Source of the DNA: Lanius collurio
Taxonomy: Eukaryota > Chordata > Aves > Passeriformes > Laniidae
Reading direction: 5' to 3'
DNA length: 64,000 nt
NCBI GenBank assembly: GCA_020086605.1
Contig: JACBWW010000017.1
Location: forward strand, 22,375,256-22,439,255
Position 1 is the stretch's first letter. The number at the start of each line of letters is the position of its first letter. This document shows positions 1-64,000 of this stretch, in pieces. The position numbers and the translations under genes are program-made. The notes beneath the pieces are model-generated. The model did not search any database and was not told the DNA's origin. It saw only the letters and a program-made list of their open reading frames with translations.

Positions 1-3753
<3,753 letters not shown>

Positions 3754-4205
3754 AGCAGGGTGGAGCAGGCCTCCGCCCCGAGACAAGCAGTGAGGAGATC
3801 CTAGTTCAGATACATCTGCATGAGGTGGCAACCTTTCAGAACACCACAGAATACTTAGCAGCATTCAGAAAAATATCTCAACACTGTTCTTGGCAGGGAC
3901 AGAGTCCATATTCAGCATTTTTTGGTGAGAAAGCAGTAATGCCTGCAGAATCCATATATCATTAAGCATTTTAAGTGGAGACTATGCATTTCATAGTACG
4001 TTTGACCAGATTAGTACTGTGTCCTGTGTTCTGTTTCAAATTCTACAGTATAAATAAGCTCTCTCTCTATATATAAAAAAATGTTGCCTGTCTGAATAGA
4101 AAATGTCTTGCTGTGTTGTGTCCTATGGAGAATACTGTACTTCAGGATTATGTTTACAATTGATCCAGGTGTTTATGTTTCTAACTTCTGTAATACACAC
4201 AATGC

Positions 4206-4223
4206 AAAAAAAAAAAAAAAAAA
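4206..4223. repeat. Poly(A) run, 18 nt
   Basis: A homopolymer in the GLCCI1 3' UTR. It can prime oligo-dT falsely in cDNA libraries. Confidence 0.9.
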
Positions 4224-4628
4224 TGGCCACAGCAGTTGCACAGTGCCCACCCTATGGCCTAGCTTCAGGTACTTCTCTTGAAGTGTAAACTCAGGTAACT
4301 TGGAATGTATATCATATTGGAATATAAAATATTTTACAGCTACAAAGCTAAAGAGGGAACATCACTCTTTTGCCTTTCCTTGTTTTATGCATTAATATTT
4401 CCTCATTTACATTCCACTTTCTTGGAATAAGTGCATTCAGATCCAGGTGAATGATGATCCTGGACATGGGTGAACATGAGGAGAACCAGCAAATCTGTGA
4501 TGTATATCACTTTGTCATGTGCTTACAAGTAAAACAACTGTTGCATTTACTGTCATTTCAATAGATGTAAAATTGTGGCATTTAAAGGTTTCAGGTGTTG
4601 CTCAGTTAATGACTGTTAAACTGTTGCA

Positions 4629-4634
4629 AATAAA
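4629..4634 (+). terminator. GLCCI1: Poly(A) signal, proximal (GLCCI1)
   Basis: AATAAA in the context gcaaataaagtgttcag, about 0.9 kb after the stop codon, followed by a GT-rich stretch (acgttgtgtgtgag) that could serve as the downstream element. It would give a short 3' UTR isoform. Confidence 0.5.
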
Positions 4635-5094
4635 GTGTTCAGTACTAGGCTGTACATGAGAAACATTCCACGTTGTGTGTGAGAGGATTTTGAAAGACAA
4701 GAATGTTTTTGTTAAAGAACAGAAATTCTTTCAGGTTTCATGGGGGGTGATTGGGGATTTCCTCTCATGGTTTTTGTTGGCAGTTAAGGATGTGAAATGC
4801 TACTGTTACCGTCTAAAAGTCAAATTAATGTTTAGTTTCTCTTTTGGAAATGTTCATTCATTTGCTGGTTGGAAATAGGTTTCCAGATTTTGTTGAGCAG
4901 TGTTAGAAGAGCAGCGTTTTATTTATGTAGTGAGTAATTGTGTTTGGGTGAAAGTCCAGAAGTAGCAAGGGGGTGTTCTAAGAGGGGTGGGGAAAACAAT
5001 AGTTTTAAGTTCATATTACTTAAAGCTTCTCCCATAACTTTCAGTTACTTAAGTTGTGTGTGTAAAAGTGTGCTTTCCCCCCTCCTTAAGTGTG

Positions 5095-5100
5095 AATAAA
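5095..5100 (+). terminator. GLCCI1: Poly(A) signal, middle (GLCCI1)
   Basis: AATAAA at gtgaataaaagaaaa, 1.3 kb after the stop. Only the hexamer supports it. Confidence 0.3.
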
Positions 5101-6276
5101 AGAAAAATCCATGTAAAATAATCCTGGTTTTGCAGGCTGGACACTTTCTCAAAATAGTACATGGCAAGATTGGGTTTGTGGTGCTCTTCTATTGTACTGG
5201 AAAAAGAGGAGCATTGCTTTCAGAGATAATTTCCTGTGATACAAAGAGGACCCCAAAGGCAAAATAAACTTGGTGTTCTTGCTCTATTGCTTTCAGCTTG
5301 TTGGAACTCTGTTTATGCTTTCTGCTCCTAAGAGAATAAGGTTCACCTTTTCCAGGAATTGAAGACATTAGTAGCCTGCAGCTACTAGGAGCACTTAAAC
5401 TTGCTCTTTTATGTTTTTTTCTGCTTTTGAAGATGAGATTGGAGGGGGGTGAGAGTGAGCCACCGATAACTACTCACTAGATACATGTTTTTTATGGAGA
5501 TAAAGCATTGCTTCCTTTTTATTACTGAGTTTTTGTTAACTCTGTCTTACAAGGTGGAATTTGCAGCCTATAGAACATCCACTGTTTTTTGACTCCCCTT
5601 GCAGAAAATGTAGAAGGAGAGAGGTCTATCTCTAACCATTTTCATGTGAAAAAGCTTCATGAAACACAACAGCTGTCTTTTAACCCTACTAATCTCAGGC
5701 CTAGGTGAAAACACTATATATTTTATAGACTGAAGATAAAGGGCAGAAAATACTCATGATGTAAGTATTGATTCCTTTTAATATTTTTCTTTCTAGACTA
5801 ACATTGCAGTATGATGACCTTTTTATGCTCTGGTTATGTCCAGATAAGAAACTGTAGTCTCAGTTATTGGTGTTAGGTTACCAGGGGATATGATGAGTGG
5901 TTTTTAGATCAGTGCTGAACTCTGTACAATATTTGCAATGCCATTACATGTTCTTTATATTTTTTTTCCACGAGAAACTAAATATTAATTAAAATGCACA
6001 TTTGTTCTTAGGAGAATTGAAGGTTTTGAACCAAATGTGTTAAAGCTAATGCTTTGCCATGTAAATTTCCCAGCAGTTGTTTATCTCAATTGTATTCTAC
6101 ATCCAGCTGTAGAAATTTGTCAAATATTGTTTAAAGTTTTGTACATAGTTGTACTGTTATTTCTAGCCACTGTGCTGAACAGTATTCAAGTTATCACACA
6201 ATATTGCTTTACACAAGGAAATGTGTGGCTCTTGTTTTGTATTTTTTTCGGTATAGAAGTTCCTGTGTCTTATTTA

Positions 6277-6282
6277 AATAAA
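6277..6282 (+). terminator. GLCCI1: Poly(A) signal, distal (GLCCI1)
   Basis: AATAAA 17 nt upstream of the A-run at 6299-6311, with GT-rich sequence (agtggtggggac) after it. This is the likely end of the full-length GLCCI1 transcript. Confidence 0.65.
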
Positions 6283-7043
6283 AATTATAGTTAAAAAGAA
6301 AAAAAAAAAAAGTGGTGGGGACAACACACAAAAGCAGTGGTTCATTTATTTGTTTTGGAAACTGTGCTTGAAACGCTGTAGAAGGAGATGAAATTTTAAT
6401 ATTATTCCAAATTTACATCTACAGTAATGCCAGCCATGTATGACTAGTGTGCTATGTCTTCTACAAGATAATCTCTATTGATTTTTGCATTAAGCTGTAC
6501 TCAGAAGCAGCGGAAAACCCTAAAAATAGGGGAATGCTTAAATATGCTTTAAATAGCATACTCTATTTCTACATAGCACAGGAAAAATATCAGTTAAGAG
6601 TTATTTGAAACTGTGTATCTGTTGCTGTGTTTGTGGTATGGCTAATTTCAAGTTATCTGTCGAAAATTATGAAAACCATTAGATGTTTCACTATGTGAAA
6701 CTAAGCTAAACCCCTAAAGGATGTGGTATAAATCTACCGACAGTCTTGGTTTCGTGTTGTTTTGTATGACTCAAATGATTGTCATTTGACTTGCAGAATA
6801 ATTCTTTCCAGATGGGGGTGAAGGGGAAGGAGGAAGAAAGAAGGATAATATTTAAATCCATGTAAATCCTCCAAAGTCAGTGTTTACTGAAGAGCACTAT
6901 GGCAATAACCATCAAAAATGGATTAATGTTTATGATCGTCAGTCAGTGGAAATTTTAAGTTTTCAGTGTCCGAAAGATTACAAGGTTTCTATGTGACTGT
7001 GTTAAAAACATGAACTGGAACTTAGCTAAAAGTCCTGTGCAAG

Positions 7044-7111
7044 GCCAGAAGTTGGGCTCCAGTGACCCTTGTGGGTCCCTTCCAATTTGGGATATTCTGT
7101 GGTTCTGTGAT
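7044..7111 (+). mobile_element. CR1 LINE 3'-end fragment
   Basis: The sequence gggctccagtgacccttgtg and the following gggtcccttccaa match the CR1 3' end, and the fragment ends in the CR1-type 8-bp terminal motif (attctgtg, gttctgtg). It is severely 5'-truncated, as usual for CR1. Confidence 0.8.
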
Positions 7112-8264
7112 CCCACCCCGCTACGAGAGTGTTCGGTGTCCTTCAGTCAGAAAGGGCTTCATTTCAGCCATTTCATCATCAGCTTGAAGGGGTTCCTAGG
7201 AGTAACTTTGTGACTGTCCTGTCCCCTAAATGGACTTGGCTGCAGCAGTTTCGGGCTGTCCTTGAGTGGGAGGGCATTATCTCAGGAAGTACTTGGACAA
7301 AGGTGTGTAGCTTGACAAGCAGATACGGTGCTCTTGGTGTCACAGGGAACTTGTAAGCATCCCCATGAACCTAGGCCTTGCCTGCTTAGATACATTGTGG
7401 TTTTTTCCCCACATGAGCCACACTTGGTGTTCTCTGTGTAACTCACTGCCTTTGTCTTCCCCAAAGCCAAAACGAGTCCAAAAAGCACTGAGAGTAGAGA
7501 GCTAATGAAATAATTTTGCCTTGAGTCTCTCTTTGTGAATAAAAGATCTTGATTTGAACATGCATACATTTTCTAGTAATTCATGGCTGTGGAAGTGAGC
7601 ACATCAGAGACTGGAGGACTCTCTGAGGGGAGCCCTTGGCTGTGTATGCTGGGGTAGGGGACAAAAGATAGTGACCTGCTTCTTACAGGAAACAGGGTGC
7701 TGTCAGGGAAGTGATCTCTGGCTTCCTGACAGATTAGCTCTTGGGAAGGGCTAGATCCTGGCACAAGGATAGAATCTCAGTATCTTCACAGTATATATAA
7801 GCATGAGGAGTAACAAACAAGAGAAATTGTGATGTCAGCCAGCATCTCTAATTCATTCAGTTGCAAGGAAACACGATTGGGGCTTGGCAAACCAGCTCCT
7901 GGCCTTGCTCCAGGGTAACGGATTGGGACCTTCAGACGTTACTTGAGGTACAAGCCAAGCAGTTTGGAGATAACAGATAACTACTAGAAGATCATGTCAA
8001 TTACTGTTGTAAAACATCCTGCCTTGCTGTGTAAAATACAGCCATGAAAACACAGATTTGAAGCGACTCAGTTGGGAGGAAATAACCAAAGTCCCTGCTA
8101 TATATGTCCAGAAGCTTAATGCAAGGAAAAAGTGAATTAAAGCTGGGAAAGTACACTCATTGCACGTACAGTTGTCCAAACTTGGTACTAGGCTGAGGGA
8201 AGTTGTTTGATCAAAGACTGACATGAAGTTAAAATGTGTGTATCTTGTTTCTGTTTTCATTAGT

Positions 8265-8600
8265 GTAACCAGTCCTGGAAAACTCTAGTTCGGGAGAGAC
8301 TGTAAAAGGCTCAGGGAAGAGCTATAGGAATAAAGAACTGGAAAAACCAGAGGGCGACTGTGTGGGAGCTCAACATGATTACCTTGATGGTTGAAGAGTG
8401 ACTTAATTTCAGTTAGTAAATACCTACACATGGGAAATAATTACTAATGAGCTTTAAATTCAGCAGACATGGAATACTAAAGCAGTAAGAAAATGAAGGT
8501 AGATAAATTCACATTAAAAATGTGGATTTGTTTTAGCACTGAATGTAATTAATTACTGGGCCAACATACAAGAAAGGATTTTTGCCAAGTATTGGTATGT
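8265..8600 (+). mobile_element. Ancient CR1/L3-like LINE remnant
   Basis: A decayed stretch with word order typical of old CR1 3' regions. It contains agctcaacatgattaccttg, gagtgacttaatttc, aaatacctacacatggga, gaaggtagataaattcacat and a stretch resembling taattactgggccaacatac. These match in sequence the older amniote CR1 families rather than young avian ones. The boundaries are approximate. Confidence 0.5.
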
Positions 8601-10516
8601 TTTAAATGAGATAATTTTACAAAGAAAGTGCTCAAATACTGTTTTTATAAGCCTTACTAACTTGTGATTATTTGGGGCATTTTACATTTCAGTTGATGGT
8701 AAAGAGATGGAATTTTTAAACTACCTTAAGCATTCTTGCCTCACTAAAGAAGTAGATGCTGCAATATTTTCAACTAGGGTGTTAACACATCTTTTAAACT
8801 GTCTGGAATAGGTCTCTAGAAATTTTTGGTTTGTCAAACATGAATGAAGTCTCCAGTAAAGCAGAGGTTGTTGAGGAGCTATATTATTTATTTTGATTTT
8901 GGCACCTCCCCTATAGCACCATAATTATGGAGAGGTGGTAAGAAACTGGAGAGCAGGTGTTGTCATTTTGGAGTGCAGTAGGTCACAGAAATAATGTGTT
9001 ACTCAGGTGGGGCTGAGAGGAAAATGCTAATTGAGGAGGTAGTGAGTTTCCTCAGTAAAGGCCACATTGGAAGTGAGTGAACATGTAAGTTAAACTGCAA
9101 ATTCAATTGGTAACAAGAAAGAAGAGCAATTAGATGAAGCTGGATAGAGAGGTGACCCCATTTTTAAGAACAAGGTGAAGTTTTATCTCAGGTTGTGAGA
9201 AGTTGTGGGAAATTTTTAGGCTGCCATGATCTGGTGCCTGGAAAGCTCCAAGGCAGAGGAGCTGGAAGCCCGGGAGAAGAGAAGTCGTGTAGTCTCTTTC
9301 CCCCGCTGAATTCATAACAAAGCACAGTTAGGTTAATAACTGTGTATGTGCATAGTGAAGTGTGTGGTTAAACTTCTCAGTGATTTGTGCAGCTGTTGGT
9401 TGAAAATAGGGTTTGCTTAGGGCAATATTAATACCCATGGTAATCTATTTCTTGTACCTTTGTTTTTAACTTACTTCTCCAAATAACTAGTAAGTAAATA
9501 GTATAATCTAAATCCCAGACTGCCAGGCATTAGTCACGTTAATTAAAACCAGGTGTCCACCTGCTTTCTGCAGGTGAGATCTGAATGCTCTTGAGATCTT
9601 TATGGACAGAAGTTCTTTCTCCAAAGAGGAGAAATTTCGCTGAAAGAAACTAGACTCCCTGTTAAGGTTTTGTGCCAAAAGGCTGGGTGATGCAATTACT
9701 CCCTTTCTGAATTTTTTTGGGGTAAGAATTTGTAGTCATGCCTTACCTCTGTGATACAGAGGTTTCTCAGAGGGTAGCAGCCTCCCTTTCCATAAGGTTG
9801 GTGTGCTATCCTTGGGCTTCTTATATAGGGAAGTAAGAACTCATGAAAGATTTTAAAGGGTGTTGCCTTTGGAAACTACTTTTTTTAGGAAATGGGAAGG
9901 GGTCAGGGGGGAAGCCCTTAAATCTGCTTTTGTGATTCCTTTGGATTCTAATTTATTGTATAGCCTAAGAATGCTGAGAATCATTCATCTTGATGTCAGT
10001 TGCTGAAAATACAGGAAGCTTTAGATGTAGCTTTCCATCTGTATGACAGTACAGAGATGGTACCATACTTGACTTTCACTGCATGGTTATATTTTGGATG
10101 GGGCATGTAGGTGTATTTTAAGGATTGTCACTTCATTTAGGGGCTCTTGTTCATGAAATGAGTTCGGGTACAATGGCAGATCTGGTTTTGGTTCTAGTGA
10201 AGAATTCCAAGGAGATAGTTCAGACACCTTCTGAATTGAGTACCTAAGAAATCTGTTCTCTTATAGGGAGGATTTTCTGGTTTTTCTCTTCTGTAGGCAA
10301 ATACTAAACCTTTGGGGGTAGGGGAGTGATGAAGATGGGAGCAGTAGGTCTTGCACTTTCTAACCAATGGGAAAGCAATGGCAGCCTAGGCCCATGATTT
10401 GGAGGGTAAACTAGTATGTCTGTATTTGTACATACAGGATGTTCCTTGGGTTAGGAAGACAGTGGATGCCTTAATACTCTGGAGGAGTATTAGCCTGGAT
10501 AAATGTCATTTGTTCT

Positions 10517-11104
10517 TTAAATCAGGCCATCTGTAGATTGCAGTTTGTCCCTTTGGTGGCATCCTGGCTGAAAGGCTGCTGAATGCTGCTCTGTATCATG
10601 GCTTGACTTTGTATTCAGTGAGAAAATGTACCTCCAGATTGGACAACAAACTGGTTCCTCTGTCTGGCCCAGAGGCTTTGTGGCACTGGCTCTGTCCTGT
10701 GGGTGCAGGTCTGCCAGTGCAGGAGCTCTTGTCCTTCTCTCAGCCTTCACCATTGTGGAAGTTTCCATTTTCCAGCATGGTCTGCACAGGCTCTGCTGTC
10801 CCCTCCTGTATGGGAGTCTCCTTTCCACCATCTCTGATGACTGGGAGACATTGTCTATTTGTTGCAAACCAAGAGAAAAAATGTGCAAACCTGGACTCTG
10901 CAGCTGTTGGGAGTTACAGCAGCCCCGAGGTGGCGTTTGTGCATTGGGGACGGGAACATCATTACCTGACTCATGGTAAGACTGGCCCCAAGCTGTTCGA
11001 TGTTGTGGGTCAGGTGTTTTTTGGATTTTGTTTTTGTTTTTTTTTTTTTCCTTCTTATATGCCCTGGTGCACAAACTTAAGCACCCTGATAGAGATTTTG
11101 ACAT
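10517..11104. other. GC-richer island, open on both strands, identity unknown
   Basis: The block is less AT-rich than its surroundings and carries overlapping open frames: 195 codons on minus (10517-11104) and 175 and 117 codons on plus. A T-run at 11037-11049 lies inside. The conceptual peptides are rich in Cys, Gln, Arg and Lys with no recognisable domain, so I do not call a gene. An unrecognised old repeat or a non-coding exon remains possible. Confidence 0.3.
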
Positions 11105-13307
11105 TACTGATGGTGTATATATTGGATTAATCTTCCCTGGAGAAAGGCACTTGTTTCACTTTGGCAGTTGGCCCTTGCAGAAAGGAACTTGGTTTGTCTT
11201 GGTGATGCTACACAACAGGACTTATTTTGGGGCCATAAAAGCATTTTATTACATCTTAAAACTCTTTCCTTTTTTCACTTGGATAACAACCATTAAAGAA
11301 AACAATATTATGTACCTCAACCTCAATTAAGCCCTGCATTAAATACTTCACATGTCTATGAGGAACAGAGATGGAACCCAAACCACTTATAGACAAGCTG
11401 CACTGTTCATTAAAAACCACCCCAGGACAGACCATTCAATCTGCTCCTCCAAATCTTAAGAAGGAAAATAGCCATTATGGATTTTTAGTGTTTTTCAATT
11501 GCATTTGGTACTTGCTAACAGGATGGGCTGATAAAATGGATGAGGGCAAGAGGAGGATCTGTAAAGCAGTGTCAGTGCATCCTTTCTGAATGCCTCTGTT
11601 TGCTTTTTAATCTTACTTCCTTTTATATTTTGTTTTGGCAACATTCCCATAGCTTAAACTGCAAGCAGTGAGATGGACCTGCACCCTCTGAGGTCTAGCC
11701 AAGCTTTGAAGCACAGCAGTAGTAACTTAGGAAGGTTGTAAAGGCTGGTGAAGCTTAGAGATCTCCTGCCTCCAAGGAGACCTGGGTCACTTCCCTTAAA
11801 AAAGAAAGCAAAAGTTGCAAAGTGCTCAGTGCTGGAGGGGGAGGGAAGGTTAAGAATTAACAAAAGGAAGGTTTTGTTCAAGTAAGGCTTCTTGTAATAA
11901 TTTCCCTCCATGAAGAGCAGCAATGGATGTATCTTGCATGTGAGCTTGGCTGTGGTTTGGTGACAAGAAGAGGTGACCGCAGGTCTTGCCTGAGGGCTGT
12001 GGTAGTGCTGCTGGCGTCTCGCCACTGCGCAGCCTCACACCTGTCTGTGGCCTCTGCTGCCTCACACATGTTATTTTTTTTCTTTACCTTTTGTGGGGGA
12101 GGGTGGAAAGTTTTCAGCCAGATCAGTACCACTGCAGGCTCTTTTCCAGCTGGAAATGACAGTGGTGGCCCATGTTTAGATGGGTTTGGGATGCTCACAA
12201 ACCCAGGCTGTGGGCAAGCTGCTGTGACTTCAGAGCCTGTTGGCCTTTTGGGGGAAGAGCCTTGAATCGCTCTGGTGCATCTGGCTCTTGCAACCATGGC
12301 TGCAGTCTCCAAAACCAGGGAAAACCTTGCAGGAAGGGCTGGATCAGCCCAAGACCCAGCTGAACCACAGATCAGAGAAGTCCCCCCATAGGGTTTGTCT
12401 TATTCTTTGTGTTGTCTTCTAAAAATCTTTCTGGCAATCAAACTGTCACCTGCCACAGTGAGGCAGCTCTCTGCTGTCAGGCTTTGGTGTTCTGTTCTGA
12501 AGCTCTGGTACTCAAGTTCAAGGTAGAGATGATCATGGGAGGACCACACAGACTGCCACACCAGTCCAGAAAAATAAGCAGCTCTAACAGCAAAGGGGCC
12601 CACGATTTCAATTCCTGTATTTTACATGTCAAGGGTTTATTCTGAGGATTGTACTTGGAATAATAGGAATTTGGGTTTCTTCCTTGTTGCATCCTGCTCC
12701 CGTTACATTAAGCATATTTGTTTCCTGCGGGCAGCTGTTATCCACCCACCTAGATGGAGAGATGGTTGGATGATTTAGTTGTGTAACACTTTTAAAGTTG
12801 TTTTTCACCTCACTGTGGCCTGTTGATGAAGCAAGCATATGGCTTCCAGCACCTGTCCTGGGGCCTTTCCTACTGCCATAATAGCTGTGTAAGTCCAAAA
12901 TAAAAGAAACACTCTACAGAGTAAGTTTCTGGGATAGAGGGAAAACTTTTGTTTAAAGAGAAGACTGGCTGTAACTTCTTTAACAGCTTAGGTGGGTCTG
13001 CTCTCTTCTAAAATTGCTTATCTACTTTTTTTTCCCTGAGTTTTGGGTATTCCTTATTCCATTAAGATTCTAACAGCAACCAGTGTAAATAGCTGGCAGG
13101 TAGTGTCAGCCAGGCTTCCACCTCTAAGCTACAGCATGCTTCTCTCAATTTAACTTTTGTAATTTTTTGCAAGCAGCCAGAACTTCAAACCCAAGACTGG
13201 GCACATCAGGCTTTGGCTATGGTAGAACAGAGTTAAAAGCTGATGCAGCTGCTGGGAGCTGAACACTGCTGCCTGGCAAACAGTGGCCTCCTCGCTTGGT
13301 CATTGAC

Positions 13308-13790
13308 TCACAGAATGATTTGGGTCAGCAGGGACCTCTAAACGTCTTCTAGTCCAAGCCCTCTGCCATGGACTGTTTTGTTTTTTTTTTTTTGAGATCA
13401 GATTCTTTGTAGTCCCATTGAACCACATCTTGAACATTTCCAGGGATGAGGCATCTCTCACTCCCTGGCCAAACAGTTCCAATGTCTCACTACAAAAAAT
13501 TTCTTTCTTAGGTGCAATCTAAACCTTACATTCTTTCTGCTAAAAACCTGCCTCTTGTCCTTAGGCCCTGATAAAAGTCTGTCTCAGTCTTTCTTACAAA
13601 TGGTATATATTGAAAAGAAAGCCCCACAATAAAGTCTCCCCTCAGAGACTTCTGGACCCCAGGCTGAACAACCCCAGCTCTCTCAACCTTTCTTCATAGC
13701 AGAGGAGCGCTAGCCCTCTTGACTGGTTTAGGGGCCCTCTTCTGGACCTACTCCAGCAGGGAGAGCTCCTGTGCTGGCAAGTACCTTGTC
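13308..13790 (-). mobile_element. CR1 LINE fragment (antisense)
   Basis: On the plus strand it reads as the complement of the CR1 3' region: cacagaatgatttgggtcag, agtccaagccctctgcc, tccagggatgaggcatctc, caaacagttccaatgtctca, and then the block around tctcccctcagagacttctg with aggctgaacaaccccagctc. A 15-base T-rich run at 13378-13393 interrupts it. The divergence suggests an old copy. Confidence 0.85.
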
Positions 13791-16741
13791 TGACTTAAGG
13801 AAAGGGTTATACTGGTTTGTAATTAGTCAGTGAGGGGAAAGGCAATTTTATGCTTGGGAGAGCACTGTTAATGAATAGCCAGGTAATGGTCTGACTGCAA
13901 GTCCACCTTGGTACTGGAGGCTGGATGGTTACCCAAGGCCAGACTTGCTGGACCTGCAGGGCCTGTTTGGCCACGGTGCCCTTGTTTGCTGTTGCAGGAG
14001 AGGCTCTGTGTGTGTGCACTGTGTGTGTGCACTGTGCTGGGCAGAGCACATGCAGAGGAAGGATGGCAGGCAGCTTCAGCAGCTCTGTTGTGCTTGCTTG
14101 GCCAATGAGGTGCTAGACCATCTCAGCATTTCTGCTCCTCAGCTGAGGCAACGCCTCTGCTGCTTGGCTGCTGGCAAGCCTGCTGGTTGCTCTGCTTCCT
14201 GCCTCCCCCATATGGTGGCTTGTTTAAAAGTAAGACATTTACAAGGAGCAGAAGTTGTAAAAGTAGGCTAACCAGAGGGGAATTTGCAATAAATACTTAG
14301 GACGGAGCTTGAAGAAGTGAGGAGAGACCCAATACCAGCAGTGGCACCTTTACCATGTTAATTCTTGCTGCTGCTCTGAGATCTGATCATCTTAGTATGA
14401 TGAGATCCAAGCATCTTGAGCACTGAGAGAAGACAGGACCTTCCAGCTGCCCTTCCTCTGCTCTGGGGCTATTCCACCTCACATATTCTCAAGAGCAGAA
14501 CTGGACAGTACACCCACCATTCATTTGCTGGCGGTGCTCATTCAGTATCCCCTGGCACTCACAGTGGGACGTGATGGAAGGTGGCAGATAGCAGTTGATG
14601 GAGGCCCCAGGAAAAGGCATGATGGCAGTACCTGGGTGCTGTGTCCTCACATCAATCTCATACCCTGCTGAGCCTTTCCAGGCTTAAATCCTGTCAGGGC
14701 TTGTAGGCCATGACATTTCTTGTATTCCCACTTCCAGCAAAGCTGCTTGCTGGTCACCTTGTTGCTCAGGTGGTCCCATTTTTCCTAGCATGTGCAGCCC
14801 CTAATGTTTGCAGCGAACTTAAAAGGATGTTGGGAGAATGCAGGTGGCTGCTTGTGGCCAATTGGTGCTGCTTCAAAGTATATCAGTGTCATGCCCATGC
14901 AATGTTGCATATGGAAACAGCAGAAGGGAACAAGGTGAGTCCTATTCTATTCTGTTGGAATAAATCATGGTCATTTAAGAAGGCCAGAAGAGTTACTTTA
15001 AAAAGTTACTCGCTAGTTTTCTCTATGAGCTGTTCAATTGCCAAGGCTCACAGTCCAATCCCTCTGAAGCAGCTGCTCTGAGATTTTTAGAAACCTTGAA
15101 TCATCAGAATCAATTACATCAAATTTAATAAACTTCACAATAAAGACAGTTAATCAATTGCCACTGTTTTCATCTGCCATAGGAGTTCTACAGCTGTTTT
15201 TATTTTAAAACAATCCACTACTCAAGCAGAATATGCAACTGGAACGAAGCATATTAACTCAAGATGAACATAATGTGTGTAGAAAAATCAATCTGTAATT
15301 TTACCAGGATGATGAACTGCCCTGTTGTCCCAAGCACTGCTGAACCTGAAAGCACAGCACAGATAATCCTCAGTGGCGCTGGCCTGGGAGGGACTCCACA
15401 GCCCAGGCTCCTGAGGAGCACGTGCCAGACACTTCCTTAGTAATAGGGAGGTATTCTTTGTAACTCTCTACTTAAGATTTTTTTGCCTTAACAATGTCTA
15501 TTTTCAGGATGGTAGCTTTCCCGCTCTAGTTTTCAACTTCAATAAATCTTTATGAAGAGAATGTATTGTACATAGGGATTTCAACTGCTTTTCTTTAAGC
15601 AAAATCAATTACATTTTAAATACCTCTGGCCTCTTGTTTTTTGTTTTTTTTTTTTTTTTTTAATTTGAAAGTGTGAAAAAAATTGCAAATGATTCAAAGC
15701 TTAAGTTAATTTCAAAAATTACATATTACAAGAAATCAATGCTTAGTATGAACTGTTTGGTAGTGCAGTTTGTGGGAAGAGGAGGGAAAAGAAAAAACCC
15801 TGCATCTGTGGTTTGCCTTGTGTTAAAGGGATGATCATTCTGATGCTTTTCTACCTAAAAACAGGATGAGGATTCAGTACATCTTTAGCTGAACCTCTGC
15901 AATGCTGTTAATTGTCCTAGTCAAGACAGGAGTTTGGTTTTTTGTGCCTTGTTTTGCATATTTTGGCTTTTCTTTAATCCTGGAAGTCTATAATTTATGA
16001 CCTAAAACCCAAACATTTTCTGAGCCTTATGGAACAGTTAATTGGCTGATGTGAAGTCAATGCAGCCTCCTCTCAGCTTTTCACCTAACTGCTTCAGCTA
16101 CTAAAAAATGCTGGAGTGGATTGTCCACAAGTGTTTTAGAAACTATCTGGACAAATGTAATCCACAGCAAGTTTAGCAACCACAGACTTGCTTAAAGTTT
16201 CAAGAATCTGTTTAATGATTTTGTGGTAACCCAGCTGGGCTGAGGAGCAGCCTGGCTCTCCCTTGAGCACCTAAAGCTAACATTTTTGGCATTGCAGATC
16301 ATTACAGCTTGGGATGAAGAGGATTTGGGGCAAACAGTCTCTGTTATGAGTACAAAATAGCACTCCTACATGTAAGTGCACCCCAGTGTAAACCTTAGGT
16401 ACTTCCCAGTTAATCCCCTTAATAGATGTTTTATTTACTGCCAGAACTGCAGCCCAAAGTTGTGAGTTCAGTCCCCTCTTAATGCCCAAGAAAGTTACTG
16501 AGTGCAGAACGAGGCAGCTCACTGAGCAAGGAGCTGCCAGTACTGAAGAGTAGCAAATAGTGTGGAAGGAATCAAGTTTAACTTTAGAAAGAGTAAGGCA
16601 CTGACATCAGATTCCATGTCTTATGTGCCTCAGGGCCCCAGCTGGGCTGGGTACTGTGCAAAGAGAAAAAGATCAGGCCATCTTTTCCCACTAGACACGA
16701 AAATCCACTGCTAAGCATCTGAAGAACTTCTCTGGCAACAA

Positions 16742-16747
16742 CTGAAG
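16742..16747. repeat. Target-site duplication, left copy
   Basis: The hexamer ctgaag immediately precedes the first TG of the 5' LTR and is repeated immediately after the terminal CA of the 3' LTR (19421-19426). A 6-bp duplication is typical of class II (beta/alpha-like) avian ERVs. Confidence 0.85.
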
Positions 16748-17034
16748 TGTTGAGGTACCTGTCCCCTGAAGTCCCAGGGGGAGGGACCCTGCAGGGTACG
16801 GGTCTGTCCCTGTCCCCATGTCACGTGTGCCCCATACCTGTTCCTGACTGGGTGGTTTTGGGTACCTGGACCCGGGGAAGAGAGCAGGGTCCCATGACTG
16901 GCGTCTGCCTGGGAACTCCAGCCATGCTGGAGGAATAAATCATCTCTGAACATCTATAAAAGATATCGCTTCATCTTTCCTTCCAAGTTCATCGCTGTCT
17001 TACACTTGTTGTAAGGATTCCCCTCATTACAACA
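16748..17034 (+). repeat. 5' LTR
   Basis: A 287-bp direct repeat with the 3' LTR, starting tgttgagg and ending attacaaca (TG...CA). It carries AATAAA at 16934-16939 and TATAAAAG at 16955-16962. Shared landmarks with the other LTR include gggagggaccctgcagggta, catgtcacgtgtgccccata, agagagcagggtcccatgac and gttgtaaggattcccc. Confidence 0.93.
16955..16962 (+). promoter_or_regulatory. LTR TATA box
   Basis: TATAAAAG, about 80 bp before the end of the 5' LTR. The same motif (tataaaaa) is present at the corresponding place in the 3' LTR. A transcript would start near 16985, giving a short R/U5. The AATAAA hexamer lies upstream of the TATA box, in U3. Confidence 0.6.
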
Positions 17035-17036
17035 AA

Positions 17037-17054
17037 TGGTGGAGAATGTGGGCA
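17037..17054 (+). other. Primer-binding site, tRNA-Ala type
   Basis: TGGTGGAGAATGTGGGCA starts two bases after the 5' LTR. Its reverse complement, TGCCCACATTCTCCACCA, matches the 3' end of a vertebrate tRNA-Ala(AGC)-type acceptor stem plus CCA, as I know it. The match continues into the T loop (…ttcgatccc, 17055-17063) with one extra base. Leu, Lys, Pro, Trp and His tRNA ends fit clearly worse. Confidence 0.7.
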
Positions 17055-17158
17055 TTCGATCCCTGAAAATGATTTCTAAAGGTCCGGAGTACACCGACAT
17101 GAATTGTGAGTAATTGAACTTTCTTATCGTCTTGTTTTTGGCTGTACTTTCTGACCAG

Positions 17159-17536
17159 ATGGAGAAATCAGAGGAGTTGTGGCTATCTGAGCCACAGAAA
17201 AGAATGTACTTGGAAGTGAAAGAAATTCTAGCGAAACAAAATGCAAAACTGGACCCAGGACATTTAGAACACTTTTTAAACTGGCTTTTCAAGAATTTCT
17301 TTTATGTCACTCGAGACTTAATTTTTGATGTTGGTTTTCCTGTAACTAGAGGGAACAATTTTTGGAAAGAAATCAATGAGTAGATAATGATCCAGTCAAG
17401 AAGTGGAATGGTAGTAGAATTGATCCTAGCATCTTTTGCCATTGAAGATGCTCTCATAAAGCATATACTCGATCCCAGTAACACAGAGGTGCCTGTGGCT
17501 GAGGTGGCTGCAGTGAAAGGCACCCAGCCCCCCTAA
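17159..17536 (+). pseudogene. gag-like remnant, matrix region
   Basis: The frame starts at an ATG at 17159 just after a ctgaccag stretch and runs 74 codons to a TAG at 17381-17383, then continues in the same frame to a TAA at 17534-17536. The first part is predicted to be helical (…SEPQKRMYLEVKEILAKQNA…, then hydrophobic/aromatic FLNWLFKNFF) and resembles in layout the N-terminal matrix segment of betaretrovirus-like (ERVK) Gag. The family assignment rests on pattern recognition, not a search. The internal stop and a frame change after 17536 make it non-functional as it stands. I see no capsid major homology region and no zinc knuckles downstream. Confidence 0.6.
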
Positions 17537-18050
17537 AAGCACAAGCCATAGAGCAGACCCCATCCCTGTGTCGGAGTGCACTCCTGAGCGACAGCGGGCG
17601 AGAGAGCGATGACGAAGACACCGGATGTGAGAGTGGACTCCTAGGGGTCTCCGAGGTATTCTTACAGTGAATAAAGAAGGACAGCTAGTAGAAATAGCTG
17701 CTGAAAAGCACAAAAAGCAAGCAGCGAGAGCACAGGCGCGAGCAGCAGAGCAAGCAGCGAGGGCGGCAGCAAGAGTGGCGGCAGCAGAGGCGCAACCCGG
17801 TGGTGGCCGCCCAGCGCTGCGTGGCGAGCGACGGTCGGAGCCCGAGCCCCGTGCCAAGAAAGGAAGCGGTGATAGCGGCAGTCGCTATGGCAACCGTGGT
17901 GAGCCACGCCAAGCCGAGCCAGAGCGGTGTGGGGGCAAGAAGGGAACCGTGCTAGCCCAGGGCCACACAGCCAACAGCAGCACGGCCGACAGCAGCACAT
18001 CCGACAGCAACACAGCCGACAGCAGCACAAGCCGACAGCCACACGGCTGA
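17537..18050 (+). pseudogene. gag-like remnant, acidic then Ala/Arg-rich segment
   Basis: Two frames follow one another. An acidic stretch (containing SGRESDDEDTGCESG, about 17569-17668) is followed, in another frame (open 17631-18050), by a helix-forming Ala/Arg/Gln-rich segment (KKQAARAQARAAEQAARAAA) and a basic Gly/Ser stretch, ending in the minisatellite-coded Ser/Thr/Asp repeats. The base composition is strikingly GC-rich compared with the flanks. The frame changes suggest decay of one former gag reading frame. No catalytic or nucleocapsid motif is seen. Confidence 0.5.
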
Positions 18051-18090
18051 CAGCCACACAGCCGACAGCCACACAGCCGACAGCAGCAGC
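17968..18090 (+). repeat. Minisatellite inside the LTR element
   Basis: Imperfect tandem units of about 15 bp of the type gccgacagccacaca / gccgacagcagcaca. On the plus strand it codes for Ser/Thr/Asp/Ala-rich repeats (TADSSTSDSNTADSSTS). Unit boundaries vary between CAGCAGCACA and CAGCCACACA versions. Confidence 0.8.
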
Positions 18091-18421
18091 GGTGGCAGCG
18101 CCGGCGGTACAAAGCTGCGCACACGCAAACGCCTCACAGGGCGCGGCCGTGCAGCCGCACGAACGCCCGGAAAGCGTGGAGCACGTTGTGGGGCTCCAGA
18201 GGAGAAGCGAGCACAGCGCCAAACTGTGGTGCAGAGGGGGCTGAAGGCGGAGCAGCCGGCAGTGGCAGAGTGTAGCATCAGCACGGCCAGACCGGACCCG
18301 TGCGGCCCCAAACACGATCCCGAGGAGTTGAAACCCCATGACAGGAACGTGCTGGCGGCCCTGGCCCCGGCGGTCCCAGCTCCAGCAGCTCCAGTGTGAG
18401 AGCAAGCAAAACTGAAAGTGA

Positions 18422-18907
18422 AAGCAAGAACAAAGCAAGGCGGAAAAGAAAAAAATTATCACAGCTAGGGTTTTTGGAACTGTAAAATGGTATAATGTAC
18501 AGAAAAATTACGGTTTCTTATTGAGAAGATATACAGGAGAAAGTAATTTTGTCCATAAATCTGCTATTGTGAAAAATAACCCCAAAAGTGATGTTCCAAG
18601 CTTAGAAGAAAGAGAAAGGGTGGAGTTTAAAATTGTACAAGGAAGAAAGGGCCCACAAGCAGCATGTGTTACAGGCCCTGGGGGTGTCCCTGTCAAAGGT
18701 AGTAGATATGCTAGACAGTATCCCCATAATCCCTATCCTTTGCCCTATCCCACCTTCCCCTTTTATCCCATGCCCCTTTATCCTCCATATATGCCCAGCC
18801 CAAATTGCCATTTCTGGTTCCCCTCACAAAACCAGCCGTTTCCATTTGCCATGAACTCCTTTGCAATGCCGATGGGGGGGATGAAAAGCAGGGAGGGAAG
18901 AAATTAA
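18422..18907 (+). CDS. Captured Y-box (YBX-family) cold-shock domain ORF
   Basis: A 161-codon frame open from a TGA at 18419 to a TAA at 18905-18907. From about codon 9 it encodes a full ~88-residue cold-shock domain, a nucleic-acid-binding OB fold: FGTVKWYNVQKNYGF (RNP1 region), NFVHKSAIVKNNP (RNP2 region), VEFKIVQG, and VTGPGGVPVKGSRYA, the Y-box family signature. It aligns with vertebrate YBX1/2/3 without indels, with a little over half of the residues identical to YBX1 as I recall it. The aromatic/His RNA contacts (W of KW, F of YGF, F and H of FVH) are kept. The GPGGVPVKGSRYA wording is closest to YBX2, the germ-cell member. The usual basic/acidic YBX tail is replaced by a ~64-residue Pro/Tyr/Phe-rich tail (YPHNPYPLPYPTFPFYPMPL…). 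There is no in-frame ATG before the domain, so it was probably the end of a longer fused frame. A Ser/Lys/Arg-rich segment lies just upstream in another frame, the shift falling near an A-run at 18449-18455. Confidence 0.85.
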   Translation, partial: KQEQSKAEKKKIITARVFGTVKWYNVQKNYGFLLRRYTGESNFVHKSAIVKNNPKSDVPSLEERERVEFKIVQGRKGPQAACVTGPGGVPVKGSRYARQYPHNPYPLPYPTFPFYPMPLYPPYMPSPNCHFWFPSQNQPFPFAMNSFAMPMGGMKSREGRN

Positions 18908-19112
18908 CTGTCATTTTCTAAGATTCCAACACGTACAGAAAGGAAAAAACCCTCTCTTGACTCAGTTTCCATCTGAAGCATGCTCAAGTGCTGTCTCCCT
19001 TTTGATCCTCCAAAGAAAATCTGTTTGGACATTTGGGGATCCAAGAAAGTGCCTTCCTTTCCTTTGAAAATGTTTTGTTGTTTATCCAACTATTTCCAAT
19101 GTTATTTTATTT
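18908..19112 (+). other. Element 3' internal non-coding stretch
   Basis: About 200 bp between the cold-shock ORF and the polypurine tract. I see no domain and no poly(A) tail that would mark a separately inserted processed pseudogene. Confidence 0.5.
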
Positions 19113-19128
19113 AAAAAGAAAGGGTGAA
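19113..19128 (+). other. Polypurine tract
   Basis: The purine-rich sequence aaaaagaaagggtgaa lies directly before the 3' LTR (one t between), in the place where plus-strand synthesis is primed in LTR elements. Confidence 0.7.
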
Positions 19129-19129
19129 T

Positions 19130-19420
19130 TGTGGAGGTGCCTTCCCCTGAAATCCCTGGGGGAGGGACCCTGCAGGGTACGGGTCTGTCTCTGTCCCTGC
19201 TCCCATGTCACGTGTGCCCCATACCTGTTCCTGACTGGTGTGTGTGCCTGGGGCCTGAGAAGAGAGCAGGGTCCCATGACTGGGGAGTTGCCCTGGGAAC
19301 TCCAGCCATGTGGCTGGAGGAATAAAATAATCCCTGAACATCTATAAAAAATATCACTTCACCTTTCCTTCCAAGTTCATCTTTATCTTAGATATGTTGT
19401 AAGGATTCCCCATTACAACA
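19130..19420 (+). repeat. 3' LTR
   Basis: A 291-bp copy of the 5' LTR, starting tgtggagg and ending attacaaca, with the AATAAA and TATAAA motifs kept. By eye 85-90% identical to the 5' LTR, with several small indels. Confidence 0.93.
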
Positions 19421-19426
19421 CTGAAG
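19421..19426. repeat. Target-site duplication, right copy
   Basis: ctgaag, identical to 16742-16747. Confidence 0.85.
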
Positions 19427-19809
19427 TACTTTGACACTTCCAGGTAATGGGATAGGATAATACACACGACACTTTTGAACAGGGGTGTTTAAAACTTGCT
19501 GAGGGCTGAGCCTGATGAACTCTGGTCAGCCCAACCTCACATCCTCTGATAGCACATGGCTTTTTAGATAGAAGGCACCAAATACACATTACTGCTGCTC
19601 AGTGAAGCCATCCAGCCATGTTCTGCTGCATTCAAGTAGTTGGCCAATTCAGTGAACCTGTACATTTATACAGTTGTTTTCAGGTACGTAGTTACTTAAT
19701 GGACCACGAGGCAGGGATTAACTGAGTGGACAGATAACTGGTTATGAAATGGCTGAATATAATAAATTGTAAAGCAGTACATAGAGCTTGTGCTCTTAAC
19801 TGGCTATTG

Positions 19810-20054
19810 ACACAGCCTCAGGGTGCACCAGGGGATGTCCAGATTGGACATCTGGAAGAATTTCTTCACTGAAGGGGTAGTCAGGCATTGGAATGGTCTG
19901 CCCAGGAAGGTGGTGGAGTCACCATGCCTGGAGGTGTTCAAAAGACAACAAGACACGGCACTGAGTGCTGTTGTTTAGTTGGCAGGGGAACTGTTTGTTC
20001 CAAGGTTGGACTCAATTGTCGTGGAGGCCGTTTCCAACCTTTATGATTCTATGA
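19810..20054 (+). mobile_element. CR1 LINE 3'-end fragment
   Basis: The sense strand of the CR1 3' end: tggaagaatttcttcactga, agtcaggcattggaatggtc, tgcccaggaaggtggtggag, tcaccatgcctggaggtgtt, then aaggttggactcaattgtc and the end tttatgattctatga. 5'-truncated. Confidence 0.9.
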
Positions 20055-20262
20055 GCCTTTTCCACTTCTGTTGCAGGGAAGCAAAGGGATACCACATTGA
20101 GTTCAAATTTTCTCACTGTCCTACTGGATTACTATTCAGACACAAAGGGTTTGGTACTGGCTAAAAGCTGGTCATGTTTATCTTCAGATGCTTGTTATGT
20201 ATCAATTCAACAGCACAACAGAATTCCAATGGGAATAAAGTTGTGTTTTTTGTTAAAATCAT

Positions 20263-20268
20263 TTTATT
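20263..20268 (-). terminator. ICA1: Poly(A) signal, distal (ICA1)
   Basis: AATAAA on the minus strand in the context tttaataaaatgatttt, about 790 nt after the ICA1 stop codon. Confidence 0.55.
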
Positions 20269-20933
20269 AAAGAGTTAATGTCACAACAAGCTCAAAATAA
20301 CACATGCTTCAGAAATAAACTGGATGAGAAATTCTCAGAACAGAAACAGAAATGGCTTGAAGGCATGGTAAAGCATCGGTTCCAAGAAACTTCTGCAAAC
20401 AGGTGCAAATTCTGTTGGTGCAATGGAGAAAAAACTCAGAACTAAGAAGCCTCCTGGGCATGACTTCTCTTTATGTAGTGCAGTTTATCACATAAGTTAG
20501 ATTGGCAAGGGCACAATTTCGATGGCTGCACAGACCCAAATTTACGTCTTCGATAATTAACTCCAGCACAGGTTTTTCAACTGTGAGTACTAACAAAACA
20601 AATTAATTGACATCTTAACATAGCAGTAGTAGATATATTATATACATGACAGATGTTTCACTCATGCAGCCTCTTCAGTTACATGATTTTTTTTAAATTT
20701 ACTCAAGAAACATTATAAAAAAATAGGTTTGCAATTTGTATTTCACTCTGGTGTTAGCTCCACATCACCCCAGGCAAAGACAGTGTTTCAGCAGATAGTC
20801 TAATTTGGCAAGAAATCTGCCCTAATTCTTAACCTCATTTTTGTAAGTCCACGTAGAAAATAAATGCAAACTCTTTATACAAAACAAGAGCAAGTAACTG
20901 TACCTATAGAAAAGGGGATTGATTCCCTTTAGT

Positions 20934-20939
20934 TTTATT
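20934..20939 (-). terminator. ICA1: Poly(A) signal, proximal (ICA1)
   Basis: AATAAA on the minus strand (tgataataaaactaaag), about 115 nt after the stop. It would give a short 3' UTR. Confidence 0.35.
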
Positions 20940-21053
20940 ATCATGGCACATACTTTATAGTTTCACAACAGCATACTAATTTTCATTTAGTATTTTTAAA
21001 CTCCAAAAGAGTGTTTATGAAGAGAAGAATGTGAATTACCAGGGGCAGCCGAC

Positions 21054-22907
<1,854 letters not shown>

Positions 22908-23003
22908 CTTTCACAGGTATCTTGTCGTCATTCACATTCAGGCAGTGTGGTTTCTGTGCTGGCTGTGGTATTGATGGTGGGCTCACACTGCTGGCTGCCC
23001 ATC
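22908..23003 (-). CDS. ICA1: Candidate ICA1 cassette exon (32 codons)
   Basis: On the minus strand, tgaattttag|GATGGGCAGC opens a 96-nt stretch ending GTGAAAG|gtgata. It is open in exactly the frame needed between the flanking exons (phase 1 in and out) and a multiple of three, so it can be included or skipped without changing the frame. It encodes a Pro/Ser-rich then polar peptide: WAASSVSPPSIPQPAQKPH, then CLNVNDDKIPVK. In the human reference isoform as I recall it, the two flanking exons are joined directly. The correct frame, both splice sites and non-random composition support a real exon. No transcript evidence is available here. Confidence 0.65.
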
Positions 23004-26000
23004 CTAAAATTCAGGAATACAGCAGCATTAGCATGAGGAGTGACTTTACTAACTCCAGCACCCCAGAGTCTGGCAGCATCAGACAGCAGAGCACAGTATT
23101 AGGTTTGTGGCAATTCATATCTGTCCTTGTACACACAAAGTCAGCAGTCAGACTGCAGAGGAGCAACATCCTTCACAAGAGAGTATCTACAGATCACCTC
23201 CATCATCTCCACATTCAGGCAACTATACTCTTTTCAAACCTTTAACCTGGCTAAAAAAGATTTTTGTTTCTCGTATTGAATCACAGGTAATACTCATTCA
23301 CAGAAAGGCCAGTTCAGTAATCATGTCAAACACAGCTGTAGGGAGAAGAATCACTTACATTTGGGTGGAAATACCATACATAATAAACATTTTTTTCCAA
23401 CTTTCTTTACTTCTAAAGTTCCAAAGAATTTAATTTCATCCACTGCTCCAGACAAACCTTAATTAGAGACCTTAGATTTTTTAGTTATTTTTGAAGTAAT
23501 TCCATTAAAAAGATAATTTATTGCAAAACACTGAACAATTAAATTCAAGATCAATTACTTCAAGTTAACTTAAAACTACATTTTAATGGAGTATTTCTTT
23601 TTGTTCTTTATTTGAAAGGATCTTCTCAGCAAGAAGAGAGCAACTGTGCAAGAAAAAGAGTAACAATTTTTACATGCGTATTCCATTTCCACAAAAGAGT
23701 AATGATAAATAGAGTTAATGAGGCCAGATGAACAGGCTGGTAAAGTGAACCAGGGGGAGTATAATGCAGAATAGGAAAAAGAAAACCCAAACCAATTTTT
23801 GTCCCTGACTTAAGGTATTTAAATTCATATCCTTTATTACATTTAGAGGACTAGAGTTAATATTTCTAATTTAATTAATATCTCCTTTAAGTTTGGCCTG
23901 GTCAATTATCTATCTAATTTGGCAGTATCACAAACAGGATGCTCATCCATGCACCCAGTTGCCATTTCTTTATTCAGTCTCTTTTTTCTACAAGTTCATG
24001 CTTTCCCATCCTTTTTCACTCTTTTTGTCCTTCCTCCTCTTACTTTCTGCACTTTTGGGAGCCCTGTCAGATACTGGCACCCAGCATCCTGACAGGTAAT
24101 GCAACAACCACATCAGTCACATCAACCCTTCCTCTCAGTAGATTATTCTCATCACTTTCTGATCTTACCTTGCCTATAAAAGGTCTAAAGCCCAAGCTGT
24201 GTCATAAAAAGAGGCAAGGAGAGTTTTTCTATAAAATCACATGAATTAGGAAGGAAATTTAAAGCCACAAACATCCTCTGTATCTCTAAGGAAACTAACC
24301 AAAAACTTCAAAATCTGGATGCAGAATGCTCACATGTATTTGCTCTAGATGAAGGTGATAAAGGCTTGTGAGCCAGCCTGTGGCCTCTGAAAGTGAGGTT
24401 TTAGAGTTTAATCTTTCAAATAAGCAAATCTGAATGACAAGTAATGGAAAGCATGGCATTACCTCTTCAGAATGACATACTTTTCCAGGCATTTTCTCTG
24501 CTTGTGTTACAAAGGAGAACAGCAGAGGACATTATACACAACTACAGTAGACTGCAATGCTTTTGTGTGCTTGGAGATGCATTGTGAGAAAGGGTTTGAT
24601 AAGGCAATGAATGACAACAGGTAAAGGCAGCCACTTAAACAAATAGAGCCAAATCCTAATCTGATAGAAATGAATGGGAGCTCTGCCAGAAACTTTCTGT
24701 GCAAGTCCCAGTAACTTCAGGGAGATGAGGAACTGGCTCCCTGAGACAACACTAATGTTCCTTTACACTGGTGTGCTCAGCAGGTCAGAGAGCAAAACAC
24801 TTCAGACCAATGAACTCCTCTGTCCTCCTTCTGAGTCCCTGGACCAAGGCCTGGGAGCAGCACATCCGTGAGAGATGCTGTGGCCTGGCTGTCTGTTTAA
24901 AGAAATTCAGGTAGCTCTAGAGTCACTTAGAAAAACAAAAAGAACATAACAATAGCAACAAAAAAATCCAACCAACTACGTTCCAAAAAATACAGGATGT
25001 TTTCATAATGAAATTACTGATCTGTGAAGGTACTGAGAAAGATTGACACAGAATTTTTATTAAATACTTTCATGAATTATGTTTTTAGTGAGCTACAGAA
25101 AACAACTTTGCCTTTCAAAACCAAAGGGCAGCCTATCAGTTTGAAAGCAGTTGTTGGCCCTAAGCCTGTTTTGGTTTGCCTGTTCACAGGATGGCTTTGT
25201 TACATGACCAGACAAAAAGGTTATTGCCAAGACAGCAAGGAAACCAAACAGCTTGCTGTTCAGCAAGCATCTTCACAAACATTGCAACAATTAAATTTAG
25301 AAATGGAAATGGTGAGCTGTGCATTTTCTTAGCAACTAGAATATATGCACATGTAGGGAGATAAAGAGAAGCCCTTAATGGTATAAATGAGTAAGTAAAT
25401 GAGGCCCACAGACATCATGAAAAGAGAAAGCCAATGCTCCCTCTGACAAAGTAGAAAGGTAACTGAACTACAGAGCTGTATCTGGAGAAGAATCTAAAAG
25501 ATATGTTGGGAGCATGCTTTGTTTCTATTATATATATACACACACACACACATTTATATGTATTTCAAACCAGCACCTGGTAGCTCCATAGCAATTCAGA
25601 GTCCCATTGTGCTGGATCCTGCCTATAAATACAGCCAGAGAAAACTCTGAGCTGGGAATTCCTGACCCTAACAGTTTATAACCTGCATAGCATTGTGCCT
25701 GTTTTACAGATTAAGATCTGAGGCAGAGAGAAAACAAAGCCCCAAAGATTTATGAGAGTGCTTAACATAAAATAAGTAAGTAATCCCACTGAAGTTAATA
25801 GAAAAGTTAATGTGCTTAAAGTTAAGCATGTGAGTTTTAAGAATCTTTATGGTCTTAAGGCCAAATTCACACAGGAAGTATGCAACATTGAGGCTACAGT
25901 GTAGCACCTCACACTGAATAATTATTAAGCAATCCTACAAGTTAGGGGGAAAAAAAGTGTAGATGTATCAGAAGTCCTCAGCAAAAATATAATTCATATA

Positions 26001-27789
26001 TTCTAGTATTTCCAACTTGTATGTCTATATTTGCTTATACTCCAGTCAGTGTTTAAAAAAAAAGTTTCTCTTCCCATATTTAATGATAGTGTCAGACTAT
26101 GAAAGAAAAGTTGTTAAGTGAAATGAAATGTAGTTTAAGGTTAAAGCTGAATTTTCACAAGATATAAAATAGGCCAAATATAATATTCTGTTAAAAATAA
26201 GAAACAAAAAACTTAGAAAGATTATTTCCAGATACAATCACTCAGCTGATTAGCTCTGACTTTTTGAATACTAGTACATCAATTACCACAATTTTCTGCC
26301 AAAACCTCGGAAACCCATTTGAAAACATCCACATATTTTACCCTTTCAGTACAGATTTATTATTTTTTTTATTCAAAAAGATTTTGGGATACCACGTTGA
26401 CTGGAATGGATTTTCCATTTCTAGTGTTCCTTGAATGCAACATACCTGAATTCTGGTTCTGAAGTCTCTAACACTGCACCCAATGCCAGTGCAAATGAGA
26501 GCTAACAGCCATCTCAGAAAGGGTACCCAACCCCACTTGCTGTTTATACCTAAAAAGTATTTTTCCTTCAAAAATATATTTACGTTTAAAAATTTAAATT
26601 ACACTGAAATGTAAAATATATTTAGCAGTATGTAAAGTGTGGAAAAAAATCAATCTCACAATATTTCTGTTGCTATTTTTAGTAATTTGCTTAAAAATCA
26701 TGTACATTATAAAAATACATCTAAACCCGCGCATCATTACAAATGTCACTCCCCCATTTTTCATCTTGAAGCTAAGGAACCCAGATACCTAGCTATAGGG
26801 GTGCTGGTAGTAACTGTATTAATTATAAAGTAAATCCAATTTTCTTATTCCTGCCAAAATGTCACAGGTCGTTTTACATCATGTATGACTCTTGCAGTTG
26901 CATGGTTTCCAAGCAATACTCTCAAGGACAGAATCAGCCTGCTACTCTTTCCTGTATCACTCTTCCCCAAATGGGATTTAAATGACTTGGCACAGAGCCC
27001 AAAAAGGTCCCCTCCAGCTTGCAAAGCCCTATGAAAAATCCAGCCAGACTGTGAAGAGGACAAAGGTAGGTGCTGCTGGCTGTTTATCACCAGCCTGCTT
27101 TCCTCCCTTCCTTCCTTCCTCAAGGCCAAAGCAGCAGCAGCAAAGTTCTGCCCTAGTTCCCCTCTTTTCTTTCCCCCAGCAGTAGCCAGGAAAAGCCAAG
27201 AGATTTAACTGCACAGAAGAAAGAGAAGAGAAAGAGCTGCACTAATAACCAGCCTGCAAGAGAAACCTACCTATATGGTGCTAGGATGAGACAACCCATT
27301 TTATCTGATCCATATCCCTACATGTAATGGTATAGGATGCTTGGGGGAAAAAAAAACAACCTACCAACTCATTTTCACTACGTTGTTTAAAAATAGTATC
27401 CCCAGACAAAATACAGAAATTATTTTTGGTTCCTTGGCCCCTTAACAGAGACAGCAGTTAAGATTAAATCAGTAAAACTCACTCAAACATACTTTCTGTT
27501 TCAGGGAAAAAAATTATCTCAAAGGTCTACAGCACATTTCAAGAAGCTCAATGAAAACATTCAAGACAGTAATCTTGACTTTAGGTTTTGGGTTCTTCAT
27601 TCTTAAACACCGAATGAGAAGGGATGGAAAAACAAATAAGTTACTCACATGTTTTTGCCATACTCTGCTTTAATTTCAGGGCTTTTGCAGCCATGGCATA
27701 ATACAAACTTTCACCACACATCTACATTCCAGAAAACCACACTCTAAACCCTAACCCCAACATACTGACAGAACAAGATGAGTTCTCAC
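23004..27789 (-). other. ICA1: ICA1 intron, before the candidate cassette exon
   Basis: Starts with gtgaga at 27789. It contains a (TA)n(CA)n microsatellite at 25528-25552. Reading through the donor from the upstream exon adds 19 codons before a stop, so intron retention would truncate the protein. No further exon is supported. Confidence 0.6.
25528..25552. repeat. (TA)n(CA)n microsatellite
   Basis: A compound dinucleotide run: tatatatata followed by cacacacacacaca. Confidence 0.9.
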
Positions 27790-28065
27790 CATGTAAGGAT
27801 GACTGCAAGTCATTCATGTTTTGGTCTAGCAGCTGTGAGGGCAAGTAGCCTGATGGTGCTGATACTGCAGACGAGGAAGTGTTCTCCCCATCTCTAGTAG
27901 AAGAGTTCATGGTGAGATCAGCAGCCTGTCCAAAAACAGCTGTCCACTCCTTGCTGAATTCCCCCTCATCCAGAGAGGAAGCGTTGAGGATCTCATTCAG
28001 TAATACCATGTCATCCTTATCACCAGGTTCTGGCTCCAAGGATCTCACAAACTTTTCCTTTGAAG
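27790..28065 (-). CDS. ICA1: ICA1 coding exon, ICA69 C-terminal domain
   Basis: The 276-nt exon begins after the acceptor ctgagacag and ends CATG|gtgaga. It encodes ASKEKFVRSLEPEPGDKDDM, then VLLNEILNASSLDEGEFSKE, WTAVFGQA, a Ser/Thr/Asn-rich linker, and GYLPSQLLDQNMNDLQSSLH. The conserved NASSLEEGEFSKEW and LPSQLLDQNM blocks are diagnostic of the ICA69 C-terminal domain. The linker between them is variable compared with mammals. An alternative acceptor 4 nt upstream (ctgag|ACAG) would break the frame, so 28065 is chosen. Confidence 0.95.
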
Positions 28066-31000
28066 CTGTCTCAGAACAAGAGAGTCAAGATAAATAATTT
28101 TTTTTTACACAAAGTAAAGAAGGAACATTTTAAAAATAGCCAATCTAGATTTTGTGTTTTAAGTGAGATGGAATATTTCTGCATGAATATTTATTTTCTC
28201 TTTTAGACTCAATTCTCCTGGACATCTAGGTTTATACCTTATGCAACAAATAATTCCTTGATTATCTTAGATAACCTCACTGCTGTTAAGACTCAGTTCT
28301 CATTAAAAATAAAACTACAAGTATGCTTAAAAATCTATTGAATACACCAAAATCATTACATAGTCTAATATTTAGATCATTGGAAAAGACTACTTTTATG
28401 TTGCTTCTTGAAACATTATGAAACTCAAAAAAATCAGATTAGTATAAACTGAAAAAAAGTAAGACTTGGGGATTATTCTACAATCTTGTGAGAACTTAAG
28501 ATCACCCTTCTGACCTTCTGACCAATGCCTGAATTATTGGGGTATTTCCCCATCACAAAAGGTTAGTCTATCACATAGAGTTAGAATTCTACACTGATTG
28601 ATTCTGTAGTATTTTTTTTCTTCTCATAAGCTGCTGAAGAAATAATTGGGGCTCACTTTCATTCAGATTCCCTGTGCTAGTTTTTCCAGCAGCAGAACTG
28701 CAGCTGAAGAAGCTCTTAGATCACTTGAACCACAACTCCTTAAAAACACTTTTTTCCTATTTCAGAAATGTTAAATAGTCATATAAAATACATGAAACTG
28801 GTAACCAGGATCATAATCCTTTCCAAATATTTTGAGAGTTAAAGAACTATCAAGGACCCCCAAGTGTTATTTTACTTGGAAACATTTGGAGCTCCACTGT
28901 GGAAGTCTGCAGATCACAAAAATGGTGGTTAACAAGGCTGATAATGTTACATTACTGAAATCCACATCAGTTTATCTTGATTATGATTGTTTCAAAACTT
29001 GTGGTAAGGCACAGAAGCAACTTCAGTTTTCCAAAGTTTGGGTAGATCAGCCAAACTCTCCAATTTGCATTCAACTTACAAAGATACTTTTAACCCTTTT
29101 GGGGTGGGATAAAAGATTGACAGTAGCAAAGTGGTTGCAACAGGCCATTTTACTGAAACTCAACAGCCTCCTCAAGAAAGTTTCCTGGTAATAGCTGTAA
29201 TAATTTATAATGAAATGGTTGAAGTTGAGTCAGACGAGGAAAAAAAGCACAAAACTGTTTTTTAAAATTGGCTCATGCGTCAGCACACACACCTACGTAC
29301 CAAGAAACAAATAAACACACAATAAAATGATTTTATTCATTACTGAAGTCAGCTGTGAGATTCAGCTCCTTTCTAACTCACATTTTGATATATCTCTGTA
29401 CTCCCTGACAGGGCCTAAAAATTAGAAATAGAAACATTAAAGACATGTCAATTTTCCTGATGTTCCCACTAGACTATAACTAAAATATCACAGAAAACAG
29501 TATGTTCTTACAAATTTTCAGGCTGTTTTCTCATCTTCAGATAAAGAGCAAAGATTACTAACATTGTCCAAGCACCTTCAATTCCCCCAAGTTACTCAGC
29601 AGTTAAGACAGAGGGGTAAATCCTCCCATAGGGGAAACACATCTGCTATTTCAAAGGCTCTTCAGAACTCTATGGAGCATCACCATCTCAAAGCTGTTTT
29701 CAGGAAACCCCTTCATGAACTTGCAGGGGGAGATGCAAAGAGAGTGGTATTTGTAGCAGATCTGCTACGACACAGCACCAACACCACATGTAACCACAAG
29801 TGCCCTCAACAGAACAAAGGTAGCAGCACAGCTCAGAGCAAAGCTCTGCTTTTTCTGGGGAATCATTGCAGAAGCTCCATCTTGACTTCAGGAGCAAGTA
29901 CAAAATAAAGCTTTACGTGTGAAGAGCAGTCAGGTCTTGCTGGAGGGTGTACGACCACCAGAAATCTGAGGAGTGACACATTTTGTGGCTCATCGATCTT
30001 CCTGATCTTCCTGTGGGCAATGTGCACCCGTGGCAGGGCAGGATAGGGTGTGTTCAGGCTCAGGCTGCCCTGAGTAAGCAGCAGCAGCAAATTTCACTCT
30101 TGTTTGCAATAAAGGTTATCTAGAAACCAGTCTTGCTTACCGAGATATTACTCATGTGGTATCTCTGTTAGATTACTAGAATGATATGGACTTTCTCACT
30201 TTACCCGTAAATCTTCTATTACTTCTTTTCCTGTTTCTGTTTTCAATGCCCATTTTCAGTCAAAATCCTTTTTTCTGTCTGCACATGCTGCCCCAACCTT
30301 ATAGACGCCCATGAAAAAAAATCCAAACCTTCCAATAAAACACTGAAAGAACAATGTGACTATATTCTTTTTGTAGCTGTTTGAACAAGCCTCTAGCAAT
30401 GCTCATAATTCCTTTGTAAACATACCTTATTTTGCTGCTATTAAAAAAAAGGAGAAGAGAAACTAAAAATATTTACAACAGTACATGATCGGCAACACAT
30501 GATAAAGACTTCCTTCTGAAACACACATGAAAGTGTACCTCTCACTGTACTGCTTCACTTAAAACAATACAATATTCATTAGCCTAAAGTTAGCTAGTGT
30601 GTAAAATTAGGGCAAATGGCTGATATTTTAATAGTGCCATAGCCATCCTTAGATGATGCAGACACCCCCCAGCAGTTTTTGTATCAATTTAACTGTTTAG
30701 GTAAAGGAAAAAATTGTTCTGAGTGACACAGCTAAGGTTGTATGAGCAATAATTGTATGCATTCTCTGTATCTCCACTATGAAGGCCCAACAAGGAATGG
30801 AACTGAGCAAGAAGAAAACCAGAAGAAAAAAAATGCCACTATCAGGCATGCACCAACCTTTTTTATTAACCACAAAAAAGAAGTCATTATCCACAGATTA
30901 GGGCTGCTTCAGCAGACAGCTGAGAAACCTCCCCGGTGCCTGCCCTCATGGGTGACTCCCCACATGGATAATAAGCCACCAGTGCAAGATACTGCCTGTG

Positions 31001-31824
31001 GCAAATACAAAGTCAAGGTATTTGCAAATGTCCTTGCCTACCATGAAGGCAGTGTTTTAAATAACCCAAATGCTCTTGGTCTGACTGACTAAACCGCACA
31101 AAGGCATTTTTTCCTTTGCTTCATTTGCTTTTTGAGTTGCCCCAGTTGTTTTTGTTGTTGAAGGTTTTTTTACTAATTTTTCTGAGCTATATGAGTGAAA
31201 ATAAATCAACTGAAAAATTATACACAACACTCTGACTTCTTATGAAAACTTATAAAACTTTAACCCAGTATTTCACATGTTATCTGGTAAAATAGCACAT
31301 CCCCTTGAGCTGCCATGGATCTTACAGAAGTATTTAATTAATTAATTAATCTCACTGTGGATTTAATTAACTCTCTGTCTGAAAAAAGTCTTACACAGTT
31401 TTAAGAAGACTAGATCATTTGTTTCTGATACGTATATTTCTAACACAAAACCTTGTGGTTACTACTGTATTGCCAAGGGTTGTAGCACAACAACTAAAGA
31501 ACCAAAATGAAATATTTGTGCTGTGTTATAGGAGGGGAAATGTTTACAGTGGAACCTACTTCAGTTGGGCAAACAGGATATAGTGTAGTCTACCTAGTCT
31601 TGAATTACATGGTATAAACCTTTTATCCCCAATAAGGTTTACTTCACATTGTAACATCAAGAATAGTGCCTCTGCTGAGTCTCCTTTAGCACTATTTAAA
31701 TACTACAGCTTTCAACCTTTCGGATTGTGAAAGAAATTAAGATCTAAGATTAAAAGTATACTTGGAGACTATGATTGAAAAGCAAATGAAACAGACAAAA
31801 TAGACATGCACAATCGTATCATAC
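28066..31824 (-). other. ICA1: ICA1 intron
   Basis: A 3.8-kb intron starting gtatga on the minus strand. No repeat or extra exon is recognised. Several chance open frames were ignored. Confidence 0.7.
31333..31350. repeat. (TTAA)n tetranucleotide repeat
   Basis: Four tandem units, tttaattaattaattaat, in an ICA1 intron. Confidence 0.8.
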
Positions 31825-31866
31825 CATTTTCTTCAGGCTGCAGGTCTAATAACTCATCTATAGCAC
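31825..31866 (-). CDS. ICA1: ICA1 small coding exon (42 nt)
   Basis: Acceptor tttttag|GTGCTATAG, donor AATG|gtatga. It encodes AIDELLDLQPEEN between split Gly/Ala codons. The mammalian counterpart reads PIDELLDMKSEE. Phase 1 on both sides. Confidence 0.93.
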
Positions 31867-31978
31867 CTAAAAAAAAAAAGAACAGATAAAGAAAAATTAA
31901 AAGCAACAAAGGAATATATGCAGTACACTGACAATCACTATGTACACATGTAAAGATAGTTTTCTTAAGTGTCTTCAC

Positions 31979-32041
31979 CTGAGTTCTGCTCGTGGTTACA
32001 ATGTCCTTGTAACGTGGAGATGATATCCTTGCCATCATCAG
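31979..32041 (-). CDS. ICA1: ICA1 small coding exon (63 nt, divergent)
   Basis: Acceptor cgattacag|CTGATGATGG, donor CTCAG|gtgaag; 21 codons, phase 1 on both sides. The peptide ADDGKDIISTLQGHCNHEQNS corresponds in position to mammalian TEDGKSILSALDKGSTHTACS, with only the DGK..(I)LS..L core recognisable. Frame and splice sites match the neighbours exactly, and the intron to the next exon is only 112 bp. Being frame-neutral, it may be alternatively spliced. Confidence 0.87.
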
Positions 32042-35000
32042 CTGTAATCGAGATCCACACACATGTCAAATTGCACTTGGCAGGAGACCATTCTTATAAA
32101 CAACGTCACTCTAAGATCAACATGCAGTGGTTGTTGGGATTCATCTTATTTAAATGAGTCATGTTAAAATGAGCCTCATCACAATGAATGAAAGATCCAA
32201 GCTATAAGCATTTCAAAGTGAGGCAGATTTCTGAGTAACAACCTGAGGGAGATCTTCCTTTGGATCCCTGCCTGCTACACTACCCTCTCCAGGCTGAGTG
32301 CACCCAACTGAGGCAACTGCAACAATCAGACAGGTCTCTCTTGTCCTCCAGAAGCAGAGAAATTTCTTTTAGAAGCTTGTACCTAGGCCAGGAGAGTGCA
32401 CAAAAGTGCCAGGACCTTGTTGCTCTCTAAACTGCCTTCCTTAGAATGTGTTCTTTCTCACAACACCAATTCTGGGAACAGGGAGAAGGATCACCCAAGC
32501 CAGGCAATAAGTAACAGCACCTCCTCCGCAGGGAAATAAATGGACTAAGACCAACAGGGAGTAAAATGTAGAGCTGAGAGTTATAGGCTATTAGAGGTAA
32601 CAAAACACTACTTAAATTCTCAGCAAGTTTCTTAGACCTGAAGTCAAAACAAGAGTCTAGATTCTGTTTATCAATGAAGAGAAAGATACCTCCCTCAGGT
32701 GATTTATCCCATCAAAGATATATGTAGCAAAACAAGAAGGATGAGTGACTGCTGAATATGCCTTTCTCTCCCTTATTAACAGTTAAGGAAATCTAGCTCC
32801 CAGACAACCAAGTCTGTAGCTCTGAAGGCAAAGGAAGGGTTTGGCCACAGTACTGCCAGAACTGGAAGGCCCATCTGCTGGAAGCCTCACACAAGGGGCT
32901 GGAAAGGTTAAATATAATTCTCTATTGGGAAGTAAAAATTGAATCCCAAACCCGTTCCCTTCCAAGGGAAACTTCAAGGTGTGTTCAGAACTAAATGAAA
33001 CAATAGCTTGCTGCTGTTTGTATCATGTTATCTTCATAAGGCTTTGCTAGGACAGGAATGTGCACCCAGCACTAGAATTAGCAGGTCATTTAAGGGCCCA
33101 TGAGCACATCTGATTGCACTCTATGCAGATATACACAGGAGAGGGAAAAACACACACAAACAAATACATGTGATGCTTTCATAAAAACACAATGCACAAA
33201 GCTAAAGGGGGAAACACCAAGCCTTAATTGTCTGGCAGAGGGGAAAAGAAAATCAGAAAAAGAAGTTCATGACAGGTGGGATATGGATGGCCACAATTCT
33301 GTAATGAAAAAGATATAACTGTTGCTCAAAGCCTGCCTTAGTTGAGTGGTAAACATGACAAAGCCAATCTTAAAGGCATCTGTAGTACAGTAAGGGACAA
33401 TGCAAAGCAAATGATAAAAAAATGGAAGTTATGAAGCAGAAGTAGTTGGTGAGGAAAACTAAGAAGCAACATAGCTCCTTCACCAGAAGCACTGTATCTG
33501 TATGATTTTAGAGCATACGGGGTAGTTTAAGAAAAAACATCTTAGCAATGGCACAGAACTGCTAGTGTACGAAAATGGAAAAATTTAGGAGACCAGTTAG
33601 AAGTATTTCAAAACACTTCAGTTCCTTTTAGGGGTGATGGAGAAAGAGACAGAACAAAGTATTTATATTATGGTGAAATATTTTATAGTCTGTAAGTAAC
33701 TGAGATTCTAGAAAACATCTGCTAAGAAAATGTAAGTCAGACTTTGTATCCATGAATATTAAAATATCTTGTCAAAGATATATCTGATTTAACTAACTGC
33801 AAAATGGGTGAAATTTCAAAACACTGGAAGAGTCCTAATATTGTGTCTTTATTACAAAAACCCAGTTAAACAATAACAACCATAATCAAACAGAGTGACT
33901 CAAGTAACTGTGAGTTACTACAGGCTAGTAGATCACCATTACTCCCAGTTAAAACATTACCACAATGCCATTCAGTATGGGACTCAGCAAAAGAACGTGA
34001 GCATAATAAATGCACCTATAATAATTTACTGTTGTTTTTATGGAAAGCAGACCTAGTTGAAAAAAAAAAAAAAAGCTAATTTAATTCTTCAATAAAACTA
34101 AGAGCTTTTTTCAGTAAAGATATTTGTTTAGAAACAACTTGACTTGGCACTGCACAGCCTTCCAGCTAAAAAGTTAGCACTGCGTAACATCCATAACGAA
34201 CATATTGAATGGATTAGGAATGTGAAAACTAACAGATGTCAAAAACACATTGTTAGAAGAAATAATTGCAAAGTAGAAGTGTTTCTAGTTTAGATCTGCA
34301 AGGCTTACTGTTTTATCCATTGCTAGTCAATGGCTTTAGCAGTCATCTGGAAGTAAACACAAAATCACTCTTGAAAAAAAATGTGCAAGCAACTAACAGA
34401 CTATTAGAGCTGGTCAGTCAGTCCAGTCATTCCGTTTCTGTAGCCAGAGCTGGGAGAATTTAATACCTCCAAGTCATAATTTATATCTCTAAGAATATAA
34501 GCCATGCTGTAGAAAGGACAAATGAATCCTGGAAAGCTGTGACTAAAAGGAACCGAGTCTTGGTAAATAATGCATTCAGATATGATCTTCAAACTTGATG
34601 TTGCAGTAAAATGGGATGTCCTTCTTGGATACAGAAACAGGAATGTGATTTTACCTTCTACAAACATGACAGATGAGAACAACATTACAAATGTCTTGTT
34701 CCGTTATGTATTTCATATTTGAAAAGGGATGTTGTAAAGTGGAATGGAAACAAAAACTTCAAAAATAAATATTAGATGATGACTTCAATTCATCAATATG
34801 ATTAACCCATTGAAATAAATATTTCAGAGTAGTCTTGACTTTCATGTAGTACCTTTTAAATATCTTAATCAAGGATAAAATATAACATATTAAAATTATT
34901 CTCCATTAATTTAGTAGAAAAAGTTAGATCATCTTGAAGAATTTCACAGATGAAGATTCCACTTTTTCCAGCACTTCACCACTCTCACTGCAAACACTTG

Positions 35001-35530
35001 TTTCTTAGTATGTACTCAGAATTTCCCTTTCTGTCACTTGTGTCCATTCCCTCATTTCTATCACAGTGCACATCCAATTGGAGCCCGGCTGTGTCACTGG
35101 GTAACAACAACCCATAAGGCCATTGGCAGCAGCTGAGTATGATCCTGCCCAGCTTTTGGGCAGAAGTTCCACTGAATTCCTCAAGTTTTTCACAGAATAG
35201 AGTTTAATCACTGGAACAAACTAGTAAGCTAAGTGGCACACTTCCCTTGTCTCACCTACTAACCTGCAGGTCCCTTTCTTGAAGGGTACATACCCCATGC
35301 AAGAATTTGGTTTTGGAACACAAGCTATTTGACATATCTGAGAATGACTGAATGAAATGCAGCTGGATGTAACATGTAAGAGATTGGTTTTAACAGGTTC
35401 TCCTGGCCTTAGGTTTCATGCATTTGTAGGGATTTGCTGGGTGAAGCTGATACAGGAAATAAACCAAACCAAAAAAAAAAATCCAAGTGTTACAGCACTT
35501 ATAGAGTTATAACAACATGAAATAAAATAC
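32042..35530 (-). other. ICA1: ICA1 intron
   Basis: A 3.5-kb intron. It contains an A-run near 34060-34075; nothing else is recognised. Confidence 0.7.
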
Positions 35531-35580
35531 CTGAATAGTTTGATTCCTTGGTATGGCTCTCCTCATCTAATGAAATCAAC
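35531..35580 (-). CDS. ICA1: ICA1 small coding exon (50 nt)
   Basis: Acceptor caaattaag|GTTGATTTC, donor TTCAG|gtattt. It completes a Gln codon and encodes LISLDEESHTKESNYS, matching mammalian LISLEEENQRKESSS. Phase 2 in, phase 1 out. Confidence 0.93.
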
Positions 35581-37589
35581 CTTAATTTGAAAGAATAAGA
35601 AAAAAAATTGGAAAAATAATTGTAAGGCACTAAAATAACAATGCATTTTCCTCTTTTTGATCAAATTGTTACAGATTCATATCAGTAAAAAATAAATAGT
35701 AATAACAGACGGAGTCCTGCATTTGCTGGTCTGTTTGTTACCTTTTATTGTTTCATTGGCAGAAGTCTGTTGAAAATGAAAATTAGATTGAACTAGCAGA
35801 ACCTACCAGCTTCCATTTTTAGTCTGACTCCCTTTCTGATGAAAGCATTGTGTATTCTGCTTTTCCACATTTGGTCTTTCATAACTATCATGAAGGAGCT
35901 ACAACTGTTCCCCAGCCCCCTCCCTACTTCTCCCCCACAATGACAACCAAACAACCAAGCTTCTCTTTTTAACAGCAACTAATTAAAAATCAACAGTCAG
36001 GAGAGTTTTTGCCCCATGTCAGCAGATTTCTAAAATAACAGATCAGCAGCATTGATGAAAAAAGCTCTCAAGTGGAAAAAAAATAGGTGTAGTTTACATG
36101 CAATCCTTATACAAAGGTGATCTCTTCAATGAAGAATACATCCTTTCTAACTGCTATGACTTTGTGTAAAGTCTTTCAAGGAGCAGGGAGTGAAGCAGCC
36201 ACAAGGCTGTGGTGGTGAAAAGGGCTGTGTGGGCACATTCCTCCTCTCCTCTAGTGACAGGACAGAAAGAGACACCTCCCTAGCTCTTGGGGGTAGGCCT
36301 GTGGTAGAGGAAAATTACACGCAGGCCAAATTCTAGAATAATAAATGTTTACTGTGAATGAAGAGTTCATGAGGATTTAAAAAGCTTTGTTTTGTATAAT
36401 CCTTCTCGAATCTTACATGTTTATGGTTTTAGACAGCAAAAGGGTAACATATTTTTTCCCTCAGTTTTATGCCAGACAAGGACAAAGATAATCCATAAAT
36501 AAACACAAGTACAACCATGACATGGCATCTGATGCATTTCCTGGTAGGTGCCAACGCACATATCTTGCATAAATCACACATTCATTCTAGAACTTTATAT
36601 TCAACACTGAGGAAAAGAGCTATTAATTAAACTCTTTATTACTGTCACATGAGATGCAACAGATGGAAGTAAGTGCTGTGGAGACAACCACCTGCCACAT
36701 GGTACTTGGTCAAGTCCTTTCTAATGTCAACAGCACCAAATCTGACCAATTTATAAAGCGGTATTGATCAGTTGTTCTGAATCTAAACCAGAAAAAGGAC
36801 AGAAAACCTGAACTCTTTAAAAATCCATTATTATAAATAGCCCAGCAAAATCTACTAATCAGTCAAGCTGTTCTCTGCTTTTTGACAACTGATCCTTTGC
36901 TGGGTGCTTCATTTAAGCAGGGACAGTCAAAACAACAGGTGGCAGCAGGATTATATCAACATTGCATCTCCTGGCAACCAAATCCTGATGGTCAGGTAGG
37001 GGAGGGATCGCATCTCTTTCTCCTGTTCTCCTCTCCCCACAGCAGTCCATTCATAAGTCTCTCTAAGCTCAAAGCTACAGGTAACTCAAAACTTGACAGC
37101 ATCAGCTCACTTAGATGTACTTCATACTAAGTACCTACTGCTTCATTGGATTACTAACTGATGTATACATTACAAAAAGTAATCGCTGCTCGGAGCAATC
37201 AGTAATCTATATCCTATTCCCAGGTGAAAGGAGATGCTGCTGAAAGGAGAAATACAATGCTCATATATCTTCTTCCATGTATAGCTGCTTACCATTTCTT
37301 TTAATAAAGAAAAAATGAACAAAAGCTGAAAAAAATGAAAAAGAGGACCAGGAAAGATGAAAATCCAATAAGGGGTTTACAGGCCTTTTTAAAGCTCTTA
37401 ATTTCACCATAAAGTCAATTAGTTTTCATGTACACATTACAACATTTCAGGAATTTTTCTGTTGAGGTAACCAGAAAAATTAGACTAGCTGTGTCTGTAT
37501 CTCTACTTATATTTGGTGACTTCAGCAACCAGGAAACAGATTACAGACACAAATAGTTATTATTTGGATATATAGGACATGTGACTTAC
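35581..37589 (-). other. ICA1: ICA1 intron
   Basis: A 2.0-kb intron with donor gtaagt at 37589. Nothing is recognised within it. Confidence 0.7.
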
Positions 37590-37684
37590 TGACTGTGCTG
37601 ATCTTCCACTGAATTGGTGCTCTCACTCTGCAGGTCCTCCTTTTCCGCTTTTTCTGTTAGTTTATTCACAGGATCTTGCAAGCT
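37590..37684 (-). CDS. ICA1: ICA1 coding exon (95 nt), linker after BAR domain
   Basis: Acceptor atgatccag|AGCTTGCAAG, donor AGTCA|gtaagt. It encodes SLQDPVNKLTEKAEKEDLQS and then ESTNSVEDQHS. The start (SLQDPxxKLxEKxEK) is conserved in mammalian ICA1 at the end of the BAR region; the rest is a charged, probably disordered linker. Phase 0 in, 2 out. Confidence 0.94.
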
Positions 37685-40600
37685 CTGGATCATAACCATA
37701 AAATAAATGTAAAGAAGAAAACAAATCAGAATAAGGGAAGCTAAAGTGTGTCATTTAAGACCAAACCTGATTCTAAAACCAACAGATATCAAGCAAGAAT
37801 GGTTTTGCACTATATCAAAATTATATCTGACTCAAACAAACAGAATTACAAGTGTTAAAAGATACTCATTCAAATTCAGTCTATGAACACACTTTATATA
37901 AAGACGGTAACACTTGAAAACTTCTATACTCACATTTTGTTTCTAATACTTCTAAATGAATATTTCTAAGTAAATATTCCAAATATTTCTAAGTAAATCT
38001 ATCCATACCATGTGCAAAGCAGGCAGAGGTGGCATGTTTCTTTGCTGTTTTGGGGGTCTGCTTATTTTTCTTCCTCCTTTTCCTTTTTTGTTTTAAGATG
38101 AGAAAAGAGAATTCCTTACATCTGTTTGTTCACCATATACTGCTTTTTTCCTTATTTATTCTCTTTTTCTCCCTCCACAACTATTCACACAAACTTGGCA
38201 ACTGCAGTGGTAGTGGGAAGATACTGCTTGTATCCTGAATATGAAAACAAGGCTTAAAATCTTGGTTGATAGTTTGACAAAGGCCAGGTGTGGTATTATG
38301 AAAACCTAATGTCCCTTTGCAATCTGAAAGGCTGTGCTACAAAACAACGTATAGTTTCATGGCCAGCATTTTTATAATCAAAAGTTGGAGATGTGAAAAA
38401 GCCAACAGAAGCATTATAGAATCAATATATCTTTGAAGTGATAAATACACTATCAGTTGTCATTGTTATGCATCAGTTCGGAATTCTGTCTGAAAAAGTA
38501 AATAAAGGAACACAGTAATTAAGTAATAGCAGATGTTAGCAATGTAAGTATTTCTATCTCTATCAAGTGGTTTTGCTGTGAAGGTGAAAAAAATTTCCTC
38601 TTTCTAAAGTCCAACTTGGTTTCTGAAAAATAAAACCACGTTACCTGAGAATAGTTTTGACTATTTGCAATTAAATTTATTAATGTTGCTCTGATAGTCA
38701 TAGCAGTGCATCTCACCCCAGCTTCTCTTCATGCTCCCCCAAAAAAGATAAGGGTAAAACAGAGAAGTCACCTTCTGCACAAACCCTAAAAACCACAAAA
38801 AGGTATCGGTTTTGCAACTGGAATTTGAACAAAACATTAATGTGTTTCATGAGAAAAATAAAACAAAAAACTACGACCTAATCGACTGAATAAAAGTTAG
38901 AGAGCCCAGCTCATCTGTCACAAGAAAAGCATTCCCAGACATGTTGCAGGTCTTGTTTGTACTGCCCTGTTAACCCAGACAGAGGAATCCCCAGAAAGAG
39001 CATTCCAGTTTCTGTTTGGTTCAGCACTTGTCTGTATGAGGAATCTACACTTCAGTATTTTAGAAACTAAACTTACAAATCTGTCATGTACTGCAATGTA
39101 CTGCAGTCGCTTTTTTTTCCCCTCTTGGTAAGTTAATTCTACCCAGAACTGCTGATTAATTTGTTATAAGCACCCTCAGCACTACAGACGTGGTCAAAAG
39201 ATGAAGGTCACAAAAGCAGCAATTAAAATAAAAGGCCTTAAAGAAATTAGCCTTATTCTGTGGTTGCCACTTTTTTTTTGACACTGCAACAGTGTCAGCC
39301 AGAACCCCATGTAAGTGTACTTCTTGGATGCTGAATAACGACACTAGCCAGCTCAGCTAGGTAACCTATGAATGAACATCACCCTTTACCTGCATTGGTA
39401 CTGGGTATTCATTAGACTGAACTTCTCATGCTATTAAAATTGATGGAAAGTATTTCATTGACTCTAAGAAGACCTGAACTACAGTTCAAGAACATACAAA
39501 TATCCACTAGCCTGAAAGTGCAGTGTAGAGAAAGAAAGCAGCTTTGCATTATGGGGACTGTGCTGCTTTGGGCACTTGAACCACCCTGGACACCTTCACA
39601 ACAGGACACACAGTCCACTGAATCAGGAGGTGACGGTGAAACAGTTTGTGGCGCTCTGCCTGCTACCAAGTATAGGACCTCAGAGCCTGCTCCAAAAGGG
39701 TTGTGAAGGTTTTGGACAAAAAACCAGAACTACTTTAACCACTGCCTCATTATACAAGTTAAAGAAAATTATTAGAAGTAAAGTCTTCTGCATATTCACC
39801 AAAAATATACAGGGAAATAAGCATCCTTCTTTAAGCACCTATATTTTATGAAGTTTCCTTCATCAGTGTTTCAGGAAATCCATATTTAAAGGACTGTGAT
39901 CAAACCACGGAAACAGCATATAGAAATGGAGTTCACAAGTACCTTGGGAAGGAAGCAGCATGATAATAATGGCAGTTACTATTTCCTGTATTAGAAAAAT
40001 AAACATAGGTCTGAAATACAGCTTCGGTGATTATGATAAAATTTGTTAAAAATAAGCAGCTGTATTCTGATGTAATAAATCCATGTAGCAATTTTATTCA
40101 GACAGTATTCCCTCAAAATCAGATAGCAAATAATGAAATTATTTTCCTCACCCCTACCTCCCTCTACTCCGCATCCTGAGGTGCACTACAAATCTTTTCA
40201 AAAAGATTTAAAAAAGCTAGAGAATGGGTATGAAATGAAATGGACTGTTAAAAAGTCAATGTCAACTGTTTTCTAAACATGAACCCACAGCAATGTGGTC
40301 ACTACTCTATATACAGGCATAGAAATGAAACCATGATGTTCTCTTAACTGTTTCAGGTTACATTAGGAAAAAAGGGAAGAAGTGCCACCATCTACAAAGT
40401 GTAGTGAATTAACAGAGTTACGACAACACAGGCTGAGTTCAGAGCAAAGCAAGCACATCTCAGCTGGATGCACCCCTGCCTTGGCTGTTCAGGGCACACA
40501 CGTGTGTGATTTCAGAGCACTCTTCTGGCTGCTCACAGGGACTGGCACAGATTTAGTTGTGAGCTACACCAGGTAGGAGGCTTAAAGTAGGATCCTTGCA

Positions 40601-43600
40601 TATTTAGAACCCTATCTTCCCAGCTTCTTTAATCTCTCTTTTACTACAAAAATCAGAGTAAGACCATACACACTACCAGAGCGAGTTCAGAGTCATTCAT
40701 TCTGCCTGATGTGTCCATCTCGAACACCGAAAGTCACCAGCAATATTTAACCTGCTCCCAGTACTCAGAGTAAATATCCAAGCCAAGGGATTCCTCCACT
40801 GTAGATTTAACTCTGGTTCCAGCTCAGACTCCATTTCTGACTGCTACTCACTCACTAAATTCCTGCACCTGCATCTGGGCTGCTTTCAAGTCAAGCCAAG
40901 ATCATCTGGACTGCACATAAAACCTGCCCTCCGCAGTTAAATCACCAGTGTTGACACTGCACTCAGCTCACCCCCAGCTCCTCCCAAGTGCCTTGGACAA
41001 CTAATGCACTTCTTGACTGAGAAAGAATCAAAGCAGCACAGCTAAGGGCAGTTTCAGGAGGTAGGCATACATCCCAAGATGTCACATTTATGACGAAGTG
41101 CAACATCACTGAGGAGACAAAAACTCAAATGTATTTCATTTGGGGGCAGAGCTGAAGAGGAAGAGGAAAAGCAGAGGAAAAGCAGGTTGTCTCAGAATTT
41201 CCTCCCAGACATTCATCAAGAAAAGAAATACCACACCTCCCCAAAACCTTTAGAGATACAAAATCATAGGCAATCTTGTCTATGAGTAAAGTCATGGTGT
41301 GACAAACAGAAACAAGAGAGGATAGCAGACTACAGCAGAGGTCAGCAGAAGGTAACAGTGTTGTAGTATCTGTTGGACAGAGTACTCCAAAGGAGTACTC
41401 CATGTAAGGAGCTCACACAGCAGTACTCCACTTTACACAACAAATTAAGAAAACAGTATTCCACTTTACAGAAATAAACACATGCATTGAGATTTGTGCC
41501 TTTTGACTCCCTTACCAAGGCTATTATTACTTCTAGGCTAATGTGAACTCCTCAGGAAGTTTGGTATTCTAGCATTTAAGTGTAAAAAATACAACTAATT
41601 ATTCTTTAAGTAACTAAGACAAATAAATGATAACAGAAATTAAAAAGAGGTATTATTAATGAAAAGTAGTCCCTGAAATAAATTTGAATTAATTTGATAT
41701 ATGTAAATTTCAAGACAATGAAACATTAAAGGCTTTACCAAAACAGCAGCCCATCATCTGTAATATTAAAGCGATGGATACAGTAACAGATACTTTTACA
41801 TCACTATACATAGAGTTGTTAGCACATTAATAATCATCTTTCATCAAGCAGAAAACTCAGAGTTAGGAAATACAGCTGCAATAGCACAATTATACTGCTC
41901 TCTGCATATACCCTGAAGCAAACAAAACAAATGGGCTGCTTTTCATTAGGGGAGTTTGGCAAACATCTCTAAAGACAGTGTTTTCTTTCCAGAAACAATC
42001 CCAAGAGGCATTTCAGAGTCTCTTTCCTGAGGTAAACCTGGTACACCAATATATATTTATACTACAAAATACAACAAGCAATTTTCTAGTACACAGCACC
42101 TCTTAATTTTTCAGTAAGAAAATCTACATCTAAGTCAAATATTAACCTGTATTAATTTTAAAGTAAAACAGTAACCCTACATTCATGTATGCTTAGTTTA
42201 ATTCAATTTAATTTGTATGAGCAGGATTTTGTCTTTTATGATTCCATAAAAGACAAAAATTATTTACAAGCATCAAATTCAAAATTTTCATTTAAGAAAG
42301 ACCCCTTTTATGGTATAAGGCAGGGAAAATAGTCTAAGAGAAGTAACTTCCAATTAAATGTAGAAGTGGGCACACTGAAATATTTTATGTGTATTTGAAG
42401 CCATTATATATTCTGATTGTATATTTTAATGCATAAAGTCAACAACAGACAAGGCATCTTTTCATACAGTTTTAAACCAAAAGTTTCTCCATCAGAAACT
42501 CCACTACCTTAGATCAGCTATAGCTGCTTACTATACTTCATTAAAAAATAATACCACATAATCTCAATGCAAAATTAAGTTTGCAGCTCATTTTTAATAC
42601 ATAGCTACTCTGGCAGGAATATATGATATGACTGGTAGGGATCAGTTCCCTAACCATAATCACCTATTGTTATTCCACACCCAGGTTTTGCAGAGGTGAG
42701 CTGGGACTCACCACACCCTTCAGAAGTGACAAGCAGAGCTCACTTAGCCTAGTAATGCATCTGAAGTAGCAGCAGACATCTATTCTCTTAGGCAACACAA
42801 TCTCACCTGATGCAATCACCAGATTTTGATTTAATCATCTTAGTAAACATTTAATGTAAACTAATTTAATGAAACTAATAGCTGGGGGACAAGAGATTGT
42901 GGAGAAAACTTTGGTATAAAAATAATTCTAGAGACTGAAAGAAAAAAATGTGATATTAAAAGCCAGTAACACAGTCTTACTACCAAGCAGTTGTTTTCTG
43001 AAAGCACAGAATTACATTAAATTCTATAGTTTTAAACTATCTCCTGATTGGCATAATTTATCTGTACACATATCAGTGCAAAACCAGGAAATCACATATT
43101 TTCAGTGAAGGAAGTGAGCAATATAATTGGTTAAGATTCTCATAACAATAACTGCATCCTAAACACACTAAAATATTCCTAACCATTTTTACAGTTACTT
43201 TTTGCTTCAAGGGAGTTACACATGTGGGTTCAATACAGATGGTGTTTCTTTATCATAAATTCCCAATCTAATTTCAAATTTAAATCATAATGAAATGTTT
43301 CACAGGAGGAAGTTCAAAAAGTACAAAGCATCCCCAAATATCTCTCATCCTTCATCACAAGGGTACACCAAAACAGGTGCATTTTCTCTCCACGTTTCTC
43401 TCTAAGGTGTCCTAATGTTACTATATGTTTTGAAATATCCTATGTGTTGTTCAAATTTTTAGATACAAAGGAGCATGAAGAGTAACTACCTAGCAACAAT
43501 ACCGGACACCTACACAAATTAGACTGAAATAGTTTTGGATCAAAGCAAAGATAAAAACATCCTCAGAAACCTTTTAACATCAGGAAGGTAAGCAAAGAGC

Positions 43601-45072
43601 CCACCAGCATGGTGCCCAGGCTCCTGAGCAGAACTCTGGGCAAGCTAAGCCCAGGGAGGGGGAAAGTAAAGGGGACTTTCTTCCCTGGTTTGGAGTTTAA
43701 CTGGGGAGTCTGAAGACAATTACTAGCAATGTCAAGATAGCTATGCCCAACTGTCTCCTGCTGAAATCTGACTGTAAACTCTGACTAAATCCCATCTTCT
43801 GTGATGTGGACTATGAAAGAAAGAGGCTTAAAGTTATGTAAACTTCATAGCAAATGAGGATTTCTCCTGCAAGACAGGATTCTTCAGAGGCTGGGTAATA
43901 TGAAACAGTTTATAAACCCCCTCAGTAAAGAAAAGACTGAGCCTGAAATTTATTTGTTTGGTCTGCTGTGATGTTTCAAGCTGCAGAAGTAACAGTCTCC
44001 ACAAGCTCTTTATGCACAGTTTAGAAACTGCTCTGTCCCATCCGGCATTCTAGAAAACATCTTTAAATACGGCAGAGTCATGTACAGACAAGTCTGGTAG
44101 TCTGGGGTGAATTACACCTTATAGCTTCAGGTGATTTTTTTTCCAGGAGCTCAGGGGTAGCCATAGGCTCTAAGGCACGATGCAGCCCAACTTCCACTTG
44201 ACATATCCACAAGGATTTAATGGACTGAGGCTGTGACTTGCAGTCATTTTCAAACTGGGTTGTCTCTCCAAGCAAAGAGCAGCTTTGGGCATGCTGTTCA
44301 TTCCTCACCATCCTACCCTTCTATCAGATCTCCATCACACATGTTATTTTTCTTCCATGCAAACAGTAGCCAATCAAGTAGTTGTTGCATTGTCCAAAAT
44401 AACTACAGGACAAAAACATCTATGAGGATAACTTAAGTTCATGAAGTTTTTCACTGTTCTCTGATTCCTCTACTGAGTCTCAAATTACAACACATAGAGC
44501 AGCTTCAAATGCAGGGAAAACACAACCAGGAAAATATACAATGCTTAGTGATCATTTTTAGATACTTGGCAAAACTCTGAACTCAGACTTCAGTCAGACA
44601 TTGCACATATACCATACTGAAAGTTTACAAAGAATCAGCAAATAGTCTACAAAACAGTAATTCACAGTAAAGGGTTAAAAAGGGAGTACAGATGGGGGAA
44701 CCCTGAGCATCCACTTACTCATATTCAGTCCAAAAAACATGATCTTAAAGAGTGTGAAAAACAGATGCAAAGGCAACATAGTTAGCATTAATTCACTCCT
44801 GAGATTTTGGAGAGCAACATAAATCCCTAATTCTACTAGATGAATAATCCAGCACAATCCCACAGCCTTTAATAAGGTCTTCCTTTGAAATATTCCTTAG
44901 TCACTGCACTATACATACAGTTTTTGATCCCACTAGTCAGAAGGACATTAAACAGAAAACCTTAAAGTGTTAGAAAATATATGGAAAAAATATCAACATG
45001 TGCTTTCTACATCCTTGTATGATCTCTTACTGGTTATCACTGGGCAAACATATACATCTATATATTCCTTAC
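37685..45072 (-). other. ICA1: ICA1 intron (7.4 kb)
   Basis: Donor gtaagg at 45072. AT-rich, with no repeat recognised with confidence and no supported exon. Short chance open frames occur on both strands. Confidence 0.7.
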
Positions 45073-45171
45073 CTTTAACATAGTGAATTCATATGGCTGA
45101 TAACCTTTGAAACTTTCATGGATGGCTGCCATCGTGTGTGAAGTTTTTTCCCAGAAATGAAGCAGTGTTGT
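45073..45171 (-). CDS. ICA1: ICA1 coding exon (99 nt), end of BAR domain
   Basis: Acceptor ccttacag|ACAACACTG, donor AAAG|gtaagg; exactly 33 codons, phase 0 on both sides. The peptide TTLLHFWEKTSHTMAAIHES, FKGYQPYEFTMLK is almost residue-for-residue the mammalian ICA1 sequence. It forms the last helix of the arfaptin-homology/BAR domain that dimerises with PICK1 and binds membranes. Confidence 0.97.
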
Positions 45172-45527
<356 letters not shown>

Positions 45528-48500
45528 TTAATGAAGAGTAATCTAATACAACATCTAGGAAAATAGGACAACTGAACAGACTCAATTGCAATTTATATTT
45601 TCATCAATCCCACTGAAATTAAGACAAAACAGGGTGATAAATGGTACTCTTCCTATTGTCTGTTATTGCTTTTTGTAATATATTCAGTGAAGATTTTTTG
45701 TTTTCTAACCCCTGTATGAGGGATATTAGTATAAAATACACACTGAAAACAGATGGAAAACATACCTAAATTGGTATCTCTTTCAAGAAAGACAAATTTA
45801 AAGGCCAACCAACAAATTTGTAGCTAAAAGTTTACTGCATAATATACAGGTGCACAGTCAGAGACATTTCCATGTACCTATAGTAAGAGACAAATCATGC
45901 TGATAAACTTTGAAGTCTATCTGCAATGATATAGCACTTCCAGATCTTGGATCTGCTACAAAAATTTCATTAATTAAAGTTTCTTTCTAAAATGGGAGCG
46001 CCTTTCCTGTTTATTGCTATCAGAAAAATATCAAGTCCCCTTTTCCAAGCAGTTAACAATTTCAGCTTCAAAAAGCTTTCGTTTTTCAAACTATTCTTCT
46101 ACCACTTGCTAAGTGCATAAAAATGTACCTTAAGTACATGTATATAACACCCTGTTCCACAGACTGCATATGCTTGACAACAACATTGGCATGATTTTGT
46201 ATCAGGGTAGAAGGCTGATGTGGGCATTTTGTACCCAGGAGTTACCATTTTTGTGACAGCTTTGCACACTACACAAATACTGTATTAATGAAAGAAATTT
46301 GTTTAAATTCTGTAACCAAGTTTTGTTATAATTTTCTTCCAATGAAATGGGAAACACTCAAACCACAAAACATCATGAATGTCCTATAGCTCTTTCACAG
46401 TTAAAATGTTTACCCAAAAAATGAAATGTTTCACAGTGAAAACAAACTACTGTAGTAAATTATAGATTTCTTTCCTTTTGTGCCCTAACTCCAAGAGTAA
46501 ACTCATTTTGTCCAGAATACACAAACTCAATCAGAGATTTGACAAACTGGTATGCTCCTGATCTTCAGGAGTGAATCTGGAACTTTGCAGCAAGTTCCTT
46601 GTGCAGTAAGAACAAATACATACATCTCATAATGCAATCTGAAACATTATGGTTACTGTATTTCTAATCTTATTTTTCCAAACCCAGAGTCTACAAGACC
46701 TCCAACGAGGCAGGAAAACAGCCAAAGGTCTGCATCACAAATTCACCAGATTACCTACTCATACAAATTGTGGGACTCTTGGATTGCTGGACCCATGGCA
46801 ATTTTATTTCACTGATCATATCAGCTCTGCATAAGCAATACTGAACATCAGCTCATAAGAAACTACCACAATTCAAAATCTCTCATAAATGCAGAATCTT
46901 ACATGTGAGATTTTAATCACAGAAAAGGATGATGCCTAAGAAAGAAACCCGAACACTTTTTCTTACTATAGTAAAGAGCAGAGCTACTCTACCTTTACAA
47001 AATAGCTTTGTGGTTATTGCATTCATCCAGAAGAGGAAGTCCTCCAAGACAACTCCACATATTACACCAAGCAATCAGTGAACAAATCTTGAGTTCTGGT
47101 AATAATAACTACAACTGAAACTTCTGAGTACCCCCAGTGCTCTAACTGCATGAGTAAAACATCTCACTGATGTTATCTTGCTCATTGTCTTTGCATGTTG
47201 AAGAGTTCAAAAACAGAGAGGTCTCCAGAAGATGGAAGACTTCTTAGGTAGTTAGGGGATGTTTCAGTGAGGTAGAGACAGATTTGAATTTCCTCAGGAA
47301 AGAGGAAATTGCCCCAATGGCTTCCACTTCTTAGGCAAGCATGACAAATGCTAAGCTATGACATAAAAAGCAAGGAATAGCTACTGCCAATATACCTACA
47401 ACAAGTTGAGTATTTTGTAAAAAGCCCTATCCAGTCGGAGCTACAATGGCAGGAGCTCAGGCTGCCTCTTAGTTTGAGATGCCCAAAGATTGCTACACTT
47501 CTTTTAGCTTATGCCTGATGGAAGCCCAGGCAAGGCACCATACTATCCCTGCCAGGAGAGCCATCCCAGGCACAGCAGCCTAGTCAAAACAGCACATGGG
47601 TAAAGAGCTTATGAACCTTCAAAATTGAGCAGCAATTTTGAGGAAGATAGGAGCAGTGGCAGGAGGAATGTAGAAGCTTTATCCAGTGCTGGATAAAGAC
47701 ATTTGTCCTGTGTTAGGTCCTCAAGTCCTTTGTTTGCTTCAGCTGTTAAGTGCCTGAGAGCACGGTTACAACTTCAGCGTGAAAAGGAGAGTTGTGAAGA
47801 AAATCATGGGCCTGTGCAAAAGGAACTTCCAACTGAAATCCAAATATGGGATTACGCACATCTTTTGCCATAAAGAATTGCCGCAATAGGTAGGGATTTA
47901 AGTAAGAGATATTGGAGGGCTTTGAAAAAACTACTCTCAGTTGCAGTAATGAAAATTCAGAGAAATTCAACTGATGTAAACAGACAAGTGTCACATATGT
48001 AACTATATTTTACAATGGTACAGCTGAGTTCAGAATCTCTTTCCTACTCATTATATCACATCACAGGTGAAAGCACAGTAAGAACAGCTGTGGCTTTGAG
48101 GACTAAAAGTCTAAGTAGGCAAAAAATGTTAGTTCTGAGGAATATAAATACTCTATCAGAGATGGTGAGACACAAAAGAAAAAACGTACTACTAAAGGTA
48201 ATTATGAATTCCTACTCCAACTCTTTAAGAATGGAGAAAAAAATCCATAAAACAAAAGCACTGTTAAAGTTTGAGTTGCAGTCTTCCTGCACACACTCTT
48301 CAGGGACATTCAGCAAAGAACAAGGTTGGCATTTGTCTTCACAGAACATGTAATCAGTGTCTCTTTTAAAAGCTAAAACATTCATGAAAAGAAAGAGGTG
48401 ATCCACAACACAATGTGGAACACAAACTCTTATGTTTATCATATTGCTTAACACTGCGTTACCAAATGCTACACATTTCTTTTGCCAATCGGGAAAGATG

Positions 48501-49465
48501 GGATACTACGGAAACTATTAAATTAAGGATGCTTTTAGGTTTTTTGATATATTGAAAGTTTATTGAGCAGAAGTATTCCCCTTTTTTCAGCAACAGTGCA
48601 GGATAACCAAGAAAGAACACCACACACTACATCAGTATGACCTTTCGCTTTTTATATGTGCCAATAAATGAATTTACAATTGAAATTACTATTACACATC
48701 TTTTAAGATTACTTGTTAGCTTCAGGAATTAGGTATAAAAGCTTAGTGCTTACAAAGTGCTTACATAATCTACTTAATACCACACAAGTTATCAGAATGA
48801 ACTTTTGGTTTTCTGCTCTAGGGAAAGCTGATATAATAAATACTAATCTTCTTCTCCTTTCTCTGCAGTTACTCTTTAAGACATGAGAAACAGGACCTCA
48901 TTGTGGCCTCAGTCCTGCAAATTTTTATTCACATATTTAAGTTTATTAAAGTTGAACAACAAAAGTTCTAGAAAATCCTGGTCTGAAAACTGTCGGGATT
49001 TTCCTGACCCTAGGAGAACTGCCCTGATCCAAACACAACTTGAATTACTTTATGACGAACAAGCTTCTAAGCATCTGAAACTGCAGGTGCTAGATGTGAG
49101 ATTTACACTATACAAGAAAAACTTACGGTACTCTTGTCACAAAAAAGATTATTACTCTTTGCCTTTTTCTAAGCAGCAGCCTGGAACAATAGGCTTTTAA
49201 TTTCCCAATGCAAACACCTAAGTAAAACATACACAGAGAGCACACAGGAAAACATAAATTTGGAAAGCAGTATCTTATTCAATCAACAGCTTGATAAACT
49301 ATAAGATGCCAAATAAACCTGAAATAATTTCAAAGGACTGAAATATGTAAGTAAATAAATAAATGCTACAATCCCAAATCCTGGGGGCTCAAAAGTCACA
49401 TTCTAGAATGCTTGACTATAACGGCAAATATTTGCTAACATGGTTTCTTAAACTATCACAAAATG

Positions 49466-50150
49466 CATCAGGTTGGTAGGGATCACAGCGGGTCCTTTGG
49501 TTTAACCTCTCTGCTCAAGCAGGGCCATCCCAGAGCACATGGTACAGGAGTGTGTCCAGAGGGTCCTGGAATATCTCCAGTGATGGAGACTCCACAGCCT
49601 CTCTGGACAACCTGTTCCATAGTGTGGTCACCTGCACAGTAAAGAAGTTCTTCCTCATGGTCAGGTGGAACTTCCTGTGCATCAGTTTCTGCCTGTTGCC
49701 TTTTGTCCTGTTGCTTGGCACCTCTGAGAAGAGCCTGGTCCATCCTTTTGGCACTCTCCCTTCAGATACTTAAGATATATTGTTAAGGTCCTTTCTCAAT
49801 TATCTCTTCTGGAATCTGAACAGGCCCAGATCCCTCAGCCTTTCACTGTCAGAGAGATGGCTCCAGTCCCTAAATCATCTTTGTCACCCTCCACTGGACC
49901 CAGTCCAGGAGCTCCTTGTCTCTTTTTCACCGAGGAGCCCAGAACTGGACACAGACTCCAGGTGTGGCCTCACCAGGGCTGAAGAGAGGAGCAGGATCAT
50001 TTCCCTTGACCTGCTGGTAATGCTCTTCCTAGTGAATGCCAGGATACCATTGGCCTTCTTGGCCACAAGGACACTGCTGGCTCATGGACAGCTTCTTGTC
50101 CACCAGTACCAGCAGGTCCTTCTCCACAGAGCTGCTTTCCAGCACGTACG
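49466..50150 (-). mobile_element. CR1 LINE 3' fragment (~0.7 kb, antisense)
   Basis: The plus strand reads as the complement of a CR1 3' region in full order: gggccatcccagagcacatg, gagactccacagcctctctg, gtaaagaagttcttcctcat, tcaggtggaacttcctgtgc, tctgcctgttgccttttgtc, cagaactggacacagactcc, aggtgtggcctcaccagggc, ataccattggccttcttggc. The minus-strand frames within it are remnants of the CR1 reverse-transcriptase end and UTR. It is the longest CR1 piece in the window. Confidence 0.95.
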
Positions 50151-51683
50151 CTGGAAATCTTTATTCAAATGGAAAAATTCTAATCTTCAAGCATGCAAAC
50201 ATTAAAAAAAAAAAAAATACTTCAGACCCAGTTAAAAAACTCTATTCGATATGTTCAGTTACTAAACTACAGATTTGTCATGTACTTTCAAGGAGTCTTT
50301 ATGTTGTCTACAGTATATCTATGTTACTACTTCCTTCTATAAAATGCAAACTTTATTTTCAGTAGTAGACTAATTTCAGGGACAATTCAGCTAGCGAAGC
50401 ATCATCTCCAAAATTATGTCGGATAAATGTACTAACTCACTTTACATACGGTGTATTTTTGTCTCAGCATTTCCAGCATAGAAGGAGAAACAGATGCTTT
50501 CAGTCTAATTTGTCACCCAACCTCTCACTTACTCGATCTGAAAAGCATGCACAGTGTGTGTACAGACTGGAAGGAGGGGGGTAAGTAAATCAAGAGGAAA
50601 AATGCCTGGAATATAGCAAACTTTCCTGTTCAGGGCTCTGGGTAAACTCCACCAGCAGATGGAATCAGCGCAAATCTTTGCATTAAGTAAGTATAGCACC
50701 TTCTGGCGTACCTGATCGTTGTAAAGACTACAAGAAAATAAAACTGTAGTTTGAGGACCAAGTATTTCCCAAAGAGCACAACTTAAAACATTTCTGCATA
50801 TGGCACAGAAAACATAAGGAACTAGATTCTCAGTTCCCACAAACTCTAGTAATTTCATAGCTTGAGTGGTGTTTTGATAAGGAGCAACCATTACACTTGC
50901 ACATGAGCATAACTAAGTACTTACCAGTTCATGTTTCCTTTTCTTTTTACTTCAAGATTGATAATGCGCAGTCAGAGAACAGAAAAGGTAATGTTTTATA
51001 CAATAATGTCTGTAACTAAACTTTTCCACGTGCAATGTAAGGAATTCCAATGCCTTATGCAGTATGAGACCTGATTTCCATGTGCTTTGATATATTCTAC
51101 ATTTAGCAGACTATACTTTGACTCAACTGTTCCCTTGGGTTGGAACAGCATTTACTGCATTCATTAATCTCTGCTCCATCATTTTTTAAGAATAACACAT
51201 AAAAACAATTGATAAAGAAGAGTGGACATACTTCTGTTTGTCTGCTTCAGCCCTGGTTATTAAAACCTTCATTTATGATCTGATGAGAAACACTGGCAGA
51301 AATTAATTTTAGGAGATGAAATTTTTTTTAAGTGAGCCATGTCTAGCTAAAAGGGAAAAACTATTTGGACAGTATATATAGATCCAAATTATATCTTCAA
51401 GTCTGAAGCTGAGCAGATGTACATCACATTTGTTCAAGAAATGAAACTATTCTTGAAATTTGAATTAAGACAATTTTAGAGCAGAACAAATTCCAGTAAT
51501 AAATTTCTTAAATTTGCCATTTTGGACTTAATGATAATTTTCTGTGCTTGTGCAAAAGCCCTACGCACCTCACTCTAACAAGCATGATTAAGCAAATTTG
51601 CAGTCATCTTGCAAATCATATAAAGGACTTAATTACCATTGCATGTCTACCAATCTCACTCTGGAAATAACCAAACACCTTCT

Positions 51684-51772
51684 ATGGTAGGTGTCCCTGC
51701 CCATGACAAAGGGGCTGGAACTAGATGATCTTTAAGGTCCCTTTCAACCCAAACCATTCCATGATTCTATGG
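51684..51772 (+). mobile_element. CR1 LINE 3'-end fragment
   Basis: tagatgatctttaaggtccc, then tttcaacccaaaccattcca and the end tgattctatgg: the standard CR1 3' terminus, sense on plus, about 90 bp. Confidence 0.9.
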
Positions 51773-54700
51773 CAAGTACTGTCTGCCTTTCTGCCATAAA
51801 AGAACTGGTATGTCAGCTTTGAAAAAGCACACATGCCTGTGTGAGGAAAGGAAAAACTGCAGGCACACCTGCTGTACAGACTCCTGCCTTCTTTTCCTAT
51901 GCAAAACTAGTGGAGTGGAGCCACTGCCTGTGACTCAGATACCCAGTTGCTACAGCACTACAAGCAAATAACACTGAAACAGCTGTCAAAAATGTGATGT
52001 TCCGTTTTGAGGCAGCTTAAATATATTGGCAAATTCATGTGGAGAGATAGCAGGTTAAATGAAAGCTGAATTAAATCTGTATTAGGTCAGTTGCATTTCA
52101 AGAGAGAAAGATTCTGGAAAGGAAGATGATGCAACTTTCTGATGTTCTGAAGTAGTAGAAATCTCTCATTATATACAGACTTGAACAAGGCAATTCTATC
52201 ACAAGATGAAAGACAACACAAATACCTTAAGCCACCAAAGACCATTTTTTTCTAATGGCTGAAACATTCATGGTGAGAAACAAATAAAATATTCCACTAA
52301 AACACAGCAATATCTAACATAATCCAATGAAATCAATGCCAAATGAAACAACTGCAAATACCTACTAGAAAATTACCTTCCATAATTACTCAGAGATTTT
52401 AGATTTAATTGCTCATGACAATTCCTGGAATTCAGTGTAAGCAACAGAAGAGTGCTGAAGAAAATTAAGAAAAAGAAAAGGAAAAAGGCAGAACCAAGGG
52501 TATATTTCTCTGTAACAGCATATAGAGAAATTCAGCTTAACATAGATGAATGTAACAGTAGCTGCATTTCACTGTATTTACTGGGACCAGATCATGTTTC
52601 TCTGCCTGGCAACTCAATATGAAACATCTACTGTTGACAAACAGAATGACCATAAAGTCAGCAGAAGTTGATTAAAAGATTTTTTCATCTAATATTGACA
52701 TTTTTGATTCTAGTCAGAACCATCAAATCTCCATGACTTACACATGTATTTTGCTGTCCTTATGCTACAATGAAGAAAAACAGACATAAAAAATACTTTA
52801 AAAAGACACATTACAACCAAAATTTTATTCCCCTAAACCCAGAAGCTTTCACACAAACTTTGTCATTCAAACATTTTTTATAATTTACTTAATTTACTTT
52901 TTTTTTTTCAGTATGTTAAAAACATTTCATTAGAGAAATTTGGTATCTGTGGATGACAATATTATAAACTCCAGGAAGCACCAAAAAGTGTATCATATTT
53001 TCTCCAATTTTGTGATTTTCAAATGTCTTAACAGGACATGGTCCATGGCAGTTCTTAAGGAGAGCCATTATGACTCTTCAAAATTGTTGTTACTATTTTG
53101 GTTCAGTTTTTACCAGAATTTGTCCCTGAGCACACACCTATCCCCTTGGTCATTCATACCTAATCCAGCTTTGGGAAGCTCCACAGGTTTTCCAGAAAAG
53201 CCTTGCTAGGCAGTTGCTATGTATTTCATCAGAGAGGTCAAAGACAGTACAAATCAGCAGATGAACATCACAAAATACTACTCCTGCACTCACCTCAAGC
53301 ATAGGCATGCCTTCCTCAAGGGTATGCTAGGTGTGCCTAGCTCAGGCCTTGACATTCACTTTGTTACCTTGTGGCCTGTGTTAGTGGATGGAGATCTAGC
53401 AAACACAAACAACTGACACCAGGGTTCACTTCATATTGCCTGTTTCTCTCCACTCTAAAGGAAATTCTTGTTGATCAATTTAGGTGTAGACATCTACATA
53501 GCACATCTCTGAAGTTATGTTTGATAAACTCTAACCTAAATGACATCCAGAAAAAGATTTCCTTTATTGCTAATAATCATAATTGTTTGAATGTGTGCCT
53601 TGTTTACCCTTTTAATTCAATAAGTATAAGCTTCCATACCATGATCCTTGACAAACTCCTTATGAACAGACTGAGGAGTCTCAGCAGCTTATGTATGTAC
53701 CATGGTCCAACCACCTTTTCATCTTGTCTTTGTTAAATGAGGCACATTGATTTAGAAACACCTTATCTAATGGCTTCCCCAAGTCCCTGTATTACATCTT
53801 ACACTTTTTGATACTCTCCAGGTTTTCAATCCAGAGACATGGAATGTGATCTGTGCTTGCTTACACTGCACCAAGAAACACCACTGGCTTACAGCTAAAC
53901 TACAACTTTACATAAGACCATAAGAACAAAAACTCTTGCAACAAAAAGCTTTCAACTGTAGTTGTAAAGCTGCAATGAGCAGTTTGCTGCTGGGAGAAAA
54001 TAAATAAATATATAAAAGAGATGAAACTGTGATTAAATACACAAAAGAACTCTTTAATCTAGAACTTCAAACATACAAGCAGTGAATCTCCAGTCACTGA
54101 AGGTGAGACCATTGTGCTCAGGATACAAATGTATCAGAGATGAAATACCATTCTCTGTTCCCTTCTTTGACCACAGAGCCTTGAGCTTTTATTTTTTCCT
54201 GCCTATGTAACTCTGCCCTAATTTCTAGCTCTGTTGTTATCCTCTCATTGCTTTGGGTTAGAGGCAGCTGTTTTTCTTCCTGTTTGAAATCCATGTTGAT
54301 GTTCTGGGTCAAGGAGAATGCCATGTTAAAGAGCAATGTGCTTAATGAGTTTTGCTGCATGTTTTTACTTTAACAGCAATAGAAAAATCTTAGGCAAGAA
54401 AATATGTTATTAGGTACATTGAATTAACTACTATTATTTTTAAATCCCAACAAAGGATTTTTTTCTAGAAGATATACAAATACCTACCAAAATGTCAGGC
54501 CATGGATATGCACCAGGACTTCTCTGTGGATTTTTTTTTTTTTGGTAGTATATGAAATCTGGTGTTTGTGTCACATTTATGCCACAAATCCCTCTTCAGT
54601 TTTTCAGTATTTGGCCTGTAAAATTTTTAATGCCTTCAGCCTATTGGCTCACACACCACACAACTCTAGCCTGGTAGTAATGAGTAAGCCATGGCCAGAA

Positions 54701-57700
54701 CTGCTTACTTCACAACCACTGACAGTCAGCAGATGTGAACAATTCTCTGAACCCTGTGAGGATATAAGGTTATGGCTGGCTTGAATATTCTTCCTTTTTT
54801 CCCCTCCAAAAAACAAAGGTTGGTTGTACCATCTTCTGATATATTCAATGATGGCTATCACAGAAATTGAATATCTCTCCCTCTCTCCTTTATGTAAACA
54901 CATAGACATTTATCTTACTCCTTTCTCTCCTTTTTTTTTCCTACTGTCTCACTTCCTTTCCAGCCTTGTGTTTATTCCTACTGTTTTATAATGTACCTTT
55001 TTCAACTCTCTTGTGTCTCTTCAAGGATGGTGAAAAATGAGAACCTCCTCACACTTTATGCATGTGATTCCATAAATATTATACAGGGACATGACTTTCC
55101 ACTCTGTAATTTTCTTCAAACCAAAGCCATTTTGTATCTGCAAACATAGTCAGTTCCGGCTTAGCAATGGGGGAAAAAAAGGCAGGCAACAACAAAATAT
55201 CTGACCAAATATGTAAATTAGTTTCTGTAAAAAGAATGATAGGTTAGGGTTTGCCAGGCCAGAAAAAAAAGGAGTAAGGAGAAGTATGATGGAATGCCAT
55301 CATAGCACACATACAAAACTTGTAAAAGATGAGACTTCATCCAACATGGGAACCAGAGGGCATTCTACTGAACAAGCCATTTGGACACAACACGAGGCAA
55401 GGGGATCTTTACACAACATCTGTGTCTGCAGGGCAGGTCTTTGGTCACAGCCAGGCACAGGGGATGGCCAGAATTTATACTGGTTCAAAAGGGAACTGGA
55501 TCATTTTACAGGAGAACAAACCCTAGGACCTGTGATGTCTCCACTGGCCACAGTACTTGGAGAATACACCACTGTGAATTTGCTTTATGCAGCTGCCTAG
55601 TTGCTACCACTGCACACCAACGAAGAAAGATGATGCACAGACAGTGGATTTTTGTCTGAAGAATAAAGTAACCCTGAGGGGCATTCACAGGTTAAGGGGA
55701 GTTTGAGAGTTTGCTCTGCTGGATTCAGACCAGCACAGCACCTTTTTATGCCAGAAAGACTCTCTGTTCTGTGGTCTAAGGCAGCACAGATATTTCAAAT
55801 GACCTTTTCCAACACAACACCTATGAAAGTGCAGATTTTCTACTACAAAAATTCAAAATCATGAGTTACATAGTTTTATAACTCTTACAGAGTGCATTCA
55901 AGCACTGCCTATGCCCAAACATGTTTAATTAACAGAAATAATATGGAAATGCTTCACATATAATAACTGTAAGACAGAATGTAAGCTTTGCATTCATAAT
56001 AGATTGACCTGGAGAAGGGGAGGGGCAATTTTGAGATGCTCCAACATTTCTACAATTACGACTGCAGTACAGATAGAAGATCAGATCTCAGTCCTTTCAA
56101 AAAATTTTGTACCCCCCTGTAAAAGCCTACATATACCAGGATTCACCTGGACAGTCCAAGCTTAATTTTTATCATCCACTACAAATTTCCTCTATTCAGT
56201 CAAGTCCCATAGCACTGTCTGCCAAGTGAAACATTTACTCATGGTATTTAGGTGGGGGATGGAACACTAAACAGTGCTATTGTCTACATGAAACCTGGGG
56301 GAAAATCTGTATCTAACTAATTTTTTCTTCTCTATTTTTTAGAGTGTAGTTTGCTAAAAATAAATATTGTTGAAATAGCTGTGCTTCTGGGTTAGTTATT
56401 TCATCAGAACAGGCCCAACTACATGTACTCTAAATTCATATGAAAAAAGTTGTCCTGCTATTCAATCAATAGGATGTTCTTATTTTAGATGTCTCAAAAG
56501 AATGTGTTTTATTCCTTGCCTGCTTTAACCTTTTTTGATGCAAATTTGACATATTTTCTTCCCTACAGTCAATGCTGTAGTAGTGCAACGACATTAATCC
56601 AAACACCTCTTTGTAGCAGCTAAGTTTTGTAACATCCAAATTAGATTTCCCTGAGACATGAAAACTATTTGTAGCAAGTAATATAGTGCTCTATACTAAA
56701 TAACAACATATTCTGAACAGCTGCCCTGAAGCAATAGAAATATACTTCCTTCTCCATTATTAAAAAGTAATTTAGTCCCCTCATAGGAAAAAAAATCCCA
56801 AACACCACAGGTTGAAAGGTACAGCCCAATAGCAACAGAAAACCTCTGAAGATTTTTCCTAATAAATTACCAGGAATTAAGGCGGTATTTTCCTCCTCCT
56901 TTCTGATTTTTGCTCCTCTAGCATGGCCAAGTGGAGGCAAACAAAGTGTGTCATTTGGGGAGAGCAACGCCTCCGCAGAATCCTTTCCACTTATCCAGCA
57001 GCTGGACACAGCCCTGATCAAAATTACATCCACAATCCAGCAAGCCCATCCAGTCAAAAATCAGACAACAAAGTCTTTAGCTTAAAGCCTCACAAAAGTT
57101 TTCACAAACAGAGCCTACGGTGCAGACCCAGAATATGAATCCAGTTGCTTAAAATAAAACAATTACAACAAAATATAAAAAGAAATATTCACAGAAAATA
57201 CAATACATCAGCTTAATAAAAACTTGTATCAAATACAGCATGCAACTGATTCTCAAATACATGATGTGGACCACTTCTGTAATTCCAACTATTAATGTAA
57301 AATGAAGGAAAGTCTGTTAAATTTAAGATGAAAGTAACAACAGTCTTCAATTTTTCAGAACCACACTCAGAGTCATTACTGAAATTATGATCACGTCACA
57401 ACATAAAAATTCAGGCAAAGCAAAAAACCATTACTGAGTCACCCCATTATAAAACATTCAAGAGCTTTTGAGCTCGCAGCCTAAGAAATTGAGAAGACAT
57501 GTTACTTTTCTGCAGGTTACTAAGCTGTTTTAACAACAATTTTGAATTAAACAGATGCTAAGCATGTTTACACAAGACGTATTTCAAATTAAGAGTGGTT
57601 TACTTGAATTTAAGTTTAGGAAAATGCATTTTAAAGCTAAATAGATAGATGCTATGCTCAAAATGCAGTGAGTGTTCACACAGAATTCTGCAGCAGTTCC

Positions 57701-60700
57701 ACTTCATCGAGGCATCCCTTTTCAGAAAAGCAGCATCTCTGTGTAGCCATACATCTTTCCCAGAAAACAGGTCATACATACTTCTGGCTTTTCCTTTCCA
57801 AAAATCTTCCCCCACTCTTCAAATACATAGCCCCATACTCCTTACATGTTGCCAAGCAACTTCTCTATCTCCTGCCTGAGCAGAAATAAATCAACTCCAA
57901 ATGAATGTGTCCACACTTTATGCAGGATAGAACCTGGCCTCAGCAGCTTTGATCCAAAAAGCTGTAGCTTGTGTTCCCAAGAAAGGTTCAGGGAGAAATA
58001 AAGGGATACAGCCAGCAGCAGCATCCCAGCTGACACCACTGCTGGCTGCACAAGGCCCCTCCTCCTATTTTATCCAGTATAAAGGCAAACTGCTTATGGT
58101 CAATATGTTTAACTTCAAACTTTATCAAAGGAGGGAATTTTAATGCAGTGAGATACGTGACAGCTGAGAGCAGGAGTGCACACAGCCTCTCCTCCCAACT
58201 CATTCACACAGGGTCATTACAGGAATAAACTGTATGAAAGCAGCTCCACTTCTCAGAGCTTTCACCTCCTGGCTACTCTCAGATTTATCAGTGAGCAGAC
58301 AACACACCATAGCTCCTGAAGCTATTAATATGCATGACTTCTTCACAGCCATTTTATTAATTTTTACACCTTGGATCAATATGCAAATTATTTTTAAAAG
58401 GGAACAAACATGAAATGGCAATTTAAATGAAAGTAAGGCAGTAAATATTTAGCTTCTAGCCTTGTTAAAACATCTGCTTTTTTCTACTTTAAGAAGCCTT
58501 TTAAATATATGCCTCAGCTTTCTGTTGGTAACAAATTTCAGTATTAGTCCAACCCAGAATGAGTGATTTACTAAGCAGAAAGTAAAAAAAAAAACACCAA
58601 AAAACACTTGTGGACACTAACAGGGATGTTGAAGCAAGGACATACAAAGAAAATGTTCATGTTTAGCAGACTCTTAAAATGAATACAGAGTGACATTCAT
58701 CTAGACAGCATTATTTCAGAGTTTGGGGATAGACTTTTACATGAGCCCCAAATGTAGTTCCAGTAGGGAGCATGCATCTGTCAACCTGCAGACACGAGTC
58801 ATTGCCACCACAGTGTAATCCCCCCCAATCTGCAAACAGGTGCATATTTTCATGCATGGACACATATTCTCTTTAGGGAAGAATTTGGTCCTGAAAACTC
58901 TCCTCTCCTGAAATGACTACAAGGGAGTTGATAAAAATCCAACAATTCTTTGCATAGGTGCAAATAACTGTATGTAGTCTGAAAACAAAGAGCCACATTT
59001 TCCTAGTATGATCAAAGTCTATGAGTTGATAAAAATTATTGCAAAGATTTGTAACAAGAAGCAGGCCAACCAAAATAAATGGCAAAACCAGAAATAATAT
59101 GATCTTTCAGGTTTGAAAGATCACATGCAGCTCTAAAGCAGGCATAACCTGGATTCAGTGTTAAAAGTGCTGAGAATTGTTGAGTTACCATAACTCAATA
59201 GTGTTAATCATATTAGAAAACCTGAGAGCAAAGGATGGTTGCCACACATGGTACAGGGGGCAAGTGGGCAGCAATTAAATAGTCAGCCCCTGCAGGAAAC
59301 TGAGACGGGTAATTACTGCTTTTGAACACTGAAAGACCAGAGAGGCGATGTACAGAAAATTGTAATATAGCATAAAACTAACATGTCTACTATACCCATG
59401 ACTGTGTTCATCTAGTAATTATACAGTCCAATTAATCTCAGATAATGCAGGTAATTTGGAGGTATTCTTGACTCCTTTAGGTGCAGTGTCCTCATAGTGA
59501 AAAAATAGAGTTCAGATTTTTAATTTCTTTGCATCCCAATGAAATTCTTCAAGGCCTGAGCAAGATTGTTATTGAATCTGGGTCCCCTCTGAGCAGGCAG
59601 ATGGAAGGAGTAAATAAGCTGGAATTAGGTAAGGGGACTTGAAAAGCTCAAATTCAGGTGCAGTAACAATATCTTCATTGAAAGCACCGTAAAACAGTGA
59701 GCTGGCCTGCATGATCCCCTTAGCCACTGCAAAGGGCAGCAGGATGAACAGATGCACAAACTGCCAGGAAATGGCACTGACATGTTGCAAATCCTAGCTA
59801 GATGTGACATCAACACTTCAAGAAAGATACCTTTAACAAAATCAACATGATTACCAAGTTCCTTTAATATTCAGTCCCTAGGTACTCTCACTGTCCTGAG
59901 GGCAATGCCACTGTGTTTACAAAGCTAATGCAGGAATAGAAGTCCTGTGAGTTGAGGATTTGCGTTTCATTTTCTATTTAACCTTTCAGCATGGAATACA
60001 AAATGGCACCCACTAATAATCATGATTCATTTGTAACACAAAGTCTGTTGTACATAATCTCATGCATTGTTATAGCTATTCCTAGTTGGCGTTTAATACA
60101 TCAATAAAGCATTCATTGTTTCCCTCAAAACAATTTAATTATATTTTGTCAAGATACAAACTCTGAAAAAGTACAAATTTATTAAAAAAACCCAAATCTT
60201 TTTGTGGTGCTCTTCAGACTTCACAGTGTGCTATTACAGACAAAACATTTGAAATCTAAGCAGGGCTCAGGCAGAACCCTGAATCAGAGATGGTGGTATA
60301 TTTGCCATTTTTTTAGTTAGAACAGTACCTTTGTTTGTTGGGGTTTTTTTAATCCTATCTAATTTGGTTTCATTATGTGAAGGAGAAAAATCAAACATAG
60401 CATCTTTTTAATCATTCAGAGTCTACACAACATATAACTGAACAGCAAAGGCCTTATGAAGTAAAGCAGATGGACCACATTATGCATGTGCCCAAGCATT
60501 TTAGGAAAGTATAAGAAGAATTCCTGGGCAGTGGCGACCATAGAAAAACTTGGTTCTCTTGTGTAAACAGTGTTTTCCCCAACAGCTGTATTCCCCTTCC
60601 TGTTTATTCTTCACTTCTGCAGAATTCTCTCAGTTCAGTCACATCTGTATTTCATTTATTGCTAAAAAATATTCCTTTAGCTATCCTCCTAGACTTTTCA

Positions 60701-63700
60701 GATTATTAAGGCTGAGGGAATTTTCCAAATCTCATTTCTCTTTTCACAACCTACTCTGGTCATATTTTTTACACTTCATTTATGTTCTGAATTCACAAAA
60801 TGATCCACATGGGTAACAGGCTTTGCCCACACAGACCAACTTGCACAGTTTGAGTTTTCATGTGAGCAACAGAAATTGTCTAGGCAACCATCTTTTCTTT
60901 CCCATTTTCAGAATAGCATTTCAGAAAATAGGGTTCAGTTGTTTCTATATTTTTTTTTAAATCCAATATTACATTTAACATTTACACATTTCTATAATTA
61001 TTAGACATGAGAAAATTCTTGGAGCTTAATTTTTATCACACCATGTTCAAGAGAGACTTTTTAATACTGGGACCAAAACCAATTATTAAATAGAAGTTAA
61101 GACTATTGATTTAAATTGACATTTTTTTTTAGAATATTCGCTGTACTCTGTAGAAACATTTTATATTCTGCTATTTATATGAACAGAAATTTTTAGGATG
61201 TGTCTGATACGTCTGCCTACCTTTTGGCACAAAAAATACAAGTCTGAAAACGTACAAATAACCCAAATCTACCTTTTTGGATTTCAGCAAGGCTACATGA
61301 AACAAAGTCGTTAAAAAACTATATTGTATCTGTAGTCTAGCACTTAATTTTATTGTACTTTACATCCTTTTTTCTGACTCTCACCTCAAACTCCTTTTTC
61401 TTAAAAATAACTGAACATATGATGAACCATTTCTCAAGGCCAAGCATTAATGTCTGGAAGCAACCATATTCTACAAGCAATACATCTAAAGATGATGTAA
61501 TCTGTTCCAAGAAGTCTGTTTCTATTTTTAAATGGCATACTCTTATTATGCTTTTAAAAGGGCATCTCCATCACACATTGTTACTTTGCTTTTAACCCAC
61601 TAACAATCATCAGTGATATTTAATATACATGAAATGGCTTCAGAAAATAATTGATTTTATATCATTATGTACTCCGAGTCTTACTAATGGTACTTGAAAT
61701 GGTAATTTAAAGTTTCAAGACTATAAAATGCTTTTACTGTGAAGAACATTTCTGCTAAAGGTCATGTTTTCAAAAGAGGTGCATCTTTCCTAACTGCCTT
61801 AAAATGCTTGAGCATTTTGTATGTGAAATATCTTGCAATGTTTTAGTTTCTCCACTTAATGTTACTAAATAAAAGACTGGAGAACCTGGAAAGAACATTA
61901 TAGCAGAAACTCCTCAATGAAAACATTCTCAGCACTGGAACTCCATCTGCTTCCACAAGGAGAGAAAATAATGACAAAGCAATAACTACAATTTTGACTG
62001 AAGAGCACTTTTTAGTGTGCTTTGTTTTCCGCTACCCTAATTTCTAGGTAAATCACAAAATTTAGCATTTCCAACATCATATACTTTCATACTAAAACAA
62101 AAAATGACTTCAAAACTCATAGTCAAACTGCTATTCCTTACCAGAATGAAACCAAACCTAATCTTGATGGCATAGGCATGTCACAAGAAGTGATATGTGT
62201 AGGTGTTGCTTATCAACATATCGTAAGAGTGGGCTGTTATCTCTATCTCTGCTATCACATTGCTACACTAAGATGTGGATCTCAGAGTGCATTTTGACAC
62301 CGTCTTACTAATTTTAGAGGACACAGCTACCTTGCAGACAGTATTATTGCATCTCCTGGAAGCTCCCCTATTCTTCTAGAGAGCAGAAGCAGCAATCCAA
62401 AACAGCAAAGAGGATGGGCAGGGGCTTTTTTTTTTAAACAAAGATTTTGAACCAAAAGTGATAAAAATCCTATCTATCAATGTGATAGGTTTTACTATCT
62501 CAGATTCCTAACAGGTATTATGAAAGCCACTATTTTTTTTTCACATTACAGTGCTACACAGCTCACATCCAGCATACGGTCTACCAAAGCAACTCAGATC
62601 TTTCTGACACCTCCAGAGCACAAACACCTACATGTGCTCTCTCACATGCAGGGGTCTATATTATTGTCACCTTGAGAAAAATGTGCTTTTCATATTAAGT
62701 TGAAATTTACTGAGGAAGTATCACCTAAGAAGAAACAGAGACAACTACTGTCTAAAATCTTTTTTTTTAAATTATTTTTGTTGATTTTTAAAACCCAAGG
62801 TTCATCAACAGTGACTACCGTAGCTGTCTCTAAACATCCATCAGTTACACTGCTATTTGTAACTATGACAACTTAGAGTCTATTATTTACACCATTGTGA
62901 CTGCCATGGTCAAAGACATTTTTCTTTAAGATGCTGGTGTACTTTGCTGCTTGGAAAACCAAAAGACTTTCCAGCTCAATATCATCTGCAGATGTAAATA
63001 GCATTAGCACATTTTCTTTTGGTTGGCTTTTAATAATTGAACTAGAACATGATCAACAAACACCACCACAAATTTCTAAGATGGTCACTCTCAAATGAAT
63101 TATATTTATTAGATAGAGAAGAACAATTGGAAAATATATTACAGATGCATGATTTTGTCCTGTCAGGAAGAGAGTTTAGTTGATCTTTAAGTTACTTTCC
63201 ATCTTTAAATTCTATGATCCTCTGAAATTTTGTTTAGTGTTCCTTGGCCAATATTCTCAACACTCACCTCCTGAGAGCTCTTATTTTTCTAGTAAAGTTA
63301 AATTTGCTTTTCCAGTAATCACTCATAAAGAAATGCAACAATACAGATTTGCTATTTGCTTTCCATTAAATGAACAGTTTGACTAAAAATGCAAAAATAT
63401 AAAAAATACCAACATGTAATGTTATTTATAAACCTGTGTTTTCACTTGCTCTTCAGTTTGTTAGCTTCTAAATGCCTACAGATTTCCTTTTCACTTTATT
63501 TTTACCAGAAACTGAAATTTACTTTCCAAGGATGGCAACTGCCAAGACTGTTCTTATTTCAAAGATCAGCATCATATTTGTTTTTTCTCCTTTCCTAGAC
63601 TTTTTGCATTTTCTCAACTCTCCAAGAGTTTTCAAAAGTAACACAGAATTTAAAAAAATTAAAACAATACTCCAGCACATTTCCACAGTGCCTTTAGCTG

Positions 63701-64000
63701 GGCTGTTTGCAGCTGATGTTAACGGGAAGGGGAGTAGCAGATAGTGCTGTAACACGGTACAGCACATTCATCATCACACAAGCCAAAATGCCCTCATGCT
63801 AGGCAGTGATCACAGGCAAGAGGACAGCAGGGGAACAGAGATGTAGGTCCTGAGCATTCCTGAAAGGCAGCAGCAGAGGAATCTTATTTATACTTGCTGC
63901 AACTTTTACAATGAATACTTATACTTCAGTGTTTCCCTTCTGGTCTTTCAATCAACAGATTTAATCATATCTTCATTATTTCCCGTCTGTCCAAACAAGT

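What the first reader, a model, noticed from the sequence alone, without database searches (positions are those of the whole stretch)
18422..18907. An endogenous LTR element carries a host-derived Y-box cold-shock domain
Between a broken gag-like region and the 3' LTR lies an intron-free frame encoding a full ~88-residue cold-shock domain, gap-free against vertebrate YBX proteins, with the RNP1/RNP2 aromatic and His residues kept and the family signature VTGPGGVPVKGSRYA. YBX genes split this domain over several exons, so the copy came from spliced mRNA. Retroviral capture of a packaging or translation-control RNA-binding protein is unusual. A Y-box protein could plausibly act on the element's own RNA, for example in packaging, stability or germline translational masking. 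The closest wording is YBX2, the germ-cell Y-box protein, which fits germline capture. The sequence shows the domain and its place between LTRs; the captured-gene interpretation and any function are inference.
Basis: partly seen in the sequence, partly recalled or inferred. Interest (0 to 1): 0.93.

Follow-up and report, generated by a model that had tools for sequence, protein, structure and literature searches.

The report
LTR element carrying Y-box RNA-binding domain
An old virus-like mobile element, apparently in a bird genome, carries an uninterrupted copy of the RNA-binding domain of a host Y-box protein, which looks like a host gene taken up and kept by the element, although its host genome could not be searched for a second copy.

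Summary
Window 18422-18907 is one open frame (161 aa) with a complete cold-shock domain, aligned without gaps to Y-box proteins over 89 residues. It lies inside a 2.7-kb LTR element: LTRs 16748-17034 and 19130-19420, TG..CA ends, a 6-bp CTGAAG duplication, LTR distance 0.104, between a FAM117-type (GLCCI1-like) exon and ICA1 exons. Neutral decay is a poor account: at the divergence matching 58% identity, no indel and no stop had simulated probability of about 0.005 or less.

Corrections: YBX1 and YBX2 tie at 46 of 79, so 'YBX2' is unproven. 'Gag-like' found no support. The frame has no ATG before the domain. The tail is not Y-box-like. Motif counts do not favour binding to the element's own RNA.

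Best reading: a host Y-box mRNA captured by a non-autonomous LTR element, whose product handled element RNA. Copy number and expression are untested: the genome search did not complete.

The parts
16742..16747 (.). left target-site duplication CTGAAG
   Evidence: identical to 19421-19426
16748..17034 (+). 5' LTR, 287 bp, TG..CA, with AATAAA and TATAAAA
   Evidence: 84% identical to the 3' LTR; K2P 0.104 over 279 sites, 7 gap events; boxes read
17037..17054 (+). primer-binding-site-like stretch TGGTGGAGAATGTGGGCA, 2 bases after the LTR
   Evidence: sequence and place; match to the 3' end of a tRNA-Ala is recalled, not tested
17106..17111 (+). splice-donor-like GTGAGT, the only GTRAGT found in 16950-19130
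   Evidence: pattern scan; no function shown
   Evidence: no family or significant fold match
17554..18399 (+). G+C-rich (65%) stretch with CpG o/e 0.80, Ala/Lys/Arg-rich and with 15-bp repeats (ADS-type), open in pieces in different frames
   Evidence: the only CpG-island-like stretch of the window by the criteria is 17351-18580
18422..18907 (+). open frame, 161 aa, cold-shock domain plus Pro/Tyr/Phe/Met-rich tail; first Met is residue 117
18446..18712 (+). Y-box-type cold-shock domain, 89 codons, no gap against YBX proteins
   Evidence: five-strand model matching YBX2/YBX1 domains in Foldseek
18668..18712 (+). signature VTGPGGVPVKGSRYA, 15/15 identical to human YBX2
18713..18904 (+). tail of 64 residues, 16 Pro, 7 Phe, 6 Tyr, 6 Met; 4 K/R and 1 E
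   Evidence: low model confidence
19113..19126 (+). polypurine-tract-like AAAAAGAAAGGGTG just before the 3' LTR
19130..19420 (+). 3' LTR, 291 bp
19421..19426 (.). right target-site duplication CTGAAG

Best explanation
A non-autonomous LTR element took up a spliced host Y-box mRNA and kept its cold-shock domain as a gene of its own. Shown: intact domain, position between the LTRs of one insertion, no clear retrocopy marks of its own, no zinc-knuckle, protease or reverse-transcriptase motif found. Inferred: the product was a small basic RNA-binding protein that bound element RNA as a chaperone, stabilising it or helping it into particles supplied by a related virus, much as cellular YB-1 is described to support several retroviruses. 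In this copy the part upstream of the domain is interrupted and the frame lacks its own start codon, so the protein is probably no longer made, or only as part of a longer or spliced product.
For: Domain and gap-free alignment; single insertion with a 6-bp duplication; none of the 9 direct-repeat families listed brackets the frame; no stop and no indel at a divergence where neutral drift rarely leaves that (0.005, 0 of 4000 and 0 of 4000 at d=0.25 for three indel rates; since-insertion test 0.005 to 0.044); conservation concentrated in the signature, with Trp, His and Tyr kept; strongly basic frame (24 K/R, 9 D/E); no CCHC, D[TS]GA or YxDD motif in three + frames of 17035-19129. Precedent: crocodilian ERVs captured KIT-ligand and nectin3 mRNA (PMC4299795, passages and sections 9 and 15). 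YB-1 is described as supporting MLV and MMTV production in an RNA-dependent manner, and HIV production through RNA stabilisation (PMC6040738, passages).
Against: No second copy was seen: none in the window, none in viral contigs, and the host genome could not be searched. No ATG in this frame before the domain without an intervening stop. YBX-preferred motifs (recalled) are not raised in the element RNA 16975-19330: CATC 6 against 6.2, CACC 4 against 10.1, both together 10 against 16.6 +/- 3.7 expected. An A-rich patch (12 of 20) starts at 18931, 24 nt after the stop, and might be an eroded poly(A). The tail lacks the Y-box basic/acidic make-up. The frame was noticed because it is open, so the since-insertion probabilities are biased; the long-run test assumes a parent close to known YBX, and a diverged host paralogue as parent would weaken it.
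Confidence: 0.55

Rival explanations
1. A processed YBX retrocopy landed by chance inside an ordinary LTR element; the element played no part and the frame has no function.
For: Retrocopies of YBX genes are common in vertebrates (recalled). No further copy in the window. The upstream stretch of the element is interrupted. A 12-of-20 A-rich patch lies at 18931.
Against: No repeat pair of 10 nt or more brackets the frame (a shorter or eroded one is not excluded); longest A run after the frame is 6, and the A-rich patch is only 24 nt after the stop, close for a Y-box mRNA; 58% identity without indel or stop is not what a neutral retrocopy shows. Whether a YBX 3' UTR is present was not tested.
Confidence: 0.17
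2. The domain was captured by the element, but this locus was later kept by the host as a gene (exaptation), which is why the frame is open while the stretches before it are interrupted.
For: Probability that the frame stays open since insertion under neutrality is 0.005 with the LTR indel rate, about 0.04 with half that rate or with indels at 1/8 of substitutions; the only CpG-island-like stretch found in the 64-kb window overlaps the start of the frame, o/e up to 0.85 against a window median of 0.11.
Against: No ATG before the domain; the frame was picked for being open; the CpG-rich stretch may be a captured CpG-rich exon that has not yet decayed; no expression data or orthologues.
Confidence: 0.13
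3. The domain was captured and carried as a passenger without a role for the element; its open frame is luck.
For: No start codon; no motif enrichment.
Against: Selection-like pattern over the longer history.
Confidence: 0.15

Closest known systems
Host-gene-capturing ERVs of crocodilians (CrocERV29 with KIT-ligand, CrocERV31 with nectin3; PMC4299795)
   Same: Captured host mRNA as an open frame inside old, otherwise broken ERVs; in CrocERV31 at the cost of the env gene
   Different: Those captured a cytokine and a membrane adhesion protein, in lineages with several copies; here an RNA-binding domain in a short element without recognisable pol, one copy known
Vertebrate Y-box proteins (YBX1, YBX2, YBX3)
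   Same: Cold-shock domain, gap-free, with the family signature
   Different: 46/79 identical, where human YBX2 and zebrafish ybx1 are 74/79 identical to each other; tail Pro/Tyr/Phe/Met-rich instead of basic/acidic; no start codon
Retroviral use of cellular YB-1 (MLV, MMTV, HIV; passages of PMC6040738)
   Same: A Y-box protein acting on retroviral RNA is a described host-factor role
   Different: There the host supplies the protein; here the element would encode it (inferred)

Membership tests
LTR retrotransposon / endogenous retrovirus | Paired LTRs with TG..CA ends and target-site duplication | tested here: met
LTR retrotransposon / endogenous retrovirus | Primer-binding site and polypurine tract | tested here: inconclusive
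   both look present by place and sequence; the tRNA match is recalled only
LTR retrotransposon / endogenous retrovirus | gag and pol genes | tested here: inconclusive
   upstream stretch unmatched in Pfam, NCBIfam and PDB sequences, no significant fold match; no CCHC, D[TS]GA or YxDD motif, so non-autonomous
Class II (alpha/beta-like) ERV | 6-bp target duplication and pol phylogeny | tested here: inconclusive
   6-bp duplication seen; that this length points to class II is recalled; no pol to place
Y-box protein | Cold-shock domain of Y-box type with C-terminal signature | tested here: met
Y-box protein | Ala/Pro-rich N-terminal domain | tested here: inconclusive
   an Ala/Pro-rich run lies just upstream but in another frame
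Y-box protein | C-terminal domain of alternating basic and acidic clusters (definition recalled) | tested here: not met
   64-residue tail has 4 K/R and 1 E; so it is Y-box-derived, not filed as a whole Y-box protein
Processed retrocopy | Own poly(A) tail and target duplication | tested here: inconclusive
   no bracketing repeat of 10 nt or more; longest A run 6, one 12-of-20 A-rich patch at 18931; eroded marks not excluded
Host gene captured by an ERV lineage | Several element copies sharing the captured gene | not testable with these tools
   The genome search did not complete; no copy in viral contigs

The most novel reading that the evidence does not exclude
The cold-shock domain was the RNA-binding end of a chimeric Gag-like protein: helical N-terminal part, basic Ala/Lys/Arg and ADS-repeat middle, then the host Y-box domain in the place where retroviruses carry the zinc-knuckle nucleocapsid. 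The frame has no start codon of its own and no zinc-knuckle motif was found in the element, as this reading expects. It would be a mobile element that swapped its genome-packaging domain for a host mRNA-packaging domain.
Probability: 0.12. Interest if true: 0.9.

Novelty: new variant of a known kind. Interest (0 to 1): 0.62.

Why it matters
Capture of host genes by retroviruses and ERVs is known for a kinase, cyclins, a cytokine and an adhesion protein (PMC4299795, section 15). Capture of a general mRNA-packaging protein would be a different sort of gain, since it could act directly on the element's RNA. It would make testable whether retroelements improve packaging or germline persistence by encoding their own mRNP protein.

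Tried and rejected

Literature searches for a Y-box or cold-shock gene in an ERV: answered; by titles and abstract starts, none of the papers listed reports one (1 of 1, 20 of 95, 2 of 2 and 15 of 105 listed). Later searches failed, so absence from print is weakly tested.

Full report
Observation. The frame 18422-18907 is real, and no further copy of the pieces of the element was found in the window beyond its two LTRs and internal repeats. The domain scores E=5.2e-17 in Pfam and about 1e-28 against Y-box chains in the PDB, without a gap over 89 residues. Over 79 residues shared with PDB chains, identity is 46/79 to human YBX2 and 46/79 to zebrafish ybx1; those two are 74/79 identical to each other. 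The last 15 residues are identical to YBX2, 15/15, while the rest is 31/64 (Fisher p=1e-4, block chosen after seeing it; longest-run permutation p=0.003). The single Trp, the single His and both Tyr of the YBX2 domain are kept; 3 of 5 Phe, 3 of 7 Asn and 3 of 6 Lys are kept. So much of the aromatic surface is kept and many polar positions are not. Which of these touch RNA in YBX structures is recalled and was not checked, as the paper library stopped answering. The predicted model has five strands, low confidence (mean pLDDT 49.6, three sequences), and its best PDB matches are YBX2 and YBX1 domains.

Setting. The LTRs (287 and 291 bp) have TG..CA ends and a 6-bp CTGAAG duplication; they differ by K2P 0.104 over 279 sites with 7 gap events. 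With bird neutral rates of about 1.9 to 3.3e-9 per site per year (recalled), that is roughly 16 to 27 million years. A primer-site-like stretch follows the 5' LTR and a purine tract precedes the 3' LTR. The element lies between an exon with a FAM117 domain (GLCCI1-like; 3337-3750 +) and two ICA69 C-terminal stretches on the minus strand (27725-28084 and 21057-21296), and ends 1631 bp from the last ICA1 coding stretch. That the first is GLCCI1, that the two genes are vertebrate neighbours, and that the window is avian (CR1-like sequence near 19830-20050) is recalled knowledge.

Inside the element. From 5' to 3': an open stretch of 74 codons from an ATG at 17159; a G+C-rich stretch rich in Ala, Lys, Arg and 15-bp ADS-type repeats, open in pieces in different frames; the cold-shock frame; within it a Pro/Tyr/Phe/Met-rich tail. 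The first stretch has no family or sequence match and no significant fold match; its gag label rests on position only. No CCHC, D[TS]GA or YxDD motif occurs in three + frames. Upstream in the frame of the domain, two stops separate it from the nearest ATG at 18338, and the first Met inside the frame is residue 117. This copy therefore has no simple way to start the protein. An A7 run lies at the start of the domain homology, a natural place for frame loss.

Chance, decay or selection. If the frame had drifted freely since insertion, the chance of no stop and no frameshift is 0.005 with the LTR indel rate, and about 0.04 with half that rate or with indels at 1/8 of substitutions. The frame was noticed because it is open, so these values overstate the case. 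The longer history is stronger: the identity seen needs about 0.25 substitutions per site under neutrality, at which no stop and no indel over 89 codons had probability 0.005, 0 of 4000 and 0 of 4000 for indel/substitution ratios 0.05, 0.1 and 0.15. Both simulations start from the frame itself as a stand-in, and assume a parent close to known YBX.

Capture or chance landing. In 17540-19129, none of the 9 direct-repeat families listed has one copy before the frame and one after it. After the frame the longest A run is 6, with one 12-of-20 A-rich patch at 18931, 24 nt past the stop; an eroded poly(A) is not excluded, though so short a 3' end would be odd for a Y-box mRNA. The Y-box tail is missing. 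This fits recombination of a host mRNA into the element better than a processed copy landing in it, without proving it. The deciding test, further copies with the same junctions, was not possible: 11 of 11 calls to the genome search did not complete, and viral contigs gave none.

Function. YB-1 is described as supporting MLV and MMTV production in an RNA-dependent manner and HIV through RNA stabilisation (PMC6040738, passages), so an element-encoded Y-box domain could act on element RNA. Against a simple self-binding model, CA[TC]C motifs (preference recalled) number 10 against 16.6 +/- 3.7 expected on the transcript strand. The window's only CpG-island-like stretch by the criteria used (17351-18580) overlaps the start of the frame. 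That may reflect a captured CpG-rich first exon or a locus unmethylated in the germ line; these data do not decide.

Known relatives. Crocodilian ERVs captured KIT-ligand and nectin3 mRNA, with open frames in broken proviruses and reported purifying selection (PMC4299795, passages, sections 9 and 15). No Y-box or cold-shock capture appeared among the papers listed in four answered searches. I rate this a new variant of a known kind.

Noticed in passing
17351-18580: Only CpG-island-like stretch found in the 64-kb window (o/e up to 0.85, window median 0.11), inside an element whose LTRs differ by about 10%.
   Followed up: partly
17954-18114: 15-bp tandem repeats encoding ADS(H/S)T-type repeats, running across a frame change.
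   Followed up: no
3337-3750 +, 21057-21296 -, 27725-28084 -: Coding stretches of a FAM117 (GLCCI1-like) gene and of ICA1; the element lies in the interval between these two genes.
   Followed up: partly
18764: YPMPL in the tail fits a YPx(n)L late-domain-type motif (motif recalled), the only one in three frames; likely by chance in a Pro/Tyr-rich tail.
   Followed up: no
17037-17054: Primer-site-like stretch that resembles the 3' end of a tRNA-Ala (recalled), which would be an unusual primer for a retrovirus-like element (recalled).
   Followed up: no
18931-18950: A-rich patch (12 of 20) 24 nt after the stop of the frame; possible but weak sign of an eroded poly(A).
   Followed up: partly
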